DNA from: Haloferax litoreum
Lineage (GTDB): Archaea > Halobacteriota > Halobacteria > Halobacteriales > Haloferacaceae
Direction: 5' to 3'
DNA: 64,000 nucleotides
Assembly (NCBI RefSeq): GCF_009674605.1
Contig: NZ_WKJO01000003.1
Span: 1-64,000 of the forward strand
Made by a program: the position numbers and the translations under genes. This document shows positions 1 to 64,000 of the stretch, in pieces (the first letter of the stretch is position 1; every line of letters begins with the position of its first letter). The notes below the pieces were generated by a model. That model saw only the letters and a program-made list of their open reading frames with translations, did not search any database and was not told the DNA's origin.

Positions 1-588
1 ATGTGCCAGCACTGTGACTCGACCGTCTCTCGTCGCTCTGTCCTCTCCGCGACAGGGGCTATCGGCGTCGCCAGCCTCGCAGGGTGCCTCGGCGGCGGTG
101 GTGGAAGCGGCAATGGTGACGTACCCGCCGCGATTGCGTTGACTGGAAACAAGCAGTGTGACGTCTGTGGAATGATTATCGAACAGCACCCCGGCCCAGT
201 CGGCCAACTCTTCTACGCGGACAACGCTCCCGAGGGGCACGACAACCCTGCGTGGTTCTGTAGTGCGTGGGAGACGTTCGCCTACAACTTCGACAGAGAG
301 AACGAGGGGTGGACGCTCTCGGTTGGATATCTCACGGATTACAGTTCGGCCGAGTACGAACTCTACGACGACGGCGGGTCGACGTTCATCGACGCGCACC
401 TCGAACCAGAGGCGTTCGGACGGATGGACGAGTTGTTCTACGTCGCCGGGACGGATGTCAAGGGTGCGATGGGGAACGACCTCATCCCGTTTTCGGACGA
501 GACGGATGCGGACACCTTCGCCGACGACCACGGTGGAGTCGTGTATCGAGAACGAGACATTTCTCGTGACCTTCTCGCTCAACTGTAA
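1..588 (+). CDS. NosL-family copper-binding lipoprotein
   Basis: A 195-aa exported protein of the NosL family, which are copper chaperones for nitrous oxide reductase or related periplasmic copper enzymes. The N-terminus has a twin-arginine motif (R11-R12), a hydrophobic stretch and a lipobox ending at C29, followed by a Gly-rich linker, so it should be a Tat-exported lipoprotein on the outer face of the membrane. The family signature CDVCGM is at residues 53-58 and supplies the likely Cu(I) ligands. No nos genes are visible downstream, and the next genes are DoxX and thioredoxin, so a general copper or thiol redox role is also possible. The ATG is the first base of the window, so upstream context and an earlier start cannot be judged. 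Confidence 0.85.
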   Translation: MCQHCDSTVSRRSVLSATGAIGVASLAGCLGGGGGSGNGDVPAAIALTGNKQCDVCGMIIEQHPGPVGQLFYADNAPEGHDNPAWFCSAWETFAYNFDRENEGWTLSVGYLTDYSSAEYELYDDGGSTFIDAHLEPEAFGRMDELFYVAGTDVKGAMGNDLIPFSDETDADTFADDHGGVVYRERDISRDLLAQL

Positions 589-737
589 CTCTCTCGCTCG
601 TGGATGTGTCAGACAGAGGCAGTGGATAGCGGTTCTCAACCGTTGATTTTCGGTCGTTCTCGATTCTCTGGATTCGGAAACCAGACCCTCTTTATATTCT
701 GACAGGGGTCGACTGTTCAGTTGTAAGGTGAATTACA

Positions 738-1262
738 ATGGCCGCAACTGGACAAATTGAGATACTCGGCAACAGAATGGATTTCGACTACTCGCAGGGC
801 GCGACGGGATACGTGCTCGTGCTCGTCCGCATCCTGACGGGCTACTGGTTCCTCAACGCGGGGATGGGCAAGTACCTCGCGGCAGAACCGTTCAGCGCTG
901 CTGGCTGGCTGATGAACTCCAGCGGTCCCATCAGCGGCTTCCTCGCGTGGGCGGGCAGCACCCCGTGGATGCTCGAGTTCACGAACTTCATGATTCCGCT
1001 CGGCCAGACCCTCATCGGCCTCGGACTCCTCATCGGAGCACTCACCCGGCTCGCCGCCTTCTTCGGCGGCTTCCTGATGGTGTTCTTCTACCTGGGGAAC
1101 GCCGACTGGGCGCACGGCTACGTCAACGGTGACCTCTTCGGTCTCATGATGTTCGCCATCATTGGCACCCTCGCCGCGGGCCGCATCCTCGGCGTCGACG
1201 CCATCATCGAGAAGACGGAGTTCGTCCAGCAACGCCCCGCCCTCAAGTACCTCCTCGGCTGA
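738..1262 (+). CDS. DoxX family membrane protein
   Basis: A 174-aa integral membrane protein of the DoxX/DoxD superfamily. Four hydrophobic segments can be seen: about residues 18-32, 65-90, 93-115 and 120-145. A conserved early stretch (RILTGYWFLNAGMGK) is typical of the family. DoxX-like proteins are linked to quinone or thiosulfate redox chemistry and to membrane-associated oxidoreductase complexes, but the exact reaction here is not known. It lies between nosL and a thioredoxin gene on the same strand, which fits a thiol or sulfur redox role. A TATA-like tttatatt lies about 45 nt upstream, implying a short leader. Confidence 0.8.
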   Translation: MAATGQIEILGNRMDFDYSQGATGYVLVLVRILTGYWFLNAGMGKYLAAEPFSAAGWLMNSSGPISGFLAWAGSTPWMLEFTNFMIPLGQTLIGLGLLIGALTRLAAFFGGFLMVFFYLGNADWAHGYVNGDLFGLMMFAIIGTLAAGRILGVDAIIEKTEFVQQRPALKYLLG

Positions 1263-1440
1263 GGTACATGGGCAGCACTCCTCTTGCGGTCCTTCGCTGA
1301 GGATTGCAGAGACAGAACACGAACAGAGGCACAGTGGCACTTCTTCTGACACTCGAACACAGACGACCGAGTTCGGCCGACGTAGAATTGTTCTTGACAA
1401 ACAATACTGTTAAGGCGGACGAGCGAGTACGAACGAGTAC

Positions 1441-1782
1441 ATGTCTGAATCCGAATTCGTCACCGACGAACCGATTCACGTCGAATCTGTCGAACACTTC
1501 CAGGAGCTCGTGGACCGCGACGGTGTCGTCCTCGTCGACTTCTACGCCGACTGGTGTGGCCCGTGTAAGATGCTCGAACCCATCGTCGAGAACATCGCTG
1601 CGGACACCGACGCTGTCGTGCTGAAAGTCGACACTGAAGAACTTGGCCAACTCTCCGCCGCCTATCAGGTCCAGAGTATCCCGAACGTCGTCTTCTTCGC
1701 CGATGGCGAACCCAAAAAGCGCGTCGTCGGTATGCGCGGCGAAGAAGTCCTCCGCTCCGTCGTCGAAGAACTCTCTTCGTAA
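1441..1782 (+). CDS. trxA: Thioredoxin
   Basis: A 113-aa single-domain thioredoxin, a cytoplasmic disulfide reductant. The active site WCGPCK is at residues 38-43 (C39 and C42). The buried Asp (D33 in the VDFYADW strand) and the cis-proline (SIPNVVFF) are both present. It has no signal peptide. The N-terminal extension of about 15 acidic residues is common in halophilic thioredoxins. It has its own spacer of 178 bp after doxX. With the flavin disulfide reductase that follows, it forms a thiol-redox pair, although whether they react with each other is inference only. Confidence 0.93.
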   Translation: MSESEFVTDEPIHVESVEHFQELVDRDGVVLVDFYADWCGPCKMLEPIVENIAADTDAVVLKVDTEELGQLSAAYQVQSIPNVVFFADGEPKKRVVGMRGEEVLRSVVEELSS

Positions 1783-1836
1783 CTTCGAGGCGACTTTTCG
1801 ACCCGGATTACGACATTGCTCTTGTAGAATAAGGGC

Positions 1837-1845
1837 AATATATTA
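1837..1845 (+). promoter_or_regulatory. TATA element of the disulfide-reductase-like gene
   Basis: An aatatatta element is centred about 29 nt before the ATG at 1871. This is the usual distance for a haloarchaeal leaderless transcript and supports that start codon. Confidence 0.5.
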
Positions 1846-1870
1846 ACCGCTCCTCCGACAACAATCGGAT

Positions 1871-3220
1871 ATGGATCCGATAGTCATCGTCGGTGGCGAC
1901 GCTGCGGGAATGAGCGCGGCGTCGAAGTTCAAACGCGAACACCCCGAGCGAGACGTCGTCGTCTTCGAGAAAGGCGAGTACGTCTCCTACGCGGCGTGCG
2001 GAATGCCGTACTACATCAAAGGTGCAGTCGAGGAGTTCGACGACCTGCTCCAGGTCTCTCCAGAGGAGTTCATCGAAGACAGAGACATCGACCTGCGACT
2101 ACACCACGAAGTTGTCGACATCGACACGGACGCCCGCGAGGTGACTGCCGAGCATCCTGACGGAGAAGTCACCCTCTCGTACGACCAACTGCTCATCGCG
2201 ACCGGTGCCCGTGCCATCGAACCGCCGTTCGACGGGATGGGCCTCGACGGCGTACACACGCTCCACAGTCTCGATAGCGCGAAAGCCGTCCACGACCTGA
2301 TGGGCTCGGGGTCCGTCTCGGCAGTCGGCATCGTCGGTGGCGGCTACGTCGGCATCGAGATGGCGGAGGCCTTCGCCGAACACGGCGTCGACGTACATCT
2401 CTTCGAGATGCTCCCGCACGTCCTCGCCCCGTTCGGTGAGATGGTCGCAGAGAAGGTCGAAGACCACATGCGCGAGAAGGGAATCGAACTCCACCTCGAC
2501 ACGGCAGTCGACGGGTTCACCGGGGACGGCGACACGCTAGAGGGCATCGTCGTCGGCGACGACACCTTCGACGTGGACCTCGCACTCGTCGGCGTCGGCG
2601 TCGCACCGAACGCCGAACTCGCGGACGACGCGGGTATTGAACTCGGCGAGACGGGTGCTATCGCCACCGACGAGTTCGGGCGGACGAGCGCAGCAGACGT
2701 GTTCGCCGCTGGGGACTGCGCCGAGGCGCGACACGTCGTCACTGGCGAACCTGATTACGTGCCTCTCGCCCTCACCGCGAACCGCGCCGGTCGCGCTATC
2801 GGCCAGACGATGGCCGGCGACGAGACGCCCGTTGGCGACATTGCAGGGACGGCTGCCGTGAAGGCGTTCGACCTCGAAGCAGCACGGACCGGTATCATCG
2901 ACGAAGACGAGGCGCGCGAGGCCGGATTCGACCCGGTGAGCGTCACCATCACCGCCTCGTCGCGGGCACACTACTACCCCGGTGCGAAGCCGATTCATAT
3001 CACGATGCTCGCCGACCGCGACTCGAAGCGGGTGCTCGGCGCGGCGATGGTGGGACGTGAAGGCGTCTCCAAACGTATCGACACCGTGGCCGCCGCGCTC
3101 CACTCCGAGACGACCGTCGGCGAACTGGAATATTTCGACCTCGCGTACGCGCCGCCGTTCAGCCCGACGTGGGACCCGGTGCTGACGACGGCAAAGGTTC
3201 TCAACGGGAAACTCGACTGA
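1871..3220 (+). CDS. FAD-dependent pyridine nucleotide-disulfide oxidoreductase (CoA-disulfide reductase / NADH oxidase type)
   Basis: A 449-aa flavoprotein of the single-cysteine disulfide reductase group. It has an N-terminal FAD Rossmann motif (VIVGGDAAGMSAA), the redox cysteine C43 in SYAACGMPYYIKG, a second dinucleotide motif for NAD(P)H (VGIVGGGYVGIEMA, about residues 155-168), the FAD-contact motif VFAAGDCAE, and a C-terminal dimerisation domain (about 330-449). A single Cys in this position marks CoA-disulfide reductases, NADH oxidases and persulfide reductases, which use a Cys-SSCoA or Cys-SOH intermediate. The immediately upstream thioredoxin fits a thiol-homeostasis role. Substrate choice within the family cannot be settled from sequence. 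Confidence 0.88.
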   Translation: MDPIVIVGGDAAGMSAASKFKREHPERDVVVFEKGEYVSYAACGMPYYIKGAVEEFDDLLQVSPEEFIEDRDIDLRLHHEVVDIDTDAREVTAEHPDGEVTLSYDQLLIATGARAIEPPFDGMGLDGVHTLHSLDSAKAVHDLMGSGSVSAVGIVGGGYVGIEMAEAFAEHGVDVHLFEMLPHVLAPFGEMVAEKVEDHMREKGIELHLDTAVDGFTGDGDTLEGIVVGDDTFDVDLALVGVGVAPNAELADDAGIELGETGAIATDEFGRTSAADVFAAGDCAEARHVVTGEPDYVPLALTANRAGRAIGQTMAGDETPVGDIAGTAAVKAFDLEAARTGIIDEDEAREAGFDPVSVTITASSRAHYYPGAKPIHITMLADRDSKRVLGAAMVGREGVSKRIDTVAAALHSETTVGELEYFDLAYAPPFSPTWDPVLTTAKVLNGKLD

Positions 3221-3253
3221 GCGTCTGAAAACCTGCTTTCGGACTGTTCCCGA

Positions 3254-4180
3254 CTACTTTCTCTCGAGACGCGAGAGACCGTGCCAGATTGCTTCGACGA
3301 GTCGTGCTTCGCCGTCACCCGCGGCGTCGTCCCAGCCACGAGCGATGGCGTCTTCGAGGACGCCGAGCGAGTGGTTCTCGAAGTTGTTCATCCCGCGGAA
3401 CGATTCGAGTGCCCCCACCGCTGAATCGTCGAACTCCTCGCTCGGCGTCTCCTCGTAGAACCCGAGGTCAGCGAGCGTCTCACAGACTTCCGTTGCCGTG
3501 TCCCCCGCGAGTGAGATGGTCTCGTCGGGTTCCGCGCGTTCGAGAAGCGTGATGTCGTAGAGTTTGAACACTCGTTCGAGTTCGTCTATCGGATGTTCGT
3601 GGTCGTCGACGCGGACGTCCACCCAGCGGTCGTTTCCACCGTCGTACCCGCCTTCGGGCTTGGCGATGTACATCGCTGCAGACTGTTCGCCGCGCTTGTC
3701 GCCACCGGCGTCGTTGCCGGCGTGCAGGGCCGCGAGGAGTCGCTCTGGGAGTCCCCCGTCGGTCGTCTCGAACGCTTCGGCCATCGCGTCGAGCGTCTCT
3801 TCGTTTTCGAGGATGTTGCCCTGGACGGTGTACGTCGCACCTTGGATGTCGCCGGCGACGTCGAAACACTCGTCGCCGGTGAACGCGGCGATGCTGCCGT
3901 CTTGGCCGACGACGCCGACTTGCCGACTCTCGGCTTCGTCGTCCGCCTCGGTGAGTCGTTCGACGACCTGTTCGGCGGTGTGGCCCTCTCGAAGCAAGTC
4001 GAGGCCGTCAGGACCGTACGCGACGTTCGCGAAACTCTGCGTCGCGATAGCCCCCGCGTCTGCGCTCACGAACGGGACGACGGAACCGACGCTGATGAAC
4101 TTCGACTGGACGGCGACGCCGACGGCGTTCTGGTCCGGGTCGCGGGCGACGATAGAGAACGTGGATGGGCGCGGTGTCAT
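3254..4180 (-). CDS. DUF1028 family Ntn-hydrolase-like protein
   Basis: A 308-aa protein whose first 210 residues match the DUF1028 family: an early TFSIVARDP strand, VGVAVQSKFISVGSVVP, a GAIATQSFAN motif and a late NDRWVDVRVDDHEHP motif. The family has a predicted Ntn-hydrolase fold and no established substrate. A C-terminal part of about 90 residues (peptidoglycan-binding-like helical domain in relatives) follows. The ATG at 4180 is chosen because family members begin just before TFSIVARD; a GTG at 4195 would add five residues. It follows the FAD monooxygenase gene on the same strand after 93 bp, suggesting co-transcription. Function unknown. Confidence 0.8.
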   Translation of the reverse strand: MTPRPSTFSIVARDPDQNAVGVAVQSKFISVGSVVPFVSADAGAIATQSFANVAYGPDGLDLLREGHTAEQVVERLTEADDEAESRQVGVVGQDGSIAAFTGDECFDVAGDIQGATYTVQGNILENEETLDAMAEAFETTDGGLPERLLAALHAGNDAGGDKRGEQSAAMYIAKPEGGYDGGNDRWVDVRVDDHEHPIDELERVFKLYDITLLERAEPDETISLAGDTATEVCETLADLGFYEETPSEEFDDSAVGALESFRGMNNFENHSLGVLEDAIARGWDDAAGDGEARLVEAIWHGLSRLERK

Positions 4181-4273
4181 GGTCGGAACCGACACAGTAC
4201 GTCGGCAAAAGCGTTGACGTCCCGGTCACGGACGAGTCGGTGGATGTGACAGAACGTCTCGGTCTGAGTGGAG

Positions 4274-5416
4274 TCATCCCAGATTCCCGGTGTCGCTGTC
4301 TCCGTCCTCGTCACGGAACGTCGTTTCGAGCATGGTCGACCGAATTGCGAGTGCGTCGCGGGCCTGTGTCAAGTACGGAGTGCCGGTAAACACGAACGAC
4401 GGGGAGATTCGCGCGCTTCGTTGCAGTTTCCGTATCCGACTCCTGCGCTGCCCGACGTAATCCGCGAGTCTGGTTTCGAGCGCATCGTCTCGCGCTGCCA
4501 ACTCGCTCGCCAGTACGGACGCGTCCTCGATGGCCAGTGTCGCACCGACACCCGCAATTGGATGCAGTGCGTGTGCGGCGTCTCCGAGGAGTGCAACCCT
4601 CCCGCGTGCCCACGTTTCGGTTTGGACGAGATACTCGTCGGCCCACCAGACGTCTTCGTCGTCGATTCCCGCGAGGAGTTCGGGGACGAGCCATTCGTAC
4701 TCGTCGAATCGGTCGGCCAGCATCGTGACGGGGGACGTGTCGCTTACACCCTCGGTCGCGGTGGTGGCAAGCCACGCGAGCGCACGGTTTCCGTAGGGGT
4801 ACAGAACGAGCGAGTTTCCGTTTGGCCCCCAAATCTCTGTCACCGCATCAGGCGTCTCGACGCTTTCGTCCACCCAGAACCCGAACGTTCTCGTCCCGGA
4901 GAACGTCTCACGTCCTCCGTCGATTTCTGCTCGAACCTGTGAGTTCACGCCGTCGGCACCGACGACGACGTCGAACGTTTCGCGGACACCGTTACTGAAC
5001 TCGACGACGACTCCGTCGCGCGTCTGTTCTATCGTTTCGACTGTCGGTCCACCCCGGCGTAGGTGTGAGGGGACGCGAGCACGAAGCGAGTGATGGAGGT
5101 GCGCGCAGTCGACGACAGTGAACGACTGATGCGCTTCCTCGTCGGTGTATAATCTGTCGACGACGGTTCCGTTGGTATCACGCATCACCCACTCGGTGAC
5201 GTTCGCTCCGTCAGTCACGAGGGAGTCCACGATGTCGAGGGGTTCGAGCAATTCCGTCACGGTGTTCCACAGGAGGACGCCGACGCCGTTGGTACTGACT
5301 GTGTTGGATTGCGTGACGAGAACCGGGTCGATTCCCCGTTCTCGGAGGAACCCAGCGAGTGACAGGCCACCGATTCCACCCCCGACGATTAGAACTTGAA
5401 CGTCATCGCGCGACAT
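4274..5416 (-). CDS. FAD-dependent monooxygenase (aromatic hydroxylase / UbiH-like)
   Basis: A 380-aa flavoprotein monooxygenase of the p-hydroxybenzoate hydroxylase class. The dinucleotide-binding motif VGGGIGGLSLAGFL is at the N-terminus, the DG motif (VVGADGVNSQVR) is mid-protein, and the GD motif with the flavin-ribityl contact (LLGDAAHALHPIAGVG) is near residue 285. These enzymes use NAD(P)H and O2 to hydroxylate aromatic or related rings. It probably shares a transcript with the DUF1028 gene. ATG at 5416 is preferred over a GTG one codon earlier. The substrate is unknown; the nearby aryl-CoA island suggests an aromatic one, but this is inference. Confidence 0.85.
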   Translation of the reverse strand: MSRDDVQVLIVGGGIGGLSLAGFLRERGIDPVLVTQSNTVSTNGVGVLLWNTVTELLEPLDIVDSLVTDGANVTEWVMRDTNGTVVDRLYTDEEAHQSFTVVDCAHLHHSLRARVPSHLRRGGPTVETIEQTRDGVVVEFSNGVRETFDVVVGADGVNSQVRAEIDGGRETFSGTRTFGFWVDESVETPDAVTEIWGPNGNSLVLYPYGNRALAWLATTATEGVSDTSPVTMLADRFDEYEWLVPELLAGIDDEDVWWADEYLVQTETWARGRVALLGDAAHALHPIAGVGATLAIEDASVLASELAARDDALETRLADYVGQRRSRIRKLQRSARISPSFVFTGTPYLTQARDALAIRSTMLETTFRDEDGDSDTGNLG

Positions 5417-6077
5417 CACATCCTCCGTGCAGCAGTGCCTCTCGGTGTGCCGAGTGTGAGAGTATGCGTCGATATGTTGGCGACTCGCACCCGTCGGGGA
5501 AGCAGGGCAGCAATGGGCATATCGGGACCATCGTTGTCCAGAATTATCGTAGGTTATCCAACACGTTAGTCACGATGCTTGTCGATGCACCACTCACTGT
5601 CCGTACTACGTATGTCGTGTCGAATGGGTGGTGTGTACTCGAACTGACGTTTGGTGGTCGTCGCCAGAGGGGCACCGTCGAATTCGAAACGACACCGGAG
5701 GGAACTTGGATGATACGTTGCGGTGAAACGACGAAACGTTTCCACCTATCATCAAACCGACACTACGTGTGTTGTACTTTTCTCCGACGACCGATGATAC
5801 ATGTTGCGGACAGTGTTGTGACGGGGTGGTTCGTGTGTGTACTTGCGATGGTCCCGGCACGGATGTTCCTCATTCGACGTCATCCATCGCCTCTGACACC
5901 ACTTTTCCCCCTGCCTTCGGCCCTCCACCTGCCGTCGGTGGCTGTTGTCTCCGGGATTCACGGATGGACGACGTCAAACAGTGGTCCAGACGCACGTCGA
6001 CAGGCCGGCGTCCGACTGAACTTCACCTCGAGTCTGATTGACGATGGGTTTTTCGTGAGGGTTGGTGAACGATTCGT
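5417..6077. other. Intergenic region, 661 bp, no supported gene
   Basis: Long gap between the divergent FAD monooxygenase and the large HTH_10 regulator. Open frames exist on the + strand through most of it, but codon choice is unlike the neighbouring genes (many tgt, act, gta, cta), and no family pattern is recognisable. It must hold promoters for both flanking genes. I see no RNA gene. Confidence 0.5.
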
Positions 6078-8993
6078 ATGAGTTCGGCAACACCTGGAGC
6101 GCATTGCGTGCTTCTCGCAGATGCCGACGATTCTTCACTCAACCGTCTCGCGGACGCCTTCGTCGACGAGGGTATCGACGTCCTCCGTGCGGGGTGTCTC
6201 TCGGAGGCAAACAGACACCTCGACGACGCCGCTGTCGGTGCTGTCGTCTGTACAGACCGGTTCGGTGAGACGACGGGCGTCGAGTTCCTCCGTCACGTCT
6301 CGGAACGTAACCCGTCGGTCGTGACAGTCCTCTTGACCGACGCTCGATTCGAGAAAGTGGCGACCGAAGTACTCGACGCCGGTGTCACAGCGTACTTCCC
6401 GCGGGTCGATTCAGCCGACCACTCCGTCAAGGTCTGCGACCGAGTGCTCGAACACCTCTCGGGCGTGACGAAACCCTCCGCGAACGAGATATCTGACCGA
6501 GCAAGTGAGTACGAGCAGATATTCAACAAGGTCAACGATGCAATCGCGGTGTTCGACCCAGAGACGGGAGACATCCTCGACGTCAACGATACGTACGCCA
6601 CCCAGTTCGGGTACGACCTCGACACTATCAGAGAAATCGGTGTCGACGGCCTGAGCGTGACCGAGGCCGGGTACACCGACGAACGCTCCCGAAAGATTAT
6701 CCAGCGAGTCGCAGAGACAGGGACTCCAGAGACTGTCGAGTGGTTAGTCGAGACGGCACACGGAGACCACCGATGGTACGAGGTAAACACGACGACGGCG
6801 ACGATAAACGGCAAACCCCGCGTTCTGGGTATCTCTCGGGATATCACGAAGCGCAAGACGCGAGCAGAAGAACTCCGCCGGAGCGAACGCCAATTCCACC
6901 AGATTGCACAGGCGGTAAACGAAGTCATCCACCTCGCCTCGGCAGACTTCTCCGAGACGTACTACCTCAGTCCCGCGTACGAAGATATCTGGGGACGCCC
7001 GGTTTCGGAGATGTACGACGACCCGCGTTCGTTCGAGCAGACGATTCACCCCGACGACGCCGACGCGTTCACCGACTACTTCGACGAGTTGCTGGAAGAG
7101 TTGGCGCGACCGGACGCCGAAGGGCGCGACGAGTACGAGTACGAGTATCGGGTCCAGCGAGAAGACGGGAGCGTTCGGTGGATAGCGGGCCGTCTGTATC
7201 CGCTCCGCGACGACACTGGGAGCGTCACCAGACTCGTCTCGGTCATCCGTGACGTGACCGTCCAACGGCGTCGGGAGCAGACACTCGAGTCGTTACACGA
7301 CGCCACGAGGCAGTTGACCGAAGCAGATTCGTTGACAGACGTGGCGTCGACGGCAGTCGAGACGGCCACGACCGTTCTGGAATTCGCTGCCGCACGCGTC
7401 TATCTCTACGACGAGGACGAAGGGGCACTCGAACCGACGGCAACGGCATCACCCACCGATTCACGCCACTCGACCCCCGACTCGATTTCGCCCGGCGACC
7501 ACACGCTGTGGTCTGTCTTCGTCGAAGACGAACCCTCCAGAACGGCCGCCTCCTCGAATACGACCGTCTTTTCGTCGCACGATACTGTCGAATCCGAACT
7601 GTTCTTACCACTGAGCGGTCGCGGTGTACTCGTCTTCGGTCACAGTGACGCGACGTTCGACACCGACGACGTAGAAATCGCACAGATTCTGGCCGCGCGG
7701 GTCGAAGCGGGACTGAACCACGTCGTTGGCGAGCGAGCAATCGAACGACGTGAGCGTGAACTCCAGCGCGAGACGACGCGAGCGGAACGCCTCCGCCGAC
7801 TCAACGCCATGGTCCGTGACGTCGAGCAGACACTCGTCAGAGAGACGAGTCACCCGAACGTCTCACGTGCTGTCTGTGAACGGTTGGTCGCGGGCGATGC
7901 ATACTCTCTCGCGTGGATTGGTGAACCAACGCTCACCGGTGATACCATCACGCTCGTGAGTCGTGCGAACACTGGCGGTGAACGAGCAGTGGACACCGCG
8001 ATAAGCGAACGGACGCTAGAGACGCATCCTGCCTGGCGGGCAACCGAGACGGGCGAGACACAGGTGGTCCAGAACATCGTCGCAGAGACGTCGTGGGGTC
8101 GATGGCGGCAACAAGCCCTTCGAGAGGGCTACCAATCTTGTTGTGCGATTCCGCTCGTCCACGACGAGCGTGTTCACGGTGTTCTCGTGGTCTACGCGGA
8201 CGACCCGGACGCGTTCACCGACCGAGAACAGCAAGTGCTGACCGAACTCGGTCGGTCCATCGGTCACACCTTCACGACCATCGAACGAAAGCAGGCCCTC
8301 GAATCAGACCAGACCATCGAACTGGAGTTCGGTGTCGACGACGAGCGATTGTACTTCGTCGCACTGGCCCGTGAGACGAACTGCCGGGTCGAGTACGAGC
8401 GAACGATTCGACGACAAGACGGGTCGGTGAGTACGTACTACACTCTCGAACGAGGCGACGGTGCAGACGACACAGGCGACTTAGGCTTCGGTGTGTCCAA
8501 CGAGCACATCACCGTCGAAGTCGTCAGTAGAGGTGACCAGACGAGTGTCGTCGAGGTTCGGTCAGACGGGTGGTTCGGGTCACTCTTCACCGACTTCGGG
8601 GCCGTCGTCCGCAGTGCGTCCGCTGACGACGACGGCGGTTCTCTCGTGGTCGAACTTCCCAGCGGTGCCAACGTTCGAAGTATCGTCGAGCGGTTCCAGT
8701 CCGTCTATCCGGACACTGACTTGGTCGCCAAACGAGTGGCGACCCGGACGATTCGAAGCGTCCAGCAACTCGAAGCCCTCGTCGACGACAAGTTGACAGA
8801 CCGCCAGATAGAAGTCCTGAAGACTGCGTACTCGGCGGGATACTTCGAGTGGCCGCGCGATTCGAGTGGGCAAGAAGTGGCCGCAATGTTGGGCATCACG
8901 CAACCGACGTTCAATCGTCACCTCCGGATGGTAGAGGACGCGACGTTCGGTCTCCTCTTGGACGACTACCGAGACGAATCGGACTCAATATAA
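6078..8993 (+). CDS. Multi-domain sensor/regulator: receiver, two PAS, two GAF, bacterio-opsin-activator and HTH_10 domains
   Basis: A 971-aa cytoplasmic regulator of the Bat family. Approximate order: a receiver-like domain (1-130, with Asp in CTDRFGE near the usual phosphorylation site), PAS (145-260), PAS with PAC (270-395, ending in the VTRLVSVIRDVT strand), GAF (400-545), a coiled region, GAF (585-735), a bacterio-opsin-activator domain (745-900) and a C-terminal HTH_10 (about 905-960, TDRQIEVLKTAYSAGYFEWPR). PAS and GAF domains would sense redox, light or small ligands, and HTH_10 binds DNA. No histidine kinase is adjacent. Target genes are unknown; the catabolic region that follows is a candidate. 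No membrane segments. Confidence 0.88.
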   Translation: MSSATPGAHCVLLADADDSSLNRLADAFVDEGIDVLRAGCLSEANRHLDDAAVGAVVCTDRFGETTGVEFLRHVSERNPSVVTVLLTDARFEKVATEVLDAGVTAYFPRVDSADHSVKVCDRVLEHLSGVTKPSANEISDRASEYEQIFNKVNDAIAVFDPETGDILDVNDTYATQFGYDLDTIREIGVDGLSVTEAGYTDERSRKIIQRVAETGTPETVEWLVETAHGDHRWYEVNTTTATINGKPRVLGISRDITKRKTRAEELRRSERQFHQIAQAVNEVIHLASADFSETYYLSPAYEDIWGRPVSEMYDDPRSFEQTIHPDDADAFTDYFDELLEELARPDAEGRDEYEYEYRVQREDGSVRWIAGRLYPLRDDTGSVTRLVSVIRDVTVQRRREQTLESLHDATRQLTEADSLTDVASTAVETATTVLEFAAARVYLYDEDEGALEPTATASPTDSRHSTPDSISPGDHTLWSVFVEDEPSRTAASSNTTVFSSHDTVESELFLPLSGRGVLVFGHSDATFDTDDVEIAQILAARVEAGLNHVVGERAIERRERELQRETTRAERLRRLNAMVRDVEQTLVRETSHPNVSRAVCERLVAGDAYSLAWIGEPTLTGDTITLVSRANTGGERAVDTAISERTLETHPAWRATETGETQVVQNIVAETSWGRWRQQALREGYQSCCAIPLVHDERVHGVLVVYADDPDAFTDREQQVLTELGRSIGHTFTTIERKQALESDQTIELEFGVDDERLYFVALARETNCRVEYERTIRRQDGSVSTYYTLERGDGADDTGDLGFGVSNEHITVEVVSRGDQTSVVEVRSDGWFGSLFTDFGAVVRSASADDDGGSLVVELPSGANVRSIVERFQSVYPDTDLVAKRVATRTIRSVQQLEALVDDKLTDRQIEVLKTAYSAGYFEWPRDSSGQEVAAMLGITQPTFNRHLRMVEDATFGLLLDDYRDESDSI

Positions 8994-9263
8994 GCCAATC
9001 CTCCCGAGGGATTGGGCACACTCTCCGACTTCAGATGCACGCCGAAGACCACCATTATATCAGATAGAGATACAAATCAGAGATAGATTACTGCCTCCTC
9101 CGTGGACGACAACAGCCAGCAATCAAGACGATAACGGAGGTCATGTAAACAAATTTTGAAAATTCTAAACATTGTAGTGGTGTCAGTAATCTCAGTGCTG
9201 TGTGTAATCATAAAGAAACTGAGTAGACTGTGCGTTCTGGCTCGAACCGTGTGGTATCGAGTG

Positions 9264-10538
9264 CTAGTGGTCGACCACGGTAATCTCTTCGACGGGCCAC
9301 TGACTGAGGAGTTCGACGCCGTCGTCGCGGACGACGACCATCTCTTCGACACGGACGCCTTGTCTGCCGGCGGGTTCCTGCGTCTCGACGGCCATCGTCA
9401 TTCCCTCCTCGATTTCGATAGGGTGGTCGGGCGAGAGGCCGCGCCAGATGAGTGGCACCTCGTACAGTTGGAGTCCGAGGCCGTGTGCCCAGTGATTCGT
9501 CGTCATCTGCCAGTGTTCGTCGGCACCGTACCAGTCGGCGTGTTCGCCTTCCATGTCGGGGAACGCCATGGCGATTTCGTCGGTGGTCTTCCCCGGTTCG
9601 ATTTCGTCGAGGACGGCGTAGAGGTTGTCGCGGGCGGTGTCGTAGGCGTCCTTCTGCTCTTGGGTCGGTTCGCCCATCGAGAACGTCCGGTAGTAGCACG
9701 AGCGGTACCCGAGGTAGCCGATGTTGTAGAAGTCGGCGTAGACGAGGTCACCGGGGCGAATCATCCGGTCGGTAGTGTTCGCTTGGTGTTTCGGCCACGT
9801 GTTCGGCCCCGACGTGATGTACCCGCCTTGGGCCATCGCACCGTGTCGCCACAGTTCGCGGACGGCGTCGCCCCACACTTCGGATTCGCGCTTCCCCGGC
9901 TTCGCGTTGTCGACGATTGCTTGGAATCCTGCCTCGCAGATGGCGGCCACCTGCCGCAGACACTCGATTTCGTCTTCCGTCTTCGTCTTTCGTGCGTCTT
10001 CCATCACGCGCGCGGTTTCAGCGGCACGAACGTCGACGCCCTTCGATTCGAACGCGTTGATGAGGCCAGTGTTACCCGTGTCGATGCCCATCGGTTCGTT
10101 CGTGAGGTCGTACTCGTCAAGCGCGTCGACGACGGTCTGTGCCATCTTGTCGATGAGGAACGACCGGGCCGAGTCACGGCCAGAGGCACGCGGGACGTTC
10201 CCAAGGCCGGGACAGGCGTATCGGATGTCGTTCAGCCACGGGCAGTTGTACCGCTGGTTGCTCGCGTGGTCCGCGGTGTCCCAGTGGACGACGTTTCCGT
10301 CTTCCATCAAGAGTGAGTAGTGGTCCGCGCCCGACCCGCCGGTCATCGCCAGCCCGGTGACGTACCGGATGTTGGGGTCGTCGATGAGGAGCATGCTGCC
10401 GAGTCCGGCGTCGCGCATGCGCTCTAAGGCGCGTTCTTTGCGCTCTTCGCGCATCCGCTTCACGTCGATACGTTGTTCCCAGTCGACGGCCATCGTGCCG
10501 CGGGTCCCACTCATGAACTCCCGCTCGTGGAAAGGCAT
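9264..10538 (-). CDS. M24 (creatinase/aminopeptidase P fold) family protein with altered metal site
   Basis: A 424-aa protein with a creatinase-type N-terminal domain (DDPNIRYVTG near residue 53) and a pita-bread C-terminal domain. Of the five usual metal ligands, D269 (VYADFYN), H352 (HGLG), E385 (MAVET) and E398/E399 (VEEM) are visible. The second Asp, normally in a DxxRTF motif, is replaced by C281 in RSCYYRTF. Such deviations occur in M24 proteins that are not peptidases, for example DMSP-lyase or ectoine-hydrolase relatives. ATG at 10538 is chosen because an AT-rich TATA-like element lies 27 nt upstream; another ATG exists at 10559. Divergent from the tandem EthD operon. Substrate unknown. 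Confidence 0.85.
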   Translation of the reverse strand: MPFHEREFMSGTRGTMAVDWEQRIDVKRMREERKERALERMRDAGLGSMLLIDDPNIRYVTGLAMTGGSGADHYSLLMEDGNVVHWDTADHASNQRYNCPWLNDIRYACPGLGNVPRASGRDSARSFLIDKMAQTVVDALDEYDLTNEPMGIDTGNTGLINAFESKGVDVRAAETARVMEDARKTKTEDEIECLRQVAAICEAGFQAIVDNAKPGKRESEVWGDAVRELWRHGAMAQGGYITSGPNTWPKHQANTTDRMIRPGDLVYADFYNIGYLGYRSCYYRTFSMGEPTQEQKDAYDTARDNLYAVLDEIEPGKTTDEIAMAFPDMEGEHADWYGADEHWQMTTNHWAHGLGLQLYEVPLIWRGLSPDHPIEIEEGMTMAVETQEPAGRQGVRVEEMVVVRDDGVELLSQWPVEEITVVDH

Positions 10539-10560
10539 GGTTGTACCTGACACGAACATC

Positions 10561-10570
10561 ATATTAAATT
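10561..10570 (-). promoter_or_regulatory. TATA-like element of the M24 gene
   Basis: On the minus strand this reads AATTTAATAT and is centred 27 nt before the ATG at 10538, which supports that start over the alternative at 10559. Confidence 0.45.
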
Positions 10571-10667
10571 GTTGTAGAAGGCGGAGACATTGCCGAGTTC
10601 TCTCGGCCGCGGCACGCGAGCATACCTCATGATTTATACCGCTATACGTGGACCGCAAGGTGTACGC

Positions 10668-11390
10668 ATGTACAAGCACATAGCTTTGCTTGTCCGCCAG
10701 CAGGGGATGAGCCACGACGAGTTCGTCGAGTATTGGCAGAACAACCACACGCCGATTGCGCGTGAGATAGAGGGCGTCGTCCGCTATCAGACCGTCCTGC
10801 CGTCCGAACCCGACGTTTCTGAGTTCGACGGCCTCGCGGAACTCTACTTCGACGACCTCGACGCACTGCACGACGCACTCGGCAGCGAAGGGTCGCGCGA
10901 CTACGACCCTGCGCAGGGGAAAGCCAAGGAAGCGAGAGAAGACGTGGACAACTTCCTCGACATCGAACGACGCCCACGACTCATCGGTGAAGAGTTCGTC
11001 GAGAAAGACGAGACGGACGGCGACACGACGGGACTCTACAAGCACTCCGCGTTCCTCGTCCGAAAAGACGGGATGACCCACGAGGAGTTCCTCGACCACT
11101 GGGCCAACGAACACGTTCCGCTCGCACGGGAGATTCCGGGCGTCGTCCGCTACGCGCGCGTCGTTCCGACGGACCCCGAGAACGCCGAGTTCGACGGCGT
11201 CGCAGAACTCTACTTCGAGAGTCTCGACGCGCTCCGTGCGGGCCTCGGCCACGAGTCGTCGCGTGACTACGACCCTGACCACCCGAAAGCCAAGGCACCG
11301 CGCGAAGACGTGGACAACTTCCTCTCGCTCGAAGACCGACCCCGGTTCGTCGGGCAGGAGACGGTCCAGAAAGACGTGACGGATGAGTGA
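10668..11390 (+). CDS. Tandem EthD-domain protein
   Basis: A 240-aa protein made of two homologous EthD/Dabb-type ferredoxin-like domains (about 1-120 and 125-240). Each repeat carries the same blocks: YKH..(L/F)LVR, SHDEFVEYW or THEEFLDHW, an ARE.(E/P)GVVRY strand, EFDG(L/V)AELYF and REDVDNFL. EthD-type proteins normally work as dimers of a single domain and are small enzymes or helpers in catabolic pathways, so this is probably an intramolecular dimer. ATG at 10668 is chosen because the repeat begins there and a tttata element lies about 33 nt upstream; the open frame continues further upstream without conserved sequence. It overlaps the HD-domain gene by 8 bp. Confidence 0.83.
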   Translation: MYKHIALLVRQQGMSHDEFVEYWQNNHTPIAREIEGVVRYQTVLPSEPDVSEFDGLAELYFDDLDALHDALGSEGSRDYDPAQGKAKEAREDVDNFLDIERRPRLIGEEFVEKDETDGDTTGLYKHSAFLVRKDGMTHEEFLDHWANEHVPLAREIPGVVRYARVVPTDPENAEFDGVAELYFESLDALRAGLGHESSRDYDPDHPKAKAPREDVDNFLSLEDRPRFVGQETVQKDVTDE

Positions 11391-11991
11391 TGGACGGATG
11401 AGCGCCATCGACTACCGAGAACAGGTCGAATCCGCCTACCCGGAACTCGACGACATCCAGGACGACGACTTGCGCGACAAGGTCGTCGACGCGTGGTGTC
11501 TCGGCCTCGAACGCGGTGGATGGCGAGACATCGACGACATCCCCTACGCGTGGAATATCCACGAGGTGACGAACGTCGAGCACGTTCGCGGCGTGACCCG
11601 AATCGCGCTCCGCGCGGCAGAAGAACAGCGTGACTTCCACGGGGCCGACCCCGATTTCGACGTCATCGTCGCCGCGTGTCTCCTCCACGACGTTGGAAAG
11701 TGCTACGAGTACGTCGATTTCGTCGACGAAGACACGCTGGATTCACCCAACCCCGAATACGCGACACAGGAGGTTCCGCACTCACTGTCTGGGTACGCTC
11801 TCGCTCACGAAGTCGGGTGTCCCCTCGCCGTCCAGCGCGCAATTCCGCACTTCATCGGCGAGATACCGACGCGAACGCTCGAATCGGAACTCGTCAAGAG
11901 CGCGAATTCGGCCTCCTCGAACGCGATTACGCAGGCGACCATGGGCATCAGCCTGCAAGAGTGGGTCGAACAGTACTCACAGACGCAGTAA
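11383..11991 (+). CDS. HD-domain hydrolase-like protein
   Basis: A 202-aa soluble protein with an HD-superfamily core. A histidine in NVEHVRGV, the HD pair in CLLHDVGKCYEY, and a later histidine in RAIPHFIGE would make a metal-binding site as in HD phosphohydrolases. It begins inside the end of the tandem EthD gene (ATGAGTGA overlap of 8 bp), a typical translational coupling; an ATG at 11398 is an alternative start. Substrate unknown. Co-transcription with an EthD protein and a downstream cupin suggests a role in the same small-molecule pathway rather than in nucleotide signalling, but this is inference. Confidence 0.8.
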   Translation: MSDGRMSAIDYREQVESAYPELDDIQDDDLRDKVVDAWCLGLERGGWRDIDDIPYAWNIHEVTNVEHVRGVTRIALRAAEEQRDFHGADPDFDVIVAACLLHDVGKCYEYVDFVDEDTLDSPNPEYATQEVPHSLSGYALAHEVGCPLAVQRAIPHFIGEIPTRTLESELVKSANSASSNAITQATMGISLQEWVEQYSQTQ

Positions 11992-12053
11992 CGCACTCAG
12001 AACACCCCAGAGGCACCTACACATTTACGTTTCACCCGGTCTACATCGGGACG

Positions 12054-12425
12054 ATGTACGACCGTGTCAACCTTTCCGACCTCAAACTGCACGAAAATAC
12101 CATCGCAGACGGCCGAGTTCGCGCCGTCGGCTACGAACTCCGGCCGAAACAGATGCGTCCGTCGGTCTGGGTGTTCGAACCTGGCGAGCAGAGTACCAAA
12201 CACTACCAGGAAGAACAAGAGGAACTCTATCACGTGCTCTCGGGGCGGTTCGAGATGACGTTCTCCGACGACGAGGGAGACGAGACGGAGACGCTCACAC
12301 TCGAATCCGGTGACGTGGTGGTGGTCTCACCCGACGAAGTCCGCCAACTCACCTGCCTCGACGCGGGCGAGGTGTTCATCGTCGGTGCGCCGAACACGAA
12401 AGACGACGGCGTCGTCGTCGACTGA
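12054..12425 (+). CDS. Cupin-domain protein
   Basis: A 123-aa single-domain cupin. Motif 1 is seen around the KHYQEEQEELYHVLSG block (His, Glu and Tyr/His positions), and motif 2 near the GDVVVVSPDEVRQL strand, where the expected metal-ligand His is replaced, as in many non-enzymatic cupins. ATG at 12054 is chosen because the conserved domain starts soon after it; the frame stays open upstream, but that part overlaps the HD gene in another frame. It sits 62 bp after the HD-domain gene and probably belongs to the same operon. It could bind or isomerise a sugar or aromatic acid; no specific role can be given. Confidence 0.78.
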   Translation: MYDRVNLSDLKLHENTIADGRVRAVGYELRPKQMRPSVWVFEPGEQSTKHYQEEQEELYHVLSGRFEMTFSDDEGDETETLTLESGDVVVVSPDEVRQLTCLDAGEVFIVGAPNTKDDGVVVD

Positions 12426-12509
12426 GCGACTGATTATCACGGTTTCGTGGCTCCCAGAGGCTGAGAACCGTCTGTACGGTCCAATATGTCGTGCTGTGAA
12501 GTTCACTGT

Positions 12510-12947
12510 ATGAAACGGCGGAGTCCGGTCACGAGTGCGGTATTCGGTGCAGTCCTCGCTGTCTTTCTCGGATGGAATGCAGTTCTCGCTGGGTTCGCCG
12601 GCGGGTTTCTCGCAGGCTACCTCGCGTTCGATGGTCGTCGGACTGGTATGTGGACCGGGGTGCTTGCCGGGACAATTGCCTTCGTTCCCGTCCTCGTCGT
12701 CGTCGTCGCCGGTGTCGCCTTCGAGCTCTCGTCCGTCGTCCTCATCTTGATGATACTGGTCACGTCACTCTACCTTCCGGGTCTCGCCCTCGACGCGTTC
12801 GGGCTCTCCCCCTTCGGAATCGCCGCGGCACTGGTCGTCGCAACTGTGATGGTCCTTACAATCGCCGCATTCGGCGGATTCCTGGGGGGATACGTTTCCG
12901 AACGGGCGGGCAAACACGAGGGGACGAACGCCGAGGAGGTGGTCTAA
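12510..12947 (+). CDS. DUF5518-like small membrane protein
   Basis: A 145-aa membrane protein with about four hydrophobic segments rich in Gly and Ala (AVFGAVLAVFLGW, GVLAGTIAFVPVLVVVVAG, VVLILMILVTSLYLPG, ALVVATVMVLTIAAFGG) and a short charged tail. The pattern resembles the haloarchaeal DUF5518 family, which has no known function. ATG at 12510 is preferred because MKRRSPV gives a normal positive-inside start; an ATG at 12486 would add eight unusual residues including three cysteines/His. The next gene starts immediately after its stop codon, so the two are probably translated together. Confidence 0.7.
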   Translation: MKRRSPVTSAVFGAVLAVFLGWNAVLAGFAGGFLAGYLAFDGRRTGMWTGVLAGTIAFVPVLVVVVAGVAFELSSVVLILMILVTSLYLPGLALDAFGLSPFGIAAALVVATVMVLTIAAFGGFLGGYVSERAGKHEGTNAEEVV

Positions 12948-13682
12948 GTGAACCGAAAGGTGGTCGGTATCGCACTCGGTGCAATCGTCGTCCTCACGGT
13001 CGTAATCGGTGGTGGCCTCTTCGTCGTCGACGCGGCACTCACGTCGTACTTCCACTCGTACACCTACCGCGTCGCCGTCGAAACAGACACGGACCTGACG
13101 GACGTGACCATCTACGTTCCCGTTCCGACGCGAGATGGTGAGACGCTGACGGACGTGTACGCGGACGCAGCGGTGGTTCAGGACCCAGCGGAGTGGATTG
13201 GCGACGATGGTTCGAACGTCCCCGATGCCACCGGCGGGTCTGCCGACTGGACGACCCAGATAGTAGAGACAGCGCACGGACCGATGCTCTCGCTTCGTGC
13301 GTCGAGCGTCGAAGCGGGGACGTACGTCTTCGGCGCGAACACGATGTTAGAACAGGGCCGCATCCACACGGCCGACCCGTGGGCGTCAGATTTCGTCCTC
13401 ACACCCGCGAACGACGTGACACAGGACGAGTGTCCGTCGTGGGCCGACGAGACAGAACGGTGTTACACGTACAGGAGTCACCTCTACGCAGACGCCGACG
13501 CGCCGACTCGCGGAACCGTGTCCGTTTCAGTTTCTCTCCACGGACAGACTGACTGGGGGTTCGTCTTTGCCAACGGGTGGAACTGGTTCAACCAGCGGAC
13601 GTCCGCCACGTTCGACGAGACGACCAACGGATGGGTCGACACCGAGGGGACACTCAAAGGCGGTGCCGGAACCTATCCCTGA
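12948..13682 (+). CDS. Membrane-anchored extracellular protein of unknown function
   Basis: A 244-aa protein with one N-terminal hydrophobic anchor (about residues 8-28) and an acidic, Thr/Ser-rich outer domain of about 210 residues. The outer domain contains a beta-rich segment (TDVTIYVPVPTRDGE), a Cys pair (ECPSW and RCYTY, about 20 residues apart) that could form a disulfide outside the cell, and a WNWFNQRT motif. The GTG start directly follows the stop codon of the DUF5518 gene, indicating coupling. I do not recognise a family. It may form a surface complex with the preceding membrane protein. Confidence 0.65.
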   Translation: MNRKVVGIALGAIVVLTVVIGGGLFVVDAALTSYFHSYTYRVAVETDTDLTDVTIYVPVPTRDGETLTDVYADAAVVQDPAEWIGDDGSNVPDATGGSADWTTQIVETAHGPMLSLRASSVEAGTYVFGANTMLEQGRIHTADPWASDFVLTPANDVTQDECPSWADETERCYTYRSHLYADADAPTRGTVSVSVSLHGQTDWGFVFANGWNWFNQRTSATFDETTNGWVDTEGTLKGGAGTYP

Positions 13683-13713
13683 GGTGTGCCGTCCTGTCGG
13701 TACCCTTACTGAG

Positions 13714-13720
13714 ATATAAG
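13714..13720 (+). promoter_or_regulatory. TATA element of a small acidic-protein gene
   Basis: An atataag element is centred 28 nt before the ATG at 13745, as for a leaderless haloarchaeal gene. It supports the reality and the start of that 63-aa gene. Confidence 0.45.
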
Positions 13721-13744
13721 GTAACACAGAGCATATTGGTGTGT

Positions 13745-13936
13745 ATGGTCATACCCGGCTACGACCCAGACGACATCGACGAACGACTCGAAGAACTGCT
13801 CTCCGAACACGAGTTAGGCGAGTATCTCACGGCCGAAGAACGGACCCGCTACGACGACGGGGAGAGCCTCGTCGACCTGCTGTCGGGTGACGATATCCGT
13901 GACCTCCTCGGCGAAAATCCGAAGACTGACGGTTGA
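13745..13936 (+). CDS. Small acidic protein of unknown function
   Basis: A 63-aa soluble, very acidic protein (MVIPGYDPDDIDERLEELL at the start). It is predicted to be mostly helical, with repeated leucines spaced as in an amphipathic helix (ERLEELLSEHELGEYLT, SLVDLLSGDDIRDLL). It has no cysteines and no membrane segment. Codon use is typical of the genome and a TATA element lies at the right distance, so it is probably a real gene. It is convergent with the SDR gene, with 9 bp between the stops. Function not recognised; small proteins of this type can be antitoxin-like or regulatory, but nothing here proves that. Confidence 0.6.
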   Translation: MVIPGYDPDDIDERLEELLSEHELGEYLTAEERTRYDDGESLVDLLSGDDIRDLLGENPKTDG

Positions 13937-13945
13937 CGTGACCGG

Positions 13946-14908
13946 TCAGACGGGGTCCAGACCGTTTTCTTCCCGAAGCACGTTGATGTAGTCGCGGAAC
14001 CCGTCTTCGAGATTGTACTCGGGGTCGTACCCGAGGTCTTCTTGCGCCTTCGTCATGTCGAGACGTTGGGTCCACGGCAGTTCGCCCTCGTCGGAGACGG
14101 TGAGGTCTGCGTCCGGGACTATCTGTTCGACCATCTCGGCGGCCTCCCGAATCGTTGCGAGTTCGCCACGGACGTTGTAGACGCGTTGTGTCAGGTCTTC
14201 GTCCGGTGTGAATGCGGCCTTCCGGAACGCCTGCGCGATGTCGCGGACGTGTTGCCAGTCGATGACTTGGTCGCCGTACTCGACGCTGAACGGTTCACCC
14301 AGCGCGGGTTTCTCGATGATGTTCGCGAGGAACGCCGACCCACCGGTCTCGCGGTAGGGACCGTAGGCCACGGTCGGTCGGATGGCGACGTGTGAGACGC
14401 CGAAGTCCTCGTGGTAGACGCGCGCTTGGTGCTCGTTGTACTCTTTGGTCGCCCCGTAGAGCGTGTCCGGATAGACGAGGTCAGATTCGGTGACGAAGTC
14501 GTCACCGTAGTTGGTCGGTGGTGCGTAGACCGCCGCAGAGGAGGCCCACGCCACACGCTCGACCTGGTCGGGCAGTGCCCGTGCGGCCTCGAAGATGTTG
14601 TTCGTCCCCATCACGTTCACGTCGAGTGCGGCACGGGGGTTCTCGCGCGCCGTCGTCGTCAAGAGTGCGGCGAGGTGGATGATGTGTGTCGTCCCCGTCT
14701 CTTTGACTGCTCGAACCACGTCGGTCGGGTCGGTTACGTCGCCGCGTCGTATCGTCACGTCGTCGGCGATGCCCAGTTTCTCCAGAATGCGAGGGTCGGT
14801 CGAGAGGTCGTACGCGACGACGTCGTGTCCCTCCTCTACGAGGTCTAACGCGACGTACGAACCGATGAAGCCGGTTCCGCCGGTGACCATCACGGTCGAT
14901 GATGACAT
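13946..14908 (-). CDS. NAD-dependent epimerase/dehydratase (extended SDR)
   Basis: A 320-aa extended short-chain dehydrogenase. The N-terminal NAD-binding motif GGTGFIGSYVA is at residues 10-20. An acidic residue follows the second beta strand (VVAYDLS), indicating NAD rather than NADP. The catalytic YGATK motif has Tyr and Lys near residues 150-154, with Ser in WASSAAVY. The C-terminal half contains VYNVRGE and a late RLDMTKAQEDLGY substrate-domain motif as in nucleotide-sugar epimerases. However, it is the third gene of an EthD / TPP-enzyme operon, 59 bp after the TPP gene, so a non-sugar hydroxy or keto substrate is possible. Confidence 0.87.
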   Translation of the reverse strand: MSSSTVMVTGGTGFIGSYVALDLVEEGHDVVAYDLSTDPRILEKLGIADDVTIRRGDVTDPTDVVRAVKETGTTHIIHLAALLTTTARENPRAALDVNVMGTNNIFEAARALPDQVERVAWASSAAVYAPPTNYGDDFVTESDLVYPDTLYGATKEYNEHQARVYHEDFGVSHVAIRPTVAYGPYRETGGSAFLANIIEKPALGEPFSVEYGDQVIDWQHVRDIAQAFRKAAFTPDEDLTQRVYNVRGELATIREAAEMVEQIVPDADLTVSDEGELPWTQRLDMTKAQEDLGYDPEYNLEDGFRDYINVLREENGLDPV

Positions 14909-14967
14909 GCTATCGTACCTCTCATTGCGTATCAGAAAAGTGTTTCCGTGAGGGTGATTCTCCGGGG

Positions 14968-16662
14968 CTACTCGTGGAGGCCACCGACTTCGGCGTAGAA
15001 CGACGACTGGAGCGTCTCGGCCATGTCGGGTTCGCGGTCGATGCGCACGTCGATGACCGTCGGCACGTCGTTCCCTCTCGCGTCGGCGAGTGCGTCACCG
15101 AGTTCACCCGGTGTCTCGACACGAACGCCTTCCGCGCCGAACGCCTCGGCGACGCGCGTGAAGTCCGTGTCGTGGAACTCGACGCCGGAGATGTCGTCGG
15201 GGCCGTGTTGCATCTGGCGAACCATCCCGAGACTGGTGTCGTTGAGGACGACGAACGTCGGTGCGACGCCGTGCTCGACGGCAGTCTCGACGCTGGTCAT
15301 CGTCATGGCGAATCCGCCGTCGCCCGCGACGCCGATGACGTGCTTGTCCGTGGCGAGTGCTGCCGAGACGGCGGCGGGCGTCGCCCACCCCATTCCGCCG
15401 ACGCCGCCGGACCCGTAGTAGGTCTGCACGGCGGGCACCTGCAGGTAGTTGAGAAGCCAGAATCGGTTGTTCCCCGAATCGGCCGTGACGATGGTGTCCT
15501 CGTCGACGACACGCTCGATTTCCTTGATTGCTCGTTGCGGGAGGATTGGGGTGGCGTCAGAATCGCACTCGGGTGCGTGGAAGGAGTCTTTGGCCGACTC
15601 GGCGCGGTCTGCTGCCCAGTCGTTGTCGTTGCCACCGGAGGCGGCGAGTTCGCGGAGTGACTCCGCGGCGTCGCCGATGAGGCCTACGTCAGCGGGGTAG
15701 ACCCATCCAGCGTTTCGGGGGTCGATGTCGGCGTGGATGATGGTCTGTTCGTCGGGGCGGATGAAGTCGGGGGACTGCCAGTTGGTGTCCATCGGATTCA
15801 TCCGGCATCCGACGACGAGCAACACGTCCGCGTCACTTACGAGTTGGTTCGCCCCCTCGTGGCCGAACGAGCCGATGACGCCGCCAGCGAGGCGGTGCGT
15901 CTCGGGGAACGTGGACTTCCCGAGGTACGAAGTCACGACGGCCGCCTCGTACGCGTCGGCGGCGTCCTGCAACTCGTCGTACGCGCCTGCGGCGTGGACG
16001 CCGTTCCCGGAGATGATGACCGGGCGCTCAGCGCCTTCGAGTGCTTCGACTGCTGCAGCAACGTCGCGCGCTGTCGGGGCGGCCTTCCACGTCCGTGTCT
16101 GGGTCTCTTCGTCCCAGACCGGCGGGAGGACGTCGTCTGGGTACTCGTCTGTGACTGCGTCTCCGTCGAGGATGACCGCCGTCGGACCCGGACGCCCTGC
16201 CACTGCGTGTTTGAACGCGAGTTGGAGGCTTCGAACCGTCTCTGTCGGCGTCCGCGGGAACCAGTGTTCCTTGGTGACGGCGTCGAGAATCTTCGGCAGG
16301 TCGAGGCCACCGTAGTCGCCGCGCGACTGTTGATACGGGGCGATAGTGGAGTAGTTACCGCGCTCTGAGGCTTCGGTTATCGCGACCATCGGCGACGACG
16401 CGAGGCGCGCTTCCATCTGGCCGATGAGGCCGAGACTCCCAATCCACGGGCCTTGCCCGGCGAGGACCCCCGGTTCGCCGGTCAACCGCCCGTGCATCTC
16501 AGCCATGACGCTCGCTTCTCGCTCGTCACGTGGCCGGACGAGTTCGATGGTCGACTCCGGAAGGTCGTCGAACAGTTCGATGATTCGACCACCGGGATAC
16601 CCGAAGACCCGTTCTACACCGAGACGTTCCAAACTTTCGACGAGTCGTTCGCTAGTGTCCAT
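14968..16662 (-). CDS. Thiamine-pyrophosphate-dependent enzyme (acetolactate synthase / benzoylformate decarboxylase family)
   Basis: A 564-aa protein with the three domains of the TPP enzyme family. The N-terminal Pyr domain has the catalytic Glu in RDEREASVMAEMHG (near residue 49). The central domain runs about 190-330. The C-terminal PP domain has the metal/TPP motif GDGGFAMTMTSVET...VVLNDTSLG (GDG to N, about 28 residues apart). Family members decarboxylate or carboligate 2-keto acids. It lacks a nearby regulatory small subunit, so true acetolactate synthase is unlikely. It sits 7 bp after an EthD gene and before an SDR, and the group is divergent from an IclR regulator. Together these suggest a dedicated catabolic step on a 2-keto acid. 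Substrate unknown. Confidence 0.85.
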   Translation of the reverse strand: MDTSERLVESLERLGVERVFGYPGGRIIELFDDLPESTIELVRPRDEREASVMAEMHGRLTGEPGVLAGQGPWIGSLGLIGQMEARLASSPMVAITEASERGNYSTIAPYQQSRGDYGGLDLPKILDAVTKEHWFPRTPTETVRSLQLAFKHAVAGRPGPTAVILDGDAVTDEYPDDVLPPVWDEETQTRTWKAAPTARDVAAAVEALEGAERPVIISGNGVHAAGAYDELQDAADAYEAAVVTSYLGKSTFPETHRLAGGVIGSFGHEGANQLVSDADVLLVVGCRMNPMDTNWQSPDFIRPDEQTIIHADIDPRNAGWVYPADVGLIGDAAESLRELAASGGNDNDWAADRAESAKDSFHAPECDSDATPILPQRAIKEIERVVDEDTIVTADSGNNRFWLLNYLQVPAVQTYYGSGGVGGMGWATPAAVSAALATDKHVIGVAGDGGFAMTMTSVETAVEHGVAPTFVVLNDTSLGMVRQMQHGPDDISGVEFHDTDFTRVAEAFGAEGVRVETPGELGDALADARGNDVPTVIDVRIDREPDMAETLQSSFYAEVGGLHE

Positions 16663-16669
16663 CTGTCGT

Positions 16670-16990
16670 TCACGTCCTGTCGAGTTGCGTCGTCTCTTCG
16701 ACGTAGAGCGTCGGGCCCTGCTCCATGTCGATGAACTCGGCGGCGTCGGCGTTCACACGCTCTCCGATTTCGGAACCGAACGCCGCTTTCAGTGCGTCCA
16801 TGTCTTCGAAGTAGAGTTCCACGATGCCGTCGTACTCGGACTGTTCTGGACTCGTCGGGAGACTGGTCGCGTACTTCACGAGTCCGGGAAGGTCCTTCGC
16901 GAGTTCGGCGTGCGACCCGGTCCAGCGCTCGACGAACTCCTCGTGCGAGTAGTCCGGCTTGCGGACCACGAGATTCACCAATTTAATCAT
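16670..16990 (-). CDS. EthD-domain protein
   Basis: A 106-aa single-domain EthD/Dabb-type protein with blocks like those of the tandem EthD protein at 10668: IKLVNLVVRK, YSHEEFVERW, LPGLVKYATSLP, EYDGIVELYF and DMEQGPTLYVEE. ATG at 16990 is chosen because the domain starts there; the open frame extends 24 codons further with no conserved sequence and over the promoter. It is the first gene of a minus-strand operon (EthD, TPP enzyme, SDR), divergent from the IclR regulator with palindromic sites in between. Likely a small enzyme or helper protein in that pathway; function not established. Confidence 0.8.
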   Translation of the reverse strand: MIKLVNLVVRKPDYSHEEFVERWTGSHAELAKDLPGLVKYATSLPTSPEQSEYDGIVELYFEDMDALKAAFGSEIGERVNADAAEFIDMEQGPTLYVEETTQLDRT

Positions 16991-17041
16991 GCACGTCAGG
17001 TATCTCACTGGGGGGTACTTTGCTCTATCGCCGGTCCGTGT

Positions 17042-17079
17042 GTTCGAACTGAATGAACACACGTTCGAAGGGTTCGAAC
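17042..17079. promoter_or_regulatory. Paired GTTCGAAC palindromes, likely IclR operators
   Basis: Two perfect 8-bp palindromes GTTCGAAC lie at 17042-17049 and 17072-17079, exactly 30 bp apart, with a near copy (GTTCGAAG) at 17063-17070. They lie between the divergent EthD operon (start 16990) and the IclR gene (start 17113), and the right-hand copy abuts the IclR TATA element. Bound regulator there would be placed to repress its own promoter and act on the divergent operon. Confidence 0.6.
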
Positions 17080-17082
17080 AGA

Positions 17083-17091
17083 TTTATGCAT
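17083..17091 (+). promoter_or_regulatory. TATA element of the IclR gene
   Basis: A tttatgcat element is centred 26 nt before the ATG at 17113, supporting that start rather than the earlier ATGs at 17053 and 17086. It directly follows a GTTCGAAC palindrome. Confidence 0.5.
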
Positions 17092-17112
17092 GATGAGAAC
17101 AGACGGCACACG

Positions 17113-17877
17113 ATGACTAACGAACAACGCCGTCCGGTGAAGACGGCGACGACGTCTTTCGCCATCCTCGAACGCCTCAAAGAACGAGGACCGCTCGGAC
17201 CGACGAAACTCGCTTCCGAACTCGGACTGGCCAAGAGTACAGTGCACCGACACCTGAAGACCCTCGAACAGGAGGGTTTCGTCGTCCCGGACGAAGGCGG
17301 GTACCGTGTCGGCCTCCGACTCCTCGACTTCGGCATCTACGCACGCAACCAGCACCAATTCTACGAAGTCGCGAAACCAAAGGTCGACGAACTCGCCGAA
17401 GAGACCGGTGAGAAGGTGTGGTGTGTCACGGAAGAACAGGGGCGAGGGTTCCACCTCTACGGTGCGGCGGGAAAACACTCGGTTCGCACACCGGCCAGAG
17501 AGGGCACGCGTTCGTACCTCCACCAACTCGCCGCCGGCAAAGCCATCCTCTCGGCGTTCTCCGACGAACGCGTCGAGGCTATCGTCGACCAGCATGGCCT
17601 GCCGGCGAAGACTTCTCACACGATTACCGACACAGACGAACTCTTCGAGGAGTTGCAGACGATTCGTGACCGGGGATTCGCACTCAATCGCGAGGAAATC
17701 GTCCCGAAACTCCACGCTGTCGGTGTCGTCGTCACCGACCAAGACGGCTATCCAGTCGGTGCAATCAGTATCTCTGGGCCGTCGAATCGACTCAAAGGTG
17801 AACGGTTGACTGTCGACTTGGCTAACCTCCTCTTGGGGGCGGCGAACGAAGTCGAAATCAACCTCAACTTCGCCTGA
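17113..17877 (+). CDS. IclR family transcriptional regulator
   Basis: A 254-aa DNA-binding regulator. The N-terminal winged helix-turn-helix (about 10-65) has a clear recognition segment (TKLASELGLAKSTVHRHLKTLEQEGFV). The C-terminal effector-binding domain (about 80-250) has the usual IclR blocks: SYLHQLAAGKAILS, a DRGFALNREEI stretch, and GAISISGPSNRL. IclR proteins sense small catabolic metabolites. The start at 17113 is set by the TATA element 26 nt upstream. The gene is divergent from the EthD/TPP/SDR operon, which is its most likely target, and palindromes in its own promoter suggest autoregulation. The next gene downstream is convergent. Confidence 0.88.
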   Translation: MTNEQRRPVKTATTSFAILERLKERGPLGPTKLASELGLAKSTVHRHLKTLEQEGFVVPDEGGYRVGLRLLDFGIYARNQHQFYEVAKPKVDELAEETGEKVWCVTEEQGRGFHLYGAAGKHSVRTPAREGTRSYLHQLAAGKAILSAFSDERVEAIVDQHGLPAKTSHTITDTDELFEELQTIRDRGFALNREEIVPKLHAVGVVVTDQDGYPVGAISISGPSNRLKGERLTVDLANLLLGAANEVEINLNFA

Positions 17878-18603
17878 CCGGCCGAGACGTACCTTCTCGA
17901 CGTACTCACTCTGTCGAACACTAGTTCGAACAGCTCGAACAGTAGTCGGTGGTGGATTCTGCGATGCCGTGTAGTTACATACTTACTCACCGCCTCAACC
18001 CCGGTAATTCCCGGCGTTCGACCTCGATTCTCTTTGTTCGAAATGTTCGAACACAAGTATCTGAAACAATCGTGATGAATGCGGGCAGAACCCCCGCGAT
18101 ATACTGGGTAATTACACACGTACTATTGTAATGGGGTGTACGAGCGTCAACAGTCTCGATGTCGTGACTGTTACTGCCGTACGAGTGTAATAGGCTCTCT
18201 GACGACTCCGTTACCGAGACCCAGTTCTTCTCAGGGTCTTCGCCCAATCGCGCTGGAAGGCGGGAGAACACTCGCATCAGGCTTTCTCAAGGGCGTCCGT
18301 AGAGAGAGTGGTTGGGACTCCGTCGTGGTTCGTCGCACACCCGTCCTTCGACAGTCAATAGTGTCACCCAATCGAACAGACGTTCTATCGTTTCGTACGT
18401 GCGTTCTACGTTTGCGGACACTCGTTCGAAAGAGCGGAACGTTGGTCGGCCGGTTCGAGGGAGTCGCACGGGTTAAATTCCAACTGTGAGCGAAATACAC
18501 GACGAAATTTCGTCTCTCGCCGACAAAATTCTCCTATGAGGCCACAAATCCATACGTTCGTACTAAAATCGAAGTGTCCGAAAGTGTTCGAGCTACTCGA
18601 ACA
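17878..18603. other. Gap of 726 bp between convergent genes with operator-like palindromes, no supported CDS
   Basis: Both flanking genes end here, so no known gene needs a promoter in it. Even so it contains GTTCGAAC at 17924-17931 and 18045-18052, near copies at 17913, 17933, 18036 and 18424, and a perfect inverted repeat at 18585-18603. Open frames present (for example 18136-18489 on + and 18231-18500 on -) have low-complexity Arg/Ser/Thr content and look non-coding. It could hide a regulated non-coding RNA or a decayed gene. Confidence 0.5.
18585..18603. repeat. Perfect inverted repeat next to the enoyl-CoA hydratase stop codon
   Basis: TGTTCGAG and CTCGAACA, 8-bp arms with a 3-bp centre, end one base before the stop codon of the minus-strand hydratase gene. 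The arms belong to the same TTCGA motif family as the IclR promoter sites, so it may be an operator; a short hairpin terminator is the alternative. Confidence 0.5.
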
Positions 18604-19416
18604 TCACCGTTCGTGCCACTCGGGTTCTCGGTCTTCGAAGAACGCGTCGATTCCTTCGTTCTTGTCTGGCCCGCCGAAGAGTTGAGAGAACAGTTCTGCT
18701 TCGTACTCGATTCCCTGTTCGAGGTCCATCCGCGAGGCGGCCTTGACTGCTTTCTTGGCGAACTCGAGTGCGACGGGGCTCTTCGTCGCCATCATCTCCG
18801 CGAGTTTGTACACGCGTTCGTCGAACTCCTCGTCGCCGTAGACTTCGTCTACGAGACCGATATCGGTGGCCTCGTCTGCGGAGATGAGTTCTCCGGTGAG
18901 GATGAGTCGCATCGCGTGCCCTTCGCCGACGAGGCGGGCGAGGCGTTGGGTGCCACCCCCGCCGGGCATGATTCCGAGGTTTATCTCCGGTTGGCCTATC
19001 TTCGCGCGTTCGTGGGCGATGCGAACGTCACACGCCTGTATCAACTCGCAACCGCCACCGAGAGCGTGCCCGTTGATGCGAGCGATGACCGGTTGTTTCA
19101 GGTCGTCGACGTACTCGTACACGCGGGGGCGTTTGCTCGCTTCCCGCTGTTCGAGCATGTCACGCTCTCTGAGTTCTTTCACGTCGGCACCCGCGACGAA
19201 CGCCTTCGCTTCGTCCGCGCCGGTCAGGACGACGACCCGTGCGGAACTGTCTTCGACGGCGTCGAGGACGCGCTTGAGTTCCGCACGAAGGGTCGCGTTG
19301 AGCGCGTTTCGTGCGTCGGGCCGGTTCATCGTGATGGTGACGACGCCTTCGACTCGGTCGTCGACGACGGCGTCGACCGTCTCGCACTCCGCGGCGACTG
19401 CTTCGACGTCGCTCAT
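18604..19416 (-). CDS. Enoyl-CoA hydratase/isomerase family protein (PaaF-like)
   Basis: A 270-aa crotonase-fold protein. The oxyanion-hole segments are AFVAGADVKEL and GHALGGGCELIQACD, and the two catalytic Glu positions of true hydratases are kept (E in GGGCELIQ and E in GQPEINLGIMPGGGGTQRL). It should therefore hydrate an enoyl-CoA to a 3-hydroxyacyl-CoA. It overlaps the upstream 3-hydroxyacyl-CoA dehydrogenase gene by 4 bp (ATGA), so the two successive beta-oxidation steps are translationally coupled. In the context of a phenylacetate island it is a good candidate for the PaaF step (dehydroadipyl-CoA hydration), but a general fatty-acid role cannot be ruled out. Confidence 0.88.
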   Translation of the reverse strand: MSDVEAVAAECETVDAVVDDRVEGVVTITMNRPDARNALNATLRAELKRVLDAVEDSSARVVVLTGADEAKAFVAGADVKELRERDMLEQREASKRPRVYEYVDDLKQPVIARINGHALGGGCELIQACDVRIAHERAKIGQPEINLGIMPGGGGTQRLARLVGEGHAMRLILTGELISADEATDIGLVDEVYGDEEFDERVYKLAEMMATKSPVALEFAKKAVKAASRMDLEQGIEYEAELFSQLFGGPDKNEGIDAFFEDREPEWHER

Positions 19417-20297
19417 CTGCTCATCACGTCCTCGCTCACGCCGACGATTTCGCCGTCTTCCCAGACGTAGAACCCCTCGCCGGTCTTCTTCCCGAGTTTG
19501 CCGGCACGGACCTTCCGCTTGAGAATCTGCGGCGGACGGAATCGTTCGCCGAGTTCTTCGCGGAGGTATTCGAGGATGCCGAGTCGAACGTCGAGTCCGA
19601 CCACGTCACCGAGTTCGACGGGCCCCATCGGATGGTTGTAGCCGAGTTCCATCGACGCGTCGATGTCACGGGGTGAGGCGACACCTTCCTGAACCATCCG
19701 CATCGCTTCGACACCGAGGGCGACGCCGAGGCGCGAGGAGGCAAACCCGGGCGAGTCGCCGACTTCGACGACAGTCTTGTCGATGCCTTCGACGTACTCC
19801 GTGGCGAATTCGAGCGTGTCGGTGTCGGTCTGTTCGGCGACGACGACTTCCACGAGGGCCATGATGTGGACGGGGTTGAAGAAGTGGAGGCCGATACCAC
19901 GTCCGGGGTCGTCGAGCGCACTCATAATCTCCGTCACGGAGAGTGACGACGTGTTCGACGCGATGATGGTGTCGTCGCCGACGAGAGACTCGACTTCACT
20001 GACGGTGTCTTGCTTCAACTCCATGTCCTCGGGAACGGCCTCGACGACGAGGTCTGCCCCGGTGACGGCATCCTTGAGTGAGGTGGTCCCAGAGATACGG
20101 TCGAGTGTCTCCGCCATCTCGGCCGGCGTCACCTTGTCTCGGTCGACACCGCCCTGAAGATTCCGCTCGATGGCGTCCAGACCGTTCTGGACGTACTCGT
20201 CTTCGATATCTCGCATGGTTACCTCGTGGCCGGCCATGGCGGACACCTGTGCGATGCCGTGGCCCATGGTCCCAGCGCCGAGTACACTAATGTGCAT
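19413..20297 (-). CDS. 3-hydroxyacyl-CoA dehydrogenase (PaaH / 3-hydroxybutyryl-CoA dehydrogenase type)
   Basis: A 294-aa two-domain NAD-dependent dehydrogenase. It begins with the Rossmann motif VLGAGTMGHGIAQV. The catalytic His is in GLHFFNPVHIM, with Glu in the VVEAVPED segment. The C-terminal helical domain carries GYNHPMGPVELGDVVGLD. Length is standard for single-function bacterial and archaeal enzymes. It oxidises a 3-hydroxyacyl-CoA to the 3-keto form with NAD+. It is the first gene of a two-gene minus operon with the hydratase and is divergent from a thiolase gene 85 bp away. Together these give hydration, oxidation and thiolysis. Confidence 0.92.
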   Translation of the reverse strand: MHISVLGAGTMGHGIAQVSAMAGHEVTMRDIEDEYVQNGLDAIERNLQGGVDRDKVTPAEMAETLDRISGTTSLKDAVTGADLVVEAVPEDMELKQDTVSEVESLVGDDTIIASNTSSLSVTEIMSALDDPGRGIGLHFFNPVHIMALVEVVVAEQTDTDTLEFATEYVEGIDKTVVEVGDSPGFASSRLGVALGVEAMRMVQEGVASPRDIDASMELGYNHPMGPVELGDVVGLDVRLGILEYLREELGERFRPPQILKRKVRAGKLGKKTGEGFYVWEDGEIVGVSEDVMSR

Positions 20298-20382
20298 TAT
20301 GCAAACAGGATTCGGGAACCATCATAATCGTTTGCCTCTCTTCTGACGAAGATTCAAGACGGATGGTGTCACACCACTGCGT

Positions 20383-21528
20383 ATGAGCGGTTCCAACGAG
20401 CGAGCAGTCGTCGTCGACGCAGTGCGAACGCCGCAAGCCAAGAAGGGTGGCGGGTTCGCCGACGTACATCCCGAAGACCTAGTCATCTCGATTCTCGACG
20501 CACTCTCCGACCGAACCGGTGTCTCTCCGGACGAGTGGGTCGACTTCCGACTCGGGTGTGCGAATCAAGAAGGAGAACAAGGCAGGAATCTCGCGCGACA
20601 GTCGCTCTTGGCCGGTGGCTTTCCCGAGTCCGTTCCCGGTGCGACGCTGTCGCGTCTCTGCGGGTCGTCGCTGACGACGCTGAACGACGCAGCACGCGCA
20701 GTCGAAGCAGGTGATGGCGACGTGTATTCGATTGCTGGGGTCGAACACATGTCCAGTGTGCCGTTCTCCGATTGGCTTCACCCCTCGTTGAAAGAGCGAT
20801 ACGATGGCGGTGGGTCGCTCTCGATGGGTATGACCGCAGAGACGGTCGCCCGACGGTACGACATCTCGCGCGCCGACCAGGACGCGTTCGCCCTGCGTTC
20901 ACACGAGCGAGCAATCGCGGCCCGAGATTCCGGCCGATTCGCCGACGAAATCGTTCCGGTGGAGACCCCAGACGGGACCGTCGAACACGACGAAGGGCCG
21001 CGAGGCGACACGTCGCTCGAAGTTCTCGATTCACTCCCGACGGTCTTCGCGGACGACGACGACGCGTCGGTCACGCCCGGAAACGCGTCGCCCCTGACTG
21101 ACGGGGCGGCCGGTGCCCTCGTCACCGCAGAGAGCTATGCCGAAGAACACGACCTCCCTGTCCTCGGCCGCGTCGTCTCACGCGCAGTCGTCGGCGTCGA
21201 CCCCGAAGTGATGGGTATCGGTCCGGTCCCCGCGACGCGCGCGGCACTCGACGAGGCGGGATTGACAATCGACGAGATGGACCTCGTCGAACTCAACGAG
21301 GCGTTCGCCTCACAGAGCCTCTACTGCAAACGGGAACTCGATATCGACGACGACAAACTGAACGTCAACGGCGGCGCAATCGCCCTCGGCCATCCACTCG
21401 GATGCTCGGGCGCACGCATCGCGACGACGCTCTTGCACGAACTCGACCGACGTGACGGCCGGTACGGCCTCGCGACTATGTGTGTCGGGTTCGGACAGGG
21501 CGTCGCGACGGTGTTCGAACGAGTCTGA
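20383..21528 (+). CDS. Thiolase (acetyl-CoA acyltransferase)
   Basis: A 381-aa degradative/biosynthetic thiolase. The nucleophilic Cys is C93 in [11 protein letters not shown], the His is in [12 protein letters not shown], and the second catalytic Cys is in [11 protein letters not shown]; all three are present, so it should be active. The NEAF motif ([10 protein letters not shown]) is also kept. It would cleave a 3-ketoacyl-CoA with CoA. Divergent promoter shared with the hydroxyacyl-CoA dehydrogenase/hydratase pair. In this context a PaaJ-like role (3-oxoadipyl-CoA and the earlier C8 thiolysis) is reasonable. Confidence 0.92.
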
Positions 21529-21552
21529 AAGAGAAGTGTCGGAGGCTGAGCG

Positions 21553-22977
21553 TCAGCGCTGTGCCGCCGTCGGGACCACTTTGAATCCGTACCTGACGAC
21601 GCTCTCTTGCTCGTAGATGCGGCGGGGAACCGCCACGACACGGTCACCGATGGTCGGTGTGCCGGCGGGGGAGTGGACAACTTGTGCAGGGACGCTCACG
21701 GACTCTTCGCCGTCCGGGCCGTCGAACGCGACGATTGCGACGCCGAACGACCCGGAGCGTTGCTGCTGTTCGACGAACTCGGGCGGTGCACCGCCCTGCC
21801 CGATTGCTGTCGCCGCCTCGACAGTGCCCTCACCCGAGAGGGTGGTGTCGTCGTAGCCTTCGAGTGACCCGCACGCTGTACACGCTCCCTCGGGCGGGAA
21901 CGCGAGCGAGTCGCACTCACGACAGCGTCCCGCGACCAGTCTGTGACGCTGCGGAATCGTCTGTCGCCACGTCGGCACGCTCACGTACGCGCCACCGCCT
22001 TCGGGTTCCTCACCGGTGATGGTTCCGCGTCGTCGCAGTGCCTCCGCGTACGAGAGTTCAGTGTCTCCGTCGAGCACAGCGTCGACTGGCGTGTCTCCGG
22101 TTGCCGAGAGCGAGAGTGCAGTCGCACCCGCACCGCCGCCCCACCCGACGAGGAGTATCGACTCCGCCCCGTCTTCGAGGGCGGACGCGAGGCCAAGGAA
22201 CGGTCCTGCTGCGCCAGTGTCGCCAGTCTGCGAGACGATGGTCCCCGCGTGGATTTGCGTCGTCGAGACACCGACGGCACCCGCTGCGCGGTACGGGAGT
22301 TTCCCGTCGGGTGAAGTGAGCGCGGCAGCATCCACATCTGACACGTCCGCATCGAGTGCGTCGACTGCGCCGGCGACTGCCGACGTGAACGCGTCGCGTT
22401 CGTACTGCGTGATGCCGATAGACGCTGTGTCGGCTTTCCCACGCTGACGGAATCTGGTTCCGGGGTACGGGTCACTGTGTTCACCCACGTCGTCGACGGT
22501 GAGTGGCCCGCCTTCGGCGAGGACGATTGCTGCTGCGCCAGCGCCCGCACCAGCGCCCTCGTCGCTCTCGGGCGCGCCTTGTGGGGCGTCGGAGACGACG
22601 ACCAGTGCAGGTCCCGACACGTCGAGTGTGGCCGCGAGCGCAACTGCGCCTGCGCTGGTTCCGCCGCCGTACTGTCGAGTCGTCGCAGTCGACGTGACGC
22701 CGAGGAGCGACGCGAGACGAACGGTCGCTTCTTCCTCGTCGGCCGGTGGGGTCGTCGTCGCGAATGCGAGGTGTTCGAGTTCACCCGCGTCGATATCTGC
22801 GGCCGCGAGTGCACGCCGTCCTGCCTCGGTAGCCATCGTGAGCGTGTCTTCGTCGGCATCCGCGACGGCCACGCGTTCGACACCTGCGGCCCCGCCTTTG
22901 CCCCACGCTTCGCGGTAGGCGTCCGCGGGCAGGAACAGTCGGGGGACGTACGCGCCCACGCCGGCGATTGCGTTCAT
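21553..22977 (-). CDS. HMG-CoA-synthase-like protein fused to a DUF35 (zinc ribbon/OB) domain, catalytic Cys absent
   Basis: A 474-aa fusion. Residues 1 to about 330 look like an HMG-CoA synthase/KAS III-type fold ([14 protein letters not shown] start), but where the nucleophilic Cys should stand the sequence is [10 protein letters not shown] (101-110), with no Cys. Residues about 335-474 are a DUF35 unit: a zinc ribbon with CREC and CTAC pairs, then an OB-like domain. In archaea, thiolase, HMG-CoA synthase and DUF35 proteins form a complex for acetoacetyl-CoA handling. Here the partner thiolase gene overlaps by 4 bp (ATGA). I infer a non-catalytic scaffold or acyl-transfer role, or a different substrate. 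Confidence 0.8.
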
Positions 22978-24140
22978 AGCACACCTCCTTCGAGGACGTG
23001 AACGACCGCAGCGCCGCCCGAACCACCCACGTTGTGGGTGAGGCCGACGTTCGCGTCCGACACCTGTCGGTCGTCGGCGTGTCCGGTGAGTTGCTTGAAC
23101 GCCTCGACTGCCTGTCCCGCACCGGTCGCACCGATGGGATGGCCCTTCGACTTCAGGCCGCCCGACGGATTGACAGGTAAGTCACCACCTAACTCGGTGA
23201 CACCGTCGTCGACGAGTTCGGGCGCGCCGCCACGCTCGCAGAATCCGAGGTCTTCGTACGCCATGAGTTCGGCGATGGCGAAGCAGTCGTGGACTTCCGC
23301 GAAGTCCACGTCGTCCGGGCCGAGGCCTGCCATCTCGTATGCAGTTTCGGCCGCCTGGGCGGACGAGCGAATCGAGGTGTAGTCGTCGCGCTGGAAGAGA
23401 CCAACGCGTTCCGAGGCGGCACCGACGCCTGCCACACGAACCGCGTCGTCGCAGGCGCTGGCCACGTCTTCGCTGGCGACGATGACCGCTGCGGCACCGT
23501 CAGAAGTCGGACAGCAGTGATAGAGGTTCAACGGGTCGGCGACGACGGGTGCGTTTCGCGCGTCGTCGAGAGAGCACTCGAACCCGAGGTGTGCCTTGGG
23601 GTTCTTCGCACCGTTCGCGTGGTTCTTCACCGCGACTTTAGAGAAGTGGTCGGGTGACGCGTCGTCGTAGGTGTCGAGGTAGGAGGACGCCATCTGCGCG
23701 TAGACGCCCGAGAACGTCGTGCCCGTGAGTCGTTCCCACTCCGTCTCGCCACTCACGCCCAGCCAATACTTCGCGACGTCGCCGCTCATGTCGGTCATGA
23801 CTTCGTACCCGCCGGCGAGGGCGACGTCGGCCATCCCGCTTTTGACTGCTTGAACTGCCTGCCGAACCGCGTACCCGCTCGCCGCGCAGGCGTTTTCGAT
23901 TCGGGAACAGGGGACGCCGTGGAGTCCAACGTGTTCGGTGACCGCTGGCCCCGACAGTCCCAGTTGTCGGCCACCGACGCCGAGTGACCCAACGACTGCT
24001 TCGTCTACGTCGCCCGGTTCGACGCCGCCTGCACTCTCCATCGCTTCTTCGTAGGCCGTCGCGAACAGCGACCGGTAACTCTCGTCCGGGAACGCACCAT
24101 ACTTCGATTGGCCCGCTCCAACAATGTACGCGTCTCGCAT
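22974..24140 (-). CDS. Thiolase-domain protein, SCP-x type acetyl-CoA acetyltransferase
   Basis: A 388-aa thiolase of the SCP-x/lipid-transfer group. It begins with the family start MRDAYIVGAGQSKYG, has the nucleophilic Cys C85 in IENACAASGY, HDCF in AEVHDCFAIAE, and His in KGHPIGATGAGQ. The last motif is HNVGGSGGAA, without the second Cys of classical thiolases, as is usual in this group. The start at 24140 is chosen because the family begins exactly there; the open frame runs 43 codons further upstream through the promoter. Overlaps the HMG-CoA-synthase-like/DUF35 gene by 4 bp, so the products probably form one complex acting on an acyl-CoA. Confidence 0.88.
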   Translation of the reverse strand: MRDAYIVGAGQSKYGAFPDESYRSLFATAYEEAMESAGGVEPGDVDEAVVGSLGVGGRQLGLSGPAVTEHVGLHGVPCSRIENACAASGYAVRQAVQAVKSGMADVALAGGYEVMTDMSGDVAKYWLGVSGETEWERLTGTTFSGVYAQMASSYLDTYDDASPDHFSKVAVKNHANGAKNPKAHLGFECSLDDARNAPVVADPLNLYHCCPTSDGAAAVIVASEDVASACDDAVRVAGVGAASERVGLFQRDDYTSIRSSAQAAETAYEMAGLGPDDVDFAEVHDCFAIAELMAYEDLGFCERGGAPELVDDGVTELGGDLPVNPSGGLKSKGHPIGATGAGQAVEAFKQLTGHADDRQVSDANVGLTHNVGGSGGAAVVHVLEGGVL

Positions 24141-24240
24141 GGTAGTCGCTTGCGTGTCCCCCGCGAAATAGGTTCGCTTCGACGTACCGGTGGACTGGCC
24201 GCAGTATTTGCCCTCGAGTCCGGCGGAAACGACCGCATCA

Positions 24241-24256
24241 TTTTTATCATATTCTA
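24241..24256 (+). promoter_or_regulatory. AT-rich promoter element before the first paaK
   Basis: An AT-rich tract (tttttatcatattcta) sits 20-35 nt before the ATG at 24276 in the space shared with the divergent thiolase gene. It is the only TATA-like element near the expected position. Confidence 0.4.
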
Positions 24257-24275
24257 TCATCGGAGTCAATTGTAA

Positions 24276-25565
24276 ATGGTATTCGATAGCATGGAGACCG
24301 CCTCACGAGACGAACTCCGTGAGGTCCAAGACGAGCGACTCCAGGAGATGGTACAAACCGCGTACGAGAACGTCGACTATTATCGTGAGATGTTCGACGC
24401 GGAGGGCCTCACACCCGAGGACGTTCAGAGCGTCGAGGACCTCTCGAAGCTTCCGTTCACGACGAAAGAAGACTTCCGCGACTACTACCCGACAGGGATG
24501 TTCGCCGTGGACATGGAAGACGTCGTTCGCATCCACGCCTCCTCGGGCACGACTGGCAAGCCGAAAATCGTCGGCTACACGCAGGACGACTTGGACGTGT
24601 GGAGCAAGGCAGTCGCGCGCTGTCTCGTCGCCGCGGGCCTCGGCCCGGACGACATTGTACAGAACGCCTACGGGTACGGTCTCTTCACGGGAGGTCTCGG
24701 TCTCCACCAAGGCGTCGAAGAACTCGGCGCGACGGTCATCCCCATCGGCGGGGGCAACACGCAACGACAGGTCGAGATGCTCGCCGACCTCGGAAGCGAC
24801 GCCATCTCGTGTACGCCGTCGTACGCGCTCTACCTCGCAGAAGTCGCCGAGGACATGGGCTACGACATCAAAGACCTCCCCCTGCGCGTCGTCATCTTCG
24901 GTGCCGAACCGTGCACCGAACCGATGCGCAACGAAATCGAAGAGCGTCTCGGCGTCACCGGCGTCGATATCTACGGCCTCTCCGAAATCGTCGGTCCCGG
25001 TGTCTCCATCGAGTGCCAAGAGCAAGACGGTCTCCACATCTGGGAGGACTACTTCTACCCCGAAGTGGTCGACCCGAACACCGGCGAACCCGTCGAGGAG
25101 GGCGAAGAGGGTGAACTCGTCCTCACGACGCTATCGAAGCAGGCACTGCCGGTGCTCCGCTACCGCACGGGCGACCTGACCCGACTGAACTACGACACCT
25201 GCGAGTGCGGTCGAACCGCAGTCCGCATGGACAACATCACGGGTCGGTCTGACGACCTCATCATCATCCGCGGGGTCAACTTCTACCCGAGCGAAGTCGA
25301 GTCGGTCGTCCTCGAGTTCGACGAAGTCGCGCCGCACTACCGCATTGACATCACGCGCGAGGACAACCTCGACAAACTCAAAGTGACCGTCGAAGTCGTC
25401 GACGACTTCGATGGGTCTATCACCGACCTCAAGGGTCGTATCACGAAGCGTCTCTCGAACGTGCTGTCGTTCACCCCGGACGAACTGAACCTCGTCGAGT
25501 ACGGGAACATCGCCCGCACCGAAGTCGGCAAGGTCCAGCGCGTCTACGACCACAGAGGCCAGTAA
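24276..25565 (+). CDS. paaK: Phenylacetate-CoA ligase (first copy)
   Basis: A 429-aa adenylate-forming enzyme of the PaaK family, which activates phenylacetate (or a related aryl acid) to its CoA thioester with ATP. Visible motifs are the P-loop-like HASSGTTGKPK (about 89-99), the YGLSE motif (Y in VDIYGLSEIVGPG), the hinge/ribose motif YRTGDLT, and the C-terminal domain starting at RGVNFYPSEVES. Length is typical of the family. It starts a + strand unit opposite to the SCP-x thiolase. A second, very similar copy lies at 33018-34328. Substrate could be phenylacetate or a substituted arylacetate. Confidence 0.92.
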   Translation: MVFDSMETASRDELREVQDERLQEMVQTAYENVDYYREMFDAEGLTPEDVQSVEDLSKLPFTTKEDFRDYYPTGMFAVDMEDVVRIHASSGTTGKPKIVGYTQDDLDVWSKAVARCLVAAGLGPDDIVQNAYGYGLFTGGLGLHQGVEELGATVIPIGGGNTQRQVEMLADLGSDAISCTPSYALYLAEVAEDMGYDIKDLPLRVVIFGAEPCTEPMRNEIEERLGVTGVDIYGLSEIVGPGVSIECQEQDGLHIWEDYFYPEVVDPNTGEPVEEGEEGELVLTTLSKQALPVLRYRTGDLTRLNYDTCECGRTAVRMDNITGRSDDLIIIRGVNFYPSEVESVVLEFDEVAPHYRIDITREDNLDKLKVTVEVVDDFDGSITDLKGRITKRLSNVLSFTPDELNLVEYGNIARTEVGKVQRVYDHRGQ

Positions 25566-25649
25566 GGGTCGCTCCCGACAGCAGCAAACTGGTACCTCGC
25601 CCCATCTTCTTCGCGCGTCACCGTCAGAATGAGCGGTCGGTCTGCGCCA

Positions 25650-26057
25650 TCAGCGACCGGGTTTGTAGACTCGGCCACGGAACGTGGCGATACGGTCGCC
25701 CGCGTCGTCCGAGACGACGACTTCGTACTCGGCGGTTCGTCCACCGAGGTGCGTCTCTTCGGCGACGGCCGTGATGGTGTCGCCCACCTCTGCCGCAGCG
25801 AGATACGAGATATTCGTCTCCAGTGCGAACGCCGCGTCACCGTGACTGTTCGACGCCGCCGCGAACGCCGCGTCTGCGAGCGTGTAGATACACCCACCGT
25901 GTGGCGTCCCGTGGAAGTTCAGGTGGTCTTCGTCGATGGTCATCGTCGTCTCGGCTGACCCCTCACCGACGTCGGCGAGTTCGATTCCGACGCGACCACA
26001 GAACGGGTCGTTCGAGGCACGGTCACGTATCTCTGCGTGCTCGTCTGTTGCTGGCAT
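25650..26057 (-). CDS. PaaI-family hotdog thioesterase (first copy)
   Basis: A 135-aa hotdog-fold thioesterase. The conserved motif HLNFHGTPHGGCIYTLADAAF carries the His/Gly stretch and the catalytic Asp of the PaaI group, and the strands ETNISYL and EVVVSDDAGDRIATFRG follow as expected. PaaI enzymes hydrolyse stalled hydroxyphenylacetyl-CoA intermediates and return free CoA. ATG at 26057 is chosen; a TTG at 26084 would add nine residues. It is convergent with paaK and divergent from the MaoC hydratase. A second PaaI-type gene lies at 34384. Confidence 0.87.
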   Translation of the reverse strand: MPATDEHAEIRDRASNDPFCGRVGIELADVGEGSAETTMTIDEDHLNFHGTPHGGCIYTLADAAFAAASNSHGDAAFALETNISYLAAAEVGDTITAVAEETHLGGRTAEYEVVVSDDAGDRIATFRGRVYKPGR

Positions 26058-26151
26058 GTGCTCACACTCACCGTCCCAGTTCAAGTAGGCTTCGACTGTC
26101 AGGATTGATAAGTATGTAAAATACTTTATTCAGTGAGGGTGACGGAGGGGT

Positions 26152-26622
26152 ATGGCATACAGCTACGAACCTCACTACTTCGAGGACTTCGTCGAGGGCA
26201 AAGAGTTCGAAAGCGTCGGCCGGACCGTCACCGAGGCGGACTTCATGATGCACTCGGCGCTGTCGGGCGACTGGACGGAACTCCACACCAACAGCGAGTA
26301 CGCCGAAGACACGCAGTTCGGCCAGCGCATCGCCCACGGTCCGATGACGTTCGTCCAGTCGACTGGGTTCGTCTACCGGTCGGGTATCGTCGAGCGCACG
26401 GCTATCGCGTTCCTCGGGATGAACTACATGGACCTCCCGAACCCTGTCTTCATCGGCGACACCCTCTCGCAGACGATGGTCGTCTCCGAACAGAAGGATC
26501 TCAGCAGTCGAGACGACGCTGGACTCGTCACCATCGAGGTGCACATGACGAAACAGGATGGCACCACCGTTCTCGAAGGTGACATGAAGTTCCTCATCAA
26601 GACGAAGGCCGGCGAAGAGTAA
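26152..26622 (+). CDS. MaoC-type (R)-specific enoyl-CoA hydratase
   Basis: A 156-aa hotdog-fold hydratase of the MaoC family. The catalytic Asp-His dyad is in the SGDWTELHTN segment, followed by IAHGPMTFVQ, which is characteristic of the family. In bacteria, PaaZ is a fusion of a MaoC-like hydratase that opens the oxepin ring and an aldehyde dehydrogenase. Here no fusion exists, but this stand-alone hydratase and the aldehyde dehydrogenase at 34880 are both in the cluster, so they could do the two halves of the PaaZ reaction (inference). A GGAGGGG sequence just before the ATG could act as a ribosome-binding site. Confidence 0.87.
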   Translation: MAYSYEPHYFEDFVEGKEFESVGRTVTEADFMMHSALSGDWTELHTNSEYAEDTQFGQRIAHGPMTFVQSTGFVYRSGIVERTAIAFLGMNYMDLPNPVFIGDTLSQTMVVSEQKDLSSRDDAGLVTIEVHMTKQDGTTVLEGDMKFLIKTKAGEE

Positions 26623-26627
26623 GCAGT

Positions 26628-27116
26628 TCACCGATTTTTCAGCGGGTCACCCCGGACGAAGAGTGCGTGCGCGTCACCCTTGTCGGCGTAGTCGTCGTGG
26701 TACTCCATCAGTTGGAACAGTACGCCCGTCGGGTTTCGTGGCGAGACGAACGCCTCAGTCCAGCCATCTTCCTCCGAGTAGCCAACGATACGTTCGCCCG
26801 CCGATTCGAGGGCGTCGACGGCGGCGTCGATGTCGACGACTTCGAGCGTGACGTGGTGGAGTCCGGGGCCGTGTTCGTCGAGGTACGCCGTGAGGAACGA
26901 CTCACCGTCGACAGGCGCGATGAGTTCGAGACGTGATGCGTCGCCGAGGACGTACGTCGCCCACTCGAACGTCCCGTCTGCCACCGTCTCTCGGTGAACG
27001 CACTCACACCCGAGGGCGAGTAACGTCGCTTCCGCGTCGTCGACGCGTTCGACTGCGATTCCGACGTGGTCCACGCGCGCGGGCGGCATGCGCGTACCGT
27101 CGCTAGTCTGGGTCAT
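26628..27116 (-). CDS. VOC-family protein, methylmalonyl-CoA epimerase-like
   Basis: A 162-aa glyoxalase/VOC-fold protein with two beta-alpha-beta modules. The metal-binding positions of the methylmalonyl-CoA epimerase branch are visible: His in RVDHVGIAV, His in GLHHVTLEV and the C-terminal Glu-like position near GVLFQLMEYH. Methylmalonyl-CoA epimerase converts (S)- to (R)-methylmalonyl-CoA, but substituted-ring dioxygenases share the fold. The start at 27116 is supported by a symmetric TATA element 27 nt upstream; an ATG at 27089 is an alternative. Convergent with the MaoC gene, divergent from the LLM oxidoreductase. Confidence 0.8.
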   Translation of the reverse strand: MTQTSDGTRMPPARVDHVGIAVERVDDAEATLLALGCECVHRETVADGTFEWATYVLGDASRLELIAPVDGESFLTAYLDEHGPGLHHVTLEVVDIDAAVDALESAGERIVGYSEEDGWTEAFVSPRNPTGVLFQLMEYHDDYADKGDAHALFVRGDPLKNR

Positions 27117-27137
27117 GCCACACCTTCGCCGTTCCGA

Positions 27138-27149
27138 ACTATTAATAGT
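27138..27149. promoter_or_regulatory. Palindromic TATA element shared by two divergent genes
   Basis: The perfect 12-bp palindrome ACTATTAATAGT is centred 26-27 nt before both the ATG at 27170 (+) and the ATG at 27116 (-). One element appears able to serve leaderless transcription in both directions. Confidence 0.6.
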
Positions 27150-27169
27150 CGAGGTAGATACTCACTGCC

Positions 27170-28174
27170 ATGGAAATCGGGACCGGCCTGTTCACGTGTC
27201 AGCGACGGCCAGACGACGACCGACCGATGTCGGACCTCTACGACGAGATAATGACGCTCGGACGCGCAATCGACGAGGCGGGCCTCGCCAGCGCGTGGGT
27301 GTCCGAACATCACTTCATGGAAGACGGGTACCTCTCGGGGACGATGCCAGCACTCGGCGCACTCGCCGCAGTGACGGAGAACATCGAACTCGGGACGTGT
27401 ATCGCACTCGCACCGCTGTACGACCCCATTCGACTCGCCGAAGACACCGCGACTGTCGACTTGCTCTCCGGCGGGCGGATGACGCTCGGACTCGCCATCG
27501 GGTCGAACCCGCGCGAGTTCGACGCGTTCGACGTTCCCCGTGACGAACGTGTCGACCGTCTCGCCGACACCGTCGACATCCTCCGCGGAGCGTGGTCAGA
27601 TGGCCCGGTCGAACACGACTCTCCGTTCCACGACGGCGTGACCGGTGTCGATATCACGCCAAAACCCTCTCGCGACGTTCCACTCATGCTCGGCGGCGCA
27701 GCGAAACCCGCAGTTCGCCGTGCGGCGAGAACTGCCGACGCGTGGTGTGCACCATCGTCGCTCTCGATTGGCGGTCTGAAGAAGCGTGTCGACGATATAC
27801 GAAACGTGCGCGAGGAAGAGGGCCTCGACGACGACTTCACCATCTACGTGCTCCAACACGGGTTCGTCGGCGACTCGAAGGAAGACGCGTGGGACGCGAT
27901 GAAAGACGGCTACCTGTACATCCAGCGTCGGTACGCAGAGATTTTCTCGGGTGAAACGGTCTCAGAACTCTCCGACGAACGCAGAGAGGAACTCAAAGAA
28001 CAGGCCATATTCGGGACGCCAGAGGACGTCATCGAGGACCTCGAACGCTACCGCGACGCACTCGGTGACGATATCCACTTCATCTTCCGCACGTACCACC
28101 CCGGCGTCGGGACAGACGAGATGGCCGAGTGCATCGAACGCCTCGGCGACGAGGTAGTTCCACACTTCGCCTGA
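27170..28174 (+). CDS. LLM-class (luciferase-like) flavin/F420-dependent oxidoreductase
   Basis: A 334-aa single-domain TIM-barrel oxidoreductase of the luciferase-like superfamily. Typical blocks are AWVSEHHFMEDGYLSG near residue 42, LGTCIALAPLYDPIRLAED near residue 74, a DLLSGGRMTLGLAIGSNPREF segment that binds the cofactor, and a C-terminal IFGTPEDVIEDLERY. In haloarchaea these enzymes use F420 or FMN to oxidise or monooxygenate small organic molecules. Divergent from the VOC gene through a shared promoter and followed by the ABC importer operon after 90 bp. The substrate is unknown; a role in the aryl-acid pathway is inference. Confidence 0.87.
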   Translation: MEIGTGLFTCQRRPDDDRPMSDLYDEIMTLGRAIDEAGLASAWVSEHHFMEDGYLSGTMPALGALAAVTENIELGTCIALAPLYDPIRLAEDTATVDLLSGGRMTLGLAIGSNPREFDAFDVPRDERVDRLADTVDILRGAWSDGPVEHDSPFHDGVTGVDITPKPSRDVPLMLGGAAKPAVRRAARTADAWCAPSSLSIGGLKKRVDDIRNVREEEGLDDDFTIYVLQHGFVGDSKEDAWDAMKDGYLYIQRRYAEIFSGETVSELSDERREELKEQAIFGTPEDVIEDLERYRDALGDDIHFIFRTYHPGVGTDEMAECIERLGDEVVPHFA

Positions 28175-28264
28175 CACGTTTCGACCCGTCCGCGCCCTTC
28201 TTGTTCGGACGCCAACGCAAACATTTAAACGTGAAGGTTATCATGGTACTTATGAACATACATC

Positions 28265-29527
28265 ATGACGCGAGAGGATAATTCCTCGAACGGTGGCCGT
28301 GGCCCCCGTTCGTCCCGAAGGCGATTCGTACAGGCGGCTGGGTTGGCTGGTGTTGCTGGACTGACTGGTTCGGCAGGGTGTCTCGGCGGCGGCGGTGGCG
28401 GCGGCACGAACGCCATCACCTACGGCGTCATCAGCCCGATGACCGGTCCGTACGGTGGTCTGGCGGTTGGACAGCGAAACGGGGCGGAACTCGCTATCCG
28501 ACACGTCAACGAGAACGACGACTTGGACGTCGAGATTACCGGCGTCTACGAAGATACCGAAGCTGACCCCTCGACTGGCCGCCGGAAGGCACAATCTGTC
28601 GTCGAACAGGACGGTGCGTCGTACATCATGGGTGCGATTTCGTCGAGTGTCGCACTTGCGCTCAACGAGTTCGCGGCGGACAACGAAGTCATCTACAACC
28701 CCGGCGGGGCGGCAGTCCCCATCACCGGGTCGAACTGTAACGAGTGGGTGTTCCGTGCAGAGACGAACACCGCGCAGATGGCAGAGGCAGTCTCCGACTT
28801 CACCGCAGAGAACCTCGGCACGAACGTCTGGTTCCACATTGCCGACTACGCGTACGGCGAATCAGTGATGTCGCGCGTGGAAAAGCGGATGAAAAACGGG
28901 CACGACATCAACGTCGTCGGTCGTAGTCGCTCGCAACTCGGGTCGACTAACTTCAACTCCTACATCAGCCAGATTGCCAACTCCGACGCGGATGTCGCCG
29001 TCCTCGGCATGACCGGTGGTGACCTCATCAACTTCGTCAAGCAGGCGGCGAGTCAGGGTCTCAAACAAGACGTCAACCTCATGTCGCCGACGATGACGTT
29101 CTCTGTCGTTCGCGGTGCACTCGGTGAAGCGGCGTACGGAACCTACGGTGGCGTCCGCTACCTCCCGTCGCTCGAAACTGGTGACAACCAGACGTTCGTC
29201 GAGGCGTACCGCAGTGAGTACGACGCCGACCCGGACAACTTCGCCCGCGCGGCGTACATGTCTATCCGGATGACTGCACGGGGTATCGCCGAAGCAGACT
29301 CGACCGACCCCGCGGAAGTCAAGGACGTGCTCCCCGGACTGGAGATGGACTCCATCCTCGGCCCGAACCAGTTCCGCGACTGCGACCACCAGGCGATGAA
29401 CCCCGTGTGGCCCGGTGAACTGGTCGCTCCCGAGAGCGGAAGCGGTCCGGCAGCGGTCGAACTCGGTGAGATGATAGAGGGCGCAGATGCATTGCCTCCC
29501 TGCGCTGACCTTGGCTGCAACCTCTAA
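28265..29527 (+). CDS. Branched-chain-type ABC transporter substrate-binding lipoprotein
   Basis: A 420-aa periplasmic-binding-fold type I receptor of the LivJ family. It has a twin-arginine signal (RRRF near residue 18) and a lipobox (SAGC at about 38), followed by a Gly linker, so it is a Tat-exported lipoprotein. The fold begins with ITYGVISPMTGPYGGLAVGQ. Members bind branched-chain amino acids, amides, urea or aromatic acids. It is the first gene of a four-gene importer operon, with 2 bp between its stop and the permease start, between two paaK genes. I infer an aryl acid as substrate. Confidence 0.88.
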   Translation: MTREDNSSNGGRGPRSSRRRFVQAAGLAGVAGLTGSAGCLGGGGGGGTNAITYGVISPMTGPYGGLAVGQRNGAELAIRHVNENDDLDVEITGVYEDTEADPSTGRRKAQSVVEQDGASYIMGAISSSVALALNEFAADNEVIYNPGGAAVPITGSNCNEWVFRAETNTAQMAEAVSDFTAENLGTNVWFHIADYAYGESVMSRVEKRMKNGHDINVVGRSRSQLGSTNFNSYISQIANSDADVAVLGMTGGDLINFVKQAASQGLKQDVNLMSPTMTFSVVRGALGEAAYGTYGGVRYLPSLETGDNQTFVEAYRSEYDADPDNFARAAYMSIRMTARGIAEADSTDPAEVKDVLPGLEMDSILGPNQFRDCDHQAMNPVWPGELVAPESGSGPAAVELGEMIEGADALPPCADLGCNL

Positions 29528-29529
29528 GC

Positions 29530-31506
29530 ATGTCTGTCGCCAGCGCTGTCGCAGAGCAGGTCCTCAATGGACTCGTCGTCGGGATGGTCTACGTCCTCCT
29601 CGCCGCAGGACTGTCGATTATCTTCGGCGTCATGGACGTCATCAACTTCGCCCACGGTGAACTGTTCGCACTCGGTGCGTACTTCGCGTTCGCCATCGCC
29701 GGCCCACTCGGCGGTGCCGGCTTCTGGGTCGCCCTCGTGGTGGCACCGTTACTGGTCGGTGTCGTCGGTATGGGCATCGAGCGACTCACAGTGAAACGGC
29801 TCTACGGCCGCGACCCACTGTATCACATCTTGTTGACGTTCGGTCTCGTCCTCATCATCAACGACCTCATCACGTCTGTGTGGGGGAAATCCGCCCAACC
29901 ATTCCCAATCCCGGCGGTGCTCGACCAGCCTGTCGCGCTGTTCGGGTTCAACTACTCGTTGTACAACTACGGCATCATCATCTTCGGGTCGGTTCTCGCC
30001 CTCGGGACGTGGCTCCTGCTGAACCGGACTCGGTTCGGGATGATAATCCGCGCAGGGTCGGAAGACCGAGAGATGGTCCGGAACCTCGGTATCAACATCG
30101 ACCGGTACTACACCCTGACGTTCGGGCTGGGTGCGGCACTCGCCGGCGTGGCGGGTATCGTCCTCGGTGCATTCCAGAACGTCAGTCCGACGATGGGGTC
30201 GAGCGTGATTATCCCCGCGTTCGTCATCGTCGTCCTCGGCGGCCTCGGGTCGTTCCGTGGCGCAGTCGTCGGCGGGTTGTTCGTCGGCGTCGTCCAGACG
30301 CTCGCGCGAACCTACACGCCGTTCCTCGAAGGACTCATCGTCTTCCTGCTGATGATTGTCGTGCTCGTCGTCCGGCCCAAGGGTCTGTTCGGCACGAACA
30401 TCGGTGCTGGTGAACACCACGACGGTGCACTGCTCCACGGAGCAGGAGGTGGGGTGTTGTCGTCGGCGACACGGGCGAAACTCGGGTACGCCGCAGTTGG
30501 CGTACTCGTCCTCGTACCGTTCTTCGCCGAGTTGACCGGGGTCACGTACTCGGTCACGCTCCTCGAAGACATCCTCATCTGGGCGCTGTTCGCGCTCAGT
30601 TTGGACCTCGTCCTCGGGTACGCGGGACTCGTCTCGCTCGGCCATACGCTGTTCTACGGCGTGGGTGCCTACGCCTCGGTGCTGACACTCATGCACTTCT
30701 CGCCGTCGGTGTTCGTCGCACTCGCCGTCGCCGTGGTGGTCTGTGCCGTCATCGCGTGGAGTGTCGGGTACCTCTCGATACGGGTGTCCGGCGTCTTCTT
30801 CGCCATGATTACGCTCGCGTTCGCGGAGTTGTTCTACAACGCCGTGTTCAAGTTCGACTTCACTGGAGGCTCTGACGGCCTCTTCGGTGTGGACGTGTTC
30901 TACGGCCTCGCTGGTCTCGGCATCGACCCGAGAGAGTTCGAGATTCCGCTCGGAATCATGACTATCGACGGAGGAATGGTGCAGTACTACTTCCTCCTCG
31001 CAGTCGTGGTCGGGTCGTACCTGCTGGCGCGCCGTCTCATTCGCGCACCGTTCGGGTCGGTCCTCCAAGCCATCCGCGAGAGCGAAGAGCGGGCGTCGTT
31101 CATCGGGTACGACGTGACGGCGTACAAGCGTCGCGCATTCGTCGTCTCCGGTGGTCTCGCCGGCCTCGCTGGCGGCCTCTTCGCCGCCAACAACGGCTAC
31201 GTCGCCCCGTCGTTCCTCCACTGGATAAACTCCGGTGAGGTCATCGTGATGACCGTCCTCGGCGGAATGGGGACGCTCTACGGGCCGATGATTGGCGCGG
31301 GCGTCTTCGTCGCCGCAGAAGACATCCTCTCGTCGTACATCGAGCAGTGGCAACTCGTCATCGGCGTGCTGTTCGTGCTGTTCGTCATCTTCGTCCCGCG
31401 GGGCCTCGTGTCGCTCCCACAGACGATTACCGAACACCCGATGTTCGAGTCGGCGGTCCGCGACCACACGAGCGTGAAAGACGCGGAGGTGGAACGTCAT
31501 GACTGA
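29530..31506 (+). CDS. Fused LivH-LivM ABC permease
   Basis: A 658-aa membrane protein that joins two permease subunits usually encoded separately. Residues 1 to about 300 are a LivH-type permease (LNGLVVGMVYVLLAAGLSI start, GSFRGAVVGGLFVGV loop). Residues about 315-640 are a LivM-type permease (LIWALFALSLDLVLGYAGLVSLGHTLF; GGMGTLYGPMIGAGVF). Each half has the conserved cytoplasmic EAA-like loop. The joint (about 295-315) is a short Gly/His-rich linker. It would form the whole channel of a LivFGHM-type importer. Its end overlaps the ATPase gene by 8 bp. Confidence 0.9.
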   Translation: MSVASAVAEQVLNGLVVGMVYVLLAAGLSIIFGVMDVINFAHGELFALGAYFAFAIAGPLGGAGFWVALVVAPLLVGVVGMGIERLTVKRLYGRDPLYHILLTFGLVLIINDLITSVWGKSAQPFPIPAVLDQPVALFGFNYSLYNYGIIIFGSVLALGTWLLLNRTRFGMIIRAGSEDREMVRNLGINIDRYYTLTFGLGAALAGVAGIVLGAFQNVSPTMGSSVIIPAFVIVVLGGLGSFRGAVVGGLFVGVVQTLARTYTPFLEGLIVFLLMIVVLVVRPKGLFGTNIGAGEHHDGALLHGAGGGVLSSATRAKLGYAAVGVLVLVPFFAELTGVTYSVTLLEDILIWALFALSLDLVLGYAGLVSLGHTLFYGVGAYASVLTLMHFSPSVFVALAVAVVVCAVIAWSVGYLSIRVSGVFFAMITLAFAELFYNAVFKFDFTGGSDGLFGVDVFYGLAGLGIDPREFEIPLGIMTIDGGMVQYYFLLAVVVGSYLLARRLIRAPFGSVLQAIRESEERASFIGYDVTAYKRRAFVVSGGLAGLAGGLFAANNGYVAPSFLHWINSGEVIVMTVLGGMGTLYGPMIGAGVFVAAEDILSSYIEQWQLVIGVLFVLFVIFVPRGLVSLPQTITEHPMFESAVRDHTSVKDAEVERHD

Positions 31507-32263
31507 TACGATTCTCGAGACTCAGAACCTCACGAAAGAGTTCGGTAAACTCGTCGCCGTCGACGACGTAAACCTCGACATCGAACGCGGTGAGTTCCGT
31601 AGTCTCATCGGCCCGAACGGTGCCGGGAAGACGACGACGTTCAACCTACTGACTGGGGCCCTCCGACCGACCCGCGGCACCGTGACGTTCAATGGAGAAG
31701 ACGTGTCTGCGCTCCCGCCGCACCAACGGGTGCGTCGCGGACTCGGACGCTCGTTCCAGATTACGAACGTCTTCTCCGGATTGACCGTCCGCGAGAACGT
31801 CCGCCTCGCGGCACAGGCCGCACGACACGAGGTTTTCACGCCCGTCGAGGAGTTCCTCGACAACAAGGACTCCTTCGACGACGTGAACGAACACACCGAC
31901 CGCGTGCTCGAACGGTCTGGACTGCTCGGCCGCGGCGACGAACCTGCCGACGTGATGGCCTACGGTGACAAACGACGGCTCGAAATCGCCATCGTGCTTG
32001 CCACGGACCCCGAAATGGTCCTTCTGGACGAACCGACGGCCGGCATGAGTGCCGAAGAGACGCGTGCGACGATGGACCTCATCGACGAGGTGCTGTCGGA
32101 CCGGACGTTGCTCCTCATCGAGCACGACATCGACCTCGTGATGCGCGTCTCCGACCGCATCACTGTCCTCCATCGCGGAGAGGTTCTCTCCGAGGGGACG
32201 CCTGAGGAAGTCTCCGAAGACCCAGAGGTCCGAGAGGCGTACTTCGGAGGTGTCGAAGCATGA
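31499..32263 (+). CDS. ABC transporter ATP-binding protein, LivG type
   Basis: A 254-aa ATPase. The Walker A motif GPNGAGKTT is at about residues 38-46, the signature region is MAYGDKRRLEIAI (the LivG variant of the LSGGQ motif), Walker B is MVLLDEPTAGMS and the switch His is in LLIEHDIDLVM. The LivG-specific stretch GLGRSFQITNVFSGLTVRENV is clear. It is part of the importer operon: it overlaps the permease gene by 8 bp and the second ATPase by 4 bp. It powers import together with LivF. Confidence 0.93.
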   Translation: MTDTILETQNLTKEFGKLVAVDDVNLDIERGEFRSLIGPNGAGKTTTFNLLTGALRPTRGTVTFNGEDVSALPPHQRVRRGLGRSFQITNVFSGLTVRENVRLAAQAARHEVFTPVEEFLDNKDSFDDVNEHTDRVLERSGLLGRGDEPADVMAYGDKRRLEIAIVLATDPEMVLLDEPTAGMSAEETRATMDLIDEVLSDRTLLLIEHDIDLVMRVSDRITVLHRGEVLSEGTPEEVSEDPEVREAYFGGVEA

Positions 32264-32988
32264 GCGACGACACCCTCCTGTCGGTTCGTGACCTGGTCTC
32301 GGGGTACGGTTCGACCCGCGTCCTTCAGGGCGTCAACCTCGACGTCGAACGGGGGTCGGTCGTCACGCTCATCGGACGCAACGGCGTCGGGAAGACGACG
32401 ACGCTCCGGAGCATCCTCGGGAGTGTCACACCAACCAGCGGGACGGTCACCTTCGAGGGCAAAGACATCACCACGTTGTCTCCCGAAAAGACTGCTCGTG
32501 AGGGAATCGCACTCGTTCCGGAAGAGCGACGGGTGTTTCCCGGCCTCTCGGTCCGCGAGAACGTCGAGATAGGGCGCATCGGTGGCCGGCAAGACATCGA
32601 CAAACCGACCGTGGACGAGGTCATCGACGAGTTCGAGAACCTCGTTCGCCACCGTAACAGCAAGGGTGCGAACCTCTCCGGCGGCGAACAGCAGATGCTC
32701 GCCGTCGCACGCGCTCTGGTCTCTGCACCAGACCTGCTGATGTTGGACGAACCGACGGAAGGTCTGGCACCGTCCATCGTCAAACAGGTCCAGCGCAAAA
32801 TCAAGCAGTTGAACGACGAGGGCGTGACCATCCTCCTCGTCGAACAGAACGTCCAGGTCGCACTCGACGCTGCGGACTACGTCTACATCCTCGACAAGGG
32901 GCAGGTCGTCCACGAGGGCCCCGCCGACGAGGTAGCGGCGGACGACGAGATACTCGACCGATACCTCGGCGTCTCTGCGGCCGAGTAA
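32260..32988 (+). CDS. ABC transporter ATP-binding protein, LivF type
   Basis: A 242-aa ATPase, partner of the LivG subunit. Walker A is GRNGVGKTT (about residues 39-47), the signature is LSGGEQQMLAVARAL, Walker B is LLMLDEPTEGLAPS and the switch His position is replaced by Gln in LLVEQNVQ, which is normal for LivF. The LivF block LVPEERRVFPGLSVRENVEIG is present. It is the last gene of the importer operon; the second paaK follows after 29 bp, so a shared transcript including paaK is likely. Confidence 0.93.
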   Translation: MSDDTLLSVRDLVSGYGSTRVLQGVNLDVERGSVVTLIGRNGVGKTTTLRSILGSVTPTSGTVTFEGKDITTLSPEKTAREGIALVPEERRVFPGLSVRENVEIGRIGGRQDIDKPTVDEVIDEFENLVRHRNSKGANLSGGEQQMLAVARALVSAPDLLMLDEPTEGLAPSIVKQVQRKIKQLNDEGVTILLVEQNVQVALDAADYVYILDKGQVVHEGPADEVAADDEILDRYLGVSAAE

Positions 32989-33017
32989 CCACATCGTGGA
33001 TAATTATTTGTGAACGT

Positions 33018-34328
33018 ATGGGAGACAACAGAACGATGGGTGAGAGTGACAGAGAAGACGTGACGCGACTACCGAGGCCGGAGTTGCGAGACGTACAGGA
33101 CGAACGAGTCCGGGCAGTCGTCGAACACGCGTACGAGAACGTCGAGTTCTATCGACGCAAACTCGACGACGCGGGGGTACATCCGAGCGACGTTCAGAGC
33201 GTCGATGACCTCTCGAAGCTTCCGTTCACGACGAAAGAGGACTTCCGCGACGAATATCCCACGGGGTTGTTCGCCGTGGACATGGAAGACGTCGTGCGAA
33301 TTCACGCCTCTTCGGGCACGACTGGGAAGCCGAAAATCGTCGGCTACACGCAGGACGACTTGGACGTGTGGCGCGAAGTGATGTCACGCGGGTTCCGCGG
33401 CGTGGGGCTAACGAGCGACGATTCGCTTCAGAACGCGTACAGTTACGGTCTCTTCACGGGCGGGTTTGGGTTCCACGACGGCGCGACGTCGATGGGGATG
33501 ACCGTGATTCCGACTGGGGGTGGAAACACCCAGCGACAGGTCGAGATGCTCGTAGACCTCGACGTCGATTCGATTTGTCTCACGCCATCGTACGCCCTCT
33601 ACCTCGCGGAAGTCGCCGAAGACATGGGGTACGACCCGGCCGACTTATCGCTCTCGACGATTCTCTACGGCGCAGAACCGTGTACCGAACCCATGCGACG
33701 GGAAATCGAGGCGAGATTCGACGCGACAGCAGTCGAGAACTACGGTCTCTCGGAGATAATCGGGCCGGGTGTCGCCATCGAGTGTCTGGAACAAGCAGGG
33801 ATGCACATCTGGGAAGACCACTTCTACCCGGAGGTCATCAATCCCGAAACCGGAGAACCGGTGGCAGACGGCGAGGAGGGCGAACTCGTGTTCACGACAC
33901 TCACGAAACAAGCCCTCCCGGTGCTCCGCTACCGCACGGGCGACCTGACGACCCTCGACTACGAGACGTGTGACTGCGGGCGCACCGCAGTCCGAATGGA
34001 CTCGGTCACGGGCAGAGCAGACGACCTACTCATCGTCCGCGGCGTGAACCTCTATCCGAGCGAAGTCGAATCGGTCGTCCTCGAATTCGACGAGGTTGCA
34101 CCACACTACCGCATCGACCTCCGGCGAGCGAACAACCTCGACCGTCTCGACTTGACGGTCGAACTCACGGACGGGTTCGACGGGTCGCGCGACGAACTCG
34201 AACGGCGCATCCGAAAGCGTCTCTCGAACGTCCTGTCGTTCAGTCCTGACCAGGTGACGCTCGTCGAACCGGGCGGTATCGAGCGGACGAAAGTCGGGAA
34301 AGTTCAGCGAGTCTACGACCACAGATGA
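33018..34328 (+). CDS. paaK: Phenylacetate-CoA ligase (second copy)
   Basis: A 436-aa PaaK paralogue with the same motifs as the copy at 24276: HASSGTTGKPK, YGLSEIIGPG, YRTGDLT and RGVNLYPSEVES. Short stretches of DNA are nearly identical between the two copies (around 24424-24480 and 33191-33247, and 24554-24600 and 33319-33366), while other parts differ much more. It starts 29 bp after the importer operon, suggesting that uptake and CoA activation are co-expressed. ATG at 33036 is an alternative that would remove six residues. The two copies could handle different aryl acids. Confidence 0.92.
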   Translation: MGDNRTMGESDREDVTRLPRPELRDVQDERVRAVVEHAYENVEFYRRKLDDAGVHPSDVQSVDDLSKLPFTTKEDFRDEYPTGLFAVDMEDVVRIHASSGTTGKPKIVGYTQDDLDVWREVMSRGFRGVGLTSDDSLQNAYSYGLFTGGFGFHDGATSMGMTVIPTGGGNTQRQVEMLVDLDVDSICLTPSYALYLAEVAEDMGYDPADLSLSTILYGAEPCTEPMRREIEARFDATAVENYGLSEIIGPGVAIECLEQAGMHIWEDHFYPEVINPETGEPVADGEEGELVFTTLTKQALPVLRYRTGDLTTLDYETCDCGRTAVRMDSVTGRADDLLIVRGVNLYPSEVESVVLEFDEVAPHYRIDLRRANNLDRLDLTVELTDGFDGSRDELERRIRKRLSNVLSFSPDQVTLVEPGGIERTKVGKVQRVYDHR

Positions 34329-34383
34329 CGAATCTACGCAGCGCCGTCGAAACCAACTTAACACACACCAGAGATACTGAACC

Positions 34384-34770
34384 ATGGACATAGAGGAGTT
34401 CTTCGAGAGTATGCCGTTCGCCCGGTTACTCGGCGTCGAGATTACCGACGTCGAAGACGGACACGCAGAGGGCTACATCGAGATGCGCGAGGACCTGTCG
34501 TGGAACGCAGACCGGGTAATGGCCCACGGCGGCGTCACGTTTACACTCGCAGACACCGTCGGCGGGGCGGCACTCGTCAGCCGAGTCGACCAGCCAGTTC
34601 CGACGATAGACATGCGCATCGACTACCTGAGCGCAGGGACCGGTGACCTCCGGGCAGAGGCAGACGTAGTCCGTCTCGGCGGTGACGTGGGCACTGTCGA
34701 CGTAGACGTGTACGCGACGACAGACGACACCCTCATCGCGACCGCCAGAGGCGTGTACAAGACTGGGTGA
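34384..34770 (+). CDS. PaaI-family hotdog thioesterase (second copy)
   Basis: A 128-aa hotdog-fold protein with the PaaI motif around NADRVMAHGGVTFTLADTVGGA (His/Gly stretch, Asp in LADT) and the strand PTIDMRIDYL. It should hydrolyse acyl- or hydroxyphenylacetyl-CoA esters and protect the free CoA pool. It follows paaK by 55 bp on the same strand, and an AT-rich acttaaca element about 28 nt before the ATG may give it its own promoter. It differs clearly from the thioesterase at 25650, so the two are not recent duplicates. Confidence 0.87.
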   Translation: MDIEEFFESMPFARLLGVEITDVEDGHAEGYIEMREDLSWNADRVMAHGGVTFTLADTVGGAALVSRVDQPVPTIDMRIDYLSAGTGDLRAEADVVRLGGDVGTVDVDVYATTDDTLIATARGVYKTG

Positions 34771-34848
34771 ACACCGTTCCCCGACGCTCGCAACCCGAGT
34801 GTACTATCTGAGACGGTCCCCTCCATCGACTACCGTAATCAACAATGA

Positions 34849-34856
34849 TTAATATT
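34849..34856 (+). promoter_or_regulatory. TATA element of the aldehyde dehydrogenase gene
   Basis: An attaatat element is centred 27-28 nt before the ATG at 34880, consistent with a leaderless transcript. Confidence 0.5.
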
Positions 34857-34879
34857 CGGGGGAGAAACCGTATTTTGTA

Positions 34880-36328
34880 ATGGAATACAGTGGCCCAACG
34901 AGTCTCTACATCGACGGAGACTGGGTAGATGCTGAATCTGGCGAGACCATCGAGACGTTCGACCCTGCGACTGAAGCGCGCTACGCAGAAGTCGCCTGTG
35001 CCGAGGAGACGGACGTAGACGCCGCTGTCGAAGCAGCGAAGTCTGCAGCAGCACGCGGTAGCGAGTGGCGAACGATGGACCCATCCACGCGTGGCGAGAG
35101 ACTCCGGGCGATGGCCGACGCCATCGAGGCACGGAAAGACGAGATTTCGCTCGTCGAATCCCACGATAACGGGAAGACGCCGTTCGAAGCGGGGATGGAA
35201 GTCCAGATGGTCGTCGACACGTTCCGTTACTACGCTGGCTGGACCGACAAAGTGACCGGTGAGTATAACGCCGTCCCCGGCGACCGCGTAAACTTCACGA
35301 CGCGCGAACCACTCGGCGTCACCGGCCACATCGTCCCGTGGAACTACCCCTTCCAACTCGCTGGCCGGAGCATCGCACCGGCACTCGCCTGCGGGAACAC
35401 CGCTGTCGTGAAGCCCTCCAGTCAGACCCCCCTTTCGGCCCTCTACTACGGTATCGCAGCAGAAGAAGCAGGCCTCCCCGAGGGCGTCGTCAACGTCGTC
35501 CCCGGAAGTGGCTCGACGGCAGGGTCGGCCCTCGCCTCCCACTCGGATGTCGAACACGTCACGTTCACCGGTAGCACCGAAATCGGGAAGCGTGTCATGG
35601 CTGACGCCGCAGAGAACGTCACCGGTGTCACGCTCGAACTCGGCGGGAAAGGTCCGCACGTCGTCTTCCCCGACGCCGACCTCGACGCCGCCGCGAAAGG
35701 TGTCCACTACGGTATCTTCATGAACGCCGGCCAGATGTGCTGGGCCGGGTCCCGTCTCCTCGTCCACGAGGACGTCGCCGACGAACTCGTCGAGAAGATT
35801 GTCCAGCGGGCCGAGGCGACGCCCCTCGGGTCCGGCATCGACGACGACGGCCGGATGGGTCCCGTCGTGAGCGAAAACCACATGGAAGACGTACTCGAAT
35901 ACATCACCATCGGTGTCGAAGAGGGCGCAACCGTCGCCTGCGGTGGCGGCGTCGACGAAGACAAAGAGTCTGGCTACTTCGTCGAACCGACGGTCCTGAC
36001 TGACGTGACGAACGACATGACCGTCGCCCGTGAGGAGATTTTTGGTCCCGTCCTCTCCGTCATCGAGTTCAGCGACCAAGACGAAGCAATCGAACTCGCC
36101 AACGACTCGCCGTACGGCTTGCTCGCTGGCATCTGGACGCAGGGTCTCTCTCGTGCCCACCAGGTCGCCGACGCCCTCGACTACGGCATGGTTAGCGTCA
36201 ACGAGTATCCGGTCACGTTCCCGCAGACGCCCTTCGGCGGTACGAAACAGAGTGGTCACGGCCGCGAGCAGGGCGAAGAAGCAGTCCGCGAGTTCACGCA
36301 GGCGAAGAACATCAACCTCAACATCTGA
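34880..36328 (+). CDS. Aldehyde dehydrogenase family protein
   Basis: A 482-aa NAD(P)-dependent aldehyde dehydrogenase. Visible are the substrate/NAD segment VPWNYPFQLAGRSIAPALACGNTAV (Asn in WNYPF), the general-base Glu in LELGGKGP, the catalytic Cys in NAGQMCWAGSR, and the late EIFGPVLSV and FGGTKQSGHGRE blocks. All catalytic residues are present. It may oxidise the semialdehyde produced in the PaaZ step (inference from its place between paaK and paaABCD and from the stand-alone MaoC hydratase). Betaine- or other aldehyde substrates fit the family too. Confidence 0.9.
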   Translation: MEYSGPTSLYIDGDWVDAESGETIETFDPATEARYAEVACAEETDVDAAVEAAKSAAARGSEWRTMDPSTRGERLRAMADAIEARKDEISLVESHDNGKTPFEAGMEVQMVVDTFRYYAGWTDKVTGEYNAVPGDRVNFTTREPLGVTGHIVPWNYPFQLAGRSIAPALACGNTAVVKPSSQTPLSALYYGIAAEEAGLPEGVVNVVPGSGSTAGSALASHSDVEHVTFTGSTEIGKRVMADAAENVTGVTLELGGKGPHVVFPDADLDAAAKGVHYGIFMNAGQMCWAGSRLLVHEDVADELVEKIVQRAEATPLGSGIDDDGRMGPVVSENHMEDVLEYITIGVEEGATVACGGGVDEDKESGYFVEPTVLTDVTNDMTVAREEIFGPVLSVIEFSDQDEAIELANDSPYGLLAGIWTQGLSRAHQVADALDYGMVSVNEYPVTFPQTPFGGTKQSGHGREQGEEAVREFTQAKNINLNI

Positions 36329-36537
36329 ACGAACCCGCCGCCGTCGACGAGTGACGACTGCGTGAGTTCCCGTTCCGAACGCGCACGCAGCCATCTCGGC
36401 GACTGCTGATTTTCCACGTATCGCCGCACACGTCGTGCGGCGCTCTGCCCCCATAGTCGTGGACGAGTAGTGCTACCGCTCGGAGTACTCGGGTACGTTC
36501 GAAAGGGTAGCACGGGTGAGGTGGTGTTTCGAGTCGT

Positions 36538-36708
36538 TCAGCCGAACTTCTCGAACGGTTCTTGACAGTCGTTGCAGAAGTGCATCGACCGGCAGAGCGA
36601 CGGGCCTTTCGGGTGCTCTCGTTCGGTGTTCGTCCCGTTACAGTACGGGCACTGGGCACCCTTCGTCTCGCCCGTCGTCGTCACACTCGGGTCGAATGAG
36701 CGTCGCAT
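36538..36708 (-). CDS. Detached PaaD-type zinc ribbon protein
   Basis: A 56-aa protein with four Cys ligands in CPYCN and CNDC, an SLCRSMHFC segment and an ending EPFEKFG. This layout matches the C-terminal zinc ribbon of bacterial PaaD, where it is fused to the DUF59 domain. Here the ATG lies 2 bp after the stop codon of the DUF59-only PaaD gene, so the PaaD protein is encoded in two parts. PaaD is needed for maturation of the phenylacetyl-CoA epoxidase, probably in metal or Fe-S handling. It is short and easily missed in automatic annotation. Confidence 0.75.
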   Translation of the reverse strand: MRRSFDPSVTTTGETKGAQCPYCNGTNTEREHPKGPSLCRSMHFCNDCQEPFEKFG

Positions 36709-36710
36709 GG

Positions 36711-37136
36711 TCACACACTCAGGCCGAATTCACGGAGGTCTTTCCGTCCCTGTTCGGTCACCATCGCGGTGGTCCACGCGGGACTCCACACGAGATTGAG
36801 CATCACGTCTTCGACACCGTCGACAGCGCTGACGGCATCCCGGATGTCGTCTTCGAGCATGCTTCGTGCGGGGCACCCGGTGTACGTCAGGGTCATGTCG
36901 ATTCGTGCTTCGCCCGTCTCCGTTTCGACCCCGACGGCGTAGATGAGACCCAAGTCGACGATGCTGATGGGCATCTCGGGGTCTTCGACCGAGTAGAGCG
37001 CGTCCCAGACGTCTCGTTCGATACCGACTGCACCGTCGCCGGTGGCCGGGAGTTCGTCGTGGGCCGTTCCCTCCGCGTAGTCCGTGTGTGCACAGAGGTT
37101 CGCGTCGGTCTGGTCGGGGTCGAATTCACTACTCAT
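36711..37136 (-). CDS. paaD: Phenylacetyl-CoA epoxidase subunit PaaD (DUF59 domain only)
   Basis: A 141-aa MIP18/DUF59-family protein. The family core runs from about residue 43: YSVEDPEMPISIVDLGLIY, TLTYTGCPARSMLEDDI with the conserved Cys, and the closing VEDVMLNLVWSPAW. An N-terminal part of about 40 residues is extra. Bacterial PaaD has a C-terminal zinc ribbon; in this protein it is missing and is encoded by the next ORF (36538-36708). The gene overlaps the upstream paaC by 8 bp. The role is assembly/maturation of the epoxidase. Confidence 0.9.
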   Translation of the reverse strand: MSSEFDPDQTDANLCAHTDYAEGTAHDELPATGDGAVGIERDVWDALYSVEDPEMPISIVDLGLIYAVGVETETGEARIDMTLTYTGCPARSMLEDDIRDAVSAVDGVEDVMLNLVWSPAWTTAMVTEQGRKDLREFGLSV

Positions 37137-38001
37137 CGTCTGGGTCCTTCATAATCTTCATCGCCGAGTGGCGACCGAGTTCACGGTAACTCTTCGTGAA
37201 CTCGTCGAAGAGGTCGAACCAGGCGTCGGTGTGCGACTGGTCGCGACCGGTTTCGTCGGGGAGGTCGAAGTCCGCGTGGTGGACGTCGTACTGTTCGGGC
37301 AGTTGTGCCTCCTCGACGTGCAGTCCAACGGATTCGAACGCGGAAACGACTTCGTCGAGCCACGCCTCGCGCATGGAGAGGAGGTTCTCCGTGCGGAGGC
37401 CGAGTTCGTCGATACGTTCTTCCATCTCGTCGTCGGTCGGCGAGAAGAGCGTCAGCGCGTACGGGAGGAGGCGGTCGACTGCGTCCTGCATCCGTGTTCG
37501 GGTGTCGTCGTCCTCACAGAGGCGTTCGAGCCAACTCCGAGCGTGTTCGCGGTGGTAGCGCTCTTCGGAGAGCACCTTCTCCACGCGGTCACGCAGACGC
37601 GGGTACGACGAGTCTTCGAGTGCCTTGAGACGGACGAACTCGGCTTCGTCGTAGAGGTACGACCGGACGACTAAGTCGGCCCAGTCACCCTCGTCGAAGG
37701 GGAGTTCACAGAGCGTACTGTGTCGCCAATCGCCGGCGTCGCGTTCCCAGATGAGGTCCGGTTCTTCGTAGCCGAAGTCTTCGAGCAGGTCGTACCAGAG
37801 GCGCGCGTGGCCCAGTTCGTCCTGTGCGATGTTCGCGACGGCGATGTCGGACTCGATGGTCGGTGCGCGAACTTGCCACTCAGTGTAGCGTTCGGCGATG
37901 ACGAACTCGTCGTCTGCCAGAGTGAACAGGAGCGTCTCAACTGCTTCGCGCTGTTCGTCCGAGAGGTCCTGTGGACCCGGAAGTTGTTGTGCTGCTGCCA
38001 T
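37129..38001 (-). CDS. paaC: Phenylacetyl-CoA 1,2-epoxidase subunit PaaC
   Basis: A 290-aa ferritin-like helical protein of the PaaC family, the structural partner of catalytic PaaA. In well-studied bacterial PaaC the diiron ligands are lost, but here two ExxH motifs are visible: DELGH (E62, H65) and EERYH (E147, H150), plus acidic residues in SYLYDEAEF (near 118-121). It may therefore still bind metal. The start codon overlaps the paaB stop by 1 bp (TAATG), and its end overlaps paaD by 8 bp, so the operon is tightly coupled. Confidence 0.92.
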   Translation of the reverse strand: MAAAQQLPGPQDLSDEQREAVETLLFTLADDEFVIAERYTEWQVRAPTIESDIAVANIAQDELGHARLWYDLLEDFGYEEPDLIWERDAGDWRHSTLCELPFDEGDWADLVVRSYLYDEAEFVRLKALEDSSYPRLRDRVEKVLSEERYHREHARSWLERLCEDDDTRTRMQDAVDRLLPYALTLFSPTDDEMEERIDELGLRTENLLSMREAWLDEVVSAFESVGLHVEEAQLPEQYDVHHADFDLPDETGRDQSHTDAWFDLFDEFTKSYRELGRHSAMKIMKDPDDE

Positions 38002-38330
38002 TAGTCGTCACCGTCCACGACGGCCCGTCGCTGTTGTTCTGCCTCTGCCTGTTCGTCTTCGGACGCCGCGACTTCCTCTGCCGCCGCCTCGAAGTTGTAC
38101 GTCATCGCCCAGCGGTACGACTTGTCCGTCGTGCCACCGAAGGCGACGTCTTCGGTGTCGACTTCACCGATTTCGTCTTTCGGGACGACCCACAGACTGT
38201 TGGTGGGCATCCGTCGTGCGTGTTGTACTTCTGCGAACAGCAACGCCATCTCCCGGTCGGGAGCGTGGACGTTGCCGCAGTGCGTGTGGTAGTCGCCGGC
38301 CTTCTTCTGTCGGAATACTTCCCAAATCAT
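38001..38330 (-). CDS. paaB: Phenylacetyl-CoA 1,2-epoxidase subunit PaaB
   Basis: A 109-aa PaaB protein, a small bridging subunit of the epoxidase complex. Typical blocks are MIWEVFRQKKAGDYHTHCGNV, HAPDREMALLFAEVQHARR and SLWVVPKDEI. The acidic Ala/Glu-rich tail after residue 80 is longer than in many bacterial forms and fits a halophile. ATG at 38330 is chosen because PaaB proteins start here with MIWEV/MxWEVF; the upstream part of the frame is the reverse of other sequence. It lies 13 bp after paaA and shares 1 bp with paaC. Confidence 0.92.
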   Translation of the reverse strand: MIWEVFRQKKAGDYHTHCGNVHAPDREMALLFAEVQHARRMPTNSLWVVPKDEIGEVDTEDVAFGGTTDKSYRWAMTYNFEAAAEEVAASEDEQAEAEQQRRAVVDGDD

Positions 38331-38343
38331 CGAATCACTCCGT

Positions 38344-39291
38344 TTAGTCCGCCGCCTGCGGGCTTTCGCCGCCACCGTACAGGCGCTGTTCGTGGCTGTC
38401 CATCGATTCACGGACCCAGGCGACTGCTTCCTGAGCCTTCTTGCGGCCGTCGATTTGGCCGAGTCCGGGTTCGTACTCGTTCTTCGCAATCTGGAAGAAC
38501 TCGTCCCAGTTCAGTTCGTCTTCGGCGACGTTGTAGGTGCCATCGTCGTTCTTCTCGATGGTCGGCGTGTCCGGGATTTCGAGTCCGTACTTCTCGGCTT
38601 TCGGGATGTAGGTGTTGAGGAACGCACGGCGCAGTTCGTCGTTGGACTTCTGCTTGAGGCCGACTTCACTGGCGAATCCGTGGTGCGTCGACTGCTTGTC
38701 GGTCGGACCGAAGAACTGGATGATGCGCGGCCACCACTTCTCGAAGGCTTCCTGCGCCATCTCCTGTTCCTTCTTCGACCCGGTCATCAGTTCGTGGAGC
38801 ATCGCTTCGCCGTGTTTGACGTGGAAGCCCTCTTCGAAACAGACTTTGTCCATCGCGTGGGCGTAGGGTTCCCACGAGGTGCTCTTGAGCGTCGCCTGCC
38901 GGCGCATCGCGGCACCGTCGACGAAGAACGCAATCATCGGCGTCTCGACCCACGACTCCATCGGGTAGTGGAAGCAGTTGAGGAACTTGCCCTGCCCGTT
39001 GGCGAGTTCGTCGAGCATCTCGTCACGGGTCTTGATGCCGAGACTCTCCGCGGCACGGTAGAGCAGTTGGCCGTGTCCGAGTTCGTCCTGCACCTTCGCC
39101 GAGAACGCCAGTTTTCGTTCGAGACTCGGTGCCTGACGGATGAAGGGTCGTTCGAGGTACGCCCCCATTATCTCACTGTTCGCGTGGAACTGTATCATCC
39201 GGGTCGCGGCCTTGCGGTACTCCTCCGGCATCTCGTCCTTCGGAGAGAACTCGCGCGGTCCCGCCCGTTCTTTGACAGTTTCGAGGTCCAT
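38344..39291 (-). CDS. paaA: Phenylacetyl-CoA 1,2-epoxidase catalytic subunit PaaA
   Basis: A 315-aa diiron monooxygenase subunit that inserts oxygen in the aromatic ring of phenylacetyl-CoA to give ring 1,2-epoxyphenylacetyl-CoA. The expected ligands are all visible: E40 (FHANSEIMG), E70 and H73 (QDELGHGQ), D125 (FVDG), E154 and H157 (CFEEGFHVKHGE). Length is close to bacterial PaaA. ATG at 39291 begins at the conserved start; the longer open frame upstream covers the promoter. First gene of paaA-paaB-paaC-paaD-zinc ribbon. No paaE reductase follows. Confidence 0.95.
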   Translation of the reverse strand: MDLETVKERAGPREFSPKDEMPEEYRKAATRMIQFHANSEIMGAYLERPFIRQAPSLERKLAFSAKVQDELGHGQLLYRAAESLGIKTRDEMLDELANGQGKFLNCFHYPMESWVETPMIAFFVDGAAMRRQATLKSTSWEPYAHAMDKVCFEEGFHVKHGEAMLHELMTGSKKEQEMAQEAFEKWWPRIIQFFGPTDKQSTHHGFASEVGLKQKSNDELRRAFLNTYIPKAEKYGLEIPDTPTIEKNDDGTYNVAEDELNWDEFFQIAKNEYEPGLGQIDGRKKAQEAVAWVRESMDSHEQRLYGGGESPQAAD

Positions 39292-39336
39292 CGGTATACA
39301 CAGAACTATCACGGATAACCACTTACGAATTGGCCC

Positions 39337-39368
39337 GTCTATAGACTGTCTTTTTATACACCGGGTGT
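39337..39368. promoter_or_regulatory. Regulatory region between paaA and the HTH_10 gene
   Basis: In the 103-bp divergent space there is GTCTATAGAC (10-bp palindrome, 39337-39346), a TATA-like ttttata (39352-39358) and ACACC-G-GGTGT (39358-39368), a perfect inverted repeat partly covering the TATA end. The last one is a good candidate operator for the neighbouring HTH_10 regulator. Confidence 0.45.
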
Positions 39369-39394
39369 GTAGAGGAGACAGAGTTGATACACGT

Positions 39395-40033
39395 ATGATA
39401 GATGAGTGTCTCGTCGCAGAGTTTCGCATCGACGGGGACGACTGCCCCCTCGCCAGAGCGACGACGAACGTCTCAGTGACCATCGATGCGAGTGCACCGC
39501 AACTTCGGGCCGATGGAAACGTCTTGCTTCACTTCACCGCACCGCCGGACGACAGATTAGCGGACGTCCTCGACGAGGACGATACCATCAGATATCTCCA
39601 CGTTACCCGCACGGACGATGCGTACACCTACCGGTGTCTCTCGAAACACCCGTGCGTCGTCCACGAACTCGTCGACGTCGGATTCCTCGTTGAGTCGATG
39701 CAGTACAACGACGGTGGAGCGACGATGCGCGGTGCAGTCGTCGGGAACGAAGTCCTCAGAGGCGTGATGGAGAAAGCGGGTCAAACGGTCGGTATCCAAC
39801 TCCAGCGCGTCTACCCGCTTCGAACCGACGAAGAATCGGCCATCGGCCGCGCGTGGGAACTCACGTCAGCCCAAGAAGAGAGTCTGGAAGTCGCATACGA
39901 GATGGGGTACTTCGACCTCCCGCGAACAATTACGGCGGACGATGTGGCCGCCGAACTCGGCATTAGCAAGTCGGCGTTCCTCGAACGGTTACGGCGCGCC
40001 CAACACTCGGTGTACGGTGTGCTGTTCGGGTAG
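39395..40033 (+). CDS. Bat-type HTH_10 transcriptional regulator
   Basis: A 212-aa regulator. The N-terminal part (about 1-150) is a Bat-family ligand domain without PAS or GAF motifs. The C-terminal HTH_10 domain (about 155-210) has LTSAQEESLEVAYEMGYFDLPR and a recognition segment VAAELGISKSAFLERLRRAQ. The ATG at 39395 is used because the domain starts with MIDECLVAEFRI and the frame upstream runs across the paaA promoter. Its position opposite paaA makes it the likely local regulator of the phenylacetate operon (inference). A PaaG-like gene follows 76 bp later. Confidence 0.88.
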   Translation: MIDECLVAEFRIDGDDCPLARATTNVSVTIDASAPQLRADGNVLLHFTAPPDDRLADVLDEDDTIRYLHVTRTDDAYTYRCLSKHPCVVHELVDVGFLVESMQYNDGGATMRGAVVGNEVLRGVMEKAGQTVGIQLQRVYPLRTDEESAIGRAWELTSAQEESLEVAYEMGYFDLPRTITADDVAAELGISKSAFLERLRRAQHSVYGVLFG

Positions 40034-40109
40034 CAGCGAGGCCCTCCTTTATGCGTGCTCGGAACGTACCTCCGCGAGGCTATTTATCTCGTGTCCGTGT
40101 AGCGGGGGT

Positions 40110-40874
40110 ATGCGAGTCGAAGACGAAGACGGAATTCGGACAGTGACGTTCGACCGGCCGGAGGTCAAAAACGCGTTTACCGCCGACGTCGCACGCGAAC
40201 TCTCGGAAGCACTCGAAACAGTCTCCTTCGAAGAGTTCGACGCCGTGGTGGTGACCGGCGACGGCGACGCGTTCAGCGCCGGCGGGGACATTGAGGCGAT
40301 GGCCGAACGCGACGAGACGGCACGCGAGTCGTACCAGCGCGTCCGCGAGACGCTCGGCCGTGTCGCTGAGGCGATTCTCACTGCGCCAGTTCCCGTCGTC
40401 GCTCGCGTCAACGGCGACGCCGTCGGCGCAGGGATGTCAGTCGTCGCCGCCTGCGACTTCGCCTACGCCGTTCCTGACGCACGGTTCGCCGCGTCGTTCG
40501 TCAACGTCGGATTGGTCCCCGATGCTGGCGCGACGGTGACGCTCCCCGAACTCGTTGGCCTCAGGGCGGCCAAAGAATTGGCCTTCACTGGGAAACTCGT
40601 CTCGGCGGACCGCGCTGCCGAACTGAACCTCGTCAACGAGGTTGTCGACGCCGACGAACTGGACGACGTTGTAGACGAGACGGTCCATACGCTCGCCTCG
40701 CGTCCGACCGAGACGCTCGCACTCGCGAAAGAAGCGATTCACGCGAACCTCGGTCGCCCATGGCGAGACGGCCTCGAACGAGAAGCGCAGGCGCAAACCC
40801 TCGCGTACGATACTGATGCGCACGAAGAAGGGGTTTCGGCGTTCTTGGAAAAACGCCGACCGAATTTCGACTGA
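40110..40874 (+). CDS. Enoyl-CoA isomerase of the PaaG type (ring 1,2-epoxyphenylacetyl-CoA isomerase)
   Basis: A 254-aa crotonase-fold protein. The oxyanion motifs are AFSAGGDIEAM and GDAVGAGMSVVAACD. The hydratase Glu positions are not kept; instead there is an Asp in VGLVPDAGATVTL (D138), as in PaaG and related isomerases. This suggests that it turns the ring epoxide into oxepin-CoA, the step after PaaABC, and possibly also isomerises double bonds later. It follows the HTH_10 regulator on the same strand. ATG at 40110 is chosen because the domain starts there; the longer frame overlaps the regulator gene. Confidence 0.85.
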   Translation: MRVEDEDGIRTVTFDRPEVKNAFTADVARELSEALETVSFEEFDAVVVTGDGDAFSAGGDIEAMAERDETARESYQRVRETLGRVAEAILTAPVPVVARVNGDAVGAGMSVVAACDFAYAVPDARFAASFVNVGLVPDAGATVTLPELVGLRAAKELAFTGKLVSADRAAELNLVNEVVDADELDDVVDETVHTLASRPTETLALAKEAIHANLGRPWRDGLEREAQAQTLAYDTDAHEEGVSAFLEKRRPNFD

Positions 40875-40892
40875 AGTGCTGTTCGGTGTCGG

Positions 40893-41768
40893 TTAGTTCA
40901 GACCGAGGAACTCCTCGGCGTTCTCCCAGAGAATCTTCCGTTTGACCTCGTCGGGTGCGTCGAAGGACTCGTCGAAGGACTCGAACCACGTCTCCGGCCG
41001 AATCATCGGGTAGTCGGTGCCGAACATGACCTTGTCCTGCAGTATCGTCTTCGCGTAGTGGAGGACCTGGTCGTCGATGTACTTCGGAAGCCACCCCGAG
41101 AAGTCCATGTAGACGTTCCCCTTCTGCTGGCAGATGGCGAGTTGCTCTTTCTCCCACGGGAACGCCGGGTGGGCGATGAGAATCTGCAGGTCGGGGTGTT
41201 CTGCTGCGACGTCGTCGATGAGCATCGGGTTGCCGTACTTGATTTTCAGGCCACGGCCACCGGGTGACCCGGCACCGAGCGTCGAGTTTCCGCCGTGGAA
41301 GATAACGGGCACGCCGAGGTCCTCGATAGTGTCGAACAGTTCTGTGTGTGCGTCGTCACTCGGGTCGAACCCCTGTGCGATTTGCTGGAACTTGAACCCC
41401 GAGAGCCCTAGGTCTTCGACACAGCGGATAGCCTCTTCGACACAGTCGTCTTTCAGTGGGTCAACGCTGCCGAACCCGACGAAGAAATCAGGGTACTCGT
41501 CGCGAATCTCGGCGACGTAGTCGTTCGGAACTGGTGGGTTGCCAGTGTTCGTCTCGGCGTCCCACCCGAGCATAATCGCCTTTCCGATTCCGTACTCGTG
41601 GTACTCCTCTATCATGGCCTCGTAGTCCCACGTCTCCATCTCGGTGCCGAACTTGTTCGCCGCGTCTTGCATCATCTCGCCGCCTGCATCCCGAAGGAAC
41701 TCCGCCGTCGGTTGGTGTGCGTGCGTGTCGATTATGCGCGGCTCGTCGAGCGAATCCCTCACGGTCAT
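40893..41768 (-). CDS. Amidohydrolase family protein (ACMSD/TIM-type)
   Basis: A 291-aa metal-dependent hydrolase of the Amidohydro_2 group. Visible ligands are His in IIDTHAHQP (near residue 14), Lys/His in FHGGN, His in LIAHPAFPWEK and Asp in MFGTDYPMIRPE, as in 2-amino-3-carboxymuconate semialdehyde decarboxylase-like enzymes and 4-sulfomuconolactone hydrolase. These enzymes decarboxylate or hydrolyse ring-cleavage products. ATG at 41768 is set by a TATA element 27 nt upstream. It ends 18 bp from the convergent PaaG gene. The substrate is unknown. Confidence 0.85.
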   Translation of the reverse strand: MTVRDSLDEPRIIDTHAHQPTAEFLRDAGGEMMQDAANKFGTEMETWDYEAMIEEYHEYGIGKAIMLGWDAETNTGNPPVPNDYVAEIRDEYPDFFVGFGSVDPLKDDCVEEAIRCVEDLGLSGFKFQQIAQGFDPSDDAHTELFDTIEDLGVPVIFHGGNSTLGAGSPGGRGLKIKYGNPMLIDDVAAEHPDLQILIAHPAFPWEKEQLAICQQKGNVYMDFSGWLPKYIDDQVLHYAKTILQDKVMFGTDYPMIRPETWFESFDESFDAPDEVKRKILWENAEEFLGLN

Positions 41769-42171
41769 CGATAGACGACGGTTGCCCGACGATAAAAATC
41801 GAACGGAGAATCTCACGAGCCGCGAGAAGGGAATGGGTGGGTGCGACGGTGATGGCGTCCGACGCGGGTACCTGTTCGTCGTGGACCCCTCTAAACGTCC
41901 AGCCAAACAAATTAGGGACGGTCAGGGTTGGCCGTCGAATGCCGACGTAACATAATTATCACAATAGCTATGAAAGTAGTATAGAGTAAATATAAAGATA
42001 TAAATGAAGAGAGACAGGGACTCGCGTACGAACAGATGCATATTCTGAGGTTCGTCCAAAGAAGCGTGATTGTCTATTTATTCGGGGCTACAATATCACA
42101 TTCGGTGTCGATACCCTGAATTAGTTTTTCACAGTCTCCGTGAAGTATTTTGGATAGAGAATACTATTTTT
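41769..42171. other. Gap of 403 bp, AT-rich on its right half, no supported gene
   Basis: The left part (41769-41945) has normal base composition and holds the promoter of the amidohydrolase gene. From about 41950 to 42180 the sequence is strikingly AT-rich compared with the genome (for example ataaatataaag tracts). No open frame with coding character, RNA gene or repeat array is seen. It lies downstream of the methyltransferase gene. Confidence 0.55.
41791..41800 (-). promoter_or_regulatory. TATA element of the amidohydrolase gene
   Basis: On the minus strand it reads GATTTTTATC and is centred 27 nt before the ATG at 41768, supporting that start. Confidence 0.5.
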
Positions 42172-42798
42172 TCACTCATGTTCGCTCGTGAGACGGTCCC
42201 AGTGACGACCCGGATACGACTGTGTCGGACCGTGGGAATTCCGCGCGACGATGGTCGCCGTCGCCGACGTTCTGTCGTCTCGCTCTTCGGTCGATTCCTC
42301 GTAGTAGAGGACGGTCATGTCGAGACACGCCCGAAGGAGTTCGTTCGACTGAAATCGATACCGGTCGGTGCTCGGTCCGACTGTCGCCGGTGACGACGAC
42401 TGCAGGTGGTGCTGGTAGAAGAGGATGCCACCCGGTTTGAGCGCCGCCTTGATGTCGCCCAACCGGTCGAGTGTCCGAAAGAAACTGAGTGTGACGACGT
42501 CGTATGCATCCATGGGATACTCGTACTCGGTTGCGTCGGCTTGCACGGTCTGTACCCGATTCGAGATATCGGCCGCAGCAGCGCGTTCGTCGACGATTTC
42601 GAGGCCAGCGGCAGACTGGTCGAGGGCGTCGACGTCGTAGCCGTGCTGTGCGAGGAAGATGGCGTTTCTCCCGGTTCCGGCCGCAACGTCGAGTGCACGG
42701 CCATCGGGGAACGTATCGACGTACGCACGCAACACTGGCGACGGGTCTGGGTCTGTTGGATACGTTCCTTCACTGAAACGCTCGTCCCACTTGTCCAT
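42172..42798 (-). CDS. SAM-dependent methyltransferase (class I, TehB-like)
   Basis: A 208-aa class I methyltransferase. It begins with MDKWDERFSEGTYPTD, as in the TehB/thiopurine-methyltransferase-like group, and has SAM motif I (ALDVAAGTGRNAIFLA, about residues 35-50), an acidic residue after the second strand (DVDALDQSA) and motif IV-like DVVTLSFFRTL. The substrate is not evident; tellurite, selenium compounds or small organic molecules are typical for the group. Divergent from the rhodanese gene by 81 bp, which may point to sulfur or metalloid detoxification. Confidence 0.85.
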   Translation of the reverse strand: MDKWDERFSEGTYPTDPDPSPVLRAYVDTFPDGRALDVAAGTGRNAIFLAQHGYDVDALDQSAAGLEIVDERAAAADISNRVQTVQADATEYEYPMDAYDVVTLSFFRTLDRLGDIKAALKPGGILFYQHHLQSSSPATVGPSTDRYRFQSNELLRACLDMTVLYYEESTEERDDRTSATATIVARNSHGPTQSYPGRHWDRLTSEHE

Positions 42799-42879
42799 GG
42801 AGCGACTACGGACGCCCCCGTGTTGAACGTACGTCTCGAAGCGCCAGCGCTTTGCGACTCGCCACGTTCAGTGAACGTA

Positions 42880-43248
42880 ATGGCGAAGATTCGACCCGAC
42901 GAACTCGACGCGCGACTGGACGACACCACGGGTCCGTTCGTCCTCGACATCAGGCCGAAAGACCACTACCGACGTGGCGCAATCGACGGCAGTTACAACG
43001 CCCCGGTGTACGACGACGTTCGGTCGGGAGACGAAGACGCACTCCGCCGGCACTTCGACGACATCCCACGCGACAGGGACATCGTCGTCGTCTGCAAGAT
43101 GGGTATCGTAGCAAAGCGAGCAACGAACGTCCTTCGCGAGGAAGGGTACGATGCGACGACGCTCGCCGGGGGAATGAGCGGGTGGAACGGCTATCAAAAC
43201 GGGTCGTTAGGGTACAAACTGCGCTCCCTCCTCTGGCGTCTCTTCTGA
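42880..43248 (+). CDS. Rhodanese-like domain protein
   Basis: A 122-aa single-domain rhodanese. The domain starts with a strand FVLDIRPKDHYRRGAIDG. The active-site loop is VVVCKMGIVAKRA, with the catalytic Cys in place, so it can carry a persulfide and transfer sulfur. The C-terminal GGMSGWNGYQNG is a normal rhodanese ending, followed by a short basic tail. ATG at 42880 is chosen because the family starts there; the open frame upstream overlaps the divergent methyltransferase gene. It may serve sulfur trafficking or detoxification. Confidence 0.88.
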   Translation: MAKIRPDELDARLDDTTGPFVLDIRPKDHYRRGAIDGSYNAPVYDDVRSGDEDALRRHFDDIPRDRDIVVVCKMGIVAKRATNVLREEGYDATTLAGGMSGWNGYQNGSLGYKLRSLLWRLF

Positions 43249-43317
43249 GACGGGCACTCACGTCTCTCGTTCGCATACATACTGCCTTTTATCCGTGTCC
43301 AGCAGAGAGTGGGTAGC

Positions 43318-43785
43318 ATGACGATAGAATCCGGCGACGCTGTCTCTCTCGAATACGTTGGCAAACTTCCCGACGGGACTGTCTTCGACACGTCCCGGCA
43401 GGACGTGGCAGAAGAAGCAGGACTCGCAGAGTCGCAACCGGACCGCGACTACGAACCGCTCACCGTCGAAGTCGGCGCTGGAACCGTAATCGAAGGCCTC
43501 GACGAAGCACTCGTCGGGATGGAAGTCGGTGACGAAGAGAGCATCGAGATTCCGCCCGAGAAGGCCTACGGCGAACCCTCCGAAGACCTCGTTCGCGAAC
43601 ACGACACCGAACAACTCCGCGAAGTGCTCGGTGACGACCCCGCCGTCGGGATGTACGTCCAGACTCAACAGGGTGGCCTCGGCGAAATCGTCGACGCGAA
43701 CGACGAAACCGTCCGCATCGACTTCAACCACCAACTCGCCGGCGAGACGCTCATCTTCGACGTCGAAATTCTCGACGCGAACTGA
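43318..43785 (+). CDS. FKBP-type peptidyl-prolyl isomerase (SlyD-like)
   Basis: A 155-aa archaeal FKBP with an insert-in-flap domain. The catalytic FKBP part is split: VSLEYVGKLPDGTVFDTS (about 8-25) and VGAGTVIEGLDEALVGMEVGDEESIEIPPEKAYG (about 51-85). The IF domain runs about 88-130, and NHQLAGETLIFDVEI closes the fold, as in SlyD. It catalyses proline isomerisation and can act as a chaperone in the cytoplasm. The ATG at 43318 is preferred over a GTG three codons earlier. Single gene with normal codon use. Confidence 0.92.
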   Translation: MTIESGDAVSLEYVGKLPDGTVFDTSRQDVAEEAGLAESQPDRDYEPLTVEVGAGTVIEGLDEALVGMEVGDEESIEIPPEKAYGEPSEDLVREHDTEQLREVLGDDPAVGMYVQTQQGGLGEIVDANDETVRIDFNHQLAGETLIFDVEILDAN

Positions 43786-43898
43786 GCGCATCCGTCGCGG
43801 ATACCGTTTTAGACGACGTACTCGGGGACGTACCAGACGAGTAGTGTCGACACCGCCCGTCGAAAGCACTTATCTGCGGGCCAACCAACATGTACACC

Positions 43899-44774
43899 AT
43901 GTACGAGCGCATCCTCTTTCCGGTCGACGAGACCACCGAGTCGAGCGCGATTCTCCACCACGCCAGTGAGATTGCTCACTGGTCGGACGGGATGGTACAA
44001 CTCCTCTACGTGGCCAACACTGCCCGAGACAGCGTCACACTCGTCGACAACGAAGTCGTCGATGCGCTCGAACGGCAGGGCGAAAACACCGTCGCAGAAG
44101 CAGGGAAGATTCTCGACACACTCGGCGTCGAGTACGGAACCGACGTGGTTCAGGGCAACCCGGCACCGACAATCGCCGAGTACGCCCAGAAGTATAGCTA
44201 CGACCTCGTCGTGATGCCCACCCACGCCAGACACGGAATCACACGACGACTCCTCGGGAGTGTCACGGAGAAAGTCGTCCGTCTATCGGAGGTCCCCGTC
44301 CTCACCGCACGGATGGTCGACGACGACGAATTATCCTTCCCGTACGACGAGATTCTCGTCCCGACAGATGGGAGTCAGTCGGCGAAGCCCGCCGCGAAAC
44401 ACGGTCTCGACCTCGCTGCTGCACTCGATGCGACTGTCCACGTCCTCTCGGTCGTCGACGACTCGTCTCTGGGCCCCGACGTTCGTTCGATGATGTCCGG
44501 CGATGAGTACGAACAGGCCGCCACCGACGCCATCGAGTCCGTCGCCTCCGACGCTCGTGGACTCGGTGTCTCGAACGTCGTCGAGCACGTCGAACACGGG
44601 GACCCGAGTGACCAGATTCTCACGTTCGTCGAGGAACACGACGTCGACGCAGTCGTCATGGGAACGACTGGACGAAGTGGTGTCGACCGGATTCTTCTCG
44701 GAAGCGTCGCCGAGAAGACGGTCAGGAACGCGCCGGTTCCGGTCATTACGGTCGCACCAGACGACGACCAGTGA
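43899..44774 (+). CDS. Universal stress protein with two UspA domains
   Basis: A 291-aa tandem UspA protein. Domain 1 covers about residues 1-140, and domain 2 about 148-288 (LVPTDGSQSAKPAAKHGLDL). The ATP-binding motif G-2X-G-9X-G(S/T) is seen clearly in domain 2 (GTTGRSGVDRILLGS). In domain 1 the first glycine position is altered (THARHGITRRLLGS), so only one half may bind nucleotide in the canonical way. Such proteins respond to stress and are common in haloarchaea. ATG at 43899 is preferred to the one at 43890 because the family begins MYERILFPVD. Confidence 0.9.
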   Translation: MYERILFPVDETTESSAILHHASEIAHWSDGMVQLLYVANTARDSVTLVDNEVVDALERQGENTVAEAGKILDTLGVEYGTDVVQGNPAPTIAEYAQKYSYDLVVMPTHARHGITRRLLGSVTEKVVRLSEVPVLTARMVDDDELSFPYDEILVPTDGSQSAKPAAKHGLDLAAALDATVHVLSVVDDSSLGPDVRSMMSGDEYEQAATDAIESVASDARGLGVSNVVEHVEHGDPSDQILTFVEEHDVDAVVMGTTGRSGVDRILLGSVAEKTVRNAPVPVITVAPDDDQ

Positions 44775-44801
44775 CGACCCGGTGAGAGAGGCACCATCCG
44801 G

Positions 44802-45497
44802 TCAGTATTCGGTTCCTCTTCGTGCGCGCTGGCCACTGTCGATTGGGTGTTTCACCTTTCGAACGTTCGTCACGAGGTCCGCCACGTCGTGCAGATACGT
44901 CGGGTCGTCGTGACTCCCGGTCAAGACGAGTTCGAGGTTCTCCGGTTTTTCCTCGACGAGTTCGAGCACGTCGGCCTCGTCGAGGAGGCCCATCGCGACG
45001 GCGTAGAGAATCTCGTCGAGGATGAGGAAGTGGACACCGTCTTCGGGGTCTCCGTCGGGGTCGAGCGGTTCCGTGAGGTCCGCGTTAGCCGACCCGGCGA
45101 CGAGTTCCTTCGCTCGTGCTAATCCGGCATCTGCCTGTTTGGCGTGGTCGGCGTCGTCGCTACCGTCTTTCAGTCCCGCCCACCCGTAGTGACCGAGGTT
45201 CTCGTACGAGAATCCCGGCATCGCCGCGATTGCGTTGTATTCGCCGCGAACTGCTTCGACGGAGTCGGCCCCTCCCTTCATGAACTGGAGCATGTGGACG
45301 CGATAGCCGTGACCGGCAGCGCGGAATCCCATGCCGAGTGCGGCAGTCGTCTTCCCCTTTCCGTCACCCCACCACACCTGCACGAGGCCAAATTCGTCGG
45401 GGGCGGCGGGGTCGATGGCCGTCGCCTCGGGGCGGACACCGCGCCCGGGCGTGTTCTTCCGAACCGACGACGGGTCGGTATCCCGAGGTTCAGTCAT
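44802..45497 (-). CDS. cobA: Cob(I)alamin adenosyltransferase (CobA/BtuR type)
   Basis: A 231-aa enzyme that transfers an adenosyl group from ATP to cob(I)alamin or corrinoid precursors, making coenzyme B12. The P-loop is unusual and typical for the family: WWGDGKGKTTAALGMG (about residues 43-58). Further motifs are HMLQFMKGG, HFLILDEILYAV and LVLTGSHDDP, and a C-terminal VRKVKHPIDSGQRARRG. The N-terminal tail of about 35 residues is disordered and acidic. No other cobalamin genes are visible in the window; the methylmalonyl-CoA epimerase-like gene at 26628 may use the B12 pathway product indirectly. Confidence 0.93.
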   Translation of the reverse strand: MTEPRDTDPSSVRKNTPGRGVRPEATAIDPAAPDEFGLVQVWWGDGKGKTTAALGMGFRAAGHGYRVHMLQFMKGGADSVEAVRGEYNAIAAMPGFSYENLGHYGWAGLKDGSDDADHAKQADAGLARAKELVAGSANADLTEPLDPDGDPEDGVHFLILDEILYAVAMGLLDEADVLELVEEKPENLELVLTGSHDDPTYLHDVADLVTNVRKVKHPIDSGQRARRGTEY

Positions 45498-45685
45498 TCG
45501 CTACCCTCCCATTCTGCGTCGACAGTGGTTCGTGCACGAAATCAAGTTCATTTTCGTTAGCAAAAGTTGTATTGAATCGGGGCGGGGCGAACAGACACGG
45601 GACAGGAGACAAGGAACACTGGACCAGAACCAACCGTGTCAACATTTTTATCTCATCACTGTAACAATCAACGAGAACGATACGC

Positions 45686-46255
45686 GTGACGGAGTCAAAC
45701 AAGTCCTCAGAGCCAGTAGTCGTCGAACGCGGAATCAGATGCGCAATCGTCGCCGTGTTCGTCGAGGGAATTCGCCGTCGAAAGCCGGCAGCGATGGTGA
45801 ACGCCGTCATCTCGCTCGTCGGAACGTTCATCCCCTGGATACTCGAACGAGTGTTCGGAACCGAGTTTCGGCCGTGGCAGCGCATCTACGTCGAGTCCGC
45901 CATGCTCACACACTCGGTCGGAATGCTCGGCCCGTACGACGACGTATGGTGGTGGGACCACCTCACGCACACACACTCGGCTACCGTCGTCGGCGGAGTC
46001 GTCCACGTCGTCTCTCAGCGGCGTGGGAAGGACCCACGGCCCCGTGTCGTCGCTGCTATCCTTTGTCTTGGTATCGTGTGGGAGCTCACCGAGTACGCGA
46101 TTCACTTCGGTGCCAAGCGACTGGGAATCGAACCGATTCTCGTCTCTTACGGCAAGGTCGATACGGCACTCGACCTCGTGTTCAACCTCTTTGGTGCCAT
46201 CCTCGTGGTCCTCTTCGGAGAGCGGATGTTGCAGAACCTCACGTCGGCGGACTGA
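45686..46255 (+). CDS. DUF2238/YjdF-like integral membrane protein
   Basis: A 189-aa membrane protein with about four hydrophobic segments (AAMVNAVISLVGTFIPWIL, the SAMLTHSVGMLG region, RVVAAILCLGIVWELTEYAI, ALDLVFNLFGAILVVLFG). Conserved polar motifs inside the membrane parts, WWWDHLTHTHSA and a late YGKVDTALDLVFN, match the pattern of the DUF2238/YjdF family, whose function is unknown. The start is a GTG at 45686, and an AT-rich ttttta lies about 35 nt upstream. It is flanked by cobA (divergent) and the ABC1 kinase gene (convergent). Confidence 0.72.
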   Translation: MTESNKSSEPVVVERGIRCAIVAVFVEGIRRRKPAAMVNAVISLVGTFIPWILERVFGTEFRPWQRIYVESAMLTHSVGMLGPYDDVWWWDHLTHTHSATVVGGVVHVVSQRRGKDPRPRVVAAILCLGIVWELTEYAIHFGAKRLGIEPILVSYGKVDTALDLVFNLFGAILVVLFGERMLQNLTSAD

Positions 46256-46335
46256 CTGTTCGGCGTTGGGGGCCCGACGAAACTGCTGTGCCCGCCGCGT
46301 GCGTCGAAATCGTCGTCAGTAGGTCGCTGCGAGTG

Positions 46336-47922
46336 TCACTCTCTGCTTCGCGCATTGTGGAGTGCGAAGATAAACACGACTGTCATCACGAACGCAATCG
46401 TCCACCCCACGGCACCGAAAATTGGTCTAACGTCTGTCAGTATCGCCGACCCGACGACCCACGACGCCGTAATCAGTGCGTACGCCAGTACCCGTCCGGT
46501 TGCGACGAGTGGTTGCTGTAACTGCAACCCTTCGACTTCGAGTTCCCCACGCTGTACCGTGTCGAGAACTCGTTCCAGTTTCGCTGGGAGGCGAACACTC
46601 GAACGGGCCGACATCGTCGCATCGTCTCGAACACCGTGGAACCACGTCTCTGCACCACGCTCGCGGTACCCGTGTGCAGCGAGGAACTCCTGTGCTGCGG
46701 AGAGAATGTCGAACTCGGGGTCGAGTTGTCGGAGGACGCCCTCGCTAACGGTGCCGACGCGGATGAGAAGCATGACGTTCGGTGGGATGCGGAACGGGAA
46801 CTCGTGGAGGATGTCGTTCACTTCGAGCATGAGTGTGCGCCAGTCCGAAATCCCCCTCCCTTCGAGGTTTTCGATGGCCAGTTCGAGGACCTGGTTCATG
46901 CTCGACCGGTCCACGCTCCTATCGAGGACGCCGAGGTCGATGAGAACGTCCATCATCTGCTCGGTGTCCCGTGCGGCGGCGGCCAAGTAGAGGTTCACGA
47001 CCGCATCTTGCATCTCGGGGGTGAAGGTCCCCGTCATCCCGAAGTCGTAGAAGACGATTCGACGACGACTGTCGACACCGAGGTTGCCGGGATGCGGGTC
47101 TGCGTGGAAGACACCGTCGACGATACCCATCTTGAAGTACGCGTCTGCGATTTCGTGTGCGATTTCGGCAGGGTCGAACCCGGCGTTTCGGAGTTCGTCA
47201 ACGTCCGTTATCTTCGTACTCTCGACGTACTCCATAGTCAACACTCGTTCAGACGACGCCTCCGAGTACAACGTCGGTATCTTGACGTCGTCGACGTCAG
47301 CGAAGTTCGCACCTATCTCGTCCATCATTCGCCCCTCTCGGTCAAAGTCCAGTTCCTCTTTGATGACGCGTTCGAAGTCGTCGGCGAGGTTGCGAAGCGA
47401 GAAGTGGTGTCGCCTCGGGGCGATGGCGATGACGAGTGGAAGGAGTCGCCGAACCACGCGAAGGTCTACGTCGATGATATCGACGACGTTCGGACGGCGA
47501 ACTTTGACAGCGACGCGCCGTCCATCGTATCGTGCTTCGTGAACCTGTGCGAGTGACCCACCAGCCAACGCGTCCGGGTCGAATTCGTCGAAGGAATCCA
47601 ACCCGATATCGGCCGCGACGATTTTACGTATCTCGTCGAACGGTCCGGGCGGGACGGTGTCCTGAAGCGTGATGAGTTCTTGGGCGTACACCAACGGGAC
47701 GATATCCGGACGCGTCGAGAGCACCTGTCCAATCTTGATGAACGTTGGACCGAGGTCGACCATCGTATCGCGCAACTTGCGGGCCCGTTCTCGATGCTGC
47801 TCTTCGGTCACGACTCGGGGACGGCCGACGAGGACGAAACGACGGTGGTCCCGGAGGAATGCGACGAAGAAAGGGAGAAAGCTGAGTGCAATCTGAACGA
47901 AGCGACGCGGATACTGGAGCAT
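46336..47922 (-). CDS. ABC1/UbiB (AarF) family atypical kinase
   Basis: A 528-aa protein of the ABC1 kinase-like family, linked to quinone and isoprenoid lipid metabolism. The family motifs are all seen: KxGQ in TFIKIGQVLSTRPDIVP (about residue 52), the VAVKVRRPNV strand with the ATP Lys, the ExD-like HADPHPGNLGVD catalytic loop and the YDFGMTG metal loop. Two C-terminal hydrophobic segments (LAYALITASWVVGSAILT and IFGAVGWTIAFVMTVVFIFAL) anchor it in the membrane. ATG at 47922 is chosen because UbiB proteins begin near there; the upstream 27 codons are not conserved. Confidence 0.9.
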   Translation of the reverse strand: MLQYPRRFVQIALSFLPFFVAFLRDHRRFVLVGRPRVVTEEQHRERARKLRDTMVDLGPTFIKIGQVLSTRPDIVPLVYAQELITLQDTVPPGPFDEIRKIVAADIGLDSFDEFDPDALAGGSLAQVHEARYDGRRVAVKVRRPNVVDIIDVDLRVVRRLLPLVIAIAPRRHHFSLRNLADDFERVIKEELDFDREGRMMDEIGANFADVDDVKIPTLYSEASSERVLTMEYVESTKITDVDELRNAGFDPAEIAHEIADAYFKMGIVDGVFHADPHPGNLGVDSRRRIVFYDFGMTGTFTPEMQDAVVNLYLAAAARDTEQMMDVLIDLGVLDRSVDRSSMNQVLELAIENLEGRGISDWRTLMLEVNDILHEFPFRIPPNVMLLIRVGTVSEGVLRQLDPEFDILSAAQEFLAAHGYRERGAETWFHGVRDDATMSARSSVRLPAKLERVLDTVQRGELEVEGLQLQQPLVATGRVLAYALITASWVVGSAILTDVRPIFGAVGWTIAFVMTVVFIFALHNARSRE

Positions 47923-48044
47923 TCGATTCCTCGATTGAGTGATACTATCGCTGGGACCAAAAACGTAGAGGCGGGGACGTATCCACTCGTCCGCCTGTCT
48001 CACCTACTTCGAACGTGTCGAAACCACCACGAGTCACTGACGAA

Positions 48045-49418
48045 TCACCCACGGATGGTCCCCGGGTACCGAAGGTGACTGCCGGAACGGTCAGTGAGTG
48101 ACGGCCACCCGAGTGGCGGGGTTGGCTCTTCACGCTCCGAGAGTTGTGCTTCGACGAATCCGACACGAACGTACACGTCACGGTCGAACTCCGCGGTCAG
48201 TTGGTCGTCCCACCGTTGTGCGAGGTCAGGTGGAATCTCTTGGTCACGCGGGACGGCGATGAGAACGTTGACCTGCGGTTCGTTCCCGAGGAGTATGTCC
48301 ACCGGTTCGTAGGTGACGGAGACACTCACGAGTTCGACACCCGGGAGGTCGGCTTCTTCGAATCCCGCTTGGAATTCGTTTTGCACTTGTCGTTCGAACG
48401 ACTGCGTCTGGAAGGTGGTGAAGGTGACCGCCCCGAGGACGAGAGAGAGGACTGCGATGCCGACTGCGATGACGGCAATCCGACTGAACAGCGACGACTT
48501 GACCCCTTCGTACTTCCCGGCTTCGAGCGGTTTGAACCCGGAAAGGTAGAGGAGGATGAGTGCAGACAGATTAATTGCGAGCAGGTTGACGAGAACCAAG
48601 ACAGCAGCCGCTATCGCGACACCGGGCAACCCAAACGCGATTCCGAGGCCAGACGTCGCTGCTGGCGGGACGAGTGCGACTGCGATAGCGACCCCAACGA
48701 GTGTCGACCCAGAACCCCGGATGATACTGATACTCCCGGCGAGACCGGACCCGAGAGCGAGGAAGAGCGACAAGAAGTTCGGACTGGTTCGCTCGGCGAC
48801 CTGTGGAATCGACGTGATATCGAGTTGGGGGGGAATGAGAATCGTTTGCTGGAGGAGGAAGCCCATAACCGCACCTGTCGCAATCGCGGCGAGCAGACCT
48901 GTCACCTGAAGCATCACGCCACGGCGAGTCATCTGCTGGTCGTTGAGGATGGTGCCGACACTCGCAGAGATGGCAGGGCCCATCAGCGGTGCGACGACCA
49001 TCGCACCGATGATTGTCGCTGCTGAGTCGAGTAACAGACCCGTGGTTGCGATAATCGTACTCAAAATCAGAAACGCGAAGAACGTCGAATTAGCCGGTGC
49101 AAGGTCCTGAGCCCGCGCGTACAGTTCTTCACGGGAAATCCGAAGACCGGGGAACCGCTCGACGAGTGCCGAGAGTCGCTGTGAGACAACCGTTTCGGTC
49201 GGGAGGACGATTGTATACGTGTCCTCCCGAATCCCCGCTTCGGTGAGTTCGTCCATCACCGTTTCGACACCACTGGGTGGGACGGGGAACTGGACCATCG
49301 CTTCGAAGTCACCCCGACCAACCTCCTCAAAAACCGCGTAGTCGATACCCTGTTCATCGAGTGTCGAGAGAACGCTCTCTCGGGTTCCTTCGGGTATCAA
49401 CACCTGAACGAGACGCAT
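48045..49418 (-). CDS. DUF389 / TIGR00341 family membrane protein
   Basis: A 457-aa protein with an N-terminal soluble ferredoxin-like domain (residues 1-95, MRLVQVLIPEGTRESV), then a DUF389 membrane domain of about eight segments (IGAMVVAPLMGPAISASVGT is the family hallmark; GVAIAVALVPPAATSGLG is another), and a C-terminal soluble domain of about 110 residues. Function is unknown in all members. The ATG at 49418 starts at the well-conserved MRLVQVL; the longer frame (to 49595) has no conserved start. It ends 122 bp from the ABC1 kinase start on the same strand. Confidence 0.88.
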   Translation of the reverse strand: MRLVQVLIPEGTRESVLSTLDEQGIDYAVFEEVGRGDFEAMVQFPVPPSGVETVMDELTEAGIREDTYTIVLPTETVVSQRLSALVERFPGLRISREELYARAQDLAPANSTFFAFLILSTIIATTGLLLDSAATIIGAMVVAPLMGPAISASVGTILNDQQMTRRGVMLQVTGLLAAIATGAVMGFLLQQTILIPPQLDITSIPQVAERTSPNFLSLFLALGSGLAGSISIIRGSGSTLVGVAIAVALVPPAATSGLGIAFGLPGVAIAAAVLVLVNLLAINLSALILLYLSGFKPLEAGKYEGVKSSLFSRIAVIAVGIAVLSLVLGAVTFTTFQTQSFERQVQNEFQAGFEEADLPGVELVSVSVTYEPVDILLGNEPQVNVLIAVPRDQEIPPDLAQRWDDQLTAEFDRDVYVRVGFVEAQLSEREEPTPPLGWPSLTDRSGSHLRYPGTIRG

Positions 49419-49646
49419 AGACCGTATATGCTCTCTACGATAATAAAACTGGGAGCGAGATGACATAAATGGGTGCACGTCTTCGTCGTTCGTCGTGCGA
49501 CCGGTTCGGAATCGACGGACAGGAACGAGGGTGTTACACGGATACGTCCGTAATTCGGTATGTGAGTATTCGGAGACTGTGTGCTCCGTAGACAACTATC
49601 GTCGCCGAACAAACTGGGGTGTTTCCCGGATGACTGACCGAACCGG

Positions 49647-49820
49647 TCAGTTTCGAATATCGATGCGAATCTCGTGGTCTTCGCCCTCGTCGGTTCGGTG
49701 CCCACAGAACGGACAGTATTCGTAGTAGTGAGCACCCGCTTTCACGTTGTAGCCCGCTGTTTGGTCGCACTCGATGCGAGTCGTAGCGCGTGGGGGCTCT
49801 GGGGGTGCTTGTCGTGACAT
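49647..49820 (-). CDS. Small zinc-ribbon-like protein
   Basis: A 57-aa soluble protein with three Cys visible (one in RIECDQTAGY and two in YCPFCGHRTDEGED), which may with a His form a partial zinc ribbon. The remainder is charged. ATG at 49820 gives a start MSRQAPPEPP; the frame remains open upstream but through AT-rich promoter-like sequence (cttattcgtc). Small single-ribbon proteins of this kind are frequent in haloarchaea and are thought to be nucleic-acid or protein binders; no specific function can be given. Confidence 0.7.
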   Translation of the reverse strand: MSRQAPPEPPRATTRIECDQTAGYNVKAGAHYYEYCPFCGHRTDEGEDHEIRIDIRN

Positions 49821-49951
49821 ACCACCCGGTGGACCGTAGTCGCATTTATACTTATTCGTCGTATGTTTGTATTCTATTTTGGTCGACATTCGCTCAGCGC
49901 GAGACACACGCGTATTGCTACCAATCGACACAGACGAACGTGCTGGGACCT

Positions 49952-51196
49952 TCAGTCGGAGGGGACAGACCCGTCTTTGTCGTCGTCCACACCCCCAGAC
50001 TGAGGAGAGTGGCCGGCGTCGTCACTCCCGAGTTCGGGTTCAGACTCGTCTTCAGATTCGACTCCGTCGGTAGGTTCCGAGAGGAAGTCTCCTGTCGCCC
50101 TCGGTCTACCGACTATCTCCGGGACGATGTGCCGAGCGCACTCCACCACGACGATGAGTAGCAGTGGTCCCAAGAAGACACCGTACCATCCAAAGAGGAG
50201 TGGACCAATCGTGTACGCTAACATGACTGCACCGACGTGGAGGGACCGCCCTGAGACGTACGGTCGCAGGAGTTGGTCGGGAAGCGTATCGACGATGACG
50301 ACAGAGACGACGGCGAAGAGGACGACGAACCAGAGTGCCGACGGGTCGGTGAGGAGGGCGTCGACGAGCAGCAACAACGCGAGTGGGACCCAGACGACTT
50401 TGATACCGATGACGGGAATGAGGCTTCCGACACCGGTCAAGAGACCGAACAGTGCTGGTTCGGGGATTCGGACCGTCGCTGGCGCGACGAGGTTGAGTGC
50501 GCTGTAGGTTGCAGCACCCAGCGCACCAGTGAGCACGGCGTTGAGGATGTTTCCGAAGTAGACCTGCGTGAGGTCACGGTCTACCGCTTCGAGGTACGAT
50601 TCGAGCACGCTGTCGTCACTCATGAACGTCGAACGCGCCCACGCGGCGATTCGGTAATCGTCACGGAGCAGGAAGAACACCAAGATGAGTGCGATAAACA
50701 GGTGCAAGCCGACGTTCACGACGACGGCGAGCGACCCAGAGATGGTGCTGAGAAGGTCCAAGAGTCGCTGGCCGATTCCGTTCGCCAACAACGTCCCAGG
50801 GTCGGTGAGTAAGGCGCGAAGCGTGGACTCTGAGACGGCGAGCAGTTCCGGGAACGACGGTATCGAGTCGACGCCGGGAATCGGTTCGGCAGTCAAGTCC
50901 CGTCCGAGGAGGTCACGTAGTCCGCGAACCGCGACAGAGATAGTCCACACCACGAGGACCAACACGGGAATCGCCACGCTCACGAGGGCCAACGTCACCG
51001 AGAGCGTTCGTGAAGGGACACGGTGGCTGATTCGGGCGTGAACCGGCCGGGTCACGTAGTAGAGGAACAACCCGAGGACGAACGTTCCAACGTACCGCCA
51101 CGTGACGTAGATGACGAGTCCGAAGAGGAGCACCGTCAGCGCCCACAGTCCCGCCCGTTCCCGAGAGAGTCGCAAGTCGACGACTCGCCGAGTCAT
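49952..51196 (-). CDS. AI-2E family transporter (PerM-like membrane protein)
   Basis: A 414-aa membrane protein with about eight transmembrane segments and the AI-2E exporter family layout: two N-terminal segments (WALTVLLFGLVIYVTWRYVG), a large loop, the central IALILVFFLLRDDYRI block, GVGSLIPVIG and the C-terminal cluster with VSGRSLHVGAVMLAYTIGPLLFGWYGVFLGP. The last 50 residues are a hydrophilic acidic tail. Family members export small molecules or Na+; the substrate is unknown. The start at 51196 is a good match (MTRRVVDLRLSRERAG). Confidence 0.87.
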   Translation of the reverse strand: MTRRVVDLRLSRERAGLWALTVLLFGLVIYVTWRYVGTFVLGLFLYYVTRPVHARISHRVPSRTLSVTLALVSVAIPVLVLVVWTISVAVRGLRDLLGRDLTAEPIPGVDSIPSFPELLAVSESTLRALLTDPGTLLANGIGQRLLDLLSTISGSLAVVVNVGLHLFIALILVFFLLRDDYRIAAWARSTFMSDDSVLESYLEAVDRDLTQVYFGNILNAVLTGALGAATYSALNLVAPATVRIPEPALFGLLTGVGSLIPVIGIKVVWVPLALLLLVDALLTDPSALWFVVLFAVVSVVIVDTLPDQLLRPYVSGRSLHVGAVMLAYTIGPLLFGWYGVFLGPLLLIVVVECARHIVPEIVGRPRATGDFLSEPTDGVESEDESEPELGSDDAGHSPQSGGVDDDKDGSVPSD

Positions 51197-51347
51197 CGAC
51201 CGACCTCCGTCTCGCTGAGGCGTTCCATCCCGCTCGATTGTCCACCGCACGGGTGGTTTGAATTGTGAATCGACATCGTATCCTCACACGCGCCGTGGCG
51301 AACCACGAACTCGCACTCTAGGCGTTCAAAAGAGATGTACGCCCCGC

Positions 51348-51845
51348 TCAGGCGGCAGTCGGTTCTTGGCCGAACGCTTCACGGAGAGCGTCTTCCTGTT
51401 CGGGAGAGAGGTTCGTCTGGAGAACCTTTGGTGCGAGTGCTTCGAGTTCTGGGACGACGCGTTCGCTCTGAGATTCGCGGACGAGCAAGAACAACGCGGA
51501 GTGGCCGGGCTCGATAGTGTCGCCAACCTCTTTGATGAAATCGTCGTCGATACCGTAATCGGCGAACTTCCCGGAGAGCGCCCCGGTCACTGCACCGACG
51601 GCCAATCCAAGCCACGGTGCGAGGAACAGGAGCCCGATGAGCATCCCCCAGAACGCACCACCGAGTGCACCAGTTCCGACGAGGCTCACCGCCTGGTCGA
51701 CTTTCGTCTTCCCGTTTTCTTTACGCACGACGATGGCAGCGTCGTCGAGTTTGATTAGCTCTTGTTTCTGTAGGTCGTACAACTTGTCACGGGCGCCCTT
51801 GGCACCCTCCATGGTGTCGAACGCCAGCACCACTAGGCTACTCAT
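51348..51845 (-). CDS. DUF1269 family membrane protein
   Basis: A 165-aa protein with the DUF1269 pattern. An N-terminal alpha-beta domain starts MSSLVVLAFDTMEGA, followed by a central Gly/Ala-rich helical hairpin (GALGGAFWGMLIGLLFLAPWLGLAVGAVTGALSG, about residues 60-95) and a C-terminal strand-helix segment (ALFLLVRESQSERVV). Function is unknown. The start at 51845 matches the family; the frame reaches to 51878 without further conservation. A 300-bp gap follows before the divergent HdeD-like gene. Confidence 0.85.
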   Translation of the reverse strand: MSSLVVLAFDTMEGAKGARDKLYDLQKQELIKLDDAAIVVRKENGKTKVDQAVSLVGTGALGGAFWGMLIGLLFLAPWLGLAVGAVTGALSGKFADYGIDDDFIKEVGDTIEPGHSALFLLVRESQSERVVPELEALAPKVLQTNLSPEQEDALREAFGQEPTAA

Positions 51846-52145
51846 TGTGAACGTCAATTCCACGTGACGGATTATCAATACTATTCACGTGTTACGAGAA
51901 TGTCGTGACGAGCGAATCATATCGCACCGTGGAATATTCGGTGAGAGTCGTGTGTCAGGCAATCCAATACGTGACAGGGCCGTCTGCCACCGGGACCACC
52001 GTCCCAGAGACCACGTCGACCCGTCACAGGCTTGTCGAATTCGAAGTCCGAACAGTCTCGATACCGTGTACTCGTCCGCCCCTGAGAACGTCACACACAC
52101 AGTGCAAATTGCTTAATCTGTTTTCTCACCAATCTAACAGGCGTC
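51846..52145. other. Intergenic region of 300 bp, no supported gene
   Basis: Between the divergent DUF1269 and HdeD-like genes. It contains AT-rich promoter-like stretches on both sides (near 51875 and around 52110). Open frames have no coding character. Confidence 0.5.
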
Positions 52146-52757
52146 ATGAGTACGACACCAGAAGCCTCGGGTCCGGCCGACTCCGCATCGAACACGATTC
52201 AGACAAACTGGCGGTGGATTGCTGCCGCAGGAGCCATCATCGCCGTCATCGGCCTACTCGCGGTACTCGCACCGTTCGTCACTGGCATCTCGATATCGTT
52301 CCTCATCGGCGTCTTCCTCGTCGTGAGCGGGTTCCTCCACTTCATCGGGATATTCAGAGCGAGAAACTGGACGGGGGCCATCTGGGAACTCGTTCTCGGT
52401 GTCGTGACCCTCGCTGCCGGGATAATTCTCCTGCTCAATCCGGTCTTCGGCCTCGTCACGCTGACGCTCCTCGTCATCGCCTACCTACTCGTGAGCGGTG
52501 TGGTGGAAATTGCGATGGGGATTCGTCTCCGCGGCGAACCGAACTGGTTCCTGAGCATCGCGAGCGGTGCAATCGGTCTGCTCTTGGGTGTGATGCTCTG
52601 GGCCGGACTCCCATCGACCGCAGTGTGGGCGGTTGGTCTGCTGTTCGGCATCAACCTCCTCGTGAGCGGTGTCTCGATGGCACTCCTCGCCTACAGCGCC
52701 CGCAACGTGACAGCTGCTGCCGAGTTCGAACAGGCCGCAGAAGCAGGTGGCGTCTAA
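52146..52757 (+). CDS. HdeD family (DUF308) membrane protein
   Basis: A 203-aa membrane protein with six hydrophobic segments arranged as three hairpins, as in the HdeD/DUF308 family of acid-stress-related proteins. Repeated motifs like ISFLIGVFLVVSGFLHFIG, VTLTLLVIAYLLVSGVVEIA and AVGLLFGINLLVSGVS show the internal repeats. The N-terminal 20 residues are acidic and cytoplasmic. Function in archaea is not known. A TATA-like cttaatct element lies about 33 nt upstream of the ATG. Confidence 0.87.
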   Translation: MSTTPEASGPADSASNTIQTNWRWIAAAGAIIAVIGLLAVLAPFVTGISISFLIGVFLVVSGFLHFIGIFRARNWTGAIWELVLGVVTLAAGIILLLNPVFGLVTLTLLVIAYLLVSGVVEIAMGIRLRGEPNWFLSIASGAIGLLLGVMLWAGLPSTAVWAVGLLFGINLLVSGVSMALLAYSARNVTAAAEFEQAAEAGGV

Positions 52758-52818
52758 CTCTCACCGGCGGCGTCGGTGACTGTGGACGAGGTGGGAGACG
52801 AGTGTCTGTCCCTTCTGG

Positions 52819-54117
52819 CTACGATTTTGGAGGCACGTACATGGGGGCGTCCACACCCAGTTGGTAGCCATCGGTGCGTGCGACAGCATTCAGGTACTCG
52901 GACATCGCGTACGCCATCCAGGCTTGTGCCCAGCGCATCAGCGTCGTCTTGACTGTGTAGAACTTGTGCTTCCGGTAGTAGAATCGTCCATCACCCGCAT
53001 AGAGGTTCTCGATGGTCCACTCGATGATTCTGGAAGCCATCTCCAGGTCACCCGCAGCGGTGAAGACAGCGATGGCAGTCGCCGCGGCGTGGATGTCACG
53101 CGGGTACGACTTCGACTCGTCCCAGTTTGGCGCACCGTCGGCGTCGAAGAGGACAGTCCGATAGAACGCGAGTCCACGTTCGATGGTCTCGTCGTACCGC
53201 GACGAGTCACAGACGTGCTTGTACCGGAGGAACGCGTCGAGGATGAACCCGTTGTGGTGGTTGTCCATCGAGAGGTGCGAACTCGACGCCGGCACGCGGT
53301 AGGTCCAGCCACCGATATCGGCCTGCTGGTCGGCGATGAAGTCGAGAATTGCCGTCGCTCGTTCGAGGTCCGACTCGTCTCCGTAGTGTGCGTAGATATC
53401 CACGAGGAGTCGTGCCCCGAGTGCACCCGAGTTGAGTGTATAGTACGTGTCGGGGTGGTTCATGTGGTAGTTTATCTTCGCGCCGCCATCGACCTCTCTG
53501 TAGTCGAGGTCCTCGACGACGAAGTCCGAGGCCGTTCGCGCGACGGGAGCGTACACCGGGTCGTACGGAGACGCTGTGAGGAGTGCCTTCACCGCGAACG
53601 ACGTCGAGACGACGTCTGGGTCGTTGGGGACGCCCTTCTGTTCCAGATGTTGAATCTCGTGTTTGTGGCCACCACAGAACCCGTGGTAACCGATGCTCCG
53701 ATTCTCGATGAGCCAATCAGCGAGGCGTCTCGCTTCGTCGAGGTAGTCTACGCTCGTCTGCTCACCCATCGCCTGCGTGTAGTGGTGGTAGTTCAGATTC
53801 GCAATCGTGAACAGTGCAGTCCCCTTGTAGTTTCGACGTTGTTCGACGAGGAACAACGGCCGGACGTTGATTGGCGGACGTTTGACCATCTCTTGGACGG
53901 CGAGGTTGACCCACTTGTTTTCGAACGGAAGTGCTCGAAGCAGTTTGCTGCTCATCCCATCGCCGTAATCCCACCCCTTGTAATCTCGGGTACGTGCGTA
54001 TTCGAGGGTGTCCGAGAGAATCTGTGTGAGTGGTTGCCCGCCGAACTCCACGGCAGGTTCTTGCACACTCGTCTGTGGGTGTTCGGAAGCGGAGAGAAGT
54101 GAGCCATTCTGCGACAT
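52819..54117 (-). CDS. Helical-barrel (six-hairpin-like) protein, possibly sugar/polysaccharide-related
   Basis: A 432-aa soluble protein built of repeated helical pairs with conserved Tyr/Trp/Gly/His-rich turns (GYHGFCGGHKHEIQH, NYHMNHPDTYYTLNSGALGARLLVD, SSHLSMDNHHNGFILDAFLRY). The pattern resembles alpha/alpha-barrel proteins acting on sugars (glucuronyl C5-epimerase or glycosidase-like). No signal peptide is visible. It is divergent from a phosphodiesterase/sulfatase-type gene that is followed by a FemAB-like gene, so the group may be part of surface polysaccharide or glycan handling. Haloarchaeal relatives may carry misleading names in databases. Exact reaction not known. Confidence 0.6.
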   Translation of the reverse strand: MSQNGSLLSASEHPQTSVQEPAVEFGGQPLTQILSDTLEYARTRDYKGWDYGDGMSSKLLRALPFENKWVNLAVQEMVKRPPINVRPLFLVEQRRNYKGTALFTIANLNYHHYTQAMGEQTSVDYLDEARRLADWLIENRSIGYHGFCGGHKHEIQHLEQKGVPNDPDVVSTSFAVKALLTASPYDPVYAPVARTASDFVVEDLDYREVDGGAKINYHMNHPDTYYTLNSGALGARLLVDIYAHYGDESDLERATAILDFIADQQADIGGWTYRVPASSSHLSMDNHHNGFILDAFLRYKHVCDSSRYDETIERGLAFYRTVLFDADGAPNWDESKSYPRDIHAAATAIAVFTAAGDLEMASRIIEWTIENLYAGDGRFYYRKHKFYTVKTTLMRWAQAWMAYAMSEYLNAVARTDGYQLGVDAPMYVPPKS

Positions 54118-54330
54118 AGTACTATCGTGAAAGACAGACGTTGACGGCTTTGTTACGAGTATCCTATGCAATCGAAAATCGGGCGACTGCGGAGTTACTA
54201 GTCCCATACGACGGAAGTGGCAGGCCAGAGCCCCGTACGGTCCCCCCTCTCAGAGAACTCGTCGCCAGAGGACGGTACATATGTGATAGCCAAACGCCCG
54301 ATGTACGTCGTTTATTGAAACTAAGTGCGC

Positions 54331-54338
54331 GTATAACA
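54331..54338 (+). promoter_or_regulatory. TATA-like element of the phosphodiesterase gene
   Basis: gtataaca is centred about 31 nt before the ATG at 54366, fitting that start (the ATG at 54390 would be 55 nt away). Confidence 0.4.
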
Positions 54339-54365
54339 AAACGGTAGAACCGCCACATTCCGTGT

Positions 54366-55994
54366 ATGTCCACGAATCGGACGGGAGCGATGAAAACGCT
54401 GCTCGTTGGACTCGACTCGGCGTGTCTCCCGGTCTTACAACCACTCTTCGACGACGGTGAACTGCCGACGCTCCGCAGGATATTTTCGTCCGGCGTTCAC
54501 GGTCCACTCGAATCCCAGATTCCACCATGGACGGCCAGTGCGTGGCCATCGGTGTACACCGGGATGAATCCCGGCAAACACGGAGTGTTCGACTTCCTCT
54601 CTTTCGATGGCTACGAGTGGAGCGTCGTCAACGGCAGCCATCTCAGAGAACGAACGTTGTGGGAACTGTTAGATTATCACGGGTTTTCGAGCGTCGTCGT
54701 CAACGCACCGGTGACACACCCATGTCGACCCTTCGATGGTGCCCTCATCCCGGGCTACACGGCACCGGAGAACCCACAGGGTCACCCTGTTGGTATCGTA
54801 GACGACGTTCGCGACGCAATCGGAGCGTACCGTGTGTACCCACGTGACCCCTCACCGACCGACGCCTCACCGAGCGAGCGGTACTGTGAACTAATTCGCA
54901 TGCGTGGAGACGCATTCAAGTACCTCGTCGACCGCTTCGACCCGGACTTCGGATTCATCCAGTTCCAACAGACGGACACCGTCTTCCACGAACGACCCGG
55001 TGACCTCGAATCGGTTCGCGACATCTACGCCGAAGTCGACCGACAACTCGAAGCCATCCTCGACGCCTATCAGCCCGAGAACGTACTCGTCGTCAGCGAC
55101 CACGGCATGGGTGAGTACACAGGCTACGAGTTCCGCGTCAACGAGTTCCTCCGTCAGCACGGGTTCGTCAAGTCCGTCAACGGTGGCCAAGGAATGCCGA
55201 CGTGGGCGACGGTTCGAGACGCAAAACTCAGAGCGGGCATCGAAGCACAATCCGTCGAAGAGAGCCTCCCCGCCAGAGCGATGCAGTTTGTCGCCCGAAC
55301 CGGCCTCACGAGTCAACGTATCGGAGGGTTCCTCGAACGAATCGGTCTCGACGAGTTCGTCGCGAACCGAGTCAGTTCCGACGTCATCAGCGCCGGTACC
55401 CAGCAGGTCGACTTCGAGCACTCTATCGCCTTCATGCGTTCGCGGACGGAACTCGGAATTCGAATCAACCTCGAAGGACGCGAACCGAACGGTGTCGTCC
55501 CGCAATCCGAGTACGAGTCGACCCGAGAGGTACTCATCGACTTGCTTCGAGACGTCACTGGCCCCGATGGGAGACCGGTGTTCGACGACGTCTCTCCCCG
55601 CGAGCAGTACCTCTTCGGCCCCAGAGACGACGATGCCGTCGACATCGTCCTCGTCCCGCGAGCGTTCGACCAATTCCTCTCTGCGATGCTCGACGACGAC
55701 GTGTTCGGTGAGCCATCGGAACCGTGGAATCACAAACTGAACGGCATCGTCGCAGCAATCGGAACCAATGTCGACACGGACGTGTCCCTCGATGGGGCCC
55801 ACCTGTTCGATATCGCACCGACGGTCCTCGCGACGTTCGGTATCGAAGCGGACGAACAAATGGATGGGAGCGTCCTCCCATTCGTCGACCCAGTTGGGAG
55901 ACGGTCGTACCCAGCACTCGACACCCAGCCAGTCGACACGACGACAGACAGTCGAGTCGAAGAGCGACTCGCCAACCTCGGCTACATCGAGTAG
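54366..55994 (+). CDS. Alkaline-phosphatase-superfamily phosphodiesterase/sulfatase-like protein
   Basis: A 542-aa protein of the type I phosphodiesterase/nucleotide pyrophosphatase group. Metal-site residues of the superfamily are visible: Asp in LLVGLDSACLP, Thr/Ser nucleophile region WPSVYTGMNPGKHG (Thr in VYTGM), the DHGMGEY motif and the His/Asp in DGAHLFDIAPTVLATFGI. It has no signal peptide, so it probably acts inside the cell on phospho- or phosphonate-linked lipid or glycan intermediates. The C-terminal tail ends VEERLANLGYIE, a feature also seen in a tiny ORF downstream. ATG at 54366 is supported by a TATA-like element. Confidence 0.85.
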   Translation: MSTNRTGAMKTLLVGLDSACLPVLQPLFDDGELPTLRRIFSSGVHGPLESQIPPWTASAWPSVYTGMNPGKHGVFDFLSFDGYEWSVVNGSHLRERTLWELLDYHGFSSVVVNAPVTHPCRPFDGALIPGYTAPENPQGHPVGIVDDVRDAIGAYRVYPRDPSPTDASPSERYCELIRMRGDAFKYLVDRFDPDFGFIQFQQTDTVFHERPGDLESVRDIYAEVDRQLEAILDAYQPENVLVVSDHGMGEYTGYEFRVNEFLRQHGFVKSVNGGQGMPTWATVRDAKLRAGIEAQSVEESLPARAMQFVARTGLTSQRIGGFLERIGLDEFVANRVSSDVISAGTQQVDFEHSIAFMRSRTELGIRINLEGREPNGVVPQSEYESTREVLIDLLRDVTGPDGRPVFDDVSPREQYLFGPRDDDAVDIVLVPRAFDQFLSAMLDDDVFGEPSEPWNHKLNGIVAAIGTNVDTDVSLDGAHLFDIAPTVLATFGIEADEQMDGSVLPFVDPVGRRSYPALDTQPVDTTTDSRVEERLANLGYIE

Positions 55995-56238
55995 GAAGTT
56001 CCTTCTCCTCTTTTCGTTCGTCTGTCGGTGAGCAGTCGTTGAAGACGGGCAGCACCGTCATCTGTCGTTATTCGTTGAATAACACGTTCGACAGAGACTC
56101 ACGAGTGAGAGACTGACACCACATTTAGAAGGACCGACCAGCGGAACGACGAGAGACGCTGGCCGTCACCGTGTCGACAGGAGACGAGTCACGAAAAGAG
56201 TGGTTTGCCCGCAGACACCAGAAGAGTCGACGCGAGAG

Positions 56239-56412
56239 TTAGACGTATCCGAGGTTCTCGAGTCGCTCTGTCACGACGTCAGGCGAGATAGCGTCGTCTT
56301 TCGCCACCGTCTCGCTGGTGACGATATCTTTGCGTTCCCCGTTGTCGTAGACCGACGATGGAACTGTGACGAGTTCCTCGGTTGGGATTCCCGGTGAATC
56401 GGTCCTACTCAC
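56239..56412 (-). CDS. Small ORF with a sulfatase-type C-terminal tail
   Basis: A 57-aa open frame with a GTG start. The sequence (start MSRTDSPGIP, end VVTERLENLGYV) has haloarchaeal codon choice, and its last dozen residues resemble the C-terminus of the upstream phosphodiesterase (VEERLANLGYIE). A cttatagg element lies about 24 nt upstream on the minus strand. It could be a real small protein that mimics that tail, or a remnant of a larger lost gene. No family is recognised. Confidence 0.4.
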   Translation of the reverse strand: MSRTDSPGIPTEELVTVPSSVYDNGERKDIVTSETVAKDDAISPDVVTERLENLGYV

Positions 56413-56484
56413 CAGTTATCGGCCTTCCTGACCTATAAGAAGATTATAACAAAGCGCTCAGGGTGTGCTGATATCGTACGAACA

Positions 56485-57504
56485 ATGAGTATCGAAATCC
56501 GGTATGCATCCCAAGACGACATCCATCAGTGGGACCAGTACGTCGCGCAGTCACCACACGGAAATCTATTTCATCAGTACGCAGCGCTCGAAGTTCAAGC
56601 GAAGCACTCTGGTTCGGAGTTGTATCCACTCATCGGGTTCAAAGGTCAGGAGGTAGTCGGTCTCTTTCCGCTCTTCAAAATCTCGAAGGGGCCAATCAAC
56701 ACGGTGTTCTCACCGCCCCCCGAACTCCGCGTCGCGTATCTCGGACCCGTCTTGCTCAACATGGACCACATGAAACAGCGAAAACGCGAGAGCAGACACC
56801 ACGAGTTCATCGACAGTTGTTTCGAGTGGGTCCAAAACGAAATCCGACCGCAGTACACCCACATCCGTCTCGACGGGGACTACGACGACCTCAGGGCGTT
56901 CTCGTGGAACGATTTCTCCATCTCCCCTTCGTACACGTACCACGTGGACCTCACCGAGGGCGAAGACGACGTGCTGATGAACTTCAGCAGCGACGCCCGG
57001 TCGAACATCCGAAACGCCCCTGAAGAGTCGTACACCATCGAAGAAGGCGGTCTCAGTGAAATCGACCGCATCATCGAACAGGTTTCGGACCGATACGAAG
57101 ACCAAGGTGTGTCGTTCCACACGACTGCCGAGTTCGTGAAAGACCTCTACACGAACCTCCCAGAGGGACAAATCCGACCCTACACGCTCCGAGTGGACGG
57201 CGACTTCATCGGTGGGATTCTGGTGACAGATTACAAAGACATGGTGTCTCGGTGGCAAGGGGGCGTTCGAACCGACATCGACGTCGACATCGCGACCAAC
57301 GACCTCCTCGACTGGCAGATTATGTGCGACGCGATGGACCGGGGCCGAGCGACCTACGACCTCGTCGGTGCAGACAACCGCCGCATCAACCGATACAAGT
57401 CGAAGTTCAACCCATCTCTCCACCCCTTCTACAGTCTCGAACGCAGTGAGGCGGGGATGGGGAAACTCGCACACATCTACAAAACCCTCCGTCAGCGTGC
57501 GTAA
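56485..57504 (+). CDS. GNAT/FemAB-like acyltransferase (peptidoglycan-bridge family)
   Basis: A 339-aa protein with two GNAT-like lobes, as in the FemAB/lipid II:glycine transferase family and related BioF2-like acyltransferases. Blocks seen: SIEIRYASQDDIHQWDQYVAQS, NLFHQYAALEVQAKH (first lobe), VDLTEGEDDVLMNFSSDARSNIR (substrate loop), GDFIGGILVTDYKDMVSRWQGG and YDLVGADNRRINRYKSKFN (second lobe). Archaea lack murein, so it likely modifies a surface glycan or lipid with an aminoacyl or acyl group. It follows the phosphodiesterase gene after about 490 bp with its own AT-rich promoter. T-rich tract after the stop. Confidence 0.82.
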   Translation: MSIEIRYASQDDIHQWDQYVAQSPHGNLFHQYAALEVQAKHSGSELYPLIGFKGQEVVGLFPLFKISKGPINTVFSPPPELRVAYLGPVLLNMDHMKQRKRESRHHEFIDSCFEWVQNEIRPQYTHIRLDGDYDDLRAFSWNDFSISPSYTYHVDLTEGEDDVLMNFSSDARSNIRNAPEESYTIEEGGLSEIDRIIEQVSDRYEDQGVSFHTTAEFVKDLYTNLPEGQIRPYTLRVDGDFIGGILVTDYKDMVSRWQGGVRTDIDVDIATNDLLDWQIMCDAMDRGRATYDLVGADNRRINRYKSKFNPSLHPFYSLERSEAGMGKLAHIYKTLRQRA

Positions 57505-57886
57505 CTCGAACACTTCACTGTCCACTGTCGGGTTCTTTTTCTAGGCCTCCACGCCGTCGTGACGAACGTGCACTGTCTCGAAGGGGCGTTCGCGAGACGA
57601 CTCCCGACTGGTAAATCGCTCTGCTCGACAGTCGCCGTCTGCCGACGCTGGATTGGCGACTCGTTGGGGGACCAAACGACGACCGCGAAACGTCGTGTGG
57701 TCGTAGCCGAGCAGAAAAGCGAGACCATCGTTCGACCGCTCGCGTCAGTGGTAGATACAGTTTCGAGAACTCGTCATCGCATGTCACACTCACAATCTCG
57801 ACCGGTCACTCTGACCAGCAGAGACAGAGATGAGTTCAACGGAATAGTGGGCAGGTAAAGAAGATCGGAGAGGAGTCACAGATGGG
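57505..57886. other. Intergenic region of 382 bp, no supported gene
   Basis: Convergent gap between the FemAB-like gene and a small membrane-protein gene. An open frame at 57559-57858 on + (GTG start) has weak codon character and no recognisable domain. Apart from the T-tract at 57533-57541 nothing stands out. Confidence 0.5.
57533..57541 (+). terminator. T-rich tract after the FemAB-like gene
   Basis: A ttcttttt run starts about 28 bp after the stop codon at 57504, typical of archaeal intrinsic termination. No hairpin is needed for such sites, so the evidence is only the T-run and its position. Confidence 0.35.
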
Positions 57887-58093
57887 TCATTTGCGGTATT
57901 TGACGACAGCGATGAACAGTGTGACAGATATGAACGAGAGGAGAAGCGAAATTACAACAGTTCCATTCCCTACATAGTCATCTAGCAGACTTGCCCAGAG
58001 GACGAACGCACTGAACAACAAACCGAGAACAGGGAGTGGGTCATCGAGATCTTCGATGAGAGAACCCACGATTCGCTTTACATATTCATTCAT
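57887..58093 (-). CDS. Small membrane protein, two hydrophobic segments
   Basis: A 68-aa protein with two transmembrane segments (VLGLLFSAFVLWASLL, about 22-37, and TVVISLLLSFISVTLFIAVV, about 45-64) joined by an acidic loop (DDYVGNG), ending in a basic tail. Codons are richer in A and T than in neighbouring genes, similar to the surrounding AT-rich DNA, which suggests recent acquisition. The upstream reading start at 58093 (MNEYVKRIVG) is reasonable. No family is recognised. It is the only gene between the FemAB-like gene and the winged-helix regulator. Confidence 0.55.
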   Translation of the reverse strand: MNEYVKRIVGSLIEDLDDPLPVLGLLFSAFVLWASLLDDYVGNGTVVISLLLSFISVTLFIAVVKYRK

Positions 58094-58283
58094 TCAAAGA
58101 GACAGTTTGGACTGGGAAGATAAATACTATCTGCTGACACATATCCCATCTACCTATCGGCTGTTCTACGGGCCAAAGTCTCGAACGAATAGGATTTCAA
58201 CAGAGCCAAATTTCCTACCAGTAGTAGGTCCTAAATACGGAGAAGTGGCGTGCCACGTGTAGCGTCTTCTGTGCGTCCAAGTG

Positions 58284-58595
58284 TCACGCCAAGTCCTGCG
58301 ATTGGATGACGTCCCACGACTGCTCACCTTCCTTCGTGAGGCCGTACACGCGGCCTTTCTTCCGGTCTTCGGGGACGAGAAGTTCTACTTGCCCACGCTT
58401 TCTGAGTCGCTGAATCGACCGGGAGATGTTCGCAACGTGTCTGTCCGTGTCGGAGGCGATACGCGTTGGCGTCGCGGGCCCTTCGGCGAGGCGCTCGAGA
58501 ACGGTCAATCGGTACTGGGAGCTGATAGCATAGCTGACCATGTCCCAATTGATGTTGTCGTTCGTATCAGATTGTCCGTCTTGCTTACTAGCCAT
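58284..58595 (-). CDS. Winged helix-turn-helix transcriptional regulator
   Basis: A 103-aa regulator with a single winged-helix domain. The core is SYAISSQYRLTVLERLAEG (helix 1), TPTRIASDTDRHVANISRSIQRLRKRGQVELLV (recognition part) and a wing with GRVYGLTKEGEQ. This layout is common in small haloarchaeal ArsR/MarR-like proteins. There is no clear metal- or ligand-binding site. A good TATA-like element lies at 58614-58628. It lies beside an 800-bp AT-rich gap and may control something there or its own expression. Confidence 0.82.
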   Translation of the reverse strand: MASKQDGQSDTNDNINWDMVSYAISSQYRLTVLERLAEGPATPTRIASDTDRHVANISRSIQRLRKRGQVELLVPEDRKKGRVYGLTKEGEQSWDVIQSQDLA

Positions 58596-59394
58596 TCATC
58601 AGATTAACAGCCAGATAATTACATAAAGTCTTTGGTCGAAATATATTCAGTATTTTCTGAACATCACGATAACATATACATCAGATAGTAGTAAAAAACA
58701 CACCACCGTCGTAAAATACGATATTAACAAGAGCCAAATAAAAGATATACTGTCTCGATTAAACTCACATTTACACAGTCAAACTACAGAAAACCACCAG
58801 ACTAAGTACAGACACACGAATCGTCGTGTTCAGCCATCGGCGTCGACACGTGAGTGGCCAGTTTCTGATAATTACTGGTACAAAACAAAATATGTTTTGA
58901 TTAATACAACACACAACGTTCGTCTATCCGGACTAGTTGGGAGTCTCACTTCGTACGAGGAGAGATTGCGCGCGGTGGGATACTAAATGAATCGTGACTA
59001 CTAGTTCGGAGCGAACGTCACGGAACAACGACAGCGATAGCTGAGAACGGGTTTGAACTGTGTCCGCCTTTCTCGACGACACACTACTGTCACGTCGGGT
59101 GTCTCAGCGCCCGCGGTAGTACCGTCGAGAGAGCGCGAACCCCGACGAGTAGACGCAATTTTCATATAGCGCTATACAGTTTATTCGTGTTAGTCCCAAT
59201 TCCCGCCACAAGTTGCTAACTATCGTTGTCTGGCAGAGACAACGAGCTGAGTAATATCGTCAGTGATACTACTACTTCCTCAATTTGGTCGAAATCAGAG
59301 TCCACAGAACGAGTCACTCGGCAGGATACGGCGTGGAAGGCGGGACGAGAGGGTTTCGAGAGTCGCTGTGGTGAACTACTCGGTTCCCAAATCC
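58596..59394. other. AT-rich gap of about 800 bp, no supported gene
   Basis: The DNA from about 58610 to 58930 is far richer in A and T than the flanking genes, while the rest to 59394 is mixed. It lies between the 5' end of the winged-helix gene and the 3' end of an enoyl-CoA hydratase gene. I see no open frame of coding character, no tRNA pattern and no long repeat. It may be a decayed insertion or a foreign segment. Confidence 0.5.
58614..58628 (-). promoter_or_regulatory. TATA region of the winged-helix gene
   Basis: On the minus strand CTTTATGTAATTATC is centred about 26 nt before the ATG at 58595, at the expected position for leaderless transcription. Confidence 0.5.
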
Positions 59395-60207
59395 TCACTC
59401 AACAGGCCACTCGTCTGCACCCAGTGGTTCGCCCCCGAGGAACGCCTCGATACCCTCGTGTGCGTCCGCCGTCGTACAGAGTTCCGCGAACCGTTCGTTC
59501 GAGTAGTCGAGTGCCTCGTCGTACTCGAGTTCGGTCATCTCGTAGAACGCCTCTTTCCCCATCTGCACGGCCACGGGACTCTTCGAGGCGATGGTCGATG
59601 CGAGGTCTATCGCCGCATCTCGGTGCTCACCCTCGGGGACGACGCGGTTGACGAGTCCCCAGTCGAGGGCCGTCTCCGAGTCGATGAGGTCGCCCGTCAG
59701 AAGCAGTTCGAGACAGCGTTTCCGCGTGAGTGACGACATCAGAGGGACGGCAGGACCCATGCAGAACAACCCGACTTTGGGGGCCGTCGCGCCGAATTTG
59801 GTCCCTTCAGCGGCGACGGCCAGGTCGCACGCAGCGACGAGTCCAATCCCATTCGCTGCCGCGTGCCCGTGAACAGCGGCGATGACCGGCGTTCGCATCT
59901 CAGTGAGCGTCACGAACGGTTCTTCCATCACCGCAACCCACGCCTCGTACTCGGCTTTCGTCTCGTAATCCGCGTGTTCAGAGAGGTCGATGCCGGCCGA
60001 GAACACTCGCCCCGCCCCTTCGACCACGATTGCCCGCACGTTCGCCAGTTCGTCGAACGCCCGTAACGCGTCGTCGAGGTCGGTAGCGAGTTCGGTGCTG
60101 AAGGTGTTCATCGCGTCGGCCCGATCGAGCGTTATCCGACCCACGTATCCGTCGTGAGTCGTCTCGATGGTATCCCACTGTGCGTCGTCTATCACGTCGG
60201 TCGACAT
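59395..60207 (-). CDS. Enoyl-CoA hydratase/isomerase family protein
   Basis: A 270-aa crotonase-fold protein. The oxyanion segments are RVFSAGIDLSEH and VHGHAAANGIGLVAACDLAVA. At the first catalytic position there is Ile/Gly rather than Glu, and the second segment reads FGATAPKVGLFCMGPAV, so the two usual hydratase Glu residues are absent. It is therefore probably an isomerase, a thioesterase or a decarboxylase-like variant (ECHDC3 style) rather than a true hydratase. It is separate from the aryl-CoA island by about 18 kb. Substrate unknown. Confidence 0.85.
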   Translation of the reverse strand: MSTDVIDDAQWDTIETTHDGYVGRITLDRADAMNTFSTELATDLDDALRAFDELANVRAIVVEGAGRVFSAGIDLSEHADYETKAEYEAWVAVMEEPFVTLTEMRTPVIAAVHGHAAANGIGLVAACDLAVAAEGTKFGATAPKVGLFCMGPAVPLMSSLTRKRCLELLLTGDLIDSETALDWGLVNRVVPEGEHRDAAIDLASTIASKSPVAVQMGKEAFYEMTELEYDEALDYSNERFAELCTTADAHEGIEAFLGGEPLGADEWPVE

Positions 60208-60255
60208 GTGTGGACGATTCGCGAAGGTACGTGATAAAAGAAACCATGCACCACA

Positions 60256-61077
60256 TTATGTCGACGACGTCTCGTCAGTCCGAGCGTCGACGACGCTATC
60301 GGCGATTTCGACACTCGCCACACCGAGGAGTGCACCGGCGACGACGTCGAGCGCCCAGTGGATACCGAGGTACATCGTCGAGAAGGCGACAGCGCTCGCG
60401 AGAATCGGTGCGACGAGTGCCCACACAGGATACTCCCCGTAGGTCCGAACCGCGACGAGTGCCGCCGACACCGACAACGACGTGTGAAGCGACGGGAAGA
60501 CGTTCGTATTCACGTTCACTTGTCGTGTGAGAATCTGCGTCTGCGGATACGTTACGTAGAGAAGCGACTCGACCTGACCGGGGAGGAGGTTCCGCGGTCC
60601 GTACGAAATAAACAGGATGTAGCAACACAACCCGATACCGTAGTTGACTGCGTACGCGACTGCAGTGAGTTTCAACGGCCGACGGTCGGTGGCGACGAAG
60701 TACGCCACGAACGGGAAGGTGAGCAAGAAGACGTACCCCGAGAGATAGATGGCCGAGAGGACGGCTGTGAGTGTCGGCGTGGCGAGTGACTGGACGTGCA
60801 TGACGAAGTTGCCCTCGACGGCGTAGATGAGACCGGTCACGTTCCACCCGAGAAGCCACGAGACTTCGGGACCGACGTCGCGTGCTAACTTGTTCACCAG
60901 CAGGACGACGACGAGGAGTCCGAGGTACTTCGACGCGTCACGAGCGCGCTCACGAAACGTCCCGTAGGCGTCTCGAACCCGCGTCGGTCCGACGATACCG
61001 AGCGTCGCGACGAACAGCGCTGCTGCACCGCCGCCGAGGACACTCACGAGCATCGACACGAGTGGTGGAGCGTTCAT
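60256..61077 (-). CDS. PAP2-family membrane phosphatase / inositol phosphorylceramide synthase-like
   Basis: A 273-aa integral membrane protein with about six to seven hydrophobic segments. The PAP2 motifs are visible: NVFPSLHTSLSVSAAL (Ser-x-His motif, about residue 197) and YLGIHWALDVVAGALLG (His-x4-Asp motif). The usual first lipid-phosphatase motif KxxxxxxRP is replaced by a sequence with SYGPRNLLPG, as in the AUR1/inositol-phosphorylceramide-synthase branch. So it may transfer a phospho-headgroup between lipids instead of just removing phosphate. It overlaps the solute-binding protein gene by 4 bp (ATGA), which implies a joint function. Confidence 0.83.
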   Translation of the reverse strand: MNAPPLVSMLVSVLGGGAAALFVATLGIVGPTRVRDAYGTFRERARDASKYLGLLVVVLLVNKLARDVGPEVSWLLGWNVTGLIYAVEGNFVMHVQSLATPTLTAVLSAIYLSGYVFLLTFPFVAYFVATDRRPLKLTAVAYAVNYGIGLCCYILFISYGPRNLLPGQVESLLYVTYPQTQILTRQVNVNTNVFPSLHTSLSVSAALVAVRTYGEYPVWALVAPILASAVAFSTMYLGIHWALDVVAGALLGVASVEIADSVVDARTDETSST

Positions 61078-62954
61078 CGTTGGACTAGTAGTTCGCCGCT
61101 CTTCGAGTAGGTGTAGCCTGCGTCCTCGAACAACGAGCGTGCACTGGAGGTGTCGAGCGACCCCGTTCGGTGGTTACCGACGAATCGCAGTTCGTCGAGG
61201 ACAGCGGTCCAACTCTCGCCGGTCGGAGAGAACTCTGTCGTCGCGAGCGGAGACATGACGCCGTAGGCGCGTCCGTCGAAGACCGATTCCGTGAGATACG
61301 GCCGGGCGACGAGTCGAGCAACCGCCCGCCTGAAACGAGGGTTGGTAAACGGTGGTTTTCGGAGGTTGTAACCGACGTGGTAACACCACTGAGAGACGCC
61401 GGTTCGGACGCTGATATCCGGTGTCGCTAAGGCCGATTTCACCGCGTCCGACGACAACAACCCAGCCGTCGCGTCGACGACACCGTCAGAGAGGAGTTTG
61501 ATGGCAGACCCGCCGGACGGAGCGACGATGAATTCCAAGCCATCGAACGCGAACCCCCCCTCGAAACGGGCGAGCGACTCGTCGAGTGTCTGCGTCGCCA
61601 AGAAGTGCGCGTCGAACGGTTCCAACGAGAGCGACTCACGAAACGACGTCCCAGTCACGCGAAATGGCCCGCTTCCGACCGGTTCGAGGTTGTTGCGAAC
61701 GAGCGCTTCGGTGACGCGTCCACCGTCGAGCCACGAGACACTCGTCGGGCGAGCGTACGGTTCCCAGACGTGTTCTGGGAGTATCGGCACCGACAACGCC
61801 CGGAGCGCGACAGCCTCGTCTACGTCACCGAAACCGAGATGGACCTCACGAGACGACGCCGCGGAGACCGAATCGACGAGTGACGCCCGACCACGATACT
61901 CTGGGGACGGGACGAGTTGGTCTAACGACCCGAGCGACGTGTCTGCCAAGAACCGGAAGGTGAATGCGACGTCCGCTGCCGTGATCGCGTTGCCATCGTG
62001 CCATTCGAGGTCGTCCCGGAGTCGAACCGAGAGCGTCGACGAGTCGTCGTCGAGCCAGTCCCACGACGCGGCCATCCACGGGTGCATCTCGTCGTCTAGC
62101 ACCCTCCCGAGTGAGTCGTAGACGAGTCGAATGAACGTCCCATCGGACCGGAACGGCGTCGAAAGCGGGTTGAGGTTCTCCGTCGGACGGGCGTCGGTCA
62201 TCGTCATTCGAAGTCGGTTCGTTGCCTGCGGCGCGTCAGTCGCCGTGTCTGTCGTCGCCGGTGTCGTCTGAGTGGATTCGTTCGTCGTCACGTTGCCCAC
62301 GGCCGCAGTAGGTGGGACTCGCGACGGGAATCGTCTGGTCTCGACCGGACGGGCACCGAGGTACGCTGCGACCGAGTGGATTGGTTCGTCTACCGGCCAG
62401 TCGACTCTGTCCGGTCTCGTCGCGCGGGCCGTGTGTGGTATCGCGACGGGAGTGAACGGTTGGTTCTCGGCGATTCGGTGTTGGGCGTCAGTGAGCGTCG
62501 AGGTTCGGACGACCCCGCGTTCGGTCTGCTGCCGTTCGAGAAGCGAGTCGAGCGACAGGTCGCCGTACCCGAACGGGTTTTGCCACCCGACGTCGGGCGC
62601 GTACCGAGAGTGGAGAAGCGGGCGGAGGAAGTCTGGGTCCCACGGGAGTGGGAATCGATAGACGTACACGTCGAAGTCGTGGTTCAAGAGCACAGACCGA
62701 AGCAGTTCTTCACGGCTCACCGGAACGACCGACGCCGAGATACCGACCCGTTGGAGTTGCGTGGCGAGGTATCGAGCGACTTTGGTCGCGACAGCGTCCG
62801 CGTCGGCGGGGACCGTCTTTATCGAAAACGAAAGTTGTTGCTGGTGGTCGCGGGAGAACGTCGACTCGAGTTGCCTGATGCAACCGCTGGTCAGACCGAC
62901 GCCTGTCAGGGCCAGAAGCGACCGTCTACTGAGTCGTGAAGTTGACATCGTCAC
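61074..62954 (-). CDS. SBP_bac_5-type solute-binding lipoprotein with apparent circular permutation
   Basis: A 626-aa exported protein with a Tat-type signal (R10-R11) and a lipobox ending at C25. Residues 40-200 (IKTVPADADAVATKVARYLA, FDVYVYRFPLPWDPDFL, NPFGYGDLSLDSLLE, ending in PIHSVAAYLG) look like the C-terminal lobe of family-5 solute-binding proteins. After a Thr-rich linker (about 205-246) come the N-terminal blocks (LRMTMTDARPTENLNPL, WHDGNAITAADVAFTFRFL) and the middle part, and the protein stops at LFEDAGYTYSKSGELL, just where the C-terminal lobe normally starts. Family-5 proteins bind peptides, nickel or sugars. No permease or ATPase is nearby; it overlaps the PAP2 gene by 4 bp. 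Confidence 0.78.
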   Translation of the reverse strand: MTMSTSRLSRRSLLALTGVGLTSGCIRQLESTFSRDHQQQLSFSIKTVPADADAVATKVARYLATQLQRVGISASVVPVSREELLRSVLLNHDFDVYVYRFPLPWDPDFLRPLLHSRYAPDVGWQNPFGYGDLSLDSLLERQQTERGVVRTSTLTDAQHRIAENQPFTPVAIPHTARATRPDRVDWPVDEPIHSVAAYLGARPVETRRFPSRVPPTAAVGNVTTNESTQTTPATTDTATDAPQATNRLRMTMTDARPTENLNPLSTPFRSDGTFIRLVYDSLGRVLDDEMHPWMAASWDWLDDDSSTLSVRLRDDLEWHDGNAITAADVAFTFRFLADTSLGSLDQLVPSPEYRGRASLVDSVSAASSREVHLGFGDVDEAVALRALSVPILPEHVWEPYARPTSVSWLDGGRVTEALVRNNLEPVGSGPFRVTGTSFRESLSLEPFDAHFLATQTLDESLARFEGGFAFDGLEFIVAPSGGSAIKLLSDGVVDATAGLLSSDAVKSALATPDISVRTGVSQWCYHVGYNLRKPPFTNPRFRRAVARLVARPYLTESVFDGRAYGVMSPLATTEFSPTGESWTAVLDELRFVGNHRTGSLDTSSARSLFEDAGYTYSKSGELLVQR

Positions 62955-63024
62955 GTGGAGGGCTGCTCGTCTCTATGTGCCTCTGAAGAGGGTTGGAGAC
63001 CTTATTACACGGTGCCTAACTATA

Positions 63025-64000
63025 TTAGACGCCCAGAAGGAGCGGCCACAGGAGGAGGGCCACCCAGAGACCGACGGCCGCCGGAAGTGCCACTCGCGTA
63101 CTCTCGTCTGTCGCAGCACGGCGTGCCCCGACCACCGCCAACAGACCGAGCGAGACGAGGAGCACGAAGCGGTGCAAGACGAGGTCAATTGGGACGACAC
63201 TGACGCCGACGAGGGCGAAATCGGCAACCAATCCGATGCCGTAGCCGAGGAATGCGAGACTGAACCAGCGTTCTGTCGCGGCATCTTTCGGGATACGAAG
63301 CGCGAGGTACGGCGGCGCAAACACGAACACAGGGTACAGAAGCCCTGCGATGACCTTCGGTTGATTCGGGGCGATGCCTTCGAGCGCGAGCGCTGCCGCT
63401 CTGACGACCAACGGGAGAGCAATCAGTGCCAAAAAGAGGGCGACGCTCCGCTGGAACCGGTCATCTGCGATGGGTGAGCGTTCGAGACGGTCGGTTGCAG
63501 TGTCGATATCGTCGGCGTCGATAGTCGTCGCGAGGAGGCCACCAACGCTTGCCACCACGAAGGCGAGCAGGGCGATGCTCGTCAGTCGGTGTGTCGACTC
63601 GGTTCCCAGTGAGAAGACGCCTGCGTCGAGAGCCTCGTCACGTTCCGCGTCGGCGTCGACTTCGCTCTCGACCGCCGTGTCCTCGACCGACGTATCGGAC
63701 GCAAGTTGTGGTGGTGCGAGTTCGGTGACCGTCACCCACCCATCGGCGTCGAAGACGCCGCCATTCCCGTACCGCTCTCGTCGGACGTCGACGACGGCCG
63801 GTTGGTCCATCAGGTCACGCTCGACGGTGTGTTGCGGGCCGGCCAGACTCGTCACCGTGTGTCTGAGGCGGAACCAATCCCAGTAGTCTCGATGGGCCTG
63901 AATCGCGGTCCACGAGGTATTTCGACTCCCGACACCGTAGAGGCGGAGGTGGACGCGACTGCCGAAGTACGTCCCGTCGTGAAGTTGCATGGACTCGTCG
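63025..64000 (-). CDS. Membrane protein of unknown function, cut at the window edge
   Basis: A partial gene; its stop is at 63025 and the frame stays open to the end of the window. An ATG at 63990 exists, but the codons before it (DES) have no stop, and the sequence there already reads like the inside of a domain (LHDGTYFGSRVHLRLYGVG). The visible part has a soluble beta-rich domain (to about residue 110 from the ATG), an acidic linker and at least five hydrophobic segments from about residue 135 on. Function not recognised. It is on the same strand as the solute-binding protein/PAP2 pair, 70 bp upstream of it, so all three may be one operon. Confidence 0.65.
   Translation of the reverse strand, partial: DESMQLHDGTYFGSRVHLRLYGVGSRNTSWTAIQAHRDYWDWFRLRHTVTSLAGPQHTVERDLMDQPAVVDVRRERYGNGGVFDADGWVTVTELAPPQLASDTSVEDTAVESEVDADAERDEALDAGVFSLGTESTHRLTSIALLAFVVASVGGLLATTIDADDIDTATDRLERSPIADDRFQRSVALFLALIALPLVVRAAALALEGIAPNQPKVIAGLLYPVFVFAPPYLALRIPKDAATERWFSLAFLGYGIGLVADFALVGVSVVPIDLVLHRFVLLVSLGLLAVVGARRAATDESTRVALPAAVGLWVALLLWPLLLGV

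Follow-up and report, generated by a model that had tools for sequence, protein, structure and literature searches.

The window analyzed here, a 64,000-nucleotide stretch of DNA from Haloferax litoreum, contains a paaABCD cluster whose PaaC has acidic or His residues at each of the six iron-binding positions of the catalytic subunit PaaA. The best reading of these data, which we regard as probable, is that the gene encodes a genuine PaaC that keeps a diiron site and brings a second metal center to each PaaA–PaaC pair. In the available text of two earlier reports, PaaC is termed a structural subunit and all iron outside PaaE is assigned to PaaA (PMC4498308, PMC9493321); that description, as given there, derives from the E. 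coli and Klebsiella structures. A pathway survey from 2026 treats PaaA and PaaC as markers in the portion of its text that is available (PMC13186573). No metal-competent PaaC was reported among the papers found in a literature search by title and abstract opening, nor is one mentioned in the available parts of PMC4498308, PMC13186573, PMC2653477 and PMC9493321. Should PaaC prove to contain metal in haloarchaea and other lineages, the iron counts and electron-transfer schemes of the enzyme would change, and PaaA and PaaC would have evolved as a pair of diiron subunits in which the site of one partner decayed along some branches. As intact, half-decayed (EKHDLH) and lost sites all occur in living lineages, the decay of a metal site is directly testable.

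Identity and gene neighborhood of the window paaC

The paaC open reading frame lies on the minus strand (Table 1), and the same frame of the plus strand is interrupted by a stop. Its product scored 163.3 bits against TIGR02158, above the curated PaaC cut-off of 133.35, and matched Pfam PF05138; against the PaaA profile TIGR02156 it scored 82.2 bits (cut-off 280), which places it outside PaaA. The location between paaB and paaD is that expected of paaC and is common to E. coli and the window. A PF05138 search of the H. litoreum genome returned the window paaA and paaC as the only two genes of the PaaA/PaaC family. PaaC of Haloferax larsenii is 85.2% identical to the window protein and its annotated gene order is the same; the start of the window paaA was set by comparison with H. 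larsenii PaaA and that of paaB was inferred from the H. larsenii annotation, with the last base of paaB being the first base of paaC (a 1-base overlap).

Table 1. Coordinates of the paa genes and of the candidate PaaC ligand codons in the window
Feature	Position	Strand	Remarks
paaA, 315 aa, catalytic subunit	38344..39291	-	303.3 bits vs PaaA cut-off 280; six ligands and Lys68 present
paaB	38001..38330	-	NF041867 paab_haloarch
paaC, 290 aa	37129..38001	-	residues at the six PaaA ligand positions: E32, E62, H65, D118, E147, H150
Codon of E32 (PaaA E42 equivalent)	37906..37908	-	helix 15-45 of model
Codons D61-E62-L63-G64-H65 (first ExxH)	37807..37821	-	helix 49-74 of model
Codon of D118 (PaaA D126 equivalent)	37648..37650	-	helix 107-128 of model
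Codons E146-E147-R148-Y149-H150 (second ExxH)	37552..37566	-	helix 134-161 of model
paaD, DUF59 part only	36711..37136	-	TIGR02159 profile positions 1-89 of 146
56-aa CxxC...CxxC protein, NCBIfam name PaaE (NF041869)	36538..36708	-	matches C-terminal end of PaaD, TIGR02159 99-143 of 146

Since the paaD gene covers only the first part of the TIGR02159 profile and the 56-aa protein covers the last, haloarchaeal PaaD looks, on these profile matches, as if it had been split into two genes. The 56-aa protein is identical to E. coli PaaD at 12 of 38 positions, and PaaE is a misleading name for this haloarchaeal family. Beside the epoxidase genes and on the opposite strand are a PaaK gene scoring above its haloarchaeal cut-off (33018–34328, plus strand), a hotdog thioesterase gene (34384–34770, plus strand) and an aldehyde dehydrogenase gene (34880–36328, plus strand).

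Ligand positions and structure model

The iron ligands of E. coli PaaA are E42, E72, H75, D126, E155 and H158, according to the available text of PMC4498308, and the window PaaC has E32, E62, H65, D118, E147 and H150 at these positions. The original prediction that the DELGH and EERYH motifs are intact was borne out (residues 61–65 and 146–150), and the remaining two carboxylates, E32 and D118, lie beyond both motifs and are also present. In the alignment of the window PaaC with its own PaaA (25% identity over 235 positions) the six ligand positions are identical, no gap falls within or beside the motifs, and E32 and D118 stand on ligand positions. The same matches were obtained in HMMER alignments to the solved PaaA chains 4iit_A and 4ii4_A, and the family alignment likewise places the six residues on the PaaA ligand positions. 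The protein thus shows the pattern of a carboxylate-bridged diiron protein of ferritin-like fold, with two ExxH motifs and two more carboxylates on four helices.

An AlphaFold2 model of the window PaaC (pLDDT 90.8, pTM 0.89) was built from 72 sequences, consisting of the window PaaC, 60 other PaaC and 11 PaaA; the 60 came from the 80 loci nearest in PaaA to Tsukamurella, where PaaC is intact in 0/80. In the model the six predicted ligands lie in four separate long helices (Table 1), and their side chains are expected from the fold to converge on one site. The nearest solved folds were E. coli and Klebsiella PaaC (Z 29.7–30.6, rmsd 1.7–2.0), and these solved PaaC chains are of the ligand-lost kind. 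E. coli PaaC (PDB 3pvr and 1otk; Z 30.6 and 30.5), a structural subunit of 1,2-phenylacetyl-CoA epoxidase, thus agrees with the window protein in family and fold. The next match was SSO1313 of Sulfolobus solfataricus (PDB 4mud; Z 23.1), a PaaA/PaaC-like protein whose residues aligned with the window ligand sites are Glu, DELNH, Asp and EESH. BoxB and aldehyde-deformylating oxygenases ranked after the PaaA/PaaC chains in both Foldseek and VIA-align.

Conservation of the site among haloarchaea

PaaC scored above the cut-off in 110 of 242 genomes drawn from the class to which the window belongs. The haloarchaeal set was assembled from the listed matches that passed the cut-off, a single match that fell below it and two plasmid loci, with identical sequences merged; PaaC was recognized in all 113 genome stretches fetched for it. 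The resulting 115 distinct sequences form 51 clusters at 80% identity, with a mean identity of 57%, and every one carries a carboxylate or a His at each ligand position: 113 read E,E,H,D,E,H and in the other two Asp replaces the first Glu. All six ligands fall within the 32 of 290 window columns that are conserved at 95% or more across this set (hypergeometric P 1.2e-6). Five of the six, together with D61 and E146, which adjoin ligands, are conserved at 100%.

Intact, half-decayed and lost sites in bacterial PaaC

The window protein had been proposed to differ from bacterial PaaC, in which the iron ligands were thought to have been lost, with the first motif carrying Leu and Gln, for example. 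This is accurate for E. coli PaaC, where the six residues are C,L,Q,D,A,H, compared with E,E,H,D,E,H in the window PaaC. It does not describe bacterial PaaC as a whole, as intact sites were found in 27 of 129 distinct sequences from Actinobacteriota (a proportion that is not a frequency, about 80 of the 129 having been picked because their PaaA is closest to that of Tsukamurella), 4 of 68 from Bacteroidota and one of two from Deinococcus; all six proteobacterial sequences sampled had lost the site. An even draw of 198 actinobacterial genomes gave 47 PaaC over the cut-off: 25 with the full E,E,H,D,E,H set, one in which Glu instead of Asp is the sole departure from it, and 21 with a lost site (18 Actinomycetes-type and three others). 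The intact proteins of Deinococcus sp. QL22, Actinobacteriota and Bacteroidota have the same six ligands as the window PaaC; they are bacterial and occupy other branches of the PaaC tree. Sampling covered Haloarchaea, Actinobacteriota, Bacteroidota, two Deinococcus and six Proteobacteria.

A simple division into intact haloarchaeal and lost bacterial PaaC was overturned by the phylum-wide draws and by lower-scoring matches. It had rested on early samples in which none of 79 Actinomycetes-type sequences, 31 distinct Bacteroidota sequences (mostly best-scoring) and six Proteobacteria was intact, and it held at first because these samples consisted of the top-scoring relatives of known types.

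Between the two states stands a group of Bacteroidota PaaC (part of L292-L316) in which Lys stands at E72 and either Leu or Ile at E155, e.g., E,K,H,D,L,H; H75, D126 and H158 are retained, and E42 sometimes. PaaC of Deinococcus psychrotolerans reads D,E,H,D,K,H. Lys thus replaces a ligand carboxylate in several decaying lineages (E72K in Bacteroidota, E155K in D. psychrotolerans), a replacement that would fit the site having once been occupied by a cation. PaaA itself reads E,E,H,D,E,H in 80/80 of the loci neighboring Tsukamurella (79 actinobacterial and one from Saprospiraceae). The positions that best separate intact from lost PaaC are E42, E72, H75 and E155; D61, E146 and H150 of the window numbering are conserved even in the lost set.

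Phylogeny of PaaC

A tree of 82 rows was computed with the ligand columns masked and with 11 rows of PaaA and the PaaA-like X1 (see below) as outgroup. PaaC formed one clade (100/100) with the haloarchaeal PaaC inside it. A quick tree of 103 rows with the ligand columns unmasked gave the same order and placed the window protein with PaaC at 100 SH-aLRT, with several long-branch warnings. From the base, the PaaC tree comprises haloarchaeal PaaC, two divergent haloarchaeal rows, an actinobacterial group, groups of Bacteroidota, Deinococcus, and a clade of 32 rows (100/100). The actinobacterial group is intact save for one nested lost clade (L371/L373/L374); every row of the 32-row clade, which includes E. 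coli, Pseudomonas and Actinomycetes, is lost; and all 11 outgroup rows are intact. The minimum number of changes between intact and lost on the 82-row tree is 4. AU tests, with groups named after a tree had been seen, rejected monophyly both for intact PaaC (p 7e-102) and for lost PaaC (p 5e-47).

Because intact PaaC is paraphyletic and the intact state is common to the PaaA outgroup, the intact site is most simply taken as ancestral within PaaC on this rooting, in which the PaaA/X1 outgroup sits on a long branch (and the 82-row tree drew a long-branch warning). The same comparison would most simply imply at least four losses in the sample, one of them before E. coli, Pseudomonas and Actinomycetes. 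The suggestion that the haloarchaeal site reflects a state from before PaaA and PaaC specialized stood in part: the site appears to be ancestral within PaaC, whereas the protein that carries it is already a separate PaaC. Since the haloarchaeal protein stays inside the PaaC clade with the ligand columns masked, the window gene is regarded as a separate PaaC that kept the site.

Function of the PaaC site

In the reading that we favor, the PaaC site would bind a dinuclear iron (or Fe/Mn) center and each PaaA–PaaC pair would then have two metal centers. Epoxidation would be performed at the PaaA center; the PaaC center would more likely be auxiliary, in a redox or structural role, than a second phenylacetyl-CoA epoxidase. 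The derived form would be the enzyme of the E. coli type, whose PaaC has an incomplete ligand set.

The main alternative is that the PaaC site is metal-free, a structural relic whose residues are kept for helix packing, for solubility at high salt or for the PaaA–PaaC interface. The heterodimer interface in E. coli is formed by helices B and C of both subunits, as described in the available text of PMC9493321, and the conservation of D61, E146 and H150 where other ligands are lost is what such a relic might show. The residues at the E42, E72, H75 and E155 positions, though, are retained jointly in 113 of the 115 haloarchaeal sequences (Asp standing for E42 in the other two) and in 27 actinobacterial ones, and adaptation to salt does not explain the intact sites of Actinobacteriota, Bacteroidota and Deinococcus. 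We consider a relic unlikely, while giving it real weight.

An intact PaaC might instead be a second catalytic oxygenase center acting on phenylacetyl-CoA or another acyl-CoA, as the presence of all six ligands and the position of BoxB and the aldehyde-deformylating oxygenases after the PaaA/PaaC chains in the fold lists would allow. The window PaaC, which matches PaaA at the six ligand positions and branches with PaaC, is devoid of the PaaA lysine bridge (E49 and K68) and of Phe108, which orients the substrate in PaaA, having Y39, I58 and C98 at these places. Among the haloarchaeal PaaC, position 58 is Ile, Asn or Val in 113/115, position 98 is Val or Cys in 94/115 and position 39 is Tyr in 93/115. 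With the lysine bridge and Phe108 missing, the PaaC site is probably not a copy of the epoxidation site, and PaaC itself is unlikely to be a further epoxidase for phenylacetyl-CoA; moreover, all 37 haloarchaeal PaaA sampled have a complete site of their own. A second oxygenase center is on these grounds improbable. That the haloarchaeal ligands were regained, e.g., by gene conversion from PaaA, is conceivable for genes that are neighbors and paralogues, yet very improbable, given that haloarchaeal PaaC remains in the PaaC clade (100/100) with the ligand columns masked, that intact PaaC occurs across several lineages, and that repeated recovery of four ligands is much less probable than their loss.

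Electron supply and PaaE

In E. coli a 1071-base paaE reductase gene adjoins paaD, whereas the H. litoreum genome had no PaaE reductase over the cut-off and gave only partial matches of at most 53 bits; it does contain candidate 2Fe-2S ferredoxins. PaaE was likewise not found in the stretches fetched around 10 intact actinobacterial, four intact Bacteroidota and two haloarchaeal loci; the genes for PaaA, PaaB, PaaC and PaaD lie together in the 10 actinobacterial and four Bacteroidota loci, as they do in one Deinococcus locus, also with no PaaE found. Two of the intact actinobacterial loci look like phenylacetate clusters, as they continue into paaZ-paaH-paaK-like genes.

Across the 134 PaaC rows with searched genomes, a PaaE-like match, defined in this analysis as at least 150 bits, accompanied 52 of the 82 rows with a lost site and none of the 52 with an intact one. 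For Actinobacteriota genomes the figures were 0/25 intact and 17/18 lost (Fisher p 4e-11, in a test that ignores kinship). On the tree there are only two to three independent contrasts between the state of PaaC and PaaE, and no pairing was significant, so the tie between absence of PaaE and an intact PaaC is a lead. Some rows speak against a strict coupling: no such PaaE-like match was found, in genomes of unstated completeness, for 26 Bacteroidota rows with a lost site or for the nested lost clade L371/L373/L374. In one genome with a lost PaaC and without PaaE (G526), PaaC lies close to a contig end.

A bolder scenario, which we think doubtful, is that the ancestral epoxidase had two centers, PaaA performing the epoxidation and the PaaC diiron site storing or relaying electrons from a separate ferredoxin, and that in later lineages the dedicated reductase PaaE was acquired and the PaaC center decayed. 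In this scenario the haloarchaeal PaaC might have a diiron-tyrosine redox site, as Y39 occupies the position of Glu49 in the PaaA lysine bridge.

Other PaaA/PaaC-like proteins

A search with the window PaaC found no PaaC in viral contigs. Eleven IMG/VR contigs classed as viral (L231-L241) carry a PaaA with the six ligands, the start of the gene being missing in one (L241), and PaaB, PaaC, PaaD and PaaE were not recognized in the 5–11 kb of each. A PaaA without a partner subunit on putative viral contigs would be odd.

A second PaaA-like/PaaC-like pair, here X1 and X2, was observed in haloarchaea (L203-L221, L230, L004) and on a Thermus plasmid (L005). In the annotated haloarchaeal loci a metal-sulfur assembly (PaaD-like) gene and a PaaB-like gene stand between the two. 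X1 has all six ligands in 21/21 distinct haloarchaeal rows; X2 has Lys for the first Glu ligand in 20/20 haloarchaeal rows and also on the Thermus plasmid. Two similar actinobacterial pairs have an X2 that reads E,K,H,G,E,T (L375 in G466) and E,K,H,S,E,T (L376 in G451). Finally, on an Alteromonas plasmid (L012) and a Burkholderia plasmid (L225), a PaaA/PaaC-family protein gene adjoins a radical SAM gene, outside any paa cluster as annotated.
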